Positions 1 through 64,000 of a stretch of 64,000 nucleotides of DNA are shown here, piece by piece. Under the pieces are notes generated by a model. That model searched no databases. It was not told the DNA's origin and worked only from the letters and a program-made list of their open reading frames with translations. Numbering within the stretch: position 1 is the stretch's first letter; every line of letters begins with the position of its first letter. The stretch covers positions 1,674,001-1,738,000 of the forward strand of contig NZ_CP041403.1 in assembly GCF_014844135.1 (NCBI RefSeq). The letters run 5' to 3'. This stretch comes from Arcobacter sp. FWKO B (GTDB taxonomy: Bacteria; Campylobacterota; Campylobacteria; Campylobacterales; Arcobacteraceae). Both the position numbers and the translations under genes were made by a program.

Positions 1-1142
1 ATTATAAAATGGCAATGGAGTATAAAGCTTTGCTAGAGAGCGAAGGGGTGAAGGTAGAAATAGTAAAAACTGCTGGAAGTGAAGAAAATTTTAAACTTTT
101 ACTTGAAAAAAAAGTTGATGTAGCATTTATTCAAAACGGAATAATACACAATGGTGAAAAAAAGAAGTTGTATTCTTTGGCAAATGTATTTTATGAGCCT
201 TTATGGTTTTTTTATAAAGATAGTGGATTTGAAAGAAAGTATGAAGTTGAGTTTATCGGCTCTAAAATATCTTTGGGAGTTGAGGGAAGTGGTACTAAGT
301 TTTTAAGTTCACTTATTTTAAATCTCAATGGATTGCACGAAGCAAATAGTGAGTTTTTATATTTATCAGCTGGAAAATCTAGAGATATGCTAATAAAAGG
401 TGAAATAGATGGGATGTTTTTTATAGGACAAGCTGAGTCAAATATAGTAAGATCTCTTCTTGAAAATCCAGATATTAGACTTTTTTCATTTACAAGAGCT
501 GAGGCATATGCTAGGAATTTGCCATTTTTAAAATCTCTTAGTTTATATGAAGGGACTTTGGATATGTATGCAAATCTTCCATATGATGATGTAACTCTTC
601 TTGGTTCAACCGCAAGTTTGGTTACTCATAAGGATGTACCAAGTGAGCTTGTGAGACTTTTTGTAAAACAGTTACCAAAAGTTCATCAAAGTAGTGGATT
701 GTTTGAAAAAACAGGTGAATTTCCTTCTATTACAAATCTAGAAACACAAGTGCATGATGAGGCATATATGTATTTTACATATGGAGATACATGGCTTGAA
801 ATGATATTTCCTTATTGGGTAGCATCAAATATAGATAGGCTTAAAATTCTTTTGATTCCTCTTTTGACACTGATGTTACCACTTTTTAAAGGGGTTGTTC
901 CTCTTTATGTTTGGACTGTAAGGTCAAAGATATACAAATGGTATGATAAAGTTAATGAACTTGATGATGAAATAGACAAAAAAACCAAAGATGAGCTAGA
1001 AGATATTATCAAAAAATTAGAAGATTTAAAAGTAGAAATACAAAATCATACAAAAGTACCACTATCATATATGGGAGAGTACTATAATCTACTTTTACAT
1101 ATAGATTTAGTTATCAAAAAAGCAGAACATCATTTACTTTGA
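1..1142 (+). CDS. TAXI-family TRAP solute-binding protein, 5' partial
   Basis: The frame is open to the window edge (codons from base 3), so the N-terminus and any signal peptide lie outside; the ATG at 9 is internal. The visible start resembles the TAXI-family region just after the glycine-rich ligand loop: a YYK-like stretch, a gene-dose motif TAGSEENFKLL, then a VDVAFIQNG strand. TAXI proteins bind small organic acids or amino acids for TRAP transporters. Unusually, a hydrophobic segment (about residues 278-303 of the visible part) and a charged helical tail follow the binding domain. That implies membrane anchoring instead of a free periplasmic protein. No TRAP permease is visible downstream. 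The 3' end overlaps the convergent DUF502 gene by 13 bp. Family assignment is fairly secure; the ligand is unknown. Confidence 0.8.
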   Translation, partial: YKMAMEYKALLESEGVKVEIVKTAGSEENFKLLLEKKVDVAFIQNGIIHNGEKKKLYSLANVFYEPLWFFYKDSGFERKYEVEFIGSKISLGVEGSGTKFLSSLILNLNGLHEANSEFLYLSAGKSRDMLIKGEIDGMFFIGQAESNIVRSLLENPDIRLFSFTRAEAYARNLPFLKSLSLYEGTLDMYANLPYDDVTLLGSTASLVTHKDVPSELVRLFVKQLPKVHQSSGLFEKTGEFPSITNLETQVHDEAYMYFTYGDTWLEMIFPYWVASNIDRLKILLIPLLTLMLPLFKGVVPLYVWTVRSKIYKWYDKVNELDDEIDKKTKDELEDIIKKLEDLKVEIQNHTKVPLSYMGEYYNLLLHIDLVIKKAEHHLL

Positions 1143-1726
1143 TGTTCTGTGATTTTTTTTGCAATTTCTTCTTTTTTGATATAGTCTGCACCCATGGATA
1201 TTATAAACTTAGATGCTTCTTCAAGGGTTAGTGTAGTAGGCAATATAAATTTTCTATCTACAATTACTGTATAACCACTTGTTGGGTTTGGTGATGTTGG
1301 TACAAAAAGCACTAAAGTGTTTTCATATTTATTTAGTACATATGCAGGTACCCAAACATTGTCTTTTGGGTATTCTACTAAAACAACCTCTTTTTTTGAA
1401 CCATCTCCATTTTGCATAAACATATCTGTAATCTTTTTTGATATGGAGTAGATAGTTCTTACTGCTGGGATTTTTTCTAGGGCATATTCGATCCATGATA
1501 GTATAAAAAATCTTCCAGTTTTTTCTATAAAATATCCTAAAATTATCAAAAACAGTAGAGCCACAACAATAACTATAGCTGTATACAAAGAACTATTTGT
1601 ATAAGTAGATAAGAAATCAAAAAAAGACAAACTCAAACTTTTGAGCCATAAAACTACTTGAATAACAACAAGTAAAGGGACAACAGATAGTGTTCCGATG
1701 AGTAAAAATCTACCCCATTCTTTCAT
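1130..1726 (-). CDS. DUF502 family inner-membrane protein
   Basis: A protein of about 198 residues with two membrane segments near the N-terminus (about residues 6-28 and 48-70). A soluble C-terminal half carries the family signatures IPAVRTIYSISKK, a VPTSPNPTSGYT-like segment and a C-terminal EEASKFIISMGAD. These match the DUF502 family, whose function is unknown. The ATG at 1726 is preferred because AAAGG sits about 9 nt upstream; an in-frame TTG at 1747 overlaps that Shine-Dalgarno. A TATAAT at 1760-1765 can serve as its -10 box. It is divergent from trpS and convergent with the TAXI gene. Confidence 0.85.
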   Translation of the reverse strand: MKEWGRFLLIGTLSVVPLLVVIQVVLWLKSLSLSFFDFLSTYTNSSLYTAIVIVVALLFLIILGYFIEKTGRFFILSWIEYALEKIPAVRTIYSISKKITDMFMQNGDGSKKEVVLVEYPKDNVWVPAYVLNKYENTLVLFVPTSPNPTSGYTVIVDRKFILPTTLTLEEASKFIISMGADYIKKEEIAKKITEHQSK

Positions 1727-1759
1727 GATTATAAACCTTTTTTTCAATTAATTTTAGGT

Positions 1760-1765
1760 ATTATA
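1760..1765 (-). promoter_or_regulatory. Putative -10 box of the DUF502 gene
   Basis: TATAAT read on the minus strand, inside the palindrome GGTATTATACC, 34 bp before the chosen start codon. It shares the 92-bp divergent spacer with the trpS promoter. Confidence 0.45.
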
Positions 1766-1792
1766 CCAAATATTAGTTTATAGTCAATAGTT

Positions 1793-1798
1793 TATAAT
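1793..1798 (+). promoter_or_regulatory. Putative -10 box of trpS
   Basis: A perfect TATAAT 21 bp before the trpS start. This spacing leaves room for a short leader carrying AAGGAAATAA just before the ATG. No good -35 box is seen, as is usual for vegetative promoters in Campylobacterota. Confidence 0.5.
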
Positions 1799-1818
1799 TG
1801 ATATTAAAAAGGAAATAA

Positions 1819-2787
1819 ATGAGGATTTTATCGGGTATTCAGCCTTCTGGTACATTGCATATTGGAAACTATTTTGGAATGATTAAAAAAATGGTTGAGT
1901 CTCAAGATGATGGGGAGTTATTTGCTTTTATTGCTTCATATCATGCTTTAACATCACTAAAAGACTCAGAAGCATTAAAGTCAAATATTTTTGAAGCTGC
2001 TGTTAATTTTCTTTCTCTTGGACTTGATCCAAATAAATCTACATTTTGGTCACAAAGTGATGTGCCAGAGGTTTTAGAACTTTATTGGCTTTTGTCAAAT
2101 CATACAAGTATGGGGCTTTTAGAAAGAGCACATAGCTATAAGGATAAAGTAGCAAAAGGTATATTAGCAAATCATGGGCTTTTTTCTTATCCAGTGTTGA
2201 TGGCTGCGGATATACTTCTTTATGATAGTGATATAGTTCCTGTTGGAAAAGATCAAGTTCAACATGTGGAAATCACAAGAGATATAGCAAATACTTTTAA
2301 TGTGACATATAACAAAGAAATTTTAAAACTTCCTGTTGCAAAAGTGGATGAGGTTGTAGCTACAGTTTTGGGAACTGATGGTGCTAAAATGAGCAAAAGT
2401 TATGGTAATACTATAGATTTGTTTGCAGCTCCTAAGAAGCTAAAAAAACAAGTAATGGGTATTGTAACAGATTCAACACCACTTGAAGAACCAAAAGATT
2501 ATACAAATTGTAATGTTTATAATCTTTGTAAGCTTTTTATGAATGAAGATGAATTGAGAGTTTTAAGAGATAAATATGCAACACCAAATATGGGATATGG
2601 ACACTTTAAACTTGATTTACTTGAAGCTATAACAAAATATTTTGAACCTTTTCAAGAAAAAAAAGATTTTTACACCCAAAATCCTGATATTGTAAAAGAT
2701 ATATTAAGTGATGGTGCTAAAAAGGCACGAATTATCGCTAAAGCAAAACTTGAAATTTTAAGAGAAATTGTAGGATTAAAAATATAA
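1819..2787 (+). CDS. trpS: Tryptophan--tRNA ligase (TrpRS)
   Basis: A class I aminoacyl-tRNA synthetase that charges tRNA-Trp in the cytoplasm. The 322-residue length is normal for bacterial TrpRS. The N-terminus has GIQPSGTLHIGNYFG, containing the HIGN form of the HIGH motif. The ATP-site loop KMSKSYGNT is near residue 192, and GKDQVQHVE, the tryptophan-pocket region, is near residue 147. The start is backed by AAGGAAATAA directly upstream. The gene stands alone between divergent DUF502 and convergent peroxiredoxin. The cognate tRNA-Trp gene is at 18425 in this window. Confidence 0.97.
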   Translation: MRILSGIQPSGTLHIGNYFGMIKKMVESQDDGELFAFIASYHALTSLKDSEALKSNIFEAAVNFLSLGLDPNKSTFWSQSDVPEVLELYWLLSNHTSMGLLERAHSYKDKVAKGILANHGLFSYPVLMAADILLYDSDIVPVGKDQVQHVEITRDIANTFNVTYNKEILKLPVAKVDEVVATVLGTDGAKMSKSYGNTIDLFAAPKKLKKQVMGIVTDSTPLEEPKDYTNCNVYNLCKLFMNEDELRVLRDKYATPNMGYGHFKLDLLEAITKYFEPFQEKKDFYTQNPDIVKDILSDGAKKARIIAKAKLEILREIVGLKI

Positions 2788-2793
2788 AAACTC

Positions 2794-2888
2794 AAAACTA
2801 CGGTTGTTTTTTTAGGCTATCAGTTTAGGAGGAGAGATGAAGCAACAACCGCAGTTTTCAGATTTTTGATACGGGAAGACCCGCATCA
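2794..2888. other. Intergenic double hairpin with an embedded micro-ORF
   Basis: Arms at 2794-2808 and 2844-2858 pair over 15 bp with one G-U. The 35-nt loop holds a strong Shine-Dalgarno (AGGAGGAGAG, 2827-2836). An ATG follows at 2837, opening a ten-codon frame (MKQQPQFSDF) that stops at 2869. A second stem follows, TGATACGGG/CCCGCATCA around AAGA (2867-2888). The element lies between the ends of convergent trpS and the peroxiredoxin gene, so it may be a two-way terminator or a stable 3' RNA. No T-tract follows on either strand. The GGA-rich loop resembles what CsrA-type proteins bind, but that is speculation. Confidence 0.4.
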
Positions 2889-2894
2889 ATTAAA

Positions 2895-3596
2895 TTATGA
2901 TAATATCTCTTCAATAGTGATATAATCTCCAACTCTTCCAGTCATTTGCTCTACATCAGTATTTACTGGTAATGTTTTTTTACCTGGTCTCCAACCTGCT
3001 GGGCATACTTCACCAGTAGCTGTTGCATGTTGCCATGCTCTTACTTGTCTTAAGAATTCATTTACATTTCTTCCAACTGAATCTGCTTGTACCTCTTGAG
3101 CTACACAAACACCGTTTGGATTGAATAAAAATCTGCCTCTAAGTGCAACACCCTCTTCTTCGATAAGTACACCAAAAGATTCTGCTACAGATTTAGTTGT
3201 ATCAGCACCAATTGTTAGTTTTAAACCTTTTAAAATAGGCTCCGTCTCTACAAATCTTTTGTGAGAAAATTTTGTATCTGTTGATATTGGAAGTATCTCT
3301 ACACCTAACTCTTGGAACTCATCATATTTAGCATTCATTGCTGCAATTTCTGTTGGGCATACAAATGTAAAATCCGCTGGATAAAAACAAACTACAGTCC
3401 ATTTACCTACATAATCTTCACTTGATACTGTTGTATAGTGACCTGTTTTTGCATCATATGCACTCATTTTAAATTCTGGCATTTTTCTTAAAACCATTGT
3501 TGAACTCATTTTTTTCTCCTTTTTTATTTCTGTTTGATTATTTTCATTTTTTTCTATTTTTTCTTCTCTAGCTTTTATTCCTGCATCGCAAGCCAT
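2895..3596 (-). CDS. Typical 2-Cys peroxiredoxin (AhpC/Prx1 type)
   Basis: A thiol peroxidase that reduces hydrogen peroxide and organic hydroperoxides. The peroxidatic cysteine lies in FYPADFTFVCPTE and the resolving cysteine in GEVCPAGW near the C-terminus, the pattern of typical 2-Cys enzymes. Two in-frame starts each have a strong Shine-Dalgarno. The ATG at 3596 follows GGAGATAAA and gives 233 aa. The ATG at 3509 follows GGAGAAAAAA and gives 204 aa, close to the usual family length. The extra 29 residues are Lys/Glu-rich and not part of the fold. The -10 box at 3636-3641 lies just upstream of the outer start, so the outer start should be translated. No reductase (AhpF) gene is adjacent. 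Confidence 0.93.
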   Translation of the reverse strand: MACDAGIKAREEKIEKNENNQTEIKKEKKMSSTMVLRKMPEFKMSAYDAKTGHYTTVSSEDYVGKWTVVCFYPADFTFVCPTEIAAMNAKYDEFQELGVEILPISTDTKFSHKRFVETEPILKGLKLTIGADTTKSVAESFGVLIEEEGVALRGRFLFNPNGVCVAQEVQADSVGRNVNEFLRQVRAWQHATATGEVCPAGWRPGKKTLPVNTDVEQMTGRVGDYITIEEILS

Positions 3597-3635
3597 TTTA
3601 TCTCCTTTTTCAAAATATTGTTTTTGAATGAAAGA

Positions 3636-3641
3636 ATTATA
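3636..3641 (-). promoter_or_regulatory. Putative extended -10 promoter of the peroxiredoxin gene
   Basis: TGATATAAT on the minus strand, an extended -10, about 40 bp before the outer ATG at 3596. It would give a leader of about 30 nt. I found no convincing PerR or Fur box around it. Confidence 0.45.
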
Positions 3642-3744
3642 TCAGAATAAAATAAAAACTATTATTGGAAAAAGATTATCGTTTATATTTTTAAGAATAA
3701 TTTAAGTATATATAATAAAAATATATAAGTATTATAATACAAGA

Positions 3745-4356
3745 TTATAATTTAGGGAGTTCCCATCTTCTTTTATAGGCTAAAAGTCTAAGGGTAAGTG
3801 CTGAAACAAAAACTATTAAAATAGTAATACTATTTAATAATGATAAAGTCTCAAGGATAAAGATTGCTAGGGCTATTAAAATTGCAATAGTTCCATAAAA
3901 TTCTTTTTTAAGAATAAAAGGTATTTGATTTAGTAGGATATCTCTGATTATTCCGCCTCCAAGAGCTGTAACAAAACCTAATATTATCACTCCAAAGAGA
4001 TTAAATCCTGCATCTAGTCCTACAAGTGAGCCAGTGATAGAAAATGCACAAAGTCCTATGCTATCAAATATAATAAATAAAAACTTATTGCTTATTTTGT
4101 GTTCTTCTTGTAGATGTATTTTAAAAATTATTCCTAAAATAATAGCACCCATTACAGTAAGGCTTGGATAATAGTTGATAAAAGCAAAAGGTGTACGATC
4201 AGCTAGTAAATCTCTAATAATTCCACCACCTAGAGCTGTAAGGGCAGATAATATTAAAATACCAAGAAGGTCAAGTTTTTTATGGTAAGCAATTAAGAGT
4301 CCACTTATTGCAAAAGAAGCAATTCCTATAATATCTGATAGAATTAAAAGATTCAT
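3745..4356 (-). CDS. TRIC / UPF0126 (YicG-like) membrane protein
   Basis: A 203-residue, almost wholly hydrophobic protein built of two homologous halves. Each half carries the repeat LTALGGGIIRD(L/I)L (near residues 40 and 128), the hallmark of the UPF0126 family. That family is related to trimeric intracellular cation channels. About seven membrane helices are expected. The start lies 6 bp after purN, so the two are probably co-transcribed and coupled. The substrate or ion is not deducible here. Confidence 0.9.
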   Translation of the reverse strand: MNLLILSDIIGIASFAISGLLIAYHKKLDLLGILILSALTALGGGIIRDLLADRTPFAFINYYPSLTVMGAIILGIIFKIHLQEEHKISNKFLFIIFDSIGLCAFSITGSLVGLDAGFNLFGVIILGFVTALGGGIIRDILLNQIPFILKKEFYGTIAILIALAIFILETLSLLNSITILIVFVSALTLRLLAYKRRWELPKL

Positions 4357-4362
4357 ATTGTA

Positions 4363-4956
4363 TTAGCTTTTTTTACTGTAATAGTAAGAAGCGATTTGTC
4401 TTAATACTTGGATAACAGAATCACTTTCAAGTTTTTTGATATTTGCTTCTAATTCATCCACATCCCAATGGGGTGCAATTCTCATAGATCTTTGCAAAAT
4501 GATTTCCCCTTCATCATAGTGGTTATTGACATAGTGTATTGTAACTCCACTTATTTTTTCTTTGTTTTTTAAGACTTCCATATGGACAAATTTTCCATAC
4601 ATACCAACACCTCCATATTTTGGAAGTAGGGCAGGGTGAGAATTTATGATTTTATTTTGGTAAGAGTTTATTATTACATCACCTATTTTTTTCATATAAC
4701 CTGCTAAAAGAATATACTCTGTGTTGTGAGAGTGAAGAATATTTAGTATTTTTTCATCAAGATTTGTATCAGGATAAAGTTTTGAATTTACTACATAATA
4801 TGGAATATTGTATTTTTTTGCTTTTTCTATAACTAAAGCGTTTGAGTTATTTGTAATAACTACAGATACTGTAATATCAAGTACATTAGTTTGTATACTA
4901 TTATAAATATAATCTAGTATGCTTCCATTATGTGAAGCTAATATTGCTAAATTCAT
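4363..4956 (-). CDS. purN: Phosphoribosylglycinamide formyltransferase (GART)
   Basis: Transfers the formyl group of 10-formyl-tetrahydrofolate to GAR in purine synthesis. The formyltransferase core is clear: INSHPALLPKYGG (catalytic Asn and His near residue 107), GMYGKFVH after it, and NNHYDEG with the conserved Asp near residue 144. The 197-residue length is normal. ATG at 4956 is chosen because AAAGGG lies close upstream; an in-frame TTG one codon earlier is less likely. The usual N-terminal GNGSN loop reads as SHNGS. Another purine gene, purE, is at 30946. Confidence 0.93.
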   Translation of the reverse strand: MNLAILASHNGSILDYIYNSIQTNVLDITVSVVITNNSNALVIEKAKKYNIPYYVVNSKLYPDTNLDEKILNILHSHNTEYILLAGYMKKIGDVIINSYQNKIINSHPALLPKYGGVGMYGKFVHMEVLKNKEKISGVTIHYVNNHYDEGEIILQRSMRIAPHWDVDELEANIKKLESDSVIQVLRQIASYYYSKKS

Positions 4957-4977
4957 CAATCCCTTTCAGTTTTTTGT

Positions 4978-4983
4978 ATTGTA
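4978..4983 (-). promoter_or_regulatory. Putative -10 box of the purN-TRIC operon
   Basis: TGATACAAT on the minus strand, 22 bp before the purN ATG. No clear PurR-like operator or purine riboswitch was recognised in the short leader. Confidence 0.4.
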
Positions 4984-5088
4984 TCATAAGTAGAATTAAT
5001 AAATATTTTAACTTGTAATCATAAAGTAATAGTTTTGAATAATAATTCCAGACTAAAAATTTAAAAAATATGTAGAATAAGGAAAATA

Positions 5089-7581
5089 ATGTTTGTTTTT
5101 AAGAGTGTAAAATCAAAATTAAATTTTATTAGTGGTATGACTATGGCTGGATTTGTGGTAGTAATATTTTTGACAGCTTTAATGAATACAAAAATAGAAA
5201 GGTTTAATAATATTATAGGTATCAATAATGAAGTAACAAAAGGGATAATGGCATTAGAAAAAAATAGTTTAAATGTAGTAGATAATAAAAATTTTTTGGC
5301 AATAGAAGAAAAACTAGTCGAAAATCTTGAGTTGTTATCTGAAGAAATTGCAAAAACAGATATTGATATAAGTCTAAATAATGAACTTATATCAACTTTG
5401 GATGAAGTAAAAAACATATATCTAATCTTAAATAAAATGGCAATCCAAAACAATAACTTACTTGCATTAATGTATGATAGGAAAAATAGTGTAATTAAAA
5501 CTTTGGAAGAAAAATATGATTACAAGGTATTACAATATTTAAGAAGTGTAGAACTTTTGGAAAAAGAATTTTTAATATCAAAATCTATAGATACTACAAG
5601 CTTTAGAGTTGAGCTTATGAGGACTACAAGAGCTATTAGAGATTCTGAAAATTTTACAACAGATATAGATACACAAAATGTACTTATTAACTCTTTAAGA
5701 GATTATCTAAATATGTTTAATGAATTTGTTGATAATTCAAATAAAATGGGTGATTGGGAAAAAGATGGTATTAAATATGAATTTAAAAATAAACTTGATA
5801 ATTTGATAGAGTTAAGTGATCAATATACGGCGGTTATAAATAAAAGTGTACATCAAGCAAGTAATGATTTATTTAATACAACACTTATTTTTTCATTTTT
5901 GATTGTTGTTGGGATTTTTTTATTTGTAAGTTATATCTCAAATGGTATAACAAAAAGTTTAAAAAATCTTAATATTGGTTTGAATGGTTTTTTTGAATAC
6001 ATCAGCAACAAGACAAAATCTGTAAGTACAATTGAAGTTTTAACAAATGATGAAATAGGAAATATGTCATATAGTGTAAATGAAAATATAGAAAAAAGTG
6101 TTGCACTTTTTAAACATAATTATGAAGTATTGCAAGAGGCTAATGATATACTACAAAAAGTAGCAAACGGATTTTATGGATATAAAATACCACATCATAA
6201 TAATGTATCACCTGAAGTAAAAGAGTTGATAATCAATGTAAATAGAATGCTAGATGAAACAAAAGCAAAATTTGATATTTTAAATAGTGCACTTGTTGCG
6301 TATGGAAGTTATGATTTTGAACATATTATTCCAAAAGATGATGAAAAAGGGCTTTATGGTGATTTTGGTACTTTGGTTGCAAGTACTAAATTAATAGGTA
6401 ATAATATTTCAGAGTTTTTAGCTATGATAATGAATACAGGGGATATATTAAAAGCTGATACAGATATATTAAACAAAAATGCATTAGACCTTTCTAATGC
6501 TTCAAATATACAAGCTACATCACTAGAAGAAACAGCAGCTGCTTTGGAAGAAATCACAGCAAATATAACATCAAATACACAAAATGCAAAAAAAATGGGT
6601 CAGTTTGCAAAAGAGTTAGAAATATCTTCAAAAGAAGGTAGCAAACTTGCTATTAAAACATCTACTTCAATGGATGCAATAAGTTCACAAGTTGAAGTAA
6701 TAAATGATGCAGTTGAGATGATAGATCAAATTGCATTTCAAACAAATATACTATCTCTTAATGCAGCTGTTGAAGCTGCAACAGCAGGTGAGGCTGGAAA
6801 AGGATTTGCTGTTGTAGCAGCAGAGGTAAGAAATCTAGCTTCTAGAAGTTCTGAAGCTGCAAAAGAGATAAAAAATATTGTTTCCCAAGCTCTTGAGAAA
6901 GCTTATGAAGGTAAACTTATAGCTAATGAGATGAATAAAGGTTATATTGAGTTAAATAAAAAAATAGAACAAACTTTGATAATAGTAGATGATGTATCTC
7001 AAGCAAGTATAGAACAACTTGCAGGTATTGAACAAATAAATAATGCAGTAACAACCTTAGATAAAAATACACAGATTAATGCAGGTAGTTCAATGTTTAT
7101 TAGTGAATTATCATCAAAAATAGCAGATATGTCAAATCAGCTTGTAAGTGCAGCTTCAAGGGCTAAATATAACCAAATAGTAAGGGAACAAGTGTGTGAT
7201 ATTGAACTTGTATATCAAACTGCAAAATTAAAAAATGACCATATATTATTTAAAAGTTCAAATTTCAATAAAGTTGGAACATATACAAATTGGAAAGTAA
7301 CTGATAGTAATAGCTGTAATATGGGTAAATGGATTCAAGAGTGTGAAGAAAAAAATGTAGAATTTACAACATCTGCACAGTGGAAAGAGTTGAAACAACT
7401 CCATAATGATGTACATATATATGTTCAAAATTATGTAGGATTAAATCATCAAAGAGTTTCTAATGATGAGCTTAGAAGTTGTGCTGAAAAAATCGAGCTT
7501 AATACTATAGCGTTATTTGACAAGCTTAATGATATAAAAACAATAAACTGTAGGTTAAAAAAGGATGAAAATGTTGCCTAA
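5089..7581 (+). CDS. Methyl-accepting chemotaxis protein with C-terminal CZB domain
   Basis: A membrane chemoreceptor of 830 residues. TM1 is at about 13-33, a helical periplasmic sensor of about 225 residues follows, and TM2 is at about 263-287. A long HAMP-like linker covers roughly 290-450. The signalling hairpin tip [20 protein letters not shown] is at about 545-565. The C-terminus (about 715-800) is a chemoreceptor zinc-binding domain with ligands in NDH, SCNMGKW and HNDVH, the 3His/1Cys pattern. CZB domains sense zinc or hypochlorite-type oxidation in other bacteria. AAGGAAAATA precedes the ATG. The 3' end overlaps the EAL gene. No CheW-binding pentapeptide or methyltransferase tether was seen at the C-terminus. 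Confidence 0.93.
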
Positions 7582-9304
7582 TAGATGGGAAAAAGCATTA
7601 AAAGAACTTGACTTTGCATTTCAACCAATAGTTGGAATTAATAATGGAAAAATTGTAGCTGTAGAAGCATTGTTAAGAAATACTAAAGAAGCAGGCTTTT
7701 TATCTATTTTTAACTGTTTCGATGAAGCCTTTAGTGATGGGGTTTTATATCAATTTGATTTAAAACTTAGACTTAAGGCATTAAAAAAGTTTTCTCTTTT
7801 AGGGATTGATAATATACAGTTGTTTTATAACCTTGATAATAGATTACTTTATATGCCTGATTATAAAACAGGAAATACAAAAAAACTTCTTGATGAATTA
7901 AATCTTAGTAAAAAAACTTTATGCTTTGAAATGAGTGAAAAAGGGACATTAAAAGATCCAAATTCTATTACTAATATGGTAAATATGTATAAGCAAGAGG
8001 GATTTGATATTGCAATAGATGATTTTGGAACAGGAATATCAGGTTTGAAATTGCTTTACTATAGTGAGCCTAATTTTATAAAGATTGATAGATTTTTTAT
8101 TCAAAATATACAAACAGATTCAAAAAAAAGGCATTTTTGTTCATCGATTATTAAAATGGCTCATACTATGGGAATAAGAGTGATTGCTGAAGGTGTAGAA
8201 ACAATAGAAGAGTATTATACTTGTAAAGATATAGGTGCTGATTTAATCCAAGGGTATATGATACAAAAACCAAAAACTGATATTACTAAGATAAAAATTG
8301 TATATAGTGAAATAAGAGATTTATACAAAGAAGATAAGAGAAAAAGTGAATTAAATATTATTGATAAAGATAAAATAGAAATCATAGATCCTCTTAATGA
8401 TCACAGTTCTTTGCATGAGCTTTTTAGTTATTTTAAAACCCATCAACATAATATATTTGTTCCAATTATAGATAAATTTAACCATCTAATAGGGGTTATT
8501 GAAGAAAAAGATATAAAGAAAATTTCATATTCACAATATGGCTTGGCATTAGCACAAAATACATCTTTTAGTACAAAGTTAGGGACTTTTATAAAAAAAG
8601 TAGTATCTGCTGAGGTAAGTTGGGGTATAGATAAGGTATTAGAACTTTATAATATTAATGAGAGTGAAGTAAATAATGGTATATTTCTAACACAAAATGG
8701 GAAATACTATGGTTTTATTGGCGTTCATAATTTGCTCCTTTTATCATATAAAAGAAATTTAGAAATAGCAAAAGATCAAAATCCGCTGACAAAACTTCCA
8801 GGTAATAAAAAGATTGACGATTATATTAATGATACACTAAATGAATTAAATGATAATATTGTACATTTTGTATATTTTGACTTTAATGATTTTAAACCAT
8901 TTAATGATATATATGGATTTAGGCAAGGAGATAGAGCTATATTATTGTTTGCTGATTTGCTTAATAAGTTGCCAAAAGATATTTTTGTTGGTCATATTGG
9001 TGGGGATGATTTTTTCTTAGGGGTTACAAATAGTACTTATGAAAACATTTATCATATAGTGCAAGAAATACAAATTAATTTTGAAAGATCGGCTAAAAAT
9101 CTATATAAAAAAGAGGATTTAGTAAATGGATTTATTTTAGCAAAGGATCGATTTACCATCCTTAGAAAGTTTGATTTACTTAGTGTAAGTGCTGGAATAT
9201 TAGAAGTGCGAAGTGAGATTGATAGTAAATTTGATGAGTTATTAGGTGAATTAAAGAAAAGCTCTAAATTAAGTAAAAATCCAGTAGGAATATCAATTTT
9301 ATAA
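7571..9304 (+). CDS. EAL domain c-di-GMP phosphodiesterase with C-terminal GGDEF domain
   Basis: The EAL domain comes first (about residues 10-245) with apparently complete catalytic motifs: EALLRN, CFEMSE, IDDFGTG, KIDRFF, AEGVE and IQGYM. Hydrolysis of cyclic di-GMP is therefore plausible. A CBS-like middle region (about 270-400) follows. The GGDEF domain (about 415-575) has GGDDF in place of GG(D/E)EF and no clear RxxD inhibitory site. The order EAL then GGDEF is the reverse of most hybrids. The ATG at 7571 is 6 nt after AAGG; an earlier in-frame ATG at 7565 abuts that Shine-Dalgarno. It overlaps the CZB receptor gene, so the two are likely co-translated, linking chemoreceptor and c-di-GMP functions. 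Confidence 0.9.
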
Positions 9305-9313
9305 TAAGCATAA

Positions 9314-9345
9314 AAAAAGGCTAGACTTAAATGTCTAGCCTTTTT
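9314..9345. terminator. Bidirectional intrinsic terminator
   Basis: A perfect 13-bp stem AAAAAGGCTAGAC/GTCTAGCCTTTTT with a TTAAAT loop. Runs of A and T at the two ends make it functional in both directions. It separates the convergent EAL gene and fusA. Confidence 0.9.
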
Positions 9346-9360
9346 AGAAAAAAGAAGTGA

Positions 9361-11448
9361 TTAACTTCTTTTTTTGATGATCTCGTCAGCAACATTTCTT
9401 GGTACTTCAGAATAGTGATCAAATACCATAGAGTATGTTCCTCTACCTTGAGTCATAGATCTAAGATCTGTTGAATATCCAAACATTTCTGATAATGGAA
9501 CATGAGCAGCAAGAAGTTTTATACCAGCTCTATCATCCATAGAATTGATTTGTCCTCTTCTTTTGTTAACATCACCGATAACATCTCCCATATAATCTTC
9601 AGGAACTTCGATTTCAACTTTCATCATAGGCTCTAAGATAACTGCACTTGCTTTTCTACAAGCTTCTTTGAAACCCATAGAACCAGCTAGTTTAAATGCC
9701 ATCTCAGATGAGTCAACCTCATGGTAGCTTCCATCATAAAGACTTACTTTAACATCCACTAGTGGATAACCAGCTAAGATACCACCTTGCATTGCTTCTT
9801 GGATACCTTTATCAACAGCAGGAATATACTCTTTTGGAATTACCCCACCTTTAATTTCGTTTACAAACTCATAACCTTTTCCAGCTTCTTGAGGCTCTAC
9901 TTTGATATGAACATGACCGAATTGTCCTCTACCACCAGATTGTTTAGCATATTTGTACTCTTGGTTTACGCTACCTCTAATAGTCTCTCTATAAGCAACT
10001 TGTGGAGCACCAACAACAGCTTCTACTTTAAACTCTCTTTTCATTCTATCTACAAGAATCTCTAGGTGAAGCTCACCCATTCCTGAAATAATAGTTTGTC
10101 CAGATTCTTCATCAGTATTTACTCTAAATGATGGATCTTCTTCAGCTAGTTTACCTAGTGCGATACCCATTTTTTCTTGGTCAGCTTTTGTTTTTGGCTC
10201 AACCGCAACAGAAATAACTGGTTCTGGGAATTCCATTCTTTCTAGGATAACTGGAGCTTTCTCATCACAAAGAGTATCCCCTGTAGTTGTAGATTTTAGA
10301 CCAACTACTGCACCGATTTCACCAGCATATAGTTCTTTGATCTCTTCTCTTTTGTTTGCGTGCATTTTAAGAATTCTTCCGATTCTTTCTTTCTTACCTT
10401 TAGTAGTATTTGTTACATAAGTACCACTTTCAAGTTTTCCTCTATAGATTCTTGTAAATGTAAGTTGTCCAACAAATGGGTCAGTCATGATTTTAAATGC
10501 AAGTCCAGCTAAAGCACCATCATCAGTAGATTCTACTGCGATAGGATTTCCATCCATATCTTCACCTTTGATGTTTGTAACTTCAGTTGGTGCAGGTAAA
10601 TAATCAACAACAGCGTCAAGCATAGTTTGAACACCTTTGTTTTTGAATGATGTACCACATACCATTGGAGTAATAGCCATTGATAAACAACCAGCTTTTA
10701 TACCAGCTCTAATTTCATCAATTGTTAATTCTTCACCGTTAAGGTATTTTTCCATTAACTCTTCGATTTGTTCAGCTGCTGCTTCAACCATTTTTTCTCT
10801 ATATTCAGTTGCTTTGTCTACTAAGTTTGCAGGAATTTCTTCTATATCATAAGCTGCACCCATAGTTTCATCATTCCAAACATATGCCTTCATTGTAACT
10901 AAATCAATTACACCTTTGAAGTTTTCTTCAGCTCCGATTGGGATTTGAAGTGGAACTGGTTTAGCCATAAGTCTTGATTCAACTTGTTTTTCAACATTGT
11001 AAAAATCAGCACCAGTTCTGTCCATTTTATTTACATATATAATTCTAGGCACTCCATATTTATTTGCTTGTCTCCAAACAGTTTCAGATTGTGGTTGAAC
11101 CCCACCAACTGAACAAAATACAGCAACTGCACCATCAAGAACCCTCATAGATCTCTCAACTTCGATTGTAAAGTCAACGTGACCTGGAGTGTCTATGATG
11201 TTAATTTGGATTTCTTCATTTTGTCTATTTTTCCAAGAACAAGTTGTAGCAGCAGATGTAATTGTAATACCTCTTTCTTGCTCTTGCTCCATCCAGTCCA
11301 TTGTTGCAGCACCATCGTGTACCTCACCTATTTTATGTGATACACCTGTATAGAATAAAATTCTTTCAGTAGTAGTAGTTTTTCCAGCATCTATGTGAGC
11401 AGCAATACCAATATTTCTAACACGGTTTAGGGGTGTTTTTCTTGCCAT
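9361..11448 (-). CDS. fusA: Translation elongation factor G
   Basis: Ribosomal translocase GTPase of 695 residues. The G1 motif AHIDAGKTT is near residue 17, DTPGHVDF is the G3 motif and NKMDR the G4 motif. The C-terminal domains IV and V end in the usual DEIIKKR. ATG at 11448 (MARKTPLN) is chosen because AAAGGTGATAAA precedes it; the 24 extra in-frame codons upstream have no family counterpart. It is third in the rpsL-rpsG-fusA operon. tuf is not adjacent and lies at 16944 on the other strand. Confidence 0.97.
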
Positions 11449-11543
11449 TTTATCACCTTTTATGATTTTATCTTTAATATTCTGTTTTTCAAAGGTTTCC
11501 GACTTGTGGTGCTTAAGCACACAACAAGTTCGGTGCGAAGCCT

Positions 11544-11569
11544 AAAATCGTGAAGCAGTTCACGATTTT
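11544..11569 (-). terminator. Hairpin in the rpsG-fusA spacer
   Basis: An 11-bp perfect stem AAAATCGTGAA/TTCACGATTTT with a 4-nt loop, directly after the rpsG stop codon. On the minus strand the T-rich arm ends the stem. It may act as a partial terminator or a processing site that sets fusA level relative to the ribosomal proteins. Confidence 0.6.
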
Positions 11570-11579
11570 GGACGGCTTC

Positions 11580-12050
<471 letters not shown>

Positions 12051-12057
12051 CTATCCT

Positions 12058-12465
12058 TTATTTCTTTTTACCAGTTGTTGCAGCAGCTTGACCTGGTTTT
12101 GGTCTTTTTGTACCATATTTAGATCTTGAAACTCTTCTATTAGCAACACCTGCTGTATCTAAAGCACCTCTAACGATGTGGTATTTAACCCCTGGTAAGT
12201 CTTTTACCCTACCGCCTCTTACAAGTACGATTGAGTGCTCTTGAAGGTTGTGACCCTCACCACCGATATATGAAATAACCTCAAAACCTGATGTTAATCT
12301 AACTTTAGCAACTTTTCTTAAAGCCGAGTTAGGTTTTTTTGGAGTTGTTGTATAAACTCTTGTACAAACGCCTCTTCTTTGAGGACATTTTACAAGTGCA
12401 GGTGATTTTGATTTTTTCACCACTTTTGCTCTTTCTTTTCTTACGAGCTGATTAATTGTAGGCAT
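12058..12465 (-). CDS. rpsL: 30S ribosomal protein S12
   Basis: Decoding-centre protein. [13 protein letters not shown]-type sequence holds the lysine near position 43 that is altered in streptomycin resistance; here it is the sensitive-type lysine. [13 protein letters not shown] is the second conserved loop. The length of 135 exceeds the common 123-128 because of a C-terminal [10 protein letters not shown] extension. First gene of the str operon, with a TATAAT at 12589-12594 upstream. Confidence 0.97.
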
Positions 12466-12588
12466 ATGTTTCCTTTCTTGTTATATGAGTTAAACAGCAC
12501 AATATGTGCTATTTGTCTTCTCTTGTGATAAGTGATTAACGCTTATCAATACTACTCAATCCAGAAAGTTTTCTGAAAAAAGTTTGTG

Positions 12589-12594
12589 ATTATA
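12589..12594 (-). promoter_or_regulatory. Putative -10 box of the rpsL-rpsG-fusA operon
   Basis: AAGTATAATCAC on the minus strand, about 125 bp before rpsL. It leaves a long leader that contains an imperfect stem-loop (AAGCGTTAATCACTT region), a plausible site for control by a ribosomal protein. No recognised S7-binding motif could be confirmed by eye. Confidence 0.5.
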
Positions 12595-12627
12595 CTTAAA
12601 GATAGCTTAGTCGAAGCTTAACTAATA

Positions 12628-13926
12628 TTAAGATTGGATGGAGAATAGAAGTTGTAATATTTTTTTTATTTTGATATTTTTGTATTTTGTGTACTTATTG
12701 ATAGTAAGTGAGTCATTTTCAAATTGTAAAAGACTAAGACTTTTTTTCTTCTCTTTTAGTAGATATGGCTTGACACTATAGTAATATTTAATCCTTTTAT
12801 TTATTAAATTCTCATCATTAAATATCACAACAGTTGGAATCAAAAAAATATCGCTTATATGATATGTAGAAGTATCAGCTGTTATGATATAGTCACTTTG
12901 AGAAATTATATATATAAAATCAAATAAGCTTTTTGAGTACTTTGACAAATCAAAAAACGAGTCATCTTCAAATTTTTCTATTTTTAAAGCACTAACTATT
13001 ATATTATCACATTCAACTACAAGTTGTTTAAGTAGTGAGACTGCTATATCTTTTGGTAGACTTCTATCTATATTTGGTGAATATGGGTGAAAAAGTATGA
13101 GTTTAGATTTTGCTTTGAGTTGTTCTATTTCTTTTTTTAGCTCAACAGATGGTTCGTAGTTGTTAAGTTGTATTTGGTTGTGTTTTGAATTTGATGGTAT
13201 AAGTTTGTAATTTATACCAAATTTATATAAATAAGCATCTACAAAAGGAAGCTGTTCAAAAAAGATAGTTTCATTTAGACTAGAGTTATCAATATAGTAG
13301 TCATATTCACATAAGGACTTGACACTTATAGCTAAAGGAAGTACTTTATTGATAAAAGGTGCATTTTCTATTAGATCTTTGTCTCTTTTATAGTATGGGT
13401 TTTCTGCACTTTCTAAGAATATGTCTATATTTATATTTCTAAATTTTTTTTGTAATGATGTATATAATATTCTTACAGAACTCAAAGCACAAATAATTTC
13501 ACCGATATCTCTTCCAATACCACCAATTATTGCTATAGAAATCTCTTTTTTATGTGTATTTAATTGTGAAAATATATCACAAAATATCTCATTTTTATAA
13601 AGATTATTTGTTGTATATTGAGAAATATTATTTAAAAAAGTTTGATTTTTCTTTTTTTGTCTTTGTTGTAAAAATTCATTTTTGTTACTTACTCCAAGTT
13701 CAATTGGAAATTCTTTGAAAGATGTAATTTTTTTTTCATCTACAATTATCCCTTTGTAGTTACTCCCAACTTTTTCAAATATTTTTTTTACTGCCTCATA
13801 ATCATTATAAGTAGTGATATAAATATTTTCGTTTGTGTCACCACTTTTTGTACTTTTAGTTAAATTAACTAAAGAGTTGTCAGCAATTTTTATGTTAATA
13901 TTTTGACTAACTTTAAAAAATATCAT
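12628..13926 (-). CDS. Glycosyltransferase family 9-like protein (heptosyltransferase type)
   Basis: A 432-residue protein. Its C-terminal half has GT9 features: LILFHPYSPN (nucleotide-sugar loop, near residue 275), SLPKDIAVSLLKQL, then DYIITADTSTYHISDIFLIPTVVIF, which matches the heptosyltransferase pattern of an acidic residue and a Thr-Ser-His triad. The N-terminal half is poorly conserved. It overlaps the upstream U32 gene by 4 bp (ATGA), so the two are coupled. A role in lipooligosaccharide or another surface glycan is likely. The acceptor is unknown, and an N-terminal non-GT domain is possible. Confidence 0.7.
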   Translation of the reverse strand: MIFFKVSQNINIKIADNSLVNLTKSTKSGDTNENIYITTYNDYEAVKKIFEKVGSNYKGIIVDEKKITSFKEFPIELGVSNKNEFLQQRQKKKNQTFLNNISQYTTNNLYKNEIFCDIFSQLNTHKKEISIAIIGGIGRDIGEIICALSSVRILYTSLQKKFRNINIDIFLESAENPYYKRDKDLIENAPFINKVLPLAISVKSLCEYDYYIDNSSLNETIFFEQLPFVDAYLYKFGINYKLIPSNSKHNQIQLNNYEPSVELKKEIEQLKAKSKLILFHPYSPNIDRSLPKDIAVSLLKQLVVECDNIIVSALKIEKFEDDSFFDLSKYSKSLFDFIYIISQSDYIITADTSTYHISDIFLIPTVVIFNDENLINKRIKYYYSVKPYLLKEKKKSLSLLQFENDSLTINKYTKYKNIKIKKILQLLFSIQS

Positions 13927-15197
13927 ATCTCTTCATCAACTTGAACTCTAAAAATAGTTAAATATGGAAGTTTGCAAGGGAGTTTGATTGGATTGATATT
14001 GCCACTATGTACACTTTCAAGTTCTTTGTCACTTTGAGTTAATATCTTTTTAAATGTAATATAGTATGTTCCATCAATAAGTTCAATTTTTCCTATCTCA
14101 TTATCACATAAAGGGATAAGAGTATTATTTGGTGTGAAAATCTCTACTTTTTCATTTGGATATATTTTATACTTACATAAAAAATGTTCACCATCTTCTA
14201 AAACAAGCCCACTCACTTCATAGCTTCCCTTACTCATAGCATATTCTAAGTTTTGAGCATCATTTTTTTCAAATGGTCTATGAACTAAATATGCATCTGT
14301 AAAGCCTCTGTTTTTTGTTGTGTAAAGCTCTTTTTGGTATTTGTCTTTGTCAAAGCAACCAGCATAATAGTCATCTATAGCATTTTTGTACGCTTTTGCT
14401 GTTACTGCTGCATAGTATGAAGATTTTGTACGCCCTTCAATCTTAAGGCTATCTACAGCACCACTACTAAGTATCTCATCAATATGAGAAGCTAGATTCA
14501 TATCTTTTGCGTTAAATATATAAGTACCTACATCTTTTTCTTCTTCAAGTCTAAATAAAGTACCATGTTCTTCATTTGCAACATACATTGTGTAATCAAA
14601 TCTACAATCATTTGCACAACTTCCTCTGTTTGGAACTCTACCCATTTGAACAGCACTAATAAGACATCTTCCACTATATGCAAAACACATAGAGCCATGT
14701 ACAAATATCTCTATTTCCAAATCTGGAAGATACTTCTTTATTTCTATAACATCTTTTAGGCTTATTTCTCTAGCAGCTATTATCCTTCTAACTCCCATAT
14801 CATAATAAACCTGTGCATCAAGGTAATTCATAACATTAGCTTGAGTTGATAAATGTATAGGAATATGTGGAGCGATATCACGACAAAGTTTTACAACACC
14901 AGGTGTTGCAACTATTATAGCATCTGGATTAAGTGCAGCGATATTTGCAATATGTTTTTTTAGAAGCTCAATTTGTGAGTTAAAAGGAAAACCATTGATT
15001 GTTGCATAAACTTTTTTACCTAAGCTATGTGCATAATCAATTCCTTCTTTAAATGTTTCAAAGGTAAATTCCTTACCACTTCTAATTCTTAAAGAAAAAT
15101 GGCTCACTCCACCATATACTGCATCAGCTCCATAACTAAGAGCAATTTTTAATTTTTCAAGATTTCCTGCTGGAGATAATAATTCAACTTTTTTCAT
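13923..15197 (-). CDS. U32 family peptidase / tRNA hydroxylation protein (TrhP/YegQ-like)
   Basis: Begins VELLSPAGNLEKLKIAL and has GADAVYGG and the U32 signature EIFVHGSMCFAYSGRC near residue 165. Four cysteines around SGRCLIS and GSCANDC fit the Fe-S cluster reported for this family. YegQ/TrhP proteins act in prephenate-dependent 5-hydroxyuridine formation at tRNA position 34. True peptidase activity is doubtful for most members. ATG at 15197 is chosen because AGGA lies about 7 nt upstream; 11 extra in-frame codons exist. It is translationally coupled to the GT9-like gene. Confidence 0.88.
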   Translation of the reverse strand: MKKVELLSPAGNLEKLKIALSYGADAVYGGVSHFSLRIRSGKEFTFETFKEGIDYAHSLGKKVYATINGFPFNSQIELLKKHIANIAALNPDAIIVATPGVVKLCRDIAPHIPIHLSTQANVMNYLDAQVYYDMGVRRIIAAREISLKDVIEIKKYLPDLEIEIFVHGSMCFAYSGRCLISAVQMGRVPNRGSCANDCRFDYTMYVANEEHGTLFRLEEEKDVGTYIFNAKDMNLASHIDEILSSGAVDSLKIEGRTKSSYYAAVTAKAYKNAIDDYYAGCFDKDKYQKELYTTKNRGFTDAYLVHRPFEKNDAQNLEYAMSKGSYEVSGLVLEDGEHFLCKYKIYPNEKVEIFTPNNTLIPLCDNEIGKIELIDGTYYITFKKILTQSDKELESVHSGNINPIKLPCKLPYLTIFRVQVDEEI

Positions 15198-15332
15198 CAC
15201 AATCCTAATAGATTTTTGTTTATTATACACTAAATAATCTTACAAATTTTATTAACTATAAAAATAGAAAAATATGTAAAATGAATATTTTTTGAAATTT
15301 AAGCTAAAATTAAGTCGAAACTACTAAAAAGT

Positions 15333-15354
15333 TACACATTTTCTACACCTTTTA
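15333..15354 (+). promoter_or_regulatory. 11-bp direct repeat, candidate OmpR-type operator
   Basis: TACACATTTTC (15333-15343) is followed directly by TACACCTTTTA (15344-15354). Two tandem copies at 11-bp spacing are the usual geometry for an OmpR/PhoB dimer. They end 3 bp before the TATAAT at 15358-15363 and so replace the -35 region. Autoregulation by the regulator encoded just downstream is the simplest reading. Confidence 0.5.
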
Positions 15355-15357
15355 TAT

Positions 15358-15363
15358 TATAAT
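15358..15363 (+). promoter_or_regulatory. Putative -10 box of the OmpR-type regulator
   Basis: TATAAT 25 bp before the regulator start, immediately downstream of the tandem 11-bp repeat. Confidence 0.5.
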
Positions 15364-15388
15364 AGAAGAAAAATTTATTGGGATGGAA

Positions 15389-16036
15389 ATGAAAATATTT
15401 CTTATTGAAGATGATATATACTTAAATACATTAATTTGTGATGTATTGCAAACACAAGGATACGAAGTTGTGACATTTGCTGATGGTGCAAAAGCAGTTA
15501 GTGCATTAGATGAAAGGAGTGATTTATATATAATAGATTTATCACTTCCAAACATAAGTGGTTTTGATATACTTAAAAAAATAAATAGCTTAGGTAAAAA
15601 TACAGCTGTTATAATAATAAGTGCAGAAGATAATATAGATACGATATTACAAGCTTACAATTTAGGATGTCAAGATTATATAAAAAAACCTTTTGATGTT
15701 AAAGAGCTTTTAGCAAAAGTATCGTTGATAGAGAAAAAGCAACCAAAAACAAAAGTTAAATTGTCAGATAATTGTTATTATGATATTAGTAAAAAAATGT
15801 TATATGTAAATAATATGGTTGTTCAACTTACTCAAAAAGAAAATCTATTGTTACATTTACTAGTATTAAATATAGGAGATACAGTAACAAAAGAAGAAGC
15901 AGAAAAATATATCTGGGGAGAGTATATAGATAATGGATATGTAAGACAGCTAATAAGTAAGCTTAGAAAAAAACTTGGTTGTGCAAAAATTTTAAACCAT
16001 TCAGGTAATGGATATAGGTTGGAAATAAATGCATAG
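15389..16036 (+). CDS. OmpR/PhoB-family response regulator
   Basis: A 215-residue two-domain regulator. The receiver domain (1-118) has the acidic pair in IEDD, the phosphoacceptor Asp in IIDLSLPN near residue 50, and the lysine in KKPFD near 100. The C-terminal winged helix (about 125-213) ends in the usual GNGYRLEI. No histidine kinase is adjacent, so it is an orphan here. ATG at 15389 is preferred; an in-frame ATG at 15383 directly abuts GGG. Regulation of its own promoter is suggested by the 11-bp repeats upstream. Confidence 0.92.
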   Translation: MKIFLIEDDIYLNTLICDVLQTQGYEVVTFADGAKAVSALDERSDLYIIDLSLPNISGFDILKKINSLGKNTAVIIISAEDNIDTILQAYNLGCQDYIKKPFDVKELLAKVSLIEKKQPKTKVKLSDNCYYDISKKMLYVNNMVVQLTQKENLLLHLLVLNIGDTVTKEEAEKYIWGEYIDNGYVRQLISKLRKKLGCAKILNHSGNGYRLEINA

Positions 16037-16220
16037 GTTAAGTGGAGTTGATTTTGAGTTTTTAAACTATTATTATATAGACTCAAACTCATTTATGCTT
16101 GCTGATAATAAAGTATCTACTGCATTAATTATGAGAGAATTAACGACAATAGTTAATATATTAGAGGAGTATAGGGTACTATTTGAGGTAGATGAGGGGT
16201 ATAATATCCATATTTTTTAA
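16029..16220 (+). CDS. Small hypothetical protein (63 aa)
   Basis: The frame overlaps the end of the response regulator by 8 bp and is preceded by GGAAATAA, a usable Shine-Dalgarno. The product is acidic (MHRLSGVDFEF, then an LEEYRVLFEVDEG-like end) with no membrane segment or known motif. Overlap and spacing argue for a real coupled gene; the lack of any recognised homologue argues for caution. Confidence 0.4.
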   Translation: MHRLSGVDFEFLNYYYIDSNSFMLADNKVSTALIMRELTTIVNILEEYRVLFEVDEGYNIHIF

Positions 16221-16258
16221 GAAATTTGCAAAAAAATTGAAATTTGTCTAAAAAACCC

Positions 16259-16287
16259 TTGACAAAAAGATTTTTTTTTTGTACAAT
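16259..16287 (+). promoter_or_regulatory. Strong sigma-70-type promoter of the tRNA-tuf operon
   Basis: A perfect -35 TTGACA (16259-16264), a 17-bp spacer and -10 TACAAT (16282-16287). The spacer contains a run of ten T residues (16271-16280). The start site would fall near 16294, 30 bp before tRNA-Thr. A perfect -35 box is unusual for this phylum and fits a highly expressed stable-RNA operon. Confidence 0.8.
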
Positions 16288-16323
16288 TTCGTCACTTTTT
16301 TAAAGAGTATCGTTTTTAAAGAA

Positions 16324-16399
16324 GCTGGTGTAGCTCAGTTGGTAGAGCAGCTGATTTGTAATCAGCAGGTCGGGGGTTCAAGTCCCTTCACCAGCTCCA
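16324..16399 (+). tRNA. tRNA-Thr (anticodon TGT)
   Basis: A 76-nt cloverleaf. Acceptor GCTGGTG/CACCAGC, anticodon stem CTGAT around loop TTTGTAA giving anticodon TGT, T-loop GGTTCAAGTCC, encoded CCA. First gene of the tRNA cluster ahead of tuf. Confidence 0.96.
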
Positions 16400-16458
16400 T
16401 TTTGTTGTTTATGCGTGATTTTACCAAATCAGCGCTGGACCATATTAATATTACTAGA

Positions 16459-16543
16459 GGTGAGGTTGGAGAGCGGTCAAATCCAGGAGACTGTAAATCT
16501 CCCGCTTATAGCTTCGAAGGTTCAAATCCTTCTCTCACCACCA
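16459..16543 (+). tRNA. tRNA-Tyr (anticodon GTA)
   Basis: An 85-nt class II tRNA with a long variable arm. The anticodon loop CTGTAAA gives GTA; the acceptor pairs GGTGAGG with TCTCACC including one G-U; CCA is encoded. Tyr with a long variable arm is the normal bacterial form. Confidence 0.95.
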
Positions 16544-16552
16544 CTTTATGAT

Positions 16553-16629
16553 GCGGGTGTAGCTCAGTTGGCTAGAGCTTCTGCCTTCCAAGCAGATTGT
16601 CGCGCGTTCGAGTCGCGTCACCCGCTCCA
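16553..16629 (+). tRNA. tRNA-Gly (anticodon TCC)
   Basis: A 77-nt cloverleaf. Acceptor GCGGGTG/CACCCGC, anticodon loop CTTCCAA giving TCC, T-loop GTTCGAGTC, CCA encoded. Confidence 0.95.
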
Positions 16630-16771
16630 TATTTTATGATTGATATTGATAATGGGAGCTGAGTTATACGCATCCTTTTATAACTCTAAATAATCCTCCA
16701 TTTAATTAATGTTCAAATCTATCAATCAATGTATATTTTGGGTACTGTAAGTTTACTTACAAGTTTTGTTT

Positions 16772-16846
<75 letters not shown>

Positions 16847-16870
16847 GCTCTAAGCTATATAGACAATATT

Positions 16871-16912
16871 CCCTCTGATTAGATTAGCTATTAGGCTTAT
16901 CTACTCAGAGGG
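16871..16912 (+). other. Hairpin in the tuf leader
   Basis: CCCTCTGA (16871-16878) pairs with TCAGAGGG (16905-16912), extended by weaker pairs. No T-tract follows, so a processing or stability element between tRNA-Thr and tuf is more likely than a terminator. Confidence 0.5.
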
Positions 16913-16943
16913 CAAAAGCTTTAAATTTTTAAAAGGAAATAAG

Positions 16944-18143
16944 ATGGCTAAAGAAAAGTTTTCAAGAAATAAACCACACGTAAATATAGGTACTATTGGT
17001 CACGTTGACCATGGTAAAACAACATTAACTGCTGCAATTTCAGCTGTTCTTGCAACAAAAGGTCTTTGTGAAATGAAAGACTATGATAATATCGATAACG
17101 CTCCAGAAGAGAGAGAAAGAGGTATTACAATTGCAACATCTCATATTGAGTATGAAACAGAAAATAGACACTATGCACATGTTGACTGCCCAGGTCACGC
17201 GGATTATGTTAAAAACATGATTACTGGTGCTGCTCAAATGGACGGTGCTATCCTAGTTGTTTCTGCAGCTGATGGTCCTATGCCACAAACAAGAGAGCAT
17301 ATCCTTCTTTCTAAACAAGTTGGTGTTCCATACATCGTTGTTTTCATGAACAAAGCTGATATGGTTGATGATGCTGAATTATTAGAGTTAGTTGAAATGG
17401 AAATTAGAGAACTTTTAAGTTCATATGACTTCCCAGGTGATGATACTCCTATCGTTGCTGGTTCTGCTTTACAAGCTTTAAATGAAGCTAAAGCTGGAAA
17501 TGTTGCTGAGTGGGGTCAAAAAATTCTTGATCTTATGGCTGCAGTTGATAGTTATATTCCAACTCCACAAAGAGATACAGATAAAGATTTCTTAATGCCA
17601 GTTGAGGATGTTTTCTCAATCGCAGGTAGAGGTACTGTTGTAACTGGAAGAATCGAAAGAGGAACTATTAAACTTGCTGAAACTATCGAAATAGTTGGTA
17701 TGAGAGATACTCAAACTACAACTGTTACTGGTATAGAAATGTTCAGAAAAGAAATGGATCAAGGTGTTGCTGGTGATAACTGTGGTATTCTTTTAAGAGG
17801 TATCAAAAAAGATGATGTACAAAGAGGTCAAGTTCTTTGTAAACCAAAATCAATTACACCACACACAAAATTTGAGTGTGAAGTTTATATCCTTTCAAAA
17901 GAGGAAGGTGGTAGACATACTCCATTCTTCAGCGGTTATAGACCACAATTTTATGTAAGAACAACGGATGTTACAGGTTCAGTTACATTACCAGAAGGTA
18001 CAGAAATGGTTATGCCAGGTGATAATGTAAAAATGACTGTTGAACTAGTTGCTCCAATCGCTATGGAAGAGCAAACAAGATTTGCTATTAGAGAAGGTGG
18101 AAGAACTGTAGGTGCTGGAGTTGTTTCTAAAATTCTTGCATAA
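16944..18143 (+). CDS. tuf: Translation elongation factor Tu
   Basis: Delivers aminoacyl-tRNA to the ribosome. 399 residues; G1 GHVDHGKTT at 18-26, G3 DCPGHADY, G4 NKAD. Domains 2 and 3 are complete, ending [24 protein letters not shown] precedes the ATG. The order tRNAs-tuf-rpmG-tRNA-Trp-secE-nusG-rplKAJL-rpoBC is the ancestral bacterial tufB locus. It is the only tuf gene in this window. Confidence 0.98.
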
Positions 18144-18171
18144 TTGCATATAAAGAAACAAAGGTAAAACT

Positions 18172-18342
18172 ATGGCAAAAGGTATTAGAATTAAAATAGG
18201 ATTAAAATGTCAAGAGAGTGGAGAAATTAACTACACTACTTGGAAAAATCCTAAAACTCACACTGAAAAGTTTGAAGTTAAAAAATATTGTCCAAGATTA
18301 AAAAAACACACACTTCATAAAGAAGTTAAGTTAAAATCTTAA
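18172..18342 (+). CDS. rpmG: 50S ribosomal protein L33
   Basis: A 56-residue protein beginning [13 protein letters not shown]. It has the L33 signatures [10 protein letters not shown] and [15 protein letters not shown]. Only two of the zinc-type cysteines remain (after GLK and in YCP), so this is the reduced C-minus-like form. It lies 28 bp after tuf with AAAGGTAAAACT upstream. Confidence 0.95.
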
Positions 18343-18369
18343 AAAATAAGGTGCTGAGATTTAGGTACT

Positions 18370-18394
18370 AGACACTGAGTTTTTCTCAGTGTCT
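18370..18394 (+). other. Hairpin between rpmG and tRNA-Trp
   Basis: A perfect 10-bp stem AGACACTGAG/CTCAGTGTCT with a TTTTT loop, extended on both sides by imperfect pairing. It may separate the rpmG mRNA from tRNA-Trp by processing. No T-tract follows, so termination is unlikely. Confidence 0.6.
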
Positions 18395-18424
18395 TAGTCA
18401 CTAATAATCTTAGTAACTTCCCAC

Positions 18425-18500
18425 AGGTCAGTAGCTCCAATGGTAGAGCATCGGATTCCAAATCCGAGTGATGGGGGTTCGAGTCCCTCCTGGCCTGCCA
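18425..18500 (+). tRNA. tRNA-Trp (anticodon CCA)
   Basis: A 76-nt cloverleaf. Acceptor AGGTCAG/CTGGCCT with one G-U, anticodon loop ATTCCAAAT region giving CCA, discriminator G as in bacterial tRNA-Trp, CCA encoded. Its position before secE is conserved in many bacteria. Confidence 0.96.
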
Positions 18501-18547
18501 CTTTAAAAAAATATTATACATATTCGATAATTTAACAAAGGTATAAA

Positions 18548-18730
18548 GTGAATAAATTAGTATCATATTACAATCATTCAAAAGAAGAGTTGTCAAAAGT
18601 TATATTCCCTATTAAAGAGCAAGTAAGAAGTGCTTATATGTCTGTTTTTGTGGTAGTTACTGTGATAACAATATTTTTAGCGTTGGTTGATTTGATAATG
18701 TCATTTACTTTATCATCTTTTATAGGATAA
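18548..18730 (+). CDS. secE: Preprotein translocase subunit SecE
   Basis: A 60-residue single-span protein. It has the SecE cytoplasmic amphipathic motif EELSKVIFP followed by one membrane helix (about residues 30-53). It uses a GTG start with AAAGG upstream. It lies between tRNA-Trp and nusG, the conserved place for secE. Confidence 0.93.
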   Translation: MNKLVSYYNHSKEELSKVIFPIKEQVRSAYMSVFVVVTVITIFLALVDLIMSFTLSSFIG

Positions 18731-18733
18731 CTT

Positions 18734-19261
18734 ATGGCACATAAATGGTATGCAATTCAAACACACTCAGGTAGTGAGCTTTCTGTAAAAAGAGCATTAG
18801 AAAAATTAGCTTCAGAAATGGGTGATGGTAAAATAGCAGAAGTTGTTGTTCCAACTGAAGATCTTATTGAAGTTAAGAAAAATAAAAAAGTTATTATAGA
18901 AAAACCACTATATCCAGCTTATGCATTTGCAAAAATTGATTTGGATATTGCTTTATGGCACAAAATTCAATCAATGTCAAAAGTTGGAAGATTTATTGGT
19001 GAATCTAAAAAACCTACTCCTCTATCAGATAAAGATATTAATCAAATATTAGAAAAAGTAAATAACAGAACTGCTCCTAAACCTAAAGTTTCATTCCAAA
19101 CAGGTGAAACTGTAAGGATAAATGAAGGACCTTTCTCTAACTTTAATGGTATAGTTGAAGATTTTGATTTAAGTTCAGGACAGTTGAAATTAAATGTTTC
19201 AATATTTGGTAGAAACACTCCAGTTGAGATATCTTATACTCAGGTAGAAAGAATCGTATGA
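18734..19261 (+). CDS. nusG: Transcription termination/antitermination factor NusG
   Basis: A 175-residue RNA polymerase-binding factor. The N-terminal NGN domain begins KWYAIQTHSGSE and includes LYPAYAFAKI. The C-terminal KOW domain has GETVRINEGPFSNFNG. It starts 3 bp after secE. Confidence 0.97.
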   Translation: MAHKWYAIQTHSGSELSVKRALEKLASEMGDGKIAEVVVPTEDLIEVKKNKKVIIEKPLYPAYAFAKIDLDIALWHKIQSMSKVGRFIGESKKPTPLSDKDINQILEKVNNRTAPKPKVSFQTGETVRINEGPFSNFNGIVEDFDLSSGQLKLNVSIFGRNTPVEISYTQVERIV

Positions 19262-19272
19262 TATATGAGAAT

Positions 19273-19310
19273 GACTCTGCAAATTGATAATTGTATCAAT
19301 TTGTAGAGTC
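19273..19310 (+). other. 17-bp hairpin in the nusG-rplK spacer
   Basis: Arms 19273-19289 and 19294-19310 pair over 17 bp with a single G-U and a 4-nt ATTG loop. Such a long perfect stem is an RNase III-type substrate. No T-tract follows it. Confidence 0.65.
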
Positions 19311-19347
19311 AACTCTCTATGTAAAAAATTTAAGAAGGAAACTATAG

Positions 19348-19770
19348 ATGGCTAAAAAAGTATTCGGTAAAATAAAACTGCAAATACCTGCTGGTGCAGC
19401 AAATCCATCACCTCCAGTTGGACCTGCTCTTGGTCAAAGAGGTGTTAACATAATGGAATTTTGTAAAGCATTTAATGAAAAAACAAAAGAAATGGCTGGT
19501 TTTAAAATACCAGTAGAAATCACTGTTTATACAGATAAAAGCTTTACATTTATAACAAAACAGCCTCCAATGACTGATTTGATTAAAAAAGCAGCTAATA
19601 TCAAAAGTGGAAGTGATAATCCATTAAAGAAAAAAGTTGGTAAATTAACTAAAGAACAAGTTATGCAAATCGTAAAACAAAAAATCGCTGATTTAAATAC
19701 AAATGATGTAGAAAAAGCAGCTAAAATAGTTGAAGGTAGTGCAAGAAGTATTGGTATTACTATAGAATAA
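19348..19770 (+). CDS. rplK: 50S ribosomal protein L11
   Basis: A 140-residue protein of the GTPase-associated centre. The N-terminal proline-rich [19 protein letters not shown] contacts thiopeptide antibiotics. The C-terminal rRNA-binding domain ends [21 protein letters not shown] precedes the ATG. Confidence 0.97.
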
Positions 19771-19819
19771 TTATAAATTTCTATTTATAATTGATTGATT
19801 ATAGTTATTTCATATCCTA

Positions 19820-19839
19820 ACCGCTTGGGTTAAAGCGGT
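19820..19839 (+). other. Hairpin in the rplK-rplA spacer
   Basis: A perfect 7-bp stem ACCGCTT/AAGCGGT with a 6-nt loop, 33 bp before rplA. It could be an L1 autoregulatory site or a processing site; the sequence alone does not decide. Confidence 0.45.
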
Positions 19840-19872
19840 AGCAATTTAAATAAAAAATTTGCGGAGAATAAT

Positions 19873-20574
19873 ATGGCAAAAAATACAAAAAGATATAAAT
19901 CTTTATTAGAAAAAGTTGATAATACAAAAGAATATACATTAGTTGATGCAGTTGCACTTGTAAAAGAGTTAAAATCAGCTAAATTTGATGAGAGTGTAGA
20001 AGTAGCACTTAATCTTAATGTAGATCCAAGACATGCTGATCAAATGATCAGAGGTTCAGTTGTACTTCCAAATGGTACAGGTAAAACTGTAAGAGTTGGT
20101 GTATTTGCTAAAGGCTTAAAAGCTGATGAAGCAAAAGCTGCTGGTGCTGATGTTGTTGGAGCTGATGATTTAGTTGAAGCTATCCAAGCTGGAAATATCA
20201 ATTTTGATATATTAATAGCAACTCCAGATACAATGGGTCTAGTTGGTAAAGTTGGAAGAATCCTAGGGCCAAAAGGTCTTATGCCAAATCCAAAAACTGG
20301 TACAGTTACTATGGATGTTACTAAAGCTGTTAATGATGCTAAAGGTGGTCAAGTTACATATAGAGTTGACAAAAAAGGTAACATGCACGCAGGTGTTGGT
20401 AAAGTATCTTTTGGTGCAGAAGCATTAGTTGAAAATATATCAGCATTTGTTAGAGCTATAAATAGACAAAAACCAAGTACTGCAAAAGGTAAATATATCA
20501 AAAATGTAGCAGTATCATTAACTATGAGTCCATCAGTAAAAGTTAATACTGTAGAATTAATGGATATGAGATAA
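19873..20574 (+). CDS. rplA: 50S ribosomal protein L1
   Basis: Binds 23S rRNA at the L1 stalk and commonly represses its own operon. 233 residues; it has [20 protein letters not shown] and [18 protein letters not shown], both standard L1 signatures. GCGGAGAATA precedes the ATG. Confidence 0.97.
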
Positions 20575-20605
20575 TTTAAAAAGCAAATAGTGCTTTATCT
20601 TAAAA

Positions 20606-20656
20606 CTGAAGACAGTAGGTAAAAAGCACCTCCGCTTTTTGTAAGACCTATCGAAG
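20606..20656 (+). promoter_or_regulatory. L10 leader (r-protein autoregulatory kink-turn)
   Basis: CTGAAGACAGTAGGT at the 5' side faces GACCTATCGAAG at the 3' side. They form the conserved L10(L12)4 binding element with GA-rich internal loops. An apical stem AAAAAGC/GCTTTTT (20621-20640) caps it. It lies 28-78 nt before rplJ, where L10 represses translation of rplJL in other bacteria. Confidence 0.75.
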
Positions 20657-20683
20657 TTAGAAGTTTTGAAAGGAGGAATGAAA

Positions 20684-21172
20684 ATGACTAGAACACAAAA
20701 ACAAGAAATTTTAAGTTTTTTAGAATCTGAGTTTAAAGAATCAAATGCTATCGTAGTATGTGATTATAGAGGTTTAACACACAGAGAACTAGAAGATTTA
20801 AGAAAAATGGCTAAAGATAGCGATTCTAAAGTTCAAGTTGCAAAAAATACATTAGTAGGAATTGCAATTAAAAATGCTGGTTTAGAAAGTATTGAGTTAA
20901 CTGGTACAAATATTTTTATTTGGTCTCCTGATCAATTAAGTGCTTGTAAAGTTGCTGATAAATTCGCTGGTATGAAAAAAGATAAGTTCACTATCAAATC
21001 TGGTGTACTTGAAGGCAAAGCTGCTAATGCTGATATGGTTAATGCGTTTGCTAAATTACCAGGTAGAGAAGAACTTCTTGGAATGCTTCTTTCAGTTTGG
21101 ACAGCACCTGCAAGAAATCTTGCTACAGGTCTTGATAATCTTAGAGCTAAAAAAGAAGAAGAAGCTGCATAA
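20684..21172 (+). CDS. rplJ: 50S ribosomal protein L10
   Basis: Stalk base protein that carries L7/L12. 162 residues from the ATG at 20684; it has VVCDYRGLTHRELEDLR, VAKNTL and the C-terminal helix. A strong AAAGGAGG is 7 nt upstream. In-frame TTG 20666 and ATG 20678 overlap or crowd that site and are rejected. Confidence 0.96.
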   Translation: MTRTQKQEILSFLESEFKESNAIVVCDYRGLTHRELEDLRKMAKDSDSKVQVAKNTLVGIAIKNAGLESIELTGTNIFIWSPDQLSACKVADKFAGMKKDKFTIKSGVLEGKAANADMVNAFAKLPGREELLGMLLSVWTAPARNLATGLDNLRAKKEEEAA

Positions 21173-21223
21173 TTGTAGTTAAATAAAATATTTTAAAATA
21201 GAAAAAATTAAAAAGGACATAAA

Positions 21224-21595
21224 ATGGCAATTACTAAAGAAGATGTATTAGAATATATCTCTAACCTAAGTGTTTTAGAATTATCTCAACTTGTAAAAGA
21301 GTTTGAAGAGAAATTTGGTGTATCTGCACAACCTACAGTTGTAGCTGGTGGAGTTGCAGTTGCTGCTGAAGCTGCTGAAGAAAAAACAGAGTTTGATGTT
21401 ATCATCAAAGATTCTGGTGACAAAAAAATCAATGTTATTAAAGTAATTAGAGCTTTAACTGGTCTTGGTTTAAAAGAAGCAAAAGATGCTGCTGAGCAAA
21501 CTCCTTCAACAATAAAAGAAGGTATCTCTAAAGCTGACGCTGAAGCTGCTAAAAAAGAATTAGAAGAAGCTGGAGCTGTTGTAGAAATTAAGTAA
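21224..21595 (+). CDS. rplL: 50S ribosomal protein L7/L12
   Basis: Stalk protein of 123 residues. An N-terminal dimerisation helix ([21 protein letters not shown]) and an Ala/Glu hinge are followed by the C-terminal factor-binding domain with [33 protein letters not shown] precedes the ATG. Confidence 0.97.
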
Positions 21596-21610
21596 TTTCA
21601 CAACATCATA

Positions 21611-21627
21611 AGGGGGTTTAACCCCCT
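21611..21627 (+). terminator. GC-rich hairpin after rplL
   Basis: AGGGGG/CCCCCT with a 5-nt loop, 15 bp after the rplL stop, followed by AATTT. It is a likely attenuator that reduces transcription entering rpoB. Confidence 0.6.
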
Positions 21628-21632
21628 AATTT

Positions 21633-21704
21633 AAGCACCTCAAGCAATGTGTAAAAAGTCTAAAAAATGACTTTTTGTATTACATATTGTTAGGGGTGCT
21701 TTTT
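21633..21704 (+). terminator. Long hairpin in the rplL-rpoB spacer
   Basis: Three stacked paired blocks: AAGCACCTC/GGGGTGCTT, CAATGTGTA/TACATATTG and AAAAAGTC/GACTTTTT. The base is followed by a TTTT run. A competing stem TTTTTGC/GCAAAAA (21700-21719) shares the base. This resembles the attenuator plus RNase III site that lowers rpoBC below rplJL in enterobacteria. Confidence 0.65.
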
Positions 21705-21738
21705 GCGCTTAAGCAAAAAACTCATTTTCGAAAATTAA

Positions 21739-30453
<8,715 letters not shown>

Positions 30454-30464
30454 TTATACACACT

Positions 30465-30848
30465 ATGGAAACTCTTTTAATATTTGTAGCATTTTTTGTA
30501 GCATTTGAGTTTTTTGAAAGTAATTGGCAAAAATCCCATACATTTCATGGATTGATATACAAAAATTATGCTATGTATCAAAGAGGGATATTTACATATT
30601 TAGGTATGAATCCTTCTTTCTTTTATACAATATTTTTGATTTTTGGGCTTGGATTTGATAACTTTTGGATGTTAACAGTTTTAACAATCAAGTTTGTAGA
30701 CATACTCTTTAGGCTCTATATAATGCAAAAAATTAGTAAAAATGAGGATTTAGAGGAGTTGTTTCAAGCAGATATGTCGATGAATCCATTTTTAAGATAT
30801 TTTAATGTTATTATTTATCCTATGTTGTTTTTGATATCTAATTTTTAG
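30465..30848 (+). CDS. Hypothetical inner-membrane protein (127 aa)
   Basis: Three or four hydrophobic segments (about residues 3-17, 52-65, 68-85, 112-125) and a short charged loop KNEDLEELFQADMSMN near residues 92-105. No family was recognised. The start has no good Shine-Dalgarno, but the hydrophobic N-terminus fits ATG 30465. It is just downstream of rpoC and may be read from the same transcript. Confidence 0.65.
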   Translation: METLLIFVAFFVAFEFFESNWQKSHTFHGLIYKNYAMYQRGIFTYLGMNPSFFYTIFLIFGLGFDNFWMLTVLTIKFVDILFRLYIMQKISKNEDLEELFQADMSMNPFLRYFNVIIYPMLFLISNF

Positions 30849-30945
30849 GTAAAATCTACTTTTTAGTTACAATTAGATAAAATTGCCTCTAGTACGGAGT
30901 CGTTTTGTGCTAAGTGCTAAGTAATAAAACTTAAATGGAGAGATT

Positions 30946-31440
30946 ATGGAATTTGTTTCAATTATTATGGGTAGTAAGTCTGATTATGAAACTATGAAAG
31001 AGTGTGCACAGACTTTAGAACAATTTGGTGTAAAGTATGAATTAGTTGTATCTTCAGCTCACAGAAGCCCAGATAGAACAAAAAGATATATAAAAGAAGC
31101 AGAAGATAAAGGTGCAAAAGCATTTATTTGTGCTGCTGGTATGGCTGCTCACCTTGCTGGTGCTGTTGCTGCTGCAACAACAAAGCCTGTAATTGGTGTT
31201 CCAATGAAAGGTGGCGCAATGGATGGCATGGATGCAATGCTTTCTACTGTACAAATGCCTGCTGGTATGCCAGTTGCAACTGTAGCACTTGGTAAAGCTG
31301 GTGCTGTCAATGCTGCATATCTTTCGATGCAAATTCTAGCAATTAATGATAAAGAACTAGCTATCAAACTAAAAGAAGATAGAATAGTTAAAGAGAAAAA
31401 AGTTATAAGTGACTCTAAAGAAGTGGAAGTTATATTATAA
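30946..31440 (+). CDS. purE: N5-carboxyaminoimidazole ribonucleotide mutase
   Basis: Purine biosynthesis enzyme converting N5-CAIR to CAIR. 164 residues. GSKSDYETM holds the N-terminal phosphate-binding site, SSAHRSPDR has the catalytic His, and [14 protein letters not shown] and GVPM complete the class I PurE pattern. GGAGAGATT precedes the ATG. A purK partner is not in the window. An intrinsic terminator follows immediately. Confidence 0.96.
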
Positions 31441-31462
31441 ATAAAAGGCGAAAGCCTTTTAT
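31441..31462 (+). terminator. Intrinsic terminator of purE
   Basis: ATAAAAGGC/GCCTTTTAT with a GAAA tetraloop and a following T-rich stretch, starting right after the purE stop codon. Confidence 0.8.
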
Positions 31463-31474
31463 TTATAAAGTAAA

Positions 31475-31562
31475 AGGTAAAATCTAAAATCTAAAAGGTT
31501 TATAATAATGAGTAGCAAAGTGATATATCTTTACTTTTTAGATATTAGATTTTAGATATTAC
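31475..31562. repeat. Inverted pair of 7-bp tandem repeats
   Basis: The left arm has AATCTAA twice in tandem (31481-31494). The right arm (about 31538-31558) reads TTTAGAT, ATTAGAT, TTTAGAT, ATTACTT in register. The arms are complementary, giving an AT-rich hairpin. It lies between the purE terminator and glyQ. Similar heptamer arrays with other unit sequences occur elsewhere in the window. Confidence 0.6.
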
Positions 31563-31581
31563 TTAATTTGAGGGGTTTTAT

Positions 31582-32463
31582 TTGGTTACATTTAGTGAAT
31601 TATTACTTAAATTACAAGAGTTTTGGGCAAATCAGGGGTGTAATATAGTTCAACCTTATGATATTCCAGCAGGGGCAGGGACTTTTCATCCAGCTACTTT
31701 GCTAAGAAGTCTTGATAGCACACCTTGGAGTGTGGCTTATGTTGCACCTTCAAGACGACCGACCGATGGAAGATATGGACAAAATCCAAATAGACTTGGA
31801 AGTTATTACCAATTTCAGGTTTTAATAAAGCCAAGTCCAGCTAATATTCAAGAACTTTATTTACAATCATTAGAGTTTCTTGGACTTAATACAAAAGAAC
31901 ATGATATAAGATTTGTTGAAGATAACTGGGAATCACCAACACTAGGTGCTTGGGGACTTGGTTGGGAAGTTTGGCTTGATGGAATGGAAGTAACACAATT
32001 TACTTATTTTCAACAAGTAGGTGGTATTTCTTGTGATCCTGTTGCAGTAGAAATTACATATGGAACGGAAAGACTTGCAATGTATCTTCAAGGTGTTGAT
32101 AGTGTATTTGATATTGTTTGGAACAATAATTCATATGGTGCTACAACATATAGGGATATACATTTTGAAAGTGAATATGAGTTTTCAAAATATAATTTTG
32201 AAATAGCTGATACTGATATGTTATTTAGACATTTTGATGACGCATTTAATGAGTCAAAAAGATGTCTTGATGCTGGTCTCCCGCTTCCAGCGTATGATGA
32301 GTGTATGAGGGCAAGTCATTGTTTTAATACTTTAGATGCTAGAAAAGCAATTTCAGTAACTCAAAGACAAAGTTATATATTAAAAGTAAGAGAGCTTGCA
32401 AGTGGATGTGCAAATCTTTATAAAGAACAAGAAGCACAAAGAAATCAAAGGCTTGGCAAATAG
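31582..32463 (+). CDS. glyQ: Glycine--tRNA ligase alpha subunit
   Basis: Catalytic subunit of the bacterial alpha2beta2 GlyRS. 293 residues; it begins [19 protein letters not shown] and contains [23 protein letters not shown] and [17 protein letters not shown]. It uses a TTG start with AGGGG upstream, matching where family members begin. The beta subunit gene glyS is not in the window, so the two subunits are encoded apart. Confidence 0.96.
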
Positions 32464-33203
32464 TGAAAGTTAGTGAAATTTATGAAGTATTAAATACAAT
32501 ATCTTCTTTTGATATCCAAGAGAAGTGGGATAATAGCGGTCTAAATGTAGGGAGTTTAGATAGTGAAATTGAGAATATATTTATATCTTTGGATATAGAT
32601 ATGGAGTTTGTAAATAGTATTCCTAATAATTCATTAATCATCACACATCATCCTTTGATGATAACGGCAATAAACACATTTAATTTTAATGACAGAAGTT
32701 CTAAGTTATTAAAAGAGTTGATAAAAAAAGATATATCATTAATCTCAATGCACACAAATATAGATATTACACATCTTAACAACTATTTTGTTCAAGATGT
32801 ATTGGGATTAGAGATTAGCTCTAAAGAGGATTTTATAGCTTATTGTGATTGTGAATGTTCTTTAGAAGATTTAATAACACAAATAAAAAGTAAAATATCT
32901 GTTGATATTTTAAAATTTGTTAAAGCAAGTGATACAATAAAAAAAATAGCAATTACAACGGGCTCTGGTATGTCACTATTAAAGAGTGTAAAAGCAGATT
33001 GTTTTTTAACAGGTGATATAAAATACCATGATGCCTTAGAGGCAAAAGAGATGGGAATATCTTTGATTGATATAGGACACTATGACAGTGAAAAGTATTT
33101 TGTACCTCTATTGATGGAGCTATTAAGCAAAAATTTGAAAATAAATGAAATAGTGGGTATAATTGCACCTAAAGATTTCAAAAATCCATTTAATTATAAC
33201 TAA
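32463..33203 (+). CDS. Nif3-like dinuclear metal-centre protein
   Basis: 246 residues of the NIF3/YbgI family. Metal ligands are seen in ITHHPLM (two His near residue 60), SMHTNID (His near residue 97), and DIGHYDSEK (His and Glu near residue 208). The family forms hexameric toroids; YbgI has been tied to cyclohydrolase-like chemistry, but the general role is unsettled. GTG start overlaps the glyQ stop by one base (TAGTG), so translation is coupled. Confidence 0.92.
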   Translation: MKVSEIYEVLNTISSFDIQEKWDNSGLNVGSLDSEIENIFISLDIDMEFVNSIPNNSLIITHHPLMITAINTFNFNDRSSKLLKELIKKDISLISMHTNIDITHLNNYFVQDVLGLEISSKEDFIAYCDCECSLEDLITQIKSKISVDILKFVKASDTIKKIAITTGSGMSLLKSVKADCFLTGDIKYHDALEAKEMGISLIDIGHYDSEKYFVPLLMELLSKNLKINEIVGIIAPKDFKNPFNYN

Positions 33204-33219
33204 AAATTAGGAGAAAGTA

Positions 33220-33936
33220 TTGAATAAGTATTTAGAACAGTTAGTAGAGTTAGCAAAATATGATACTCAAATAGGGTCATTTGAGCCTAAAATAAAATCA
33301 CAAAAAGAAAAACTTGAAGAGTTTTCAAAAGATGCATTAAGTTTAAAAGAACAAATCAATAAACTTGAATCAGATATAAAAGATATAAAATCAAAAAAAT
33401 CAAAGCACGAAGCTCATTTAGCAGAATTGAAAGATAAACTATCTGATATTTCAAAAAAAGGTGCAATAGTTCAAACAGAAAAAGAGATAAAAGCTTTACA
33501 ACTTGAAGAAGAGATTACTAAAGAACAAATATCATTTTCTAATGAAGAGATAGAAAGATTAGACAATCTTCAAAATAATAAAAATGAAACTTTAAAAGAG
33601 GCTATTGCAAAACTTTCTGAAGAAGAAGAGTCAATAAAAGAATTACAAGTTGCTATTGAAAATAGTATAAATGATATAAATGTTGAAAGAAACGATGTTT
33701 CAATGAAGCGTGGAGAACTTGTAGAAAAAATAGATAGTAAGATATTGAGTTTTTACGAAAAAGTTAGAAGATGGGCTAAGAATACTTCTGTTGTACCTGT
33801 TAGAAAACAAGCATGTTATGGTTGTTATATGAAAATTAGTGACAAAACTTATGCAGAAGTAATAAAATCTGAAGAGATTGTAACTTGTCCTCATTGTGGT
33901 AGAATTCTTTATAAAGAAATTGAGATTACAGAGTAG
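33220..33936 (+). CDS. Coiled-coil protein with C4-type zinc ribbon
   Basis: 238 residues. A long charged coiled coil covers about 20-165. A C-terminal zinc ribbon follows, CYGCYMKI and CPHCGRILY (about 203-232), holding four cysteines. This is a conserved bacterial family often placed next to nif3-like genes and suspected to bind nucleic acid; its function is not established. TTG start with AGGAG about 7 nt upstream, 16 bp after the nif3-like gene. Confidence 0.88.
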   Translation: MNKYLEQLVELAKYDTQIGSFEPKIKSQKEKLEEFSKDALSLKEQINKLESDIKDIKSKKSKHEAHLAELKDKLSDISKKGAIVQTEKEIKALQLEEEITKEQISFSNEEIERLDNLQNNKNETLKEAIAKLSEEEESIKELQVAIENSINDINVERNDVSMKRGELVEKIDSKILSFYEKVRRWAKNTSVVPVRKQACYGCYMKISDKTYAEVIKSEEIVTCPHCGRILYKEIEITE

Positions 33937-33937
33937 T

Positions 33938-34004
33938 CAGTACTTAGTTATTGGTAAGAGTTATTAATTTAAAAATCTTCTTACCAATATACCAATAGAC
34001 TAGT
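33938..34004. repeat. Heptamer-repeat inverted pair
   Basis: The left arm reads AGTCAGT, ACTTAGT, TATTGGT, AAGAGTT in 7-bp register. The right arm reads TCTTCTT, ACCAATA, TACCAAT, AGACTAG. TATTGGTAAGA pairs with TCTTACCAATA-like sequence. It lies in the 81-bp spacer before waaA. Confidence 0.5.
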
Positions 34005-34017
34005 TACGGAGAATTAA

Positions 34018-35163
34018 TTGTTTTTTACAATATTTTATTACACTCTTGCTGTTATAGTTTATATTATTTCACTTCCTTTTTTAATCTACAAATCATTTAA
34101 CAAAAAATATAAAGTTGCAATCCCAGCAAAATTTTTCTTAAAAAACAATCCCCCTTTTGATAATAATAAAATATGGTTTCATTGCTGTTCATTTGGTGAA
34201 GTAAGGGCTATAAAGCCTATAATAGATAAATTTGATAATAATAGTATAAATTTAAGTGTAATTACAAATACAGGATATGCACAAGCACAAGAATATATGA
34301 AAAATGTTAGGTATTTACCATTTGAAATATTTTTACCTTTTTGGATAAAAAAGCAAAAAGCTCTTGTGGTGGTTGAAGCTGAACTTTGGTATATGCTTTT
34401 TTTCGTATCTAAATTAAAAGGTACAAAAACAATTTTGATAAATGCAAGAATAAGCGATGCGACTTATCATAAATATAAAAGATTTTCTTTTTTATATAAA
34501 AAGATTTTTGATAATATTGATAAAGTTTATGCACAAAGTGAAGTAGACAAAAATAGACTTATTGCTCTAGGTGCAAAAGAGGTGGTAGTAATTGGTAATA
34601 TAAAACTAGCAACTTTACCAAAAATTACTAAAACACTGCCAAAGCCAGATGGTATTGTAATTACTGCTGCAAGTACACATGAAAGTGAAGAAGAACTTAT
34701 ATTAAAATCATATAACAAAAATTATGGAAAGCTTATAATTGTACCAAGACATCCTGAAAGATTTGACAAAGTATATGAATTAATAGGTAAATATTCAAAG
34801 GAGCTAGATTGTACTTATAGTAAGTATAGTAATGATAGTACTTTTGAAAGTGATATTATATTGGTTGATTGTATGGGTGAGTTAAATAATATATATTCTA
34901 TTAGTGATGTTGTTATACTTTGTGGTTCATTTGTCACACATCTAGGTGGACACAATCCAATAGAACCTGCTTATTTTGGATGCAAGATAATTAGTGGTGA
35001 AAATATATTTAACCAAAAAGCACTTTTTGAAGCAATTAGTGGGTATAAACTAATAAAAAATAATGAATTAAAAGAGATATTATCTAATCTTGATACATTA
35101 GAAAAATCGAAACTTGAAAATATTGGTTCTATTGAGCCAATTATTTCTGAACTGCTTAAATAA
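34018..35163 (+). CDS. waaA: 3-deoxy-D-manno-octulosonic acid (Kdo) transferase
   Basis: Adds Kdo to lipid A precursor at the inner membrane. 381 residues. An N-terminal membrane anchor (about 3-24) is followed by FHCCSFGEVRA, VVVEAELWYMLFF (catalytic Glu region) and a C-terminal GT30 domain with VPRHPERF and GGHNPIEPAYFG. All are KdtA/WaaA signatures. TTG start, with CGGAG upstream. It is slightly shorter than the E. coli enzyme (425). Confidence 0.94.
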   Translation: MFFTIFYYTLAVIVYIISLPFLIYKSFNKKYKVAIPAKFFLKNNPPFDNNKIWFHCCSFGEVRAIKPIIDKFDNNSINLSVITNTGYAQAQEYMKNVRYLPFEIFLPFWIKKQKALVVVEAELWYMLFFVSKLKGTKTILINARISDATYHKYKRFSFLYKKIFDNIDKVYAQSEVDKNRLIALGAKEVVVIGNIKLATLPKITKTLPKPDGIVITAASTHESEEELILKSYNKNYGKLIIVPRHPERFDKVYELIGKYSKELDCTYSKYSNDSTFESDIILVDCMGELNNIYSISDVVILCGSFVTHLGGHNPIEPAYFGCKIISGENIFNQKALFEAISGYKLIKNNELKEILSNLDTLEKSKLENIGSIEPIISELLK

Positions 35164-35249
35164 ATACAAATTCTTTATTAATTAGATTCATAAGTTTTTC
35201 TTAAAATTTATATGTTAAAATATTTTAACTAAAACTAAGGGTACAATTA

Positions 35250-37964
35250 ATGCAAAATTATAAAGATCAAAATTGGCATAGTGTAGATGCTAAAGAGGTG
35301 TTGGAGCTTTTAGAGGTTGATAGTATTAATGGATTGAGTAGTCAAAAAGTGCATGAGAGGGTCTCTTTTTTTGGAGCAAATCAGATTACACAAAAAAAAG
35401 AGACTTCGGCATTAGTTGAATTTTTACTACAGTTTCACACTCCCTTAGTATATATACTATTAGTTGCTACTGTGGTAACTTTTATGCTTGGTGAGTATAT
35501 AGATAGTGCGGTAATTTTTGGTGTAGTTTTGATAAATGCTATAATTGGTTTTGTGCAAGAGAGTAAAGCAAAAAAAGCTATAAATTCTTTAAAAAATATG
35601 TTAAATACCAAAACTATGGTAATAAGAGATGGTAAAAAACAGTCTATATTGGCAAGTGAAGTTACAGTTGGTGATATAGTACATTTAAGTTCAGGTGATA
35701 AAATACCAGCTGATATGAGAATCCATCACTCTAATAATCTTCAAATTGATGAATCAGCTCTTACTGGAGAGTCAGTATCTAGTCAAAAAAATTGTGATAT
35801 TGTTGATGATAACACTGTATTAGCAGATAGAACAAATATGGCATATGGTGGCACACTTGTAACTTATGGACAAGGTATAGGTGTAGTTACAGCAATTGGT
35901 GATAAAACTGAAACTGGTAAAATTGCCCATTTAATTAATGAAGCTACAAATATAGATACTCCATTGACTAAAAAAATCTCAGCATTTTCTAAAACTCTTT
36001 TATGGGTAATAATTGCTTTAGCTTTATTTACTTTTGTGTTAGGTTATTTTATACACTCAAATCCAGCTATTGATATGTTTATGGCTTCTGTAGCTTTGGC
36101 TGTTGCTGCGATACCTGAAGGGTTACCAGCTGTTGTGACTATTACACTTGCAATTGGTGTTAGGGTAATGGCTAGTAAAAATGCAATAATAAGAAAACTT
36201 CCTGCTGTTGAAACATTAGGGAGTACAACTGTAATTTGTTCTGATAAAACAGGAACTTTAACAAAAAATGAAATGACAGTTACTAAAATTTGTATTGATG
36301 ATCATATTTATGATATCTTAGGAAATGGATATGAACCAACAGGTGATATTCACTTTGATGGTAAAAAAATATCACAAGATAGTTCTAATACACTAGCTGA
36401 GATTTTGCGTTGTGGTATGTTGTGTAATGATTCATTACTTAGTATAGATGATAATAATAGATACCAAATACAAGGAGATCCAACTGAAGGTGCTTTAATA
36501 GTAAGTGCTAAAAAGTACGGGTATGATTATGATGTACTAATGCATGAACATCCTAGACTTGATAGTATCCCTTTTGAATCAGATAATATGTATATGGTTA
36601 CACTTCATCCTATAAGTGCTGAAGAAAATGCAATATATATAAAAGGGTCATTAGAAAAAATATTAGCTATGTCAAAAAGTATACTTGATATTGATGGCAA
36701 TATTTCTAACATGGATAAAAGTAAGATAGAGAATAATGCAATATTAATGGCTGAAAATGGGCTTAGGGTTTTGGCATTTGCAGTTTGTTATGTGAAAAAC
36801 GATTATAAAAGTTTAAAAAACTTTGCAAATGAAATTGAAAGTTTAAATATCCATTTCTTAGGGTTGCAAGCTATGATTGATCCGCCTAGACCTGAAGCTA
36901 TAGAAGCTGTAAAACTATGTCATAAGGCTGGAATTACAGTAAAAATGATAACTGGTGATCATAAAATTACTGCTCTTGCTATTGCAAAACAGCTTGGAAT
37001 ATCTGATGATATGAAAAATGCTGTAAGTGGTGAAGAAATGGCACATATGGATGAAACGCAATTAAAAAAAGTAGCTGAACATACAAATGTATTTGCAAGA
37101 GTCGCACCTGAGCAAAAACTAAATCTTGTATCAGCACTTCAATCAAGTGGGCATATTGTAGCAATGACTGGAGATGGAGTAAATGATGCTCCAGCATTAA
37201 AACAAGCAGATATTGGTATAGCAATGGGTATAAATGGTACAGAAGTAAGTAAAGAATCGGCTGATATGATACTTGCAGATGATAATTTTGCATCAATTGC
37301 AAAAGCTGTTGAACAAGGAAGAGGAGTATTTGATAATCTAATCAAATTTATAGCATGGATTTTGCCTACAAATGTTGGGCAAGGACTTGTAATAATGTTT
37401 GCAATTTTTATAGGAGCTACGCTACCAGTACTTCCTGTTCAAGCTCTTTGGCTAAATATGACAACTGCACTTTTCCTTGGACTTATGCTTGCTTTTGAAC
37501 CCAAAGAAGATGGGGTTATGGATAGAGCACCAAGAGATGTAAATGAACCAATTTTAAGTCGTGAGATTGTAGGTAGAATATTTTTAATAAGTACATTATT
37601 GCTTATTGGTTCTTTTGGTATTTTTAGTTATTCTCAAAGTATGGGAGCAAGTATAGAAGAATCTAGAACGCTAGCTGTAACACTATTTGTTGTGGTACAA
37701 AGCTTTTATTTACTAAATTGTAGGTCTTTAAGAGAGTCGTTTTTTAAAATAGATATGTTATCTAATAAGTGGGTACTTCTTGGTATTGTGCTAATGTTTA
37801 TTGCACAATTTGCATTTATATACAATCCGTTTATGAATACTATTTTTCAAAGTGCTCCTATTGGGCTTGATAGCTGGATAGTAATGTTGGTTTATGGATT
37901 TTTTGGATTATTAGTTGTTGAGCTTGAAAAGTATCTTTGGAGAAATAAAAAGAATTCTAAGTAA
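35250..37964 (+). CDS. P2-type cation-transporting ATPase (calcium-type)
   Basis: 904 residues. The phosphorylation motif [11 protein letters not shown] has its Asp near residue 331. TGES actuator loop, [20 protein letters not shown] hinge and about ten membrane helices are present. The PEGLP motif in TM4 (near residue 289) and a PMCA/SERCA-like N-terminus favour a P2A calcium pump over the magnesium type. Potassium or sodium pumps of the P2 group cannot be excluded. It stands alone, with a weak start context. Confidence 0.9.
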
Positions 37965-37984
37965 ACTATAAAACTATATGAATT

Positions 37985-39811
37985 TTACTCTTGATTTAGT
38001 GGTATTGAAATATCAAATTTCGCACCACTAATTTCTCTTCCTTGATATGTAAAAGTTGAATTTGTAACTTTTATTGTGCCATTAAAATGGTGGGTTACTA
38101 TTTGGTATGTAACATAAAGTCCAAGTCCAACACCTTGACTTTTATGTTTTGTTGTGAAGTATGGGTCGAAAACTTTATCTATATTGTTTTCATCTATGCC
38201 ATTTGCACTATCTTGTATAGAAATATTTAGACAATTATCCTTAAGTTCAGTATTTATAACTATTACTTTATCATGGGTACTTGTATCTTTTAAGATAGCT
38301 TCAATAGCATTTTGTAATATCTTCAGTATTGCTTGAATTAGTTCATTTTCATATATATGAAGAGGAGTTTCTAAAGTATTGTGATTTATGACTATAATAT
38401 GATTTAGCTTTACATTACTATCTATTAATAACAAACTTTTAGCAAGTATGGATTGAATATTTGTATTAACTTTTTTCTTATCATTTTTTGTAAAATTTCT
38501 AAATTCATTAATAATATTTGATAAATATTGTGTATAGTTGATTATATTATCAGATGTGGTATTTATACCATCTTTATCTAAAATATTCAATTCATTTTGT
38601 AGTTTCATACCACTTGCAGCAGTTGATATGGCATTAAGTGGTTGTCTCCATTGGTGGGCAATATTGCTTATCATTTCACCTAAAGAAGCCATTTTACTTT
38701 GTTGATAAATTAGGTTGTCTTTTTGTCTTAACTCTTTTTCATTATTTAGTTCTTCTATTTGTTGCATAGATATTTTATAAAGTGATAAAATCATTTTGTA
38801 TATCAATAAAAATAACACTATAAGTATAATATATGAGATAGATAAAATACGAAAAAAGTCAGACTCAACAGTATCAATAAAATTACTTTTATGGTATGAA
38901 ACTATATATCCAGCTATTGAATCAAAGTTAATCTCTTTTACTGGTATAAATGTAGCTATAATATTTTCATTGTTGATTCTAGTGACTAAAGAAAAGATTT
39001 CTTTTGTTTGTATATTTGAATTAATCTGTTGATTTAATTGATTTGAAAAATGTTGTTTTAATTCACTATTTTGACTGCTAATACTATTTTTTAATACTAA
39101 ATAATTATCCGTTTCATAGCTTGTTGTGTATATTTTATTATAGGAGTCAAAAAGGTGTTCATTTGTAAGGCTTTTATCCACAATAAAGGAAATAGCAATT
39201 GAATCAAAAGTTTTTTGTAAAGTATCTAAGAACATTTCACTCGATATTGAAGTTTCTACACTACCTAAGTGTGTGTTATCTTGATCAAACAGAGGAAATA
39301 CATATCTAAAACCATGAATAACCCTACCTAATTCAAAGCCAGTAATAGGTTGTTTATTTGTGTTTACATACCTTACACTTTGTCTTATATCTGTTAAGTC
39401 ATCACCATACCAGTCTGGCTTATGTAGTCTTAAAAAACTTTCATTTGTTTTTGTATGAAAATGTAATTGCTCTAGTCCTAAATTTTTAAATTTCTCATAT
39501 CTATTTTGAAAAAGTTGGTAAAGTTGGTTTCTATAAATATTTTGAAGTTCTATATCACTTGTAGAGTAGAATTTTTTATAAATGTCCCTCACATTTGGGC
39601 TATCACTAATAATAATAAACAAAGTATTGGCAACCATTTCATATGAATTGAAAATACTTTTATAGTGTGAATGTACAAGTTGGGACTGTTGATGTATTAA
39701 ATTGTTAATTCTTTTATTCTTGTCGCTATTAGTTATAAAAAATAACATAGTAGCAATAAAGATGAAAATTGGAATTAAAAGTAAATATCTTATTTTATAA
39801 ATTTTATCCAT
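37985..39811 (-). CDS. Sensor histidine kinase with Cache-like periplasmic domain
   Basis: 608 residues. TM1 is at about 8-27. The periplasmic sensor (about 30-315) carries LHFHTKTNESFLRLHKPDWYGDD-type sequence and GFELGRVIHGFRYVFPLF. TM2 is at about 322-342. The H-box IAHQWRQPLNAIS is near residue 385. The ATPase domain includes NALIEAILK-like N-box and GVGLGLY. The sensor signature recurs at 45691 and 49650. It lies 25 bp after the DASS transporter on the same strand, suggesting sensing of the transported acid. No response regulator is adjacent. Confidence 0.9.
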   Translation of the reverse strand: MDKIYKIRYLLLIPIFIFIATMLFFITNSDKNKRINNLIHQQSQLVHSHYKSIFNSYEMVANTLFIIISDSPNVRDIYKKFYSTSDIELQNIYRNQLYQLFQNRYEKFKNLGLEQLHFHTKTNESFLRLHKPDWYGDDLTDIRQSVRYVNTNKQPITGFELGRVIHGFRYVFPLFDQDNTHLGSVETSISSEMFLDTLQKTFDSIAISFIVDKSLTNEHLFDSYNKIYTTSYETDNYLVLKNSISSQNSELKQHFSNQLNQQINSNIQTKEIFSLVTRINNENIIATFIPVKEINFDSIAGYIVSYHKSNFIDTVESDFFRILSISYIILIVLFLLIYKMILSLYKISMQQIEELNNEKELRQKDNLIYQQSKMASLGEMISNIAHQWRQPLNAISTAASGMKLQNELNILDKDGINTTSDNIINYTQYLSNIINEFRNFTKNDKKKVNTNIQSILAKSLLLIDSNVKLNHIIVINHNTLETPLHIYENELIQAILKILQNAIEAILKDTSTHDKVIVINTELKDNCLNISIQDSANGIDENNIDKVFDPYFTTKHKSQGVGLGLYVTYQIVTHHFNGTIKVTNSTFTYQGREISGAKFDISIPLNQE

Positions 39812-39836
39812 AGAGAATACTATCTTATATTAACTT

Positions 39837-41285
39837 TTAAATTACTAAAAAAAGCCAAGTTAAAACAATAATAGGTCCAAATAATCCTATTACGATACCA
39901 ATAAATAAAAAATCTTTTGATTGGAGCTTACCACTTGAGTATACTATCGCATTTGGTGGAGTTGATACAGGTAGTGCCATAGCAAAAGAAGCACTTAGGG
40001 CTATAGCAATAGCTGCTAAACTTACTGAATCAGCACTAAAAACACTAACTAGTGCGATAACGATAGGAAGCATAATATTAGAAGCAGCAGTATTGCTCAT
40101 AAAATTAGATATGAAAACAACTAAATAAGCAAATACTATAAGTAAAATAAAAATAGAATTAAGTCCTTGTGGCAGATGTGTAGCAAACCATATATCTAGC
40201 CCTGTTTTTGTAACACCTAATCCTAATGTCAAACCACCAATAATAAGTATAATAACATCCCATCTAATAGCTCGTATGTCATCACTATTAATAATCCCAA
40301 AAAGGGTAAAAAGAACTATAGGAATAAATGATATTACGGTAGTTGGGATATTGTGAATAGGACCTGTTAGCCATAAAAGTATAGTAATACCAAAACCAAT
40401 TATTACAACAGTTTTTTTCCAGCTAGGTACTGTTGGGCGTTTTACAAAATTGGTAGTAGAGTCATCAAAATGGTCAATATTTCTTAAAGCTTTAAAACTT
40501 ATAAGTTCTTGATTTGATGGATACATTTTAAGTAATAGGTATCTTAGACCAACTGTAATTGCAATGGCTGGAGGCATAGCAAAAAACATCCATCCAATAA
40601 AGCTTGGGGCACTATCACCCATCATTCCAACAGCGATTGCATTTGGTGGAGTTCCTATAATTGTACTCATACCTCCAATATTAGCAGCAACTACTACACC
40701 AAGAAGAATAGCCTTTTGGTATGGGTTATCTTCATTTATATTTTTTAAAATTGGTATGAGGATAGTTAACATCATAGCTGTTGTAGCTGTATTTGATACA
40801 AACATAGAAAGACCAAATGTTATACCCATAAGCCCTGTTATAATATTTTCTGGTTTATTTCCAACATAAAAAAGGACTTTTTTTGCTATCCATAAATCAA
40901 GTTTTGTTTTAGATGCAGCTGCTGCAAGAATAAATCCAGCTAGGAATAAAAAGACAAGTGGACTTGACCAAGGGGCAAGATAGCTTTCCCACTCTTTACT
41001 ATTGGTACTAAAGGAAGTATCATAATATCCAAGTAGTAGTATTTCAAGACCTATTATAAGCAAAGATACTGCAAATGCTGGAATAGCTTCACTAATCCAT
41101 AACATTGCTCCAAAAATAAGGATAAAAAGCATCATTTGAGCTTGTCCACTCAAATCTGAATAATCAGGAAAAAATGCTAAGAATAGTGATAATACTAATG
41201 AAAAGATAAATTTTACTAACGATGAAGTAAGCGAAAATTGTACTTTTTCAAAAAATTCTTTTACTTCACTTCTGCTATCTATCAT
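39837..41285 (-). CDS. DASS-family anion:sodium symporter (SLC13 type)
   Basis: 482 residues with about eleven membrane helices. Both copies of the SNT substrate/sodium motif are present: VSNTATTAMM near residue 163 and NFMSNTAASN near 395. Paired GTPPNAIA- and STPPNAIV-type loops follow them. The family carries dicarboxylates, citrate or sulfate; which one is not deducible. It is upstream of and probably co-transcribed with the Cache histidine kinase. AAGGGTCATTA precedes the ATG. Confidence 0.9.
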   Translation of the reverse strand: MIDSRSEVKEFFEKVQFSLTSSLVKFIFSLVLSLFLAFFPDYSDLSGQAQMMLFILIFGAMLWISEAIPAFAVSLLIIGLEILLLGYYDTSFSTNSKEWESYLAPWSSPLVFLFLAGFILAAAASKTKLDLWIAKKVLFYVGNKPENIITGLMGITFGLSMFVSNTATTAMMLTILIPILKNINEDNPYQKAILLGVVVAANIGGMSTIIGTPPNAIAVGMMGDSAPSFIGWMFFAMPPAIAITVGLRYLLLKMYPSNQELISFKALRNIDHFDDSTTNFVKRPTVPSWKKTVVIIGFGITILLWLTGPIHNIPTTVISFIPIVLFTLFGIINSDDIRAIRWDVIILIIGGLTLGLGVTKTGLDIWFATHLPQGLNSIFILLIVFAYLVVFISNFMSNTAASNIMLPIVIALVSVFSADSVSLAAIAIALSASFAMALPVSTPPNAIVYSSGKLQSKDFLFIGIVIGLFGPIIVLTWLFLVI

Positions 41286-41325
41286 TAATGACCCTTATAT
41301 ATAATAAAACCGACTAAAGTTGGCG

Positions 41326-41371
41326 TTCAAAAGTTTTCACTATAAACTATCAACTACTATCTATTAACTAA
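41326..41371. repeat. Degenerate heptamer tandem repeat
   Basis: Between yebC and the DASS gene the sequence reads ACTATAA, ACTATCA, ACTACTA, TCTATTA, ACTAATT in 7-bp register. No complementary arm was found nearby. Confidence 0.5.
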
Positions 41372-42082
41372 TTATGCTATATTTGAATAAACAGCTTGAA
41401 CATCATCATCATCTTCTAGTTTATCTATAATTTTTTCTATTTCAATCATTTGTTCTTCATTGAGTTCTATTGGTTGTGTTGGAATTCTTTGTAATGATGA
41501 TTTTGTAACTTCAAGTCCAAGTGACTCTATAGTATCTGATAGATTACCAAAATCGGTATAATCAGCATAAAGATACACTATATCACCCTCTACAACTAGC
41601 TCTTCAAGACCTCCATCTATAAGAGATAATTCTAACTCTTCTAAATCCATATCTGGTTTTTTTGGTAATTCAAAAACAGCTTTTCTCGAAAACATAAATT
41701 CTAAAGAGCCATTTGGTACTACAGTTCCTCCACCCTTAGAAAAATACAATTTTACATTTGCAACAGTTCTAGTTGGATTGTCAGTAGCACACTCTACAAA
41801 AAGAAGCACACCATGTGGAGCTTTACCCTCGTATGTAACTTCTTTGATATCATCTGCATCTTTTCCATTTGCTCTTTTTATAGCTGCTTCTATATTTGCA
41901 TTTGGCATATTTTCTGCCCTTGCATTTGCTATTGCACTTCTTAGTTGAGAGTTCATTTCAGGATCAGGAACTCCATTTTTTGCAGCTACTGTAATAGCTT
42001 TTGCTAGTTTTGGGAAAACTTTTGACATTTTATCCCATCTTGCTTCTTTTGCGGCTCTTCTATATTCAAACGCACGACCCAT
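41372..42082 (-). CDS. YebC/PmpR family protein
   Basis: 236 residues beginning [21 protein letters not shown]. It has [16 protein letters not shown] and [14 protein letters not shown], standard YebC signatures. Family members have been described as transcription regulators and as ribosome-associated factors that relieve proline stalls; the true role here is open. It is transcribed alone. Confidence 0.93.
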
Positions 42083-42165
42083 ATAATATATCCTTATAAT
42101 AGTTTTTGGTTTTTTATGATATTATAGCAGATGTATGGTAAAATTTAGTTTCAAAGGGGGAAATT

Positions 42166-43065
42166 GTGAAGTTACTAGTTATATTAATAATGATTGTTTC
42201 TTTTGGTTTTGCAAAAGAAAAGGTTGTTGCCTTTGCTCAAGATACTATGGGAAATGACTGGAGAGTCGCTCAAGTAAAACAAATGGAAGAGGCACTTAGT
42301 GGAGTAGATGGAGTAAAGTTTATATATAAAGATGCTGGTGGTAATACTGCTTTACAAATTTCACATATAGAAGAATTTATATCTCAAAAAGTTGATGTGA
42401 TTGTGACAAGTCCTAGAGATCCACAGCTTACTACACTTGTTGCAAAAAAAGCAAAAGATGCTGGTATTCCGCTGATATTGATCTCAAGGGGTATAGATAG
42501 TGATGATTATGCAACTTTTATAAGACCTGAAAATTATGATATTGGTGTAAGTGCTGCTGAATTTATTGCAAAAGAGTTAAATGGCAAAGGAAAAGTTTTT
42601 ATTTTACAACATATTCCTACTACAACTCCAGCAATAGGGAGAACAAATGGCTTTTTAGATACTATAAAAAAATATCCAAATATAAAAGTAGTTGATATGA
42701 AAGTTGCAGATTCTCTTCGTTCAAAGGCTATAATAGAAACAGAAGAAGCTATAAAAAGAGGATTGAAATTTGATGCAATATATGCACAAAGTGACTCTAT
42801 GGCTATAGGTGCAATAATGGCTCTTGAGAGTAATGGAATTGATCCTAAAAAAATAGTAATTACTGGTATTGATTATATAAGTACAGCTAAGGAACTTATT
42901 AAAGAGGGTAAACTTAGAGCTAGCTATCTATATCCAACTGGTGGGAAAGAGGGTGCTAAAGCTGCTTTAGATATTTTAGCAGGTAAAAAAGTTCCAAAAG
43001 ATATTATCATTGAAAGTACAGAAGTTACAAAAGAAAATGTAGATAAAGTTAAGCCTATTTTTTGA
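42166..43065 (+). CDS. Periplasmic sugar-type substrate-binding protein (Peripla_BP_4), orphan
   Basis: 299 residues with a short signal peptide (1-17, hydrophobic core then FGFAK). The two-lobe fold of RbsB-type proteins is marked by AQDTMGNDWRVAQ, VDVIVTSPRD, AAEFIAKELNGKGKV, GRTNGFLDTIK and IYAQSDSMAIGAIMAL. It uses a GTG start with AAAGGGGG upstream. No ABC permease or ATPase gene is near, so it may serve a distant transporter or a two-component or chemotaxis receptor. Confidence 0.88.
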   Translation: MKLLVILIMIVSFGFAKEKVVAFAQDTMGNDWRVAQVKQMEEALSGVDGVKFIYKDAGGNTALQISHIEEFISQKVDVIVTSPRDPQLTTLVAKKAKDAGIPLILISRGIDSDDYATFIRPENYDIGVSAAEFIAKELNGKGKVFILQHIPTTTPAIGRTNGFLDTIKKYPNIKVVDMKVADSLRSKAIIETEEAIKRGLKFDAIYAQSDSMAIGAIMALESNGIDPKKIVITGIDYISTAKELIKEGKLRASYLYPTGGKEGAKAALDILAGKKVPKDIIIESTEVTKENVDKVKPIF

Positions 43066-43070
43066 TTAAA

Positions 43071-43132
43071 AAGGTTTAAGGTTTAAGGGCGGGCTTTTTC
43101 TGAACCCTGAACCCCTCTAACTTGAACCTATA
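43071..43132. repeat. Heptamer-repeat inverted pair
   Basis: The left arm has GGTTTAA twice in tandem. The right arm reads TGAACCC, TGAACCC, CTCTAAC, TTGAACC in register. The arms pair with G-U wobble and a CGGGCTTTTTC loop. It lies between convergent genes and may double as a terminator. Confidence 0.6.
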
Positions 43133-43135
43133 TTT

Positions 43136-44326
43136 TTATAGCTCGATAATCTTCCAAGGAAGACCTTGAGTCATAAGCTCATCCATAAAAGGTTTTGCTT
43201 CAAATTCTTCTATATTATAAACACCATCTCTATCCCAAGTTTTATTATATAGTAGTTTTGCTCCGATAACCGCAGGAACTCCTGTAGTATAACTTACACA
43301 TTGAGCACAAACTTCTTTGAATGCTTCTTGGTGGTCACAAATGTTGTAGATATAAATTGTTTTTTTCTTACCGTCTTTTATACCCTCTATCACACAACCG
43401 ATGTTTGTAACACCTTTTGTTCTAGGTCCTAAAGATGCAGGATCAGGCAATAGAGTTTTTAGAAATTCTATAGGAACTATCTCTACGCCGTTATGCATAA
43501 CTGGTTTGATGCCAAGCATACCTACATTTTGTAAGCAGTTCATATGTTGGATATAGCTATCTCCAAATGTCATAAAAAATCTAATTCTTTTTAGACCTTT
43601 GATGTTTTTTGATAAGCTCTCTAATTCTTCGTGATATAAAAGATAGCTAGGTTTTACACCAACTTCAGGATAATCCCAATCAACTCTTATTTCAAGAGGT
43701 TTAGTCTCTATCCATTGCCCATTTTCCCAGTATCTTCCGTTTGCTGATACTTCTCTTAGGTTTATTTCAGGGTTGAAGTTTGTAGCAAATTTGTATCCGT
43801 GATCTCCTGCATTACAGTCCATAATATCTATGTAATGTATCTCATCAAAGATATTTTGTTGTGCGTATGCACAAAATACACCAGTAACACCTGGGTCAAA
43901 ACCACTTCCAAGAAGTGCTGTAATACCTGCATCTTTGAACTTGCCATCTCTTTCCCATTGTAATTTGTATTCAAATTTAGCTTCATCTGGGTGTTCGTAG
44001 TTTGCAGTATCAAGATAATCTATCTTACAAGCTACACAAGCATCCATAATAGTCAAATCTTGATATGGTAATGCTACATTGATAACAACTCTTGGTTTAA
44101 TAGTTTCTAAAAGTTTAATAAGTTCTTCCACACTATCAGCATCTACGCTATAAGTATCTATTTTGATACCTTGCATATCTAAAATCTCTTTTGCTATCAT
44201 ATCACACTTAGATTTTGTTCTACTTGCAAGTGATACATGTTCAAATGTATCTAGGTTTTTAGCACACTTGTGAGCAACAACTCTTCCAACCCCACCAGCA
44301 CCAATGATAAGAACACCTTTGTTCAT
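43136..44326 (-). CDS. Carboxynorspermidine dehydrogenase (saccharopine dehydrogenase family)
   Basis: 396 residues. An N-terminal Rossmann motif GAGGVGRVVAHKCA is followed by the saccharopine-dehydrogenase pattern INVALPYQDL, DTANYEHPDE and LGSGFDPGVTGVFCAY. The length and the DIMDCNAGDHG stretch match the enzyme that condenses aspartate semialdehyde with a diamine, the alternative spermidine route of Campylobacterota. The partner decarboxylase (nspC) is not in the window. A lysine-pathway saccharopine enzyme is the less likely alternative. Confidence 0.87.
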   Translation of the reverse strand: MNKGVLIIGAGGVGRVVAHKCAKNLDTFEHVSLASRTKSKCDMIAKEILDMQGIKIDTYSVDADSVEELIKLLETIKPRVVINVALPYQDLTIMDACVACKIDYLDTANYEHPDEAKFEYKLQWERDGKFKDAGITALLGSGFDPGVTGVFCAYAQQNIFDEIHYIDIMDCNAGDHGYKFATNFNPEINLREVSANGRYWENGQWIETKPLEIRVDWDYPEVGVKPSYLLYHEELESLSKNIKGLKRIRFFMTFGDSYIQHMNCLQNVGMLGIKPVMHNGVEIVPIEFLKTLLPDPASLGPRTKGVTNIGCVIEGIKDGKKKTIYIYNICDHQEAFKEVCAQCVSYTTGVPAVIGAKLLYNKTWDRDGVYNIEEFEAKPFMDELMTQGLPWKIIEL

Positions 44327-44350
44327 TTCAATCCTTTATTTAAAAATATA

Positions 44351-44379
44351 TTGATATTCTAGCAAATTTATGGTATAAT
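44351..44379 (+). promoter_or_regulatory. Promoter of ssrA
   Basis: TTGATA (44351-44356), a 17-bp spacer and TATAAT (44374-44379). The start would be near 44386, leaving a leader of about 39 nt to be removed to give the mature 5' end at 44425. A weaker TGTAAT at 44405-44410 is an alternative. Confidence 0.65.
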
Positions 44380-44424
44380 GTTTATTAAATTTAGATTACT
44401 TAATTGTAATATGTTCTTTTATGT

Positions 44425-44797
44425 GGGAATGATTTGGCTTCGATTGGAGTAGCAAGGGTTAGTTGCATGCCGATTTGAATATATCGTAAATCTATTCAAC
44501 CGTTTTTAAACGCAAACAATACAAATTATACTCCAGCTTACGCAAAAGCTGCGTAAGTTTATTTAAACTTTCGGAGGCTGCATACCATAGATTCTATCTA
44601 AGTGGTGTTGCGGTTAATAATAGATAGATTATCCTTGTAGTTGATCGGCTATTTGGAGACAATTTAGATCTTAGCTTGAGAGTAGTTTTTTGGAGAGTGT
44701 ACTACTTTTAAAGTGAAACTAAACAATCTTTTCTAAGCATGTAGACGCTAATTTGAGTTATTTCAAGACACGGGTTCGACCCCCGTCATTTCCACCA
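44425..44797 (+). ncRNA. ssrA: Transfer-messenger RNA (tmRNA)
   Basis: One-piece tmRNA of 373 nt. The 5' end GGGAATG pairs with CATTTCC at the 3' end, followed by ACCA. The T-arm reads ACGGGTTCGACCCCCGT. The resume codon GCA is at 44512; the tag ORF (44512-44556) encodes ANNTNYTPAYAKAA and stops at TAA. The AYAKAA end resembles the known Campylobacter tag. It rescues stalled ribosomes together with SmpB, which is not encoded here. Confidence 0.97.
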
Positions 44798-44839
44798 TTT
44801 TACAAATACTTCAAACACGCTATCTGTTGTAAACTATAA

Positions 44840-45505
44840 TTAAAAGACTAATTTATATCCTAAAGCATATTCTGTAACTAAATGTTTTTGTATGGTTCCA
44901 TTATCATTTATTTTATCTCGTATATTTTTGATATGATAATCTAAGGAGCGTTGATTTTTACTATCTGATGATAGGCAATCACACAATAACTCTCTCTTAA
45001 CAGTTTTATTTTTATGCTTAATAAGGATTTTGAGTATTTCAAATTCTATTTTAGTAAGTTTTAAAGGCACATTATCAAAATAAATTGTATTTTCAAATAT
45101 CTCAAATTTTGATTTATTGCTATCAACAAAACTGCTACTACTTCTAATATGTACCCATATTCTAGCTTCAAGTTCTTCTGTATCTATTGGTTTAACCATA
45201 TAATCACTTGCACCAAGTTTAAAGGCTTGGAGTTTAGTATTTCTATCAGAATAAGCACTAACGACTATAACAGGTATATGGATTTTATTTTTATTTAGAA
45301 ATTTCAAAACTTCAAATCCATTAAAATCAGGTATATTTAAATCTAGTAAAACAATACTATATTTTGAATATTTTATATTTGAGAGGGCACTTGTTACAGT
45401 ATCAAAAATATCCACATCAAAATCACACTCTTGTAAATAATCTTTTAACAATAAGGCTGTATCTACATCATCTTCTAAAACCAATATCTTATTCTTAAAC
45501 TCCAT
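44840..45505 (-). CDS. OmpR-family response regulator
   Basis: 221 residues. The receiver domain has LEDDVD, phosphoacceptor Asp in LLDLNIPD near residue 54, and KPIDTEE with the conserved lysine near 105. The C-terminal winged helix (about 130-220) ends EYALGYKLVF. It is divergent from the diguanylate-cyclase operon at 45691. The 185-bp shared spacer holds 11-bp-periodic repeats, so it probably controls that operon. A -10-like TACAAT lies at 45532-45537 on its own strand. Confidence 0.92.
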   Translation of the reverse strand: MEFKNKILVLEDDVDTALLLKDYLQECDFDVDIFDTVTSALSNIKYSKYSIVLLDLNIPDFNGFEVLKFLNKNKIHIPVIVVSAYSDRNTKLQAFKLGASDYMVKPIDTEELEARIWVHIRSSSSFVDSNKSKFEIFENTIYFDNVPLKLTKIEFEILKILIKHKNKTVKRELLCDCLSSDSKNQRSLDYHIKNIRDKINDNGTIQKHLVTEYALGYKLVF

Positions 45506-45608
45506 ATTTACCTCTAAAAAGTTATTTTACCATTGTACACTAAATTAACTTATACCTATGAATTTATGTTATTATAGTGATATAAATTTGCCTGTAAAAC
45601 CTAATATT

Positions 45609-45641
45609 CCTTAGAGTTGCTTATAAAGTGCCTAAGAGTTT
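45609..45641 (+). promoter_or_regulatory. Three tandem 11-bp repeats, candidate response-regulator operator
   Basis: CCTTAGAGTTG (45609-45619), CTTATAAAGTG (45620-45630) and CCTAAGAGTTT (45631-45641) lie head to tail at exactly 11-bp spacing. They end 5 bp before a TAGAAT -10-like box (45647-45652). The geometry matches OmpR/PhoB-type activation of the downstream operon. Confidence 0.55.
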
Positions 45642-45658
45642 TTTGGTAGAATCATCTT

Positions 45659-45680
45659 TTAGAATTTAATTAGAATTTAA
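45659..45680 (+). repeat. Perfect 11-bp direct repeat before the diguanylate cyclase start
   Basis: TTAGAATTTAA occurs twice in tandem (45659-45669, 45670-45680), just before AAAAGG and the ATG at 45691. It lies in the expected leader, so it could be a second operator, a repression site or chance in AT-rich DNA. Confidence 0.5.
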
Positions 45681-45690
45681 AAGGTATTAA

Positions 45691-47505
45691 ATGACATTCA
45701 ATGTAAAAAATAAAACTCTGATTTTTATAGTTATAATTTTTATACTAAATATAATTTTTTTTGGTTATATATTTTATAAAAATCTACAAAATGAATTATT
45801 GGAAATTAAAGAGATAAATTTCAACAAAATCAAAACATCTTTTGAAAAAAATATACAAGTACATTATGTGGATTTTTATACTAAAAAAACTCAAGATATA
45901 TTAACTAATGACATGATTAACGCAATTCAAAATAAAGATAAAGATGTTTTATTAAAACTTGCATTACCTATTTTTGATATGTTAAAAAAAGAAAAATTGC
46001 TAAATCAAATGCATTTTCACTTAGAAGATGGTACAAGTCTTTTAAGAGTTCATAATCCATCAAGCTATGGTGATGATATAGCATCATTAAGACCTCTTAT
46101 AAAAAGGGTACATGATACAAACAAAATAGCTTTTGGTTTTGAAGATGGGATAAGTGGTCTTAGCTATAGGGTAGTAGTTCCAGTATTTAAAGACAGTGCT
46201 TATATAGGTGCTATTGAATTTGGTTCAAGTCCAGAGGGGATATTGCATTTAGTTACTATCTTCAATGAAATTTCAGGAATACTCTATTTTGATAATTTAC
46301 ATCTTAGTAGCAAAGAACAAAATAAAATCCAATATATGAGAATACACGATAGATTTTATTATACACTACTAAACAATATGACAAATTTAGTTGATTATCA
46401 ATATATTAACAAAAACAATAGACTAATAGCTATTTATTCATTTGATATACAAAATTATTCAAAACAAAAGGTAGGACATTTTGTATTTTTTAATGACCTT
46501 ACAAAGTATCAAACTAAATTTGAAGAAACAATAGTTGATTTTTTTATTATAAGTTTAGTTTCTTTTATTGTAATTTTTCTTATAATAAATTTTGGATTTA
46601 ATATCATAATTAACAAACTTCAACTTTCTTATGACACAATAAAAAGATACACAAAACTTATAGATGAAAATGTAATAACTTCAAGTACTGATTTAAAGGG
46701 AAATATTACATATACTTCAGAGGCATTTGCTAAAATCAGTGGTTATTCACAAGGTGAGCTTGTGAGCAAAAATCATAGGATTATCAGACACCCAGATATG
46801 CCAAAGGAATTGTATGAAAATATGTGGAAAACAATAAAAAATAATAACACTTGGCAAGGTGAAATAAAAAATCGTAAAAAAGATGGTGGATTTTATTGGG
46901 TAAAGGCTACCATTTCTCCTAGTTTTGATGAAAACAACAAAAAAATAGGTTATACAGCTATAAGACAAGATATAACAGATAAAAAAATCATCGAAGAGAT
47001 AAGTATAACAGATGGTCTTACAAATGTGTATAATAGAAGGCATTTTAATGAGATATTTCCAAAGGTTATAAATAGTGCTAATAGAAAAGATGAACTAGTT
47101 TGCTTTTTGTTATTAGATATAGATCACTTTAAACAATACAATGACAACTATGGACATCAAGCTGGTGATGATGTACTTATAGAGTTTGCAAAATGTCTAA
47201 AAGAAAACCTAAAAAGAGCTGATGATATGGTATTCCGTCTTGGTGGAGAAGAGTTTGGTGTACTATTTAAAAGTGAAACAAAAGAAAAAGCAATAGAATT
47301 TGCCAATAATTTAAAAGAAAAAATTGTTGAGTTAAAAATAGTACATGAATATAGTAGTGCAAGTCCTTACATAACAGCTTCTATGGGACTAGTATGCAAA
47401 TATGGTGATGAAATCAAAGATATGGATGAAGTTTATAAAGATGCTGATGATTTGCTATATAAATCCAAACAAAATGGAAGGAATCAGGTAAGTATAAATG
47501 GATAA
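45691..47505 (+). CDS. Diguanylate cyclase with Cache-like sensor and PAS domain
   Basis: 604 residues. TM1 is at about 8-30. The periplasmic domain carries MHFHLEDGTSLLRVHNPSSYGDD and the GFEDGISGLSYRVVVP motif seen in two kinases of this window. TM2 is at about 285-305. The Aer-type PAS (about 330-430) has NHRIIRHPDMPKELYENMW. The GGDEF domain (about 440-600) has GGEEF, with the RADD inhibitory site five residues before it, so an active, product-inhibited cyclase is expected. It overlaps the next gene by 8 bp and begins the c-di-GMP operon. Confidence 0.92.
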   Translation: MTFNVKNKTLIFIVIIFILNIIFFGYIFYKNLQNELLEIKEINFNKIKTSFEKNIQVHYVDFYTKKTQDILTNDMINAIQNKDKDVLLKLALPIFDMLKKEKLLNQMHFHLEDGTSLLRVHNPSSYGDDIASLRPLIKRVHDTNKIAFGFEDGISGLSYRVVVPVFKDSAYIGAIEFGSSPEGILHLVTIFNEISGILYFDNLHLSSKEQNKIQYMRIHDRFYYTLLNNMTNLVDYQYINKNNRLIAIYSFDIQNYSKQKVGHFVFFNDLTKYQTKFEETIVDFFIISLVSFIVIFLIINFGFNIIINKLQLSYDTIKRYTKLIDENVITSSTDLKGNITYTSEAFAKISGYSQGELVSKNHRIIRHPDMPKELYENMWKTIKNNNTWQGEIKNRKKDGGFYWVKATISPSFDENNKKIGYTAIRQDITDKKIIEEISITDGLTNVYNRRHFNEIFPKVINSANRKDELVCFLLLDIDHFKQYNDNYGHQAGDDVLIEFAKCLKENLKRADDMVFRLGGEEFGVLFKSETKEKAIEFANNLKEKIVELKIVHEYSSASPYITASMGLVCKYGDEIKDMDEVYKDADDLLYKSKQNGRNQVSING

Positions 47506-49663
47506 TTCTGAGAAAAAAATACTTATAATAGAAGACTCAAAATCAATAAATAATATATTACTTACACACTTTCAAAGTGTAAATTTTAAAGGCTATCAAG
47601 CTTTTAATCTAAAAGATGCAAAAGAACTACTAGAAAAAGAGGAATTTGATTATTGTGTTCTTGATGTTCATTTACCAGATGGCAATGGATATGAAGTCCT
47701 TGAGATTTTGAACAAAAAAGATATAAAAATTTTTATACTAACAACGGAAAAAGACAATCAACTAAAAGAGTTGTCGTATAAAAAAGGAGTGATTGATTTT
47801 ATTATCAAAGATAAGGATTTTTTCTCAAAAGTTAAACAGCTAATACAAGAGATACAACAACTAGAAGATAATAAAAACTACTCTGTTTTAGTAATAGAAG
47901 ACTCCTTTGTTGTACAACAACAACTAAAAGACCTACTTGAAAATAGAAATTTTAAAGTTTTTGTAAAAGATAGTGCAAGTAGTGCTTTAGATTTGATTGC
48001 AAATGAACATATTGATTTGATATTACTTGATTTACACCTCAAAGATACAAACGGACTAGATTTTTTAAATAAAAACAAATATCTTTTAATAGAAGAACGA
48101 AAAATTGCTATTATTATAATATCTGGCAATATTGAAGCAAATAGTCTAAGAGATGCTGTAAAATTAGGTGCAAAAGATATACTAAAAAAACCATATTCCT
48201 ATGAAGAACTAGTACTCAAGGTAGATATGTGTATAGAAGATAAAAGAAGAGAAAAAGGGTTTTTGTCAAATGTGTTTTTGATGCAACAATACAAAGATAC
48301 TATAGATAGAAGTGCCATGGTCTCAAAAACTAACCACAAAGGGATAATCACTTATGTAAATGATGAGTTTTGCAGAATCTCTGGATATAGTGCAGATGAA
48401 CTAATGGGGAAAAATCATAATATTGTAAGACATGCTGATATGCCAAAAGATGCTTTTGAATTGATGTGGTACACAATAAAAGATTTAAAACAACCTTGGA
48501 GCGGAGAGGTAAAAAACCGCAAAAAAGACGGTAGTGCTTATTGGGTACAATCTATCATAAGCCCAATTCTTGATAGCCATGGTGATGTTATAGAATATAT
48601 TGGTATAAGGAATGATATAACCCAACAAAAAACTATATCTTCATATTTTGAGAATCAACTCAAAATCTCAACTAGTAACTTTGATGAAGCTATGAATCTT
48701 TCAAGAGAATATGAAAAAGCTATTATCAATAATAGTGCTATTGCAAAACTTGAACTTGATTTTACGATCAAATTTGTCAATGACCAATACCTTCTTCTTT
48801 CTAAATATTCCTCTGAAGAGATGATAGGAAAACCAATAGTTGATTTTGTGGATGAGGAGTCCTTGACAAACTTGGAAGAAATAATACAACAAGTACAATC
48901 TGGGGTATTTTATCAAGGTATTTTCAAAGGAAAACCAAAACATGGAGAACCTTACTATACAAAAACAACAATAAATCCCATAAAAGATACTAAAGGTAAT
49001 ACGGTTGAATATCTTTTAATAAAAAATGATATCACAAAGCTTATCAATACCCATCATGAGATAGAAGCAACCCAAAAAGAGATAGTATATAAAATGGGTG
49101 AAGTGGGAGAAAGTAGAAGTAAAGAAACTGGAAATCATGTCAAAAGAGTAGCAGAGTATTCAAGACTTCTAGCACTTTTGTATGGACTTAGCCCAAAAGA
49201 AGCAGATATTTTATTTACCGCAAGCCCTATGCATGATATTGGAAAAGTTGCAATACCTGATAGTATCTTGAATAAACCAGCTAAATTGACCCAAGAAGAA
49301 TTTGAGATAATGAAATCACACGCTAGTATAGGGTACAAAGTACTTCAAGGCTCAGATAGAGCAGTACTCAAAGCTGCTTCTATTGTAGCACATGAACATC
49401 ACGAAAAATACAATGGTACAGGCTATCCAAGAGGACTTCAAGGTGAAGAGATACATATCTATGGAAGAATAACAGCTATTGCTGATGTATTTGATGCACT
49501 AGGACATGATAGATGCTACAAAAAAGCTTGGGAGCTTGATAAAATACTTGCCCTTTTTGAGGAAGAAAAAGGTAAGCATTTTGACCCAAAACTTATAGAT
49601 TTGTTTATGGATAATCTTGATAAGTTTTTGGAGATTAGGGATAGGTTGAATGATGAGTATTAA
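47498..49663 (+). CDS. REC-REC-PAS-PAS-HD-GYP phosphodiesterase
   Basis: 721 residues. Receiver 1 (about 5-118) has Asp in VLDVHLPD. Receiver 2 (about 126-245) has Asp in LLDLHLKD and KKPYSYEE. PAS 1 (about 262-380) has NHNIVRHADMPKDAFELMW. PAS 2 is about 400-515. The HD-GYP domain (about 530-715) has MHDIGKVAIPD and HHEKYNGTGYPRG, both complete. It probably hydrolyses c-di-GMP to pGpG or GMP under dual phospho-control. It sits directly between the cyclase and a kinase gene with overlapping ends, so synthesis, degradation and phosphorylation are encoded as one unit. Confidence 0.93.
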   Translation: MDNSEKKILIIEDSKSINNILLTHFQSVNFKGYQAFNLKDAKELLEKEEFDYCVLDVHLPDGNGYEVLEILNKKDIKIFILTTEKDNQLKELSYKKGVIDFIIKDKDFFSKVKQLIQEIQQLEDNKNYSVLVIEDSFVVQQQLKDLLENRNFKVFVKDSASSALDLIANEHIDLILLDLHLKDTNGLDFLNKNKYLLIEERKIAIIIISGNIEANSLRDAVKLGAKDILKKPYSYEELVLKVDMCIEDKRREKGFLSNVFLMQQYKDTIDRSAMVSKTNHKGIITYVNDEFCRISGYSADELMGKNHNIVRHADMPKDAFELMWYTIKDLKQPWSGEVKNRKKDGSAYWVQSIISPILDSHGDVIEYIGIRNDITQQKTISSYFENQLKISTSNFDEAMNLSREYEKAIINNSAIAKLELDFTIKFVNDQYLLLSKYSSEEMIGKPIVDFVDEESLTNLEEIIQQVQSGVFYQGIFKGKPKHGEPYYTKTTINPIKDTKGNTVEYLLIKNDITKLINTHHEIEATQKEIVYKMGEVGESRSKETGNHVKRVAEYSRLLALLYGLSPKEADILFTASPMHDIGKVAIPDSILNKPAKLTQEEFEIMKSHASIGYKVLQGSDRAVLKAASIVAHEHHEKYNGTGYPRGLQGEEIHIYGRITAIADVFDALGHDRCYKKAWELDKILALFEEEKGKHFDPKLIDLFMDNLDKFLEIRDRLNDEY

Positions 49664-51455
49664 AAGAAAATTCATATTTTTTTATATTGTGACACTACTT
49701 TGTGTAGGGATAATTTTATACATAGAAAAAGAATCAAAAATCAATAACTATCTCATTGAAAGAACCAATATTGCCAAAATTAACTATAATTCTCTATACA
49801 ATGAATATAAAAAAATAGCTGATATTATATTTCTTACCCAAATCAATCAAAAAGAGATTTTAGAGATATTTTCGCAAGCTAATAAAGTATCAAAAGTTGA
49901 GCAACAAAACATAAGAAATACTTTATATCGCAACCTTGATAATGTTTATGCGTTACTAAATAGTTATAATTTAAGACAACTTCACTTTCATCTTCCAAAT
50001 AGTGATAGTTTTTTACGATTTCATAGACCTGAAAAATTTGGAGATAGCTTAGTAGGGATTAGGGATACCATAGAATTTGTAAATAAATACAAAAAACCAA
50101 TAGATGGATTTGAAGAGGGTAGAATATTTAATGGATATAGATTTGTATATCCTTTGTTTTTTGAAGATATTCATATTGGAAGTGTAGAGGTATCATTTAG
50201 TACTTCTGAGTTTGCGAAAGAATATGATATGGATTATGGCTCTACAAGCTTTTTTTTAGTATCAAAAAAACTAGTTGATCAAAAAGTGTTTGAGGATGAG
50301 CAAGATAATTACAGTGTATCATTTCTTGATGATTTTTATATTTTAAATGAAAAAGATACAATAAATCAAGTATCAAAGATGAAAGAGATATCTAAAGGGA
50401 TAAAAAACACTAAAACTATAGAAAATAAAATATACGATGGTGTGGGATTTAGTATTTCAAGTCCTGATAACCTTGATACAATCACATTTATACCTATTTT
50501 AAATTCTATCACACAATCTGTATCTGCGGTACATATCATAAAACACAAATCAATTTATATCAAAAACAAAATAGTATTGACAAATATTTTATTAGTAGTT
50601 TTATTTACACTTATATCTTTGATATTTTATTTTTTATACCTTAATTTTAGGCACAAGAAAGAGTTGCAAGACAAAATTGATTTGGCAGTTGCACATATGA
50701 GACATCAAGATATGATACTTCACAGACAAAGCAAAGCTGCAGCTTTGGGTGAAATGATAGATGCTATAGGACATCAATGGAAAACACCACTTAGTATTAT
50801 TAGACTATATGCTCAAGATATAGGGTATATTTTAAAAACTGATAATAATATAGATAAAAAAGAGTTGCTTTTTTATCTAAATAAAATTTTATTTCAAACA
50901 GAACATTTAAATGAAACCATAGATAGCTTTAGAGAATTCTTCAGACCACTTTCAAATATAGAAGATGTTATATTAAAAGAATTAATTGACAATACATTAG
51001 TTATTGTTAAAGATGAAATGATACAGTACAATATCATTCCTTCTATTACTGGAGATTTTGATACTAAAGTTTGCCTTGTACCAAATGAATTCAAGCATGT
51101 GATTTTAAATCTTATAAAAAACAGTAAAGATGCTTTTATTGAAAATAATACAAAAGATAGAGTAATAAATTTTCATATAAAACAACTAAATGTAAATGAA
51201 ATAGAGTTACAAATAAGTGATAACGCTGGTGGAATACCTAAAAATGTAATAGAACACATTTTTGAGCCAAATTTCAGTATAAAATCACAAGATATTGGGA
51301 CGGGTATAGGACTATATATATCAAAACAAATTCTTGATAAAATAGGTGCTGAAATAAATGTAGAAAATATAGATAATGGTACTAAATTTATTATCATCAT
51401 TTATAAAGCTTGTGAGTTGCGAAATATTGCTAATCACAAAAAGAACTTAAAGTAA
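49650..51455 (+). CDS. Sensor histidine kinase with Cache-like periplasmic domain
   Basis: 601 residues. TM1 is at about 8-25. The sensor holds LHFHLPNSDSFLRFHRPEKFGDS and GFEEGRIFNGYRFVYPLF, the same signature as the proteins at 37985 and 45691. TM2 is at about 308-330. The H-box reads IGHQWKTPLSIIR near residue 375; Arg of HQWR is replaced by Lys. N-box NLIKNSKDAF and GTGIGLYISKQ are intact. It overlaps the HD-GYP gene by 14 bp and may phosphorylate its receivers. Confidence 0.92.
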   Translation: MMSIKRKFIFFYIVTLLCVGIILYIEKESKINNYLIERTNIAKINYNSLYNEYKKIADIIFLTQINQKEILEIFSQANKVSKVEQQNIRNTLYRNLDNVYALLNSYNLRQLHFHLPNSDSFLRFHRPEKFGDSLVGIRDTIEFVNKYKKPIDGFEEGRIFNGYRFVYPLFFEDIHIGSVEVSFSTSEFAKEYDMDYGSTSFFLVSKKLVDQKVFEDEQDNYSVSFLDDFYILNEKDTINQVSKMKEISKGIKNTKTIENKIYDGVGFSISSPDNLDTITFIPILNSITQSVSAVHIIKHKSIYIKNKIVLTNILLVVLFTLISLIFYFLYLNFRHKKELQDKIDLAVAHMRHQDMILHRQSKAAALGEMIDAIGHQWKTPLSIIRLYAQDIGYILKTDNNIDKKELLFYLNKILFQTEHLNETIDSFREFFRPLSNIEDVILKELIDNTLVIVKDEMIQYNIIPSITGDFDTKVCLVPNEFKHVILNLIKNSKDAFIENNTKDRVINFHIKQLNVNEIELQISDNAGGIPKNVIEHIFEPNFSIKSQDIGTGIGLYISKQILDKIGAEINVENIDNGTKFIIIIYKACELRNIANHKKNLK

Positions 51456-51474
51456 ATATCTAAGGAAAATCTAC

Positions 51475-52446
51475 ATGATAAAAGAAGTTGAAGTATTTTT
51501 AAAAGAAACAAAAATATCATATAAACAGTTTGATAGGCTGTTGGATTTTTTTTACTTTAAAGATATTATATCACATAAACAGTCTTTTAATGATGTTTGT
51601 AGAGAAATAGAATGTTTTTTTTCTCAAAACTTTCATATGTCTAGTATGAAAATAATGAGTTATGATATTGAGGTTGGTAGCCAACATATTTTGTATTCTT
51701 GTGGTGATTTCTTTAATGAAAATTTTGATTTGCAAGTGTTTAAATTTGACTTTTCAAAATCTTATGAACTAAATGGTAGGCTTTATTTTAAAACAATTGA
51801 TGACGCAAGTTATAAAAAAGTACAAGAAGATAAAACATTCTTAAATTTTATCTTCTATGAGATGAAACATATATTATTGTATTATCTTTCTATGCAAAAA
51901 CTTAAAGAATCTGCTTTGATAGATCCTATCACTTCATTACCAAATAGAAAATTTCTGGTCAGACACTTAAGCTCTGTTCTAGAAATAGCAAAAAAAGAAA
52001 ATATTCAAATAGCACTTTTAAAAGTAGACATTGATAGATTTAAAGCGGTAATTGAAGAATTTGATTATGATATATCAAATAAAGTACTACAAAAACTTTC
52101 AAAAGTTCTTGTCAAGAATATATCAAGTACTGATATTGTTACGATATTTGAAGATAATAGTTTTTTAATATGTGTGCAAGACATGAAAAAAGAGTGTGAT
52201 ATAATATATTTAGTTCAAAAGTGTATCAATGATTTTGCAAAAGAGTATGTTATTGTAAATCAACATACAGGTCAAAAGCTTTTTAAAACTATTTGTGTAG
52301 GTATGAGTATTTACCCAAGAGATGGAGAGTATTTAGATAAATTGATAAAACATTGTGATATTGCACTTGATGAAGCAAAAAATAAAGGAAGGTCATCTTA
52401 CTCTTTCTTTCACGAAGAACAAAATTGTGTGATTGATCTTTTTTGA
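51475..52446 (+). CDS. Degenerate GGDEF-domain protein
   Basis: 323 residues. The N-terminal half (1-145) has no recognised domain. The C-terminal half (about 148-315) follows the GGDEF fold: DPITSLPNRKFL, LKVDIDRFKAV, ICVGMSIYPRDGE and ALDEAKNKGRSSYS. The signature loop reads FEDNSF where GG(D/E)EF should be, so cyclase activity is not expected. It may bind c-di-GMP or GTP or act as a scaffold. It lies within the c-di-GMP operon, 19 bp after the kinase. Confidence 0.85.
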   Translation: MIKEVEVFLKETKISYKQFDRLLDFFYFKDIISHKQSFNDVCREIECFFSQNFHMSSMKIMSYDIEVGSQHILYSCGDFFNENFDLQVFKFDFSKSYELNGRLYFKTIDDASYKKVQEDKTFLNFIFYEMKHILLYYLSMQKLKESALIDPITSLPNRKFLVRHLSSVLEIAKKENIQIALLKVDIDRFKAVIEEFDYDISNKVLQKLSKVLVKNISSTDIVTIFEDNSFLICVQDMKKECDIIYLVQKCINDFAKEYVIVNQHTGQKLFKTICVGMSIYPRDGEYLDKLIKHCDIALDEAKNKGRSSYSFFHEEQNCVIDLF

Positions 52447-52462
52447 TCTAAAAAGGTACATT

Positions 52463-54037
52463 ATGAATAAAAGACATTATTTAGAAATAGAGTTATATCA
52501 ACTGATTCAAAAAGACTCTTCTATGTTTGAGTTTATACAAAATGGCTCATTGGATGGATTATGGTATTGGGATTTAGAAAATCCTGAAAATGAGTGGATG
52601 AGTCCAAAGTTTTGGAAAGTTTTAGGATACAATCCTTCTGAAAAAAAGCATTTTGCATCCTCGTGGCAAGATATTATATATCATGAAGATTTAGAAATAG
52701 CCCTAAAAAACTTAAAAAAACATATTGAAAATAAAAATCACCCTTACGACCAAGTAGTAAGATATAAGCACAAAAATAGCTCTACTGTATGGATAAGATG
52801 CAGAGGAATAGCCATCAGAGATAAAAATGGCAAAGCCATAAGAATGCTTGGAGCTCACAATGATATTACTAATGAAAAAAGGCTAGAAGAAAAATATCTT
52901 CAAAAGTCAAATGCCCTCAAAGCAATTCTTGATATATCACTTGATGGAATTATGGCTTTTGATGCCCTTTATGATAATTCAGGTGAAATAGTTGATTTTG
53001 TATGGACTATGTCCAATAAAAAAGCTTGTGAGATTATCAATATAAAAGAAGAAGACTTAATTGGGAAAAAACTATCATTAATTATGCCTGGAAACTTTAT
53101 CCCTTTAGATTCTATTGGTGGACAAACTCTTTTTGAAAACTATAAAGAAGTTGTAGAAACTGGAAAACCAAAAATACTAGAATTTTACTTTGCATATGAT
53201 AATATTAAAGAATGGTTTGAAAACAAAGCTGTAAAATATAATAATGGCTTTGTGGTGACTTTTGGTATTATTACAGAAAAAAAACAACTTCAACTTAACC
53301 TTGAGCAAATAGTAAATGAAGAGGTTGCAAAAAATAATCAAAATCAAAAACTACTTTTTCAGCAATCAAAACTTGCAGAAATGGGTATGATGCTCAATAT
53401 GATAGCCCATCAATGGAGACAACCTTTAAATCATATATCACTGATATTTAATAATATAATTTTAAAATTTCAAAAAAATCAGCTTACTATTAGTGAAGCA
53501 AATGAACTAAGAAATAATTTTCAAAACCAAATTAATTATATGTCAAAAACAATTGATGACTTTAAAGATTTTTTCAAACCTACTAAACAAAAGTCATTAT
53601 TCGAAATATCTAAAATTATTAATGAAACCATTGATTTGATTAAACCAAGTATTAAAGAATCAAGAATTAATCTCATAGTAGATAGTGAAAATTTAATCGA
53701 ATATTTTGGATACAAAAATGAACTAAAACAAGTACTGCTAAATATTATCAATAATTCAAAAGATAGTCTTCTTGAAAGTAAAACTAAAGAAAAATATATC
53801 AAAATAGTCGCTAAAAAAGTTGATAATAATATAATCATAAAATGTGAAGATAATGGCAGAGGTATTGATACTAATATCATAGATAATATTTTTGACCCTT
53901 ATTTTTCTACAAAAATATCTAAAAATGGTACTGGATTAGGATTATATATGGCAAAAACTATTATTCAAAAACATTTTCAAGGTACTATTACAATACAAAG
54001 TAATAATAATTCAACTATATTTATAATAAAACTATAA
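52463..54037 (+). CDS. Cytoplasmic PAS-PAS sensor histidine kinase
   Basis: 524 residues from ATG 52463, which follows AAAAGG; an in-frame ATG ten codons earlier overlaps the previous gene and lacks a site. PAS 1 (about 20-140) has GLWYWDLENPENEWMSPKFW and YKHKNSSTVWIRCRG. PAS 2 is about 150-275. The H-box IAHQWRQPLNHIS is near residue 315. NIINNSKDSL and GTGLGLYMAK complete the ATPase domain. No membrane segment is seen, so it is soluble. It is the last gene of the run starting at 45691. Confidence 0.92.
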   Translation: MNKRHYLEIELYQLIQKDSSMFEFIQNGSLDGLWYWDLENPENEWMSPKFWKVLGYNPSEKKHFASSWQDIIYHEDLEIALKNLKKHIENKNHPYDQVVRYKHKNSSTVWIRCRGIAIRDKNGKAIRMLGAHNDITNEKRLEEKYLQKSNALKAILDISLDGIMAFDALYDNSGEIVDFVWTMSNKKACEIINIKEEDLIGKKLSLIMPGNFIPLDSIGGQTLFENYKEVVETGKPKILEFYFAYDNIKEWFENKAVKYNNGFVVTFGIITEKKQLQLNLEQIVNEEVAKNNQNQKLLFQQSKLAEMGMMLNMIAHQWRQPLNHISLIFNNIILKFQKNQLTISEANELRNNFQNQINYMSKTIDDFKDFFKPTKQKSLFEISKIINETIDLIKPSIKESRINLIVDSENLIEYFGYKNELKQVLLNIINNSKDSLLESKTKEKYIKIVAKKVDNNIIIKCEDNGRGIDTNIIDNIFDPYFSTKISKNGTGLGLYMAKTIIQKHFQGTITIQSNNNSTIFIIKL

Positions 54038-54145
54038 ATTAATTATAACTATAAGATATAGAAGTAAAGCTTTTTATAAGAGCATTTATCCCAATAATCC
54101 TCATAATCCTCATATTTATGTCTAAATTAACTCATATTTGTATGA

Positions 54146-54151
54146 TATAAT
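54146..54151 (+). promoter_or_regulatory. Putative extended -10 of the REC-GGDEF-cetAB-like operon
   Basis: TGATATAAT at 54143-54151 in the 148-bp spacer, 35 bp before the start codon. A second TATAAT overlaps at 54156-54161. A short direct repeat ATAATCCTC x2 lies upstream near 54093. Confidence 0.5.
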
Positions 54152-54185
54152 TTTTTATAATGCTTTAGAAATTTAAAGGACATAT

Positions 54186-55451
54186 ATGGCAAAAATTCTT
54201 ATAGTTGAAGATTCTCAAACTATTCTTGCAAGACTTAGTGATGCTATTATTAAAACACTAAAATATGATGTTATACAAGCTTCATCTTTTGAAGATGCTA
54301 AAAACAGACTAAACAAATACAAAGATATAGATATGGCTCTTCTTGATCTTGGTTTACCTGATGCAAAAGATGAAGAGATTGTAGATTTTGTTCAAAAATT
54401 TAATATTCCTATAGTTGTACTCACAGGAAGTGATAATGACAAAACAAAAGAATTAATATCAAAGAAAGATATTTTGGCTTATATCATAAAAGATAGGAGT
54501 TATGCTGTAGAATATGCTATTAATATAGTTAAAAGATTTATAAAAAATAAAAAAACCCATATTTTAATAGTAGATGATAGTAAAACATTTGGAGCACAAT
54601 TAGCTAACTTGTGTCAAAAATATAATCTTTTAGTATCTATCGCCACAAGTGGGAAGGAAGCTTTAGAAATTCTTTCTAAGAATATAGATATTAAATTAGT
54701 GTTTGTAGATTTTATTATGCCAAATATGAATGGTTTAGAGCTAACTACTGAAATCAGAAAAACTCACTCAAAAGATGATCTGGCAATTATAGCATTAAGT
54801 GGAAATAATGAGAAAGAAGTTGTTACACAATTTCTTAAATATGGTGCAAATGATTTTATTTCAAAAGATTTTGCAAACGAAGAATTAATAGCAAGATTAA
54901 ATAATTCATTAGAAATTCTAGAACTATTTGAGACGAGTAGGGATTTGGCAAATAAGGATTTTTTAACAGATTTATTTAATAGGAGATATTTTTTTAATAC
55001 TTGTAATATACTTTATGAAAAAGCTAAAAAAGAAAAACAAAATATTTGCGTTGCTTTAATAGATATAGATAATTTTAAAGTAATTAACGATACACATGGT
55101 CATGAAGTAGGAGACTTTGTGTTGAAACATTTATCTAAGTTACTAAAAACTAAACTCAATGATAACATCATGGTATCAAGATTTGGTGGAGAAGAGTTTT
55201 GTTTATTTTTCGACAACTTCTCTGAAATTGACTCACTCAAAGAACTTGAACAATTAAGAATTGCTGTAAATAATGGATTTGTTACAGTTAATGAAGATAC
55301 GAAAATCAAGTATACTTTTTCTTGTGGAATAAGTTCTAATGTTGGTGACAGTTTAGATAGTATGATTAACTATGCAGATATTTCATTGTATCAGGCAAAA
55401 ACTAATGGTAAAAACCAAATTCAAATTTATAAAGAGGATAAAAAATGTTAA
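54186..55451 (+). CDS. REC-REC-GGDEF response-regulator diguanylate cyclase
   Basis: 421 residues. Receiver 1 (1-118) has LLDLGLPD but an odd AYIIKDR in place of the usual lysine-proline turn. Receiver 2 (about 122-245) has VDDS, Asp in FVDFIMPN and SKDF. The GGDEF domain (about 258-415) has RFGGEEF and is probably active. The RxxD inhibitory site is absent (NDNI). PleD-like architecture. It overlaps the CetA-like gene by 7 bp, so phospho-controlled c-di-GMP synthesis is encoded with an energy-taxis receptor. Confidence 0.93.
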
Positions 55452-56839
55452 ATGAAATGAAAACTAAAAACAAACTATTATTAAATATGATGATAGCTCA
55501 AGTAGGTTTTATAGGTATTGGTATAGGTGGACTTGTGTCACAAAGTAGTACTTTAATCATTGTGTTAAATATAGTATTTGGTATAATTCTTGCTATAACT
55601 AGTTATATATTTGCTAATTCTATAACAAGTGGCATGGAAGAGTTTGAAAAAGGTTTTGATAGGCTATTAGCTTTTATGAACCTTAAGCAAAATAAATATA
55701 TACCAATAAACTCAAGAAAGAAAGATGAACTTGGAAATCTTATGAGAAGACTTGATGCTACAGCATTAGAACTTGACACAAAAATCAAAGAAGATATGAA
55801 AGTTCTTGGTGAAATAGTTATAACTATGGATAAAGTTGAACAAGGTATTTATAGCTGTAGAATCAAAGCAAATTCATCAAATCCAATGATAAGTACACTT
55901 AGAAAAACTATAAACAAAATGCTTGATGAAGCAGATCAAAATATGAAAAACTTGGTAAAAACTTTGGAATTTTATTCACAAGATGATTTTAGATTACAAG
56001 TTCCAATTAATCCTAAACTAAAAGGAGAAATGTTAATAGTTCTAAAAAGTGTCAATTCTCTTGGTAATACATTGACAAAAAATGCACAAAGAGACTTAAA
56101 AAATGGACAAACCTTAGAGAACAATGCCAATTCAATGGCTGCATCAGTTGCTAATGTTGCACAAAAAGCAAACGAACAAGCTGCAAGTTTAGAAGAAACT
56201 GCTGCTGCTGTTGAGGAGATTACAAGTATTACAAGAAATAATGCTGATAATGCTCAAAAAATGGCAACACTTGGAAATACTGTAAAAAGTGCTGTGTCAA
56301 AAGGTCAAGGGTTAGCAACACAAACAGCAAGCTCTATGGATCAAATTAATAAAGAAGTAAATGCTATAAATGAAGCAATAGCAGTAATTGACCAAATAGC
56401 ATTTCAAACTAATATCTTAAGTCTAAATGCTGCGGTTGAGGCTGCAACTGCAGGGGAAGCTGGAAAAGGATTTGCTGTTGTTGCTGGAGAGGTAAGAAAT
56501 CTTGCTTCAAGAAGTGCTGAAGCAGCAAAAGAGATAAAAGCTATTGTTGAAACAGCAACGACAAAAGCAAATGAAGGTAAAAGTATTAGTGATGAAATGA
56601 TAAAAGGGTATGAAGATCTAAATACTCATATTTCACAAACTATCAAAATAATAGAAGATGTAAGTAATGCTAGTAAAGAACAAATGCTTGGTATTGAACA
56701 AATAAATGATGCTGTAACAATGCTTGATCGTGTAACACAAGAAAATGCGAGTGAAGCAAATAATGTTGCTTCAATTGCAAATGAAACACTTGCTATGGCT
56801 GAAACATTAGTAAGCGATGCAAAAAGTAAGAAATTTTAA
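55445..56839 (+). CDS. CetA-like chemoreceptor without periplasmic domain (copy 1)
   Basis: 464 residues. Two membrane helices (about 11-30 and 35-57) are joined by a very short loop, so no ligand-binding domain is exposed. A HAMP-like linker follows (about 60-210), then a chemoreceptor signalling hairpin with tip [20 protein letters not shown] near residue 325. In Campylobacter jejuni CetA has this architecture and works with the separate PAS protein CetB in energy taxis; the PAS gene follows 15 bp later. From residue 220 onward the DNA is almost identical to the second copy at 62866. The first 210 residues share only about half their residues with that copy by eye. Confidence 0.9.
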
Positions 56840-57246
56840 TTAAGGAGAGTTATTATGTCAAAAGAAACAATACTCGATGATTATGCATTTTTGGTTAGTG
56901 AAACAGATGAAAAAGGGATAATAAGATTTGCAAATGATGATTTTTGTAAAATAGCTGAATATTCTCTTGATGAAATGATGGGAAAGCCTCATAATATGGT
57001 AAGACACCCTGATATGCCAAAGGCTGCATTCAAAGATCTTTGGGAAACAGTAAAAAAAGGTAATGTTTGGACAGGTTATGTAAAAAATGCTACCAAAAGT
57101 GGTGGTTATTACTGGGTTTATGCAACTGTTTATCCTTTTGAAAGCTGTGATGGTAGCAAAGGTTATATGAGCTGTAGAAGAAAGGCTAGTCGTGAAGAAA
57201 TTGATCAACATGACAAATTATACAAAGATTTAAAAGCTAAAGAGTA
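56101..57246 (+). repeat. 1.14-kb inverted duplicate, left copy
   Basis: Covers the signalling half of the first CetA-like gene, the intergene and the whole CetB-like gene. Compared with the right copy (62459-63604, inverted) I count about seven mismatches, all apparently silent. The match stops abruptly at the CetB-like stop codon (TAG here, TAA there). Confidence 0.9.
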
Positions 57247-57247
57247 G
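56855..57247 (+). CDS. CetB-like single PAS-domain protein (copy 1)
   Basis: A 130-residue Aer-type PAS protein. FANDDFCKIAEYS and GKPHNMVRHPDMPKAAFKDLW are the FAD-binding PAS hallmarks. WTGYVKNATKSGGYYWVYATVYPF closes the fold. In C. jejuni the related CetB passes a redox or electron-transport signal to CetA. AAGGAGAGTTATT precedes the ATG. The encoded protein is identical to the second copy at 62458. Confidence 0.92.
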   Translation: MSKETILDDYAFLVSETDEKGIIRFANDDFCKIAEYSLDEMMGKPHNMVRHPDMPKAAFKDLWETVKKGNVWTGYVKNATKSGGYYWVYATVYPFESCDGSKGYMSCRRKASREEIDQHDKLYKDLKAKE

Positions 57248-57607
57248 ATTTTTTATGAGTAAATAATACTTAAGGTAAGAATCATTAATTTATGAGATTT
57301 AAGAAATGAGATTATCTTAGAAGTTAAAGACTAGATTATATAGATAAAAACATTGACTACAGTTAATAATACAAATTAAAATATAGAAGATTATTGTTGT
57401 TATCATTATTTGTTGGTTGATGTGGGGATAAAATCACCATTAATAAAAAAAGATATTGAAAATATGTTTAAATATAGACATATGTAAACAAAGAAATATT
57501 TTAGAGAACTACCTACAAAATAATGAGATATTAATATTTTATCATAAGATTTATTTAAAATTAAGAAATGTATAATGAGCAATAAGAACCTATAAGAGGA
57601 GTTGAAA
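57248..57607. other. 360-bp intergenic region with one promoter, no gene seen
   Basis: All six frames are closed by frequent stops and no RNA family was recognised. Near 57289 the sequence has TATGAGA, TTTAAGA, AATGAGA in 7-bp register. A TGTATAAT extended -10 lies at 57569-57576, suited to the gene at 57608. The rest is plain AT-rich DNA; a decayed gene cannot be ruled out. Confidence 0.6.
57571..57576 (+). promoter_or_regulatory. Putative extended -10 of the gene at 57608
   Basis: TGTATAAT, 31 bp before the ATG, followed by a leader with GAGGAG. Confidence 0.5.
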
Positions 57608-58189
57608 ATGAAGCTAGATTCAAGTGTGGCTGGTGTAGGGATAAATGCATATAAACAAAATCTTGGTGATTTAAAAGAGAGTGGCTCTAAAAAAGAAGAA
57701 AAAAGTGTAGAAGAACAGATCAAAGACTCTGCATATGCAGTTACTTTGTCAATGAATGCACAAATAGTGTTATTTAGTATGAATGCTGCTGATATGACAA
57801 AGGGTAGTTCTTTGATACAATCTGGTTTGAGTGGACGGGGAGATGTATTAGACTTTTTATCTGGAAATAAAACAGATAGTGGAATGAGTTTGGCAAATAT
57901 TGGCTATCATGGAAAGCCAATTACAAAACTTTCTGTTAATGAGGCAAATGATCTTCTTGGAGAGAATGGTTTTTTTGGAGTTAAACAAACATCTGATAGA
58001 GTAGCAAATTTTGTATTTAATTTCGCAGGTGATGATATAGAGTTGTTAAAAAAGGGTAGGGAAGGTGTTGTTAAAGGTTTTGAAGAAGCTTTAAAAATGT
58101 TTGGTGGAGAACTTCCTGCAATATCATATCAAACTCAAGAAAGGACATTATCTTTAATTGATGATAGAATTAATGCTTTAACCCAGTAA
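57608..58189 (+). CDS. Hypothetical protein (193 aa), possibly DUF5610-like
   Basis: Begins MKLDSSVAGVGINAYKQN and has no signal peptide or membrane helix. The C-terminal part, SDRVANFVFNFAGDD, GREGVVKGFEEALKMFGGELP and SYQTQERTLSLIDDRI, resembles a small alpha-helical domain found in proteins labelled DUF5610 or hydrogenase-4 component G-like. That assignment is from memory and unsure. ATG 57608 has GAGGAG at 7-nt spacing; the TTG at 57602 overlaps it. It lies inside the segment bounded by the 1.14-kb inverted repeats. Confidence 0.75.
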   Translation: MKLDSSVAGVGINAYKQNLGDLKESGSKKEEKSVEEQIKDSAYAVTLSMNAQIVLFSMNAADMTKGSSLIQSGLSGRGDVLDFLSGNKTDSGMSLANIGYHGKPITKLSVNEANDLLGENGFFGVKQTSDRVANFVFNFAGDDIELLKKGREGVVKGFEEALKMFGGELPAISYQTQERTLSLIDDRINALTQ

Positions 58190-58250
58190 TTTGTTACAAA
58201 GAGTTAATTAGATAGAATTACCTTATAAAATATTATTTTAGGTAGTTATT

Positions 58251-59843
58251 GTGTTTAAAAAATTTAGTTTGTTTATTGTTTTTTTGATTCAAGCTTGTTT
58301 TGCTGATAGTCTGATGATAGCTTTGAGTAATAGTGAGCTTGAATATTTAGATAATAGAGCAGTTGTTACTATGTGTGTAGATCCTGATTGGGAACCTTTT
58401 GAAAAAATAAATGAAAAAGGGGAATATGTAGGAATAGCAGCAGATTTAATAAGACTGGTTTCTAAAAAAACAGGACTAAATATCCAAGTGATTCAGACAA
58501 AGAGTTGGGAGGAGACTTTAGAATATTCAAAAGATTATAAATGTGATTTACTTAGTTTTGTAAATCAAACCCCAGCAAGAGATGAGTGGCTAATATTCAC
58601 AGAGCCAATTTTTAGTGATCCAAATGTTTTTATAACACGAGAAGAACACTCTTATATTGAAAATCCAAAAAAATTACAAAATGAATCCATAGCAATACCT
58701 GAAGGCACTTCTATGATAGAACGCTTTAGAAAAGAGTTTTCTAATATGACGGTAATTCCTGTTAGTAGTGAAGAAGAAGCTTTGAAAATGGTATCAGAAA
58801 AGAAAGTTGATATGACTATAAGATCATTAATTATTTCAGCATATACTATTAAAAAAGAGGGACTTTTCAATTTAAAAATAGCTGGACAACCTGATGATTA
58901 TGTCAATCATTTAAGAATTGGCGTAAGAAAAGATGAGCCAATTTTAAGGGATATTCTAAATAAAGGTATTTTAGATATTTCACAAAATGAAAGAGATGAT
59001 ATAGTAAATAAATATGTAACTATCGTCATCAAAAAAGGGATAGATAAAGAACTCTTATTTTATATTGGATATGTTTTTTTATTGTTTTTTATTGTTTTTT
59101 GTTTGGTGTTATTATGGAATTATTTATTGCGAAAAAAAGTAAAACAAGAAGTAGAAAAAAATGTACAACAAACAAATCTTTTATATCAACACTCAAAACA
59201 AGCTGAAATAGGCAATTTGATTGCTAATATATCTCATCAATGGCGTGAACCACTTTCTAAAATAGGTGCTATAAATATGTATAATATATATCAACTTTCG
59301 ATGGGAAAGGAGATAGATAAAAATCAACTACTAAAAGATTGTAAAAATATAGAATCTACTATATCTTTTATGTCTGAAACAATGCAGAACTTTTTGGATT
59401 TTTATAAGCCTTCAAAAGAGAGTATTGATTTTAATATATACAGTAGCATAAAATCGGCTATTTCGATTATAGAAGAAAAAATCAATAAGTATAATATTGA
59501 AATAGAATTCGATATTCAAAAAGATGATTTAAGTATATATGGTATAAAAAATGAGTGGATTCAGGTTTGGTTGAATATCTTAAATAATTCTATAAGTGCA
59601 ATGATTGCTAAAAAAATTGAGAATCCTAAAATAGTAATATCCATAAATGATAACTTAGTTTCTTTTTTAGACAATGCTGGAGGATTTGACAATATTGATG
59701 AGGTAAATATTGGTAATAATAGTGGTTTGGGGCTAAAAATGTGTAGACAAATTTTAGCTAAATATAACTCAACTATTGACTTTGCAAATAAGGAACAAGG
59801 AGCTATAACTATTGTAAGGTATACTAAAGAGAAGTTGTTATAA
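58251..59843 (+). CDS. Histidine kinase with SBP_bac_3 (BvgS-like) periplasmic sensor
   Basis: 530 residues. A signal sequence or TM (3-18) is followed by a family-3 solute-binding domain (about 38-262): VTMCVDPDWEPFEKINEKGEYVG start, GIAADLIRLVSKKTGL, and GIRKDEP-type end. TM2 is at about 267-287. The H-box ISHQWREPLSKIG is near residue 329. The ATPase domain is short, with NSGLGLKM. It uses a GTG start. Amino-acid-like ligands are usual for this sensor. It faces the REC-PAS gene end to end, 5 bp apart. Confidence 0.9.
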   Translation: MFKKFSLFIVFLIQACFADSLMIALSNSELEYLDNRAVVTMCVDPDWEPFEKINEKGEYVGIAADLIRLVSKKTGLNIQVIQTKSWEETLEYSKDYKCDLLSFVNQTPARDEWLIFTEPIFSDPNVFITREEHSYIENPKKLQNESIAIPEGTSMIERFRKEFSNMTVIPVSSEEEALKMVSEKKVDMTIRSLIISAYTIKKEGLFNLKIAGQPDDYVNHLRIGVRKDEPILRDILNKGILDISQNERDDIVNKYVTIVIKKGIDKELLFYIGYVFLLFFIVFCLVLLWNYLLRKKVKQEVEKNVQQTNLLYQHSKQAEIGNLIANISHQWREPLSKIGAINMYNIYQLSMGKEIDKNQLLKDCKNIESTISFMSETMQNFLDFYKPSKESIDFNIYSSIKSAISIIEEKINKYNIEIEFDIQKDDLSIYGIKNEWIQVWLNILNNSISAMIAKKIENPKIVISINDNLVSFLDNAGGFDNIDEVNIGNNSGLGLKMCRQILAKYNSTIDFANKEQGAITIVRYTKEKLL

Positions 59844-59848
59844 ATATG

Positions 59849-61261
59849 TTAAACTTCTCTTTCTTCTTTGCGATCTTCTGCAAAGATTTGTTTTGCTAAA
59901 TCTTTATCACAAAGGCGTAGGATTTTTGCTTCAAGAAGTTGTAATTTTTTGTCATCATTTTTTGATTTGGTTTGATAATACTCAATTGTCTCTTCTAATG
60001 CACCTTTATCGCTAAACATTGCTAATTTTTCTCTACACTCAGCTAATTCATGTTCCAAATCATCAACCATAACTTCTAGTGTAATTTTTTCTCTGAAAAT
60101 ATCTTTTTCTAAATCTTTTGTTAATTTTGCTTTTTCGATTTCTAGTTTTCTAATTGTGTTTTTCAAATCCATATTATCTTTGTTAAGTTTAAGTAATGAA
60201 GATGCTTGGAAATCAGTCGGTTTTGGTTGATTTCGTAGTTCAATTAGTTCGTTATTAATAATTTTTATTTCCTGCTGATGTTTATTTTGTAAATTGATTA
60301 GTCTAGCTTTATCAAGTTCTGATTGTTTAAGATATGTAGATAGTTGATTGATTTGTTTTGCTTGGTCATTAATAATTGCATTTAACTCAGCAATTGTTTC
60401 TTTCCCCTCTAAAAACACTTTGCTCTTTGCTTTCATAAGTGCTGATTGAATTTCTCTTTTTTGGTTTATTTGAGCCGTTATATCTTTTTGAACAAAAATT
60501 GCACCTACTACTTCACTACTTTGAGTAGTATCTGGGATTGCATAAGTTTCTACAATATACTCATCATCAAATTTTGTTCTACTTTTTAGATTACCTTGCC
60601 ATGAGTTTCCAGATTTTAGTGTGCTAAATATTTCAGAATATAAACCTGAATCTACATCTTTATGCAATAAGTCTTTAAAAGATATAGCGTCATAATCTTC
60701 ATCACTATATCCACTAGTGTCACTGAAATGCTCATTTACATATAATATTTTGCCATCTAAATCAGTTTTTATTACAATATTATTTGCATCAATTACAGCT
60801 TTGTATCTTTGAAGGTCAAGTTTTTGTTGTTCGATTAGAAATTTTTGGTAAATACTAGATGCTAGTTCTTGAAAAATACCTAATAAGTTTCTGATATTTA
60901 TAGGTTTAACAATATAATCATATACTTTGATTTTAATAGCTTCTGTCAAAAATGCACTGTCTGAGTAAGCTGTTGCAAAAATAACTGGGATGTGAGAATT
61001 TAGTTGACGGATTTGTTTCATCATCTCTATACCAGAGAGTTTAGGCATATTGATATCACTTAATATTACATCAATTTTATCTTGATTATTTATAAAAGTA
61101 TTATAACCATCTTCTCCATCTTGTGCAGTATACAGTTCCCCAAAAAAGTTTTTTAGTAAAGAAGACAACTCTACTCTGATATTTTCATCATCTTCAACAT
61201 ATAAAACAGTCAGTCTTTTTAGTAACCCTTTTTCTGATATGTTTTGATTATTTTTTTGCAT
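59849..61261 (-). CDS. REC-PAS-coiled-coil protein
   Basis: 470 residues. The receiver (about 10-130) has VEDDEN, Asp in ILSDINMPK, and VKPINI. PAS (about 150-265) has GKILYVNEHFSDTSGYSDEDYD and GAIFVQKDIT. The last 200 residues are a charged coiled coil with no enzymatic or DNA-binding motif, so output is by protein contact. It is the distal gene of the CetA2-CetB2-CheW operon, 1 bp after the single-domain receiver gene. Confidence 0.9.
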   Translation of the reverse strand: MQKNNQNISEKGLLKRLTVLYVEDDENIRVELSSLLKNFFGELYTAQDGEDGYNTFINNQDKIDVILSDINMPKLSGIEMMKQIRQLNSHIPVIFATAYSDSAFLTEAIKIKVYDYIVKPINIRNLLGIFQELASSIYQKFLIEQQKLDLQRYKAVIDANNIVIKTDLDGKILYVNEHFSDTSGYSDEDYDAISFKDLLHKDVDSGLYSEIFSTLKSGNSWQGNLKSRTKFDDEYIVETYAIPDTTQSSEVVGAIFVQKDITAQINQKREIQSALMKAKSKVFLEGKETIAELNAIINDQAKQINQLSTYLKQSELDKARLINLQNKHQQEIKIINNELIELRNQPKPTDFQASSLLKLNKDNMDLKNTIRKLEIEKAKLTKDLEKDIFREKITLEVMVDDLEHELAECREKLAMFSDKGALEETIEYYQTKSKNDDKKLQLLEAKILRLCDKDLAKQIFAEDRKEEREV

Positions 61262-61262
61262 A

Positions 61263-61649
61263 TTACTTCTTTTCTAGTGATACTACTAAATCTATAAATT
61301 TCAAAAAATCAAAAGGTTTTAATAGGTAGTGTTCCACTCCTAATGCTTTTGATCTATCAATATATTCTGATTCTGTATGAGCTGACATAATTACCACTTC
61401 AACATTAGATATTTTTTTTATCTCAGTTATCATATCCAATCCATTCATTATGGGCATATTAATATCTGTAATAACTACATCAATATCTGGATTGTTTTGA
61501 AATATTTCAAGCCCTTCTTTACCATTTTTGGCAATCAAAAAATTAGCACCTAACTTTTTCAGTGTATCAGATATAATGGATGTCAAATCCTCTTCATCTT
61601 CAACAAATAAAAGTTTTAATTCCCTTAATTTTGCTATTTTATCATGCAT
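61263..61649 (-). CDS. Single-domain response regulator
   Basis: 128 residues: one receiver domain. It has VEDEEDL, phosphoacceptor Asp in VITDINMPIMNG, SAHTES and LKPFDFLKF. CheY-like in size, but it lies in a sensory operon, so it could be CheY-like or a phosphate sink. ATG 61649 is preferred, with AAGGA about 9 nt upstream; an in-frame ATG six codons earlier lacks a site. Confidence 0.9.
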   Translation of the reverse strand: MHDKIAKLRELKLLFVEDEEDLTSIISDTLKKLGANFLIAKNGKEGLEIFQNNPDIDVVITDINMPIMNGLDMITEIKKISNVEVVIMSAHTESEYIDRSKALGVEHYLLKPFDFLKFIDLVVSLEKK

Positions 61650-61650
61650 T

Positions 61651-61950
61651 TTATGAAATCCTTGCATCTAGTATACTATTATACTGTTGGTCTAAAATTC
61701 TATATGTTTTTTCTAGTTGGTCTATCTCATCTTGAGATTGTGAACTTAATAACTGTTTGAGTACTTTGTGTTTTAGTTTGTAAATGTACTCTAATGTTTC
61801 AAGTTCTGTAATATGTATATTCTTGTTCTCATTTTTTATCTGGGTATTTATATTTTCCCAAGATTTTAAAAGAACCTTTGCCCCTAATGTATGAGACTCA
61901 ATCCATTCAAAAACAGATAGTGGAATTTTTACTTCACTATCACCACTCAT
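61651..61950 (-). CDS. Small helical hypothetical protein in the CheW operon
   Basis: A 99-residue, soluble and mostly charged-helical protein (VFEWIESHTLGAKVLLKSW, then LEYIYKLKHKVLKQLLSS). No family recognised. The start overlaps the cheW stop by 4 bp (ATGA) and the stop is 1 bp from the receiver start, so it is a real operon member. A helical adaptor between CheW and receivers would fit, but this is inference. Confidence 0.7.
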   Translation of the reverse strand: MSGDSEVKIPLSVFEWIESHTLGAKVLLKSWENINTQIKNENKNIHITELETLEYIYKLKHKVLKQLLSSQSQDEIDQLEKTYRILDQQYNSILDARIS

Positions 61951-62414
61951 GAGTCTTGTAACTCTTCCTTGCTGACAACACTTTCAACATCCATAATGAC
62001 AAGCATTTGGTTGTTTTCAAGTCTAACATAACCTTTAAGATACTTAGAAGGTATGGCAGAGCCCATGTCGCTAACAGGGGCGAGATGAGAAAGGTCAAGT
62101 TTTTGGACATCATCAACTTTGTCCACAACAATACCAATCATTCTTTTGTCGTCAGTAATAACAGCAATAACAGCAGTGTGTTCGTTGTATTCAATAGCAC
62201 CAGTGTTGAATTTGATTCTAACATCAAGGATAGGTACAACCTCACCTCTAAGATTAATAAGACCTTTAACCCATTTGCTAGTATTAGGTAAAGTTGTAAT
62301 AATATCAGGATAAGTTAGAATTTCTCTTATCTTAGGTAGCTCTATGGCATATTGCATATGCCCGAGCTCAAATGTCATATATTCATTTACCGTATTAAGT
62401 TTTTCTTTTGCCAT
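61947..62414 (-). CDS. cheW: Chemotaxis adaptor CheW
   Basis: A 155-residue CheW-domain protein coupling receptors to CheA. YAIELPKIREIL, WVKGLINLRGEVVPILDVRIKF and GIVVDKVDDV are the standard CheW motifs. It lacks a receiver, so it is not CheV. AAAGGAGTAATTC precedes the ATG. It follows the CetB-like copy 2 after 43 bp and has no CheA in the window. Confidence 0.95.
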   Translation of the reverse strand: MAKEKLNTVNEYMTFELGHMQYAIELPKIREILTYPDIITTLPNTSKWVKGLINLRGEVVPILDVRIKFNTGAIEYNEHTAVIAVITDDKRMIGIVVDKVDDVQKLDLSHLAPVSDMGSAIPSKYLKGYVRLENNQMLVIMDVESVVSKEELQDS

Positions 62415-62457
62415 GAATTACTCCTTTAATTGCTAATAATATTATACAAAAAAAATA

Positions 62458-62850
62458 TTACTCTTTAGCTTTTAAATCTTTGTATAATTTGTCATGTTGA
62501 TCAATTTCTTCACGACTAGCCTTTCTTCTACAGCTCATATAACCTTTGCTACCATCACAGCTTTCAAAAGGATAAACAGTTGCATAAACCCAGTAATAAC
62601 CACCACTTTTGGTAGCATTTTTAACATAGCCTGTCCAAACATTACCTTTTTTTACTGTTTCCCAAAGATCTTTGAAAGCAGCCTTTGGCATATCAGGGTG
62701 TCTTACCATATTATGAGGCTTTCCCATCATTTCATCAAGAGAATATTCAGCTATTTTACAAAAATCATCATTTGCAAATCTTATTATCCCTTTTTCATCT
62801 GTTTCACTAACCAAAAATGCATAATCATCGAGTATTGTTTCTTTTGACAT
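62458..62850 (-). CDS. CetB-like single PAS-domain protein (copy 2)
   Basis: 130 residues, identical in protein sequence to the copy at 56855, with the same FAD-type motif NMVRHPDMPK. At DNA level I find three silent differences plus TAA for TAG at the stop. The 15-bp intergene to the CetA-like gene is identical too. It is followed by cheW, unlike copy 1. Confidence 0.92.
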   Translation of the reverse strand: MSKETILDDYAFLVSETDEKGIIRFANDDFCKIAEYSLDEMMGKPHNMVRHPDMPKAAFKDLWETVKKGNVWTGYVKNATKSGGYYWVYATVYPFESCDGSKGYMSCRRKASREEIDQHDKLYKDLKAKE

Positions 62851-63604
62851 AATAACTCTCCTTAATTAAAATTTCTTACTTTTTGCATCGCTTACTAATG
62901 TTTCAGCCATAGCAAGTGTTTCATTTGCAATTGAAGCAACATTATTTGCTTCACTCGCATTTTCTTGTGTTACACGATCAAGCATTGTTACAGCATCATT
63001 TATTTGTTCAATACCAAGCATTTGTTCTTTACTAGCATTACTTACATCTTCTATTATTTTGATAGTTTGTGAAATATGAGTATTTAGATCTTCATACCCT
63101 TTTATCATTTCATCACTAATACTTTTACCTTCATTTGCTTTTGTCGTTGCTGTTTCAACAATAGCTTTTATCTCTTTTGCAGCTTCAGCACTTCTTGAAG
63201 CAAGATTTCTTACCTCTCCAGCAACAACAGCAAATCCTTTTCCAGCTTCCCCTGCAGTTGCAGCCTCAACCGCAGCATTTAGACTTAAGATATTAGTTTG
63301 AAATGCTATTTGATCTATTACTGCTATTGCTTCATTTATAGCATTTACTTCTTTATTAATTTGATCCATAGAGCTTGCTGTTTGTGTTGCTAACCCTTGA
63401 CCTTTTGACACAGCACTTTTTACAGTATTTCCAAGTGTTGCCATTTTTTGAGCATTATCAGCATTATTTCTTGTAATACTTGTAATCTCCTCAACAGCAG
63501 CAGCAGTTTCTTCTAAACTTGCAGCTTGTTCGTTTGCTTTTTGTGCAACATTAGCAACTGATGCAGCCATTGAATTGGCATTGTTCTCTAATGTTTGTCC
63601 ATTT
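62459..63604 (-). repeat. 1.14-kb inverted duplicate, right copy
   Basis: Right-hand partner of 56101-57246 in inverted orientation. No transposase, terminal repeat or target duplication is seen at the edges. The left and right copies end at the same gene position, which argues for gene conversion or partial duplication, not transposition. Confidence 0.9.
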
Positions 63605-64000
63605 TGCATATTAAGTTTTGCATTTTTTGCAAGTGCATCACCTAGAATATTTACACTTGTCAAAATTTCTCTCATCTCATCTTTTATTCTATTATCAATA
63701 GTTACTCTTGATCTAAAGTCATCATGGGTGTAATGATTAAGAGTATTTCTTAAATCGTTCATATTTTGAGAAATCTGAGATATCATTTTATTAATAGTTG
63801 ATTTTAAAGTATGAATCATAGGATTTTTTGTATCTGAATGAATTAAACATTTATAAATACCTTGTTCTACTTTATCAGTAACAAGAACAATTTCTCCCAT
63901 TACTCTCATATCGTCTTTTAAGTTTTTATCAAATTCTACTGCTGTTTTATTGAGGTTTTCAATCAAATCACCAATTTCATCATCTGGAATATTTGTAGTA
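62866..64000 (-). CDS. CetA-like chemoreceptor (copy 2), 5' partial
   Basis: The C-terminal 378 residues are visible; the frame stays open to the window end, so membrane helices lie outside. The signalling half (from [11 protein letters not shown]) is identical in protein to copy 1. The linker before it ([17 protein letters not shown], then [15 protein letters not shown]) matches copy 1 only moderately. An internal TTG at 63966 is not the real start. Confidence 0.9.

What the first reader, a model, noticed from the sequence alone, without database searches (positions are those of the whole stretch)
45609..45652. Triple 11-bp tandem repeat upstream of the cyclase operon
Three head-to-tail 11-mers with shared CYTWAGAGTT-like core end 5 bp before a TAGAAT box. 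The regulator encoded divergently (44840-45505) is of the OmpR family, which binds such repeats. This predicts direct activation of the c-di-GMP operon and possible autoregulation.
Basis: partly seen in the sequence, partly recalled or inferred. Interest (0 to 1): 0.6.

Follow-up and report, generated by a model that had tools for sequence, protein, structure and literature searches.

The report
Response-regulator operator beside cyclase operon
The short DNA repeats are almost certainly the docking site of the signalling regulator encoded next door, and relatives across the order carry the same four-part layout at the same distance from the promoter, so this is a real but ordinary kind of gene switch, here controlling c-di-GMP signalling genes.

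Summary
The repeat is real, but it is better described as an operator of four half-sites than as three equal 11-mers. R2 (45609) and R4 (45631) match 9 of 11 bases and lie 22 bp apart. The middle copy R3 is weak (5/11). A fourth half-site, R1 (CCTAATATT, 45600-45608), was missed. TAGAAT follows R4 after 5 bp.

The neighbouring OmpR-type regulator has orthologues across Campylobacterales. Upstream of 29 of them lies the same gapless layout: R1, 9 bp, R2, 11 bp, R3, 11 bp, R4, 5 bp, -10 box. A matrix built without the window scores 45600 as the second-best place of the 64 kb. Strong sites occur only in genomes that have the regulator, before chemoreceptor, PAS, kinase and GGDEF genes.

Direct regulation of the cyclase operon is therefore well supported by inference; binding and start sites remain untested. 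45600 is a divergent copy (GAGTT for GATTT in both half-sites), and a local profile search does not find it. In relatives the regulator's own -10 box is embedded in R2, suggesting autorepression; the window site has lost it.

Closest known: PceP of Sulfurospirillum. New regulon, known kind.

The parts
45600..45608 (+).
   Evidence: 9 bp upstream of R2, the spacing conserved in 29 orthologous upstream regions; R1 carries 9.9 bits of conservation in 49 sites
45609..45619 (+). Half-site R2, CCTTAGAGTTG
   Evidence: 9/11 identical to R4; aligns with R2 of the family matrix; differs from the invariant family T17 (G here)
45620..45630 (+). Degenerate middle copy R3, CTTATAAAGTG; lies where a -35 box would be
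   Evidence: 5/11 match to its neighbours; R3 is also weakly conserved in the family (7.2 bits)
45631..45641 (+). Half-site R4, CCTAAGAGTTT, 22 bp from R2
45647..45652 (+). -10 box TAGAAT of the cyclase operon promoter
   Evidence: 5 bp after R4, as in all 29 RR-adjacent sites, where it is TATAAT/TACAAT/TAGAAT-like; L131 has TAGAAT
44840..45505 (-). OmpR-type response regulator, the predicted ligand
   Evidence: Response_reg and Trans_reg_C domains; recognition helix RSLDYHIKNIR identical to orthologues that own the operator, not shared by the five checked OmpR-type paralogues in this genome
45571..45598 (-). Candidate promoter of the regulator: TTTACA (45598-45593), 16 bp, TATAAT (45576-45571)
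   Evidence: 11/12 consensus match; consensus scan only, 2.5 expected in shuffles at the lower 9/12 threshold
45524..45529 (-). TAAAAT, second candidate -10 box of the regulator, at about the ancestral distance from its start codon
   Evidence: compare the relatives' TAnAAT inside R2
45691..47505 (+). dCache-PAS-GGDEF diguanylate cyclase with GGEEF motif, first gene of the controlled operon
   Evidence: sequence
47498..54037 (+). Rest of the operon: REC-REC-PAS-PAS-HD-GYP protein, dCache histidine kinase, degenerate GGDEF protein, PAS histidine kinase
   Evidence: overlapping or closely spaced ORFs
54099..54151 (+). Second, canonical operator and promoter: CCTCATAAT CCTCATATTTA TGTCTAAATTA ACTCATATTTG TATGA TATAAT
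   Evidence: 31.7 bits with the matrix built without the window; E=2.4e-7 genome-wide with model R1, but R1's alignment includes this site
54186..57247 (+). Genes after the second operator: REC-REC-GGDEF, MCP, PAS protein

Best explanation
45600-45652 is an operator plus promoter bound by the divergently encoded OmpR-type response regulator. Phosphorylated regulator binds R2 and R4 head-to-tail, on both sides of the -35 position, with R1 as an extra upstream contact. It thereby recruits RNA polymerase to a promoter that has a -10 box (TAGAAT) but no -35 consensus, and switches on the c-di-GMP and sensor operon 45691-54037. The same regulator controls a second sensory operon through the canonical site at 54099. 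Shown here: conserved layout, co-occurrence with the regulator, conserved recognition helix. Inferred: binding, direction of effect (activation), phosphorylation, transcription start.
For: The matrix from 29 orthologous upstream regions, window left out, scores 45600 at 8.3 bits; apart from 54099, the next place in the window scores -5.2. The score is reached 0 times in 4.2 million positions of a window-composition null and 5 times in 4.2 million of an intergenic-composition null. Among family loci (725,000 positions) only two places outside the site set score 5 or more, the higher at 9.3, against 11.8 for 45600 with the 49-site matrix. The window keeps 9 of 10 invariant columns of alignment A1 (compared by eye). 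Strong matches (E below 1e-4) in 104 Arcobacteraceae genomes occur only in genomes with a regulator orthologue: 15 of 20 against 0 of 84. About 20 sites not next to the regulator precede mostly MCP, PAS, REC, kinase or GGDEF genes. The recognition helix is conserved, and homologues with an altered helix (QSLNYHIQNIR) lack the site. An OmpR-family regulator of the same phylum, PceP, binds CTATW-N17-CTATW (22-bp period) at -35 and is linked to activation (PMC7755780).
Against: The window copy is divergent: G instead of the invariant T in R2 and of T in R4, and half-site scores of 5.4 and 3.9 against family means of 11.2 and 9.6. The local profile search finds only weak fragments here and does not list the site genome-wide. 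G001, the closest relative with the regulator (69% identity), has no recognisable operator next to it. No binding or expression data exist. The sign of regulation is inferred from geometry.
Confidence: 0.65

Rival explanations
1. 45600 is a decayed or decoupled relic of the operator. The regulator now acts through the canonical site at 54099, and the first cyclase operon runs from its -10 boxes without control or with only weak control.
For: Low score and coordinated departure from the family consensus; downstream alternatives TAGAAT at 45660 and 45671 exist.
Against: R1 position, 9/22/5 spacing and most invariant bases are kept, and R2 and R4 remain 9/11 identical to each other, which random decay would not preserve.
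Confidence: 0.13
2. The site represses rather than activates the operon: the half-site between the -35 and -10 positions blocks RNA polymerase.
For: R4 lies in the promoter spacer, and in relatives the array overlaps the regulator's own -10 box.
Against: No plus-strand promoter with a -35 box was found, as expected for an activated promoter; PceP sites overlapping -35 are associated with induction (PMC7755780).
Confidence: 0.12
3. The GAGTT version of the operator is read by a different response regulator, so two regulators share one ancestral layout.
For: Both half-sites carry the same T-to-G change; the genome encodes many response regulators.
Against: None of the five checked OmpR-type paralogues shares the recognition helix (not every paralogue was checked); the site lies beside this regulator; no other GAGTT pair exists in the genome.
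Confidence: 0.07
4. Chance similarity of AT-rich promoter sequence.
For: The triple-repeat statistic alone is not significant (566/3000 shuffles).
Against: Held-out matrix score, position beside the regulator, and conserved spacing to the -10 box.
Confidence: 0.03

Closest known systems
PceP (RR2) cis-regulatory element of Sulfurospirillum, CTATW-N17-CTATW (PMC7755780)
   Same: Same phylum; OmpR-family regulator; three direct repeats with 11-bp period, the outer two (22 bp apart) needed and the central one in the -35 box; a shared intergenic site for divergent units
   Different: Different half-site sequence (CTATW against CTYAGATT); no extra half-site 9 bp upstream reported in the passages read; the PCE respiration regulon instead of chemoreceptor and c-di-GMP genes; proven by EMSA there, not here
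ArcA box of E. coli (PMC3798270)
   Same: Direct-repeat elements 11 or 22 bp apart, often three to five per site, in the OmpR/PhoB family
   Different: No fixed position relative to the promoter for ArcA; here the distance to -10 is fixed at 5 bp; 9-bp spacing of R1 is not the predominant ArcA pattern
PhoB pho box (own knowledge)
   Same: Tandem 11-bp half-sites replacing the -35 element, class II-type activation
   Different: Half-site CTGTCAT; the last half-site lies a few bp further from -10 than here (from memory, not tested)

Membership tests
OmpR/PhoB-family response regulators | Receiver domain plus C-terminal winged helix (Trans_reg_C) | tested here: met
   Pfam PF00072 E=6.7e-25 and PF00486 E=1.2e-14; full-length matches to solved OmpR-type regulators such as 1kgs and KdpE
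OmpR/PhoB-family operator | Head-to-tail half-sites about 11 bp (or 22 bp) apart | tested here: met
   R2-R4 spacing 22 bp with 9/11 identity; spacing conserved in 29 orthologous regions; the R1-R2 step is 9 bp, not 11
OmpR/PhoB-family operator | Bound by the phosphorylated regulator | not testable with these tools
   needs EMSA or DNase footprint
The Campylobacterales operator family defined here | R1-9-R2-11-R3-11-R4-5-(-10) in register | tested here: met
   window 45600 and 54099, held-out matrix
The Campylobacterales operator family defined here | Half-site core CTYAGATT | tested here: inconclusive
   54099 close to it; 45600 has GAGTT for GATTT in both R2 and R4; local model does not recover 45600
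PceP-type element | CTATW-N17-CTATW | tested here: not met
   spacing identical, sequence different (PMC7755780); works like it, is not one

The most novel reading that the evidence does not exclude
An undescribed, order-wide operator family in which one four-half-site array (9-11-11 spacing) activates a sensory operon and, through a -10 box embedded in half-site R2, represses the divergent regulator gene. In the window's lineage this coupling has been broken, with a coordinated change of half-site sequence (GATTT to GAGTT in both copies) that tunes a c-di-GMP operon separately from a second, canonical target.
Probability: 0.4. Interest if true: 0.5.

Novelty: new member of a known kind. Interest (0 to 1): 0.4.

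Why it matters
It gives a testable regulator-operator pair and a small regulon (chemoreceptor, PAS, kinase, GGDEF genes) for an apparently uncharacterised two-component regulator found in many Campylobacterales, where few regulons of environmental species have been worked out. The embedded -10 box offers a clean case of one operator controlling two divergent promoters and of that link being lost in one lineage.

Tried and rejected
DGC homologues from genome contigs: none of their loci carries the operator, so the cyclase gene does not travel with it. GAGTT-type pairs in the same genus: only about control-level matches. tmRNA-linked island: no second copy of the tmRNA 3' end in the window. Conventional sigma-70 scan: no plus-strand promoter with a -35 box, which fits an activated promoter. 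Alternative -10 boxes at 45660 and 45671 (in an exact 11-bp tandem TTAGAATTTAA, 45659-45680) were rejected as the main -10 because the conserved 5-bp distance points to 45647. Literature: no paper found in the held library describes this regulator or motif.

Full report
Observation. The window bases are as reported: CCTTAGAGTTG, CTTATAAAGTG, CCTAAGAGTTT at 45609-45641, then TTTGG and TAGAAT at 45647-45652. The outer copies agree at 9 of 11 bases and start 22 bp apart; the middle copy agrees at 5 of 11 with each. A triple of that overall quality appears in 566 of 3000 dinucleotide shuffles of the 185-bp intergenic region, so 'three 11-mers' is not by itself significant; the G/C-containing 22-bp pair is (1 of 3000). 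The pair is unique in the 2.24-Mb genome.

Regulator. The divergent gene 44840-45505 (-) encodes a receiver plus Trans_reg_C protein, with full-length matches to solved OmpR-type regulators. Orthologues of 40-70% identity are found in 19 other Arcobacteraceae genomes of 104 searched and in further Campylobacterales families. In most Arcobacteraceae loci the regulator is divergent from a variable sensory operon: MCPs, NMT1-type sensor kinases, REC or PAS proteins, GGDEF proteins.

Footprint. Their upstream regions share one gapless 53-bp layout: R1 (9 bp), R2 (11), R3 (11), R4 (11), a 5-bp spacer and a -10 hexamer. The typical elements are CTCAGATT (R1), CCTCAGATTTT (R2), CTTAGATTT (R4) and TATAAT. 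R1, R2, R4 and -10 carry 9.9, 14.8, 12.4 and 8.7 bits; R3 only 7.2. R3 coincides with the -35 position, and R4 lies between -35 and -10.

Window site tested blind. A matrix from the 29 orthologue sites, window excluded, ranks 45600 second of all positions on both strands of the window (8.3 bits) and 54099 first (31.7); the next is -5.2. Simulated sequence reaches 8.3 in 0 of 4.2 million positions (window composition) or 5 of 4.2 million (intergenic composition). With the 49-site matrix (45600 not in it), 45600 scores 11.8 and the next non-site place in the window -4.3; only two unlisted places of 725,000 in family loci score 5 or more, the higher 9.3. 54099 is in the 49-site set, so its score of 43.7 there is not held out. 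The window site keeps 9 of 10 invariant columns (comparison by eye). Against this, a local profile model finds only fragments at 45600 and lists only 54099 as a strong site genome-wide, because both R2 and R4 read GAGTT where the family reads GATTT. The site is therefore a divergent copy.

Regulon. In 104 Arcobacteraceae genomes, model R1 gives strong hits (E below 1e-4) in 15 of the 20 genomes with a regulator orthologue and in none of the 84 without. The regulator-adjacent sites and 54099 trained the model; the other 19 or so non-adjacent sites did not. These sites precede MCP genes (an orthologous MCP in G006, G016, G029 and G033), PAS proteins, REC proteins and similar. In the window the second site precedes REC-REC-GGDEF, MCP and PAS genes. 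So one regulator appears to control a chemosensory and c-di-GMP regulon.

Embedded promoter. In 27 of 29 regulator-adjacent sites, the last bases of R2 and the first of R3 read TAnAAT on the minus strand (23 TAAAAT, 2 TACAAT, 2 TAGAAT), a -10 box pointing at the regulator gene, which starts about 10-25 bp from the array in most Arcobacteraceae loci. Over all sites it is present in 29 of 31 with a divergent upstream gene and in 2 of 17 with a co-directional one (Fisher p=1.5e-8; sites are related to one another, so the p-value is optimistic; the script stopped at a later step, after printing this result). At the same offset in R4, 9 of 49 have it. Bound regulator would cover its own -10 box: autorepression geometry. 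In the window this box is absent from the array (GCAACT) and the array lies 95 bp from the gene. The regulator has instead TTTACA-16-TATAAT at 45598-45571 and TAAAAT at 45529-45524. If the first is used, the array lies just upstream of its -35 box, where activation is possible; this is untested.

Specificity. The recognition helix RSLDYHIKNIR is shared with site-owning orthologues; homologues with QSLNYHIQNIR (L162-L168) lack the site. None of the five OmpR-type paralogues of this genome that were checked shares it.

Comparison. PceP of Sulfurospirillum binds CTATW-N17-CTATW, with three copies of 11-bp period and the central one in the -35 box (PMC7755780). ArcA sites hold extra direct repeats 11 or 22 bp apart (PMC3798270). 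The present case works the same way by geometry but has its own half-site, the extra R1 at 9 bp and a fixed distance to -10. I found no description of this regulon in the held library.

Verdict. New member of a known kind.

Noticed in passing
window 54099-54151: Canonical second operator and promoter in front of a REC-REC-GGDEF / MCP / PAS gene group, 8.5 kb from the reported repeat.
   Followed up: yes
window 45659-45680: Exact 11-bp tandem duplication TTAGAATTTAA x2 downstream of the -10 box, each copy holding another TAGAAT hexamer; out of phase with the half-sites.
   Followed up: partly
window 44425-44797: tmRNA gene ends 43 bp from the 3' end of the regulator gene; tmRNA 3' ends are common integration points, but no second copy of the 3' end is in the window.
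   Followed up: partly
window 51475-52446: GGDEF-domain protein whose motif reads EDNSF instead of GG(D/E)EF: probably not a catalytically active cyclase.
   Followed up: no
window 56855-57247 and 62458-62850: Two copies of a 130-aa PAS protein with identical sequence in opposite orientation, each next to an MCP with a near-identical or identical C-terminal part: looks like a recent inverted duplication of an MCP-PAS pair.
   Followed up: no
L129 (G001, same genus): The regulator is present (69% identity) but its upstream region has no recognisable operator although the recognition helix is intact.
   Followed up: partly
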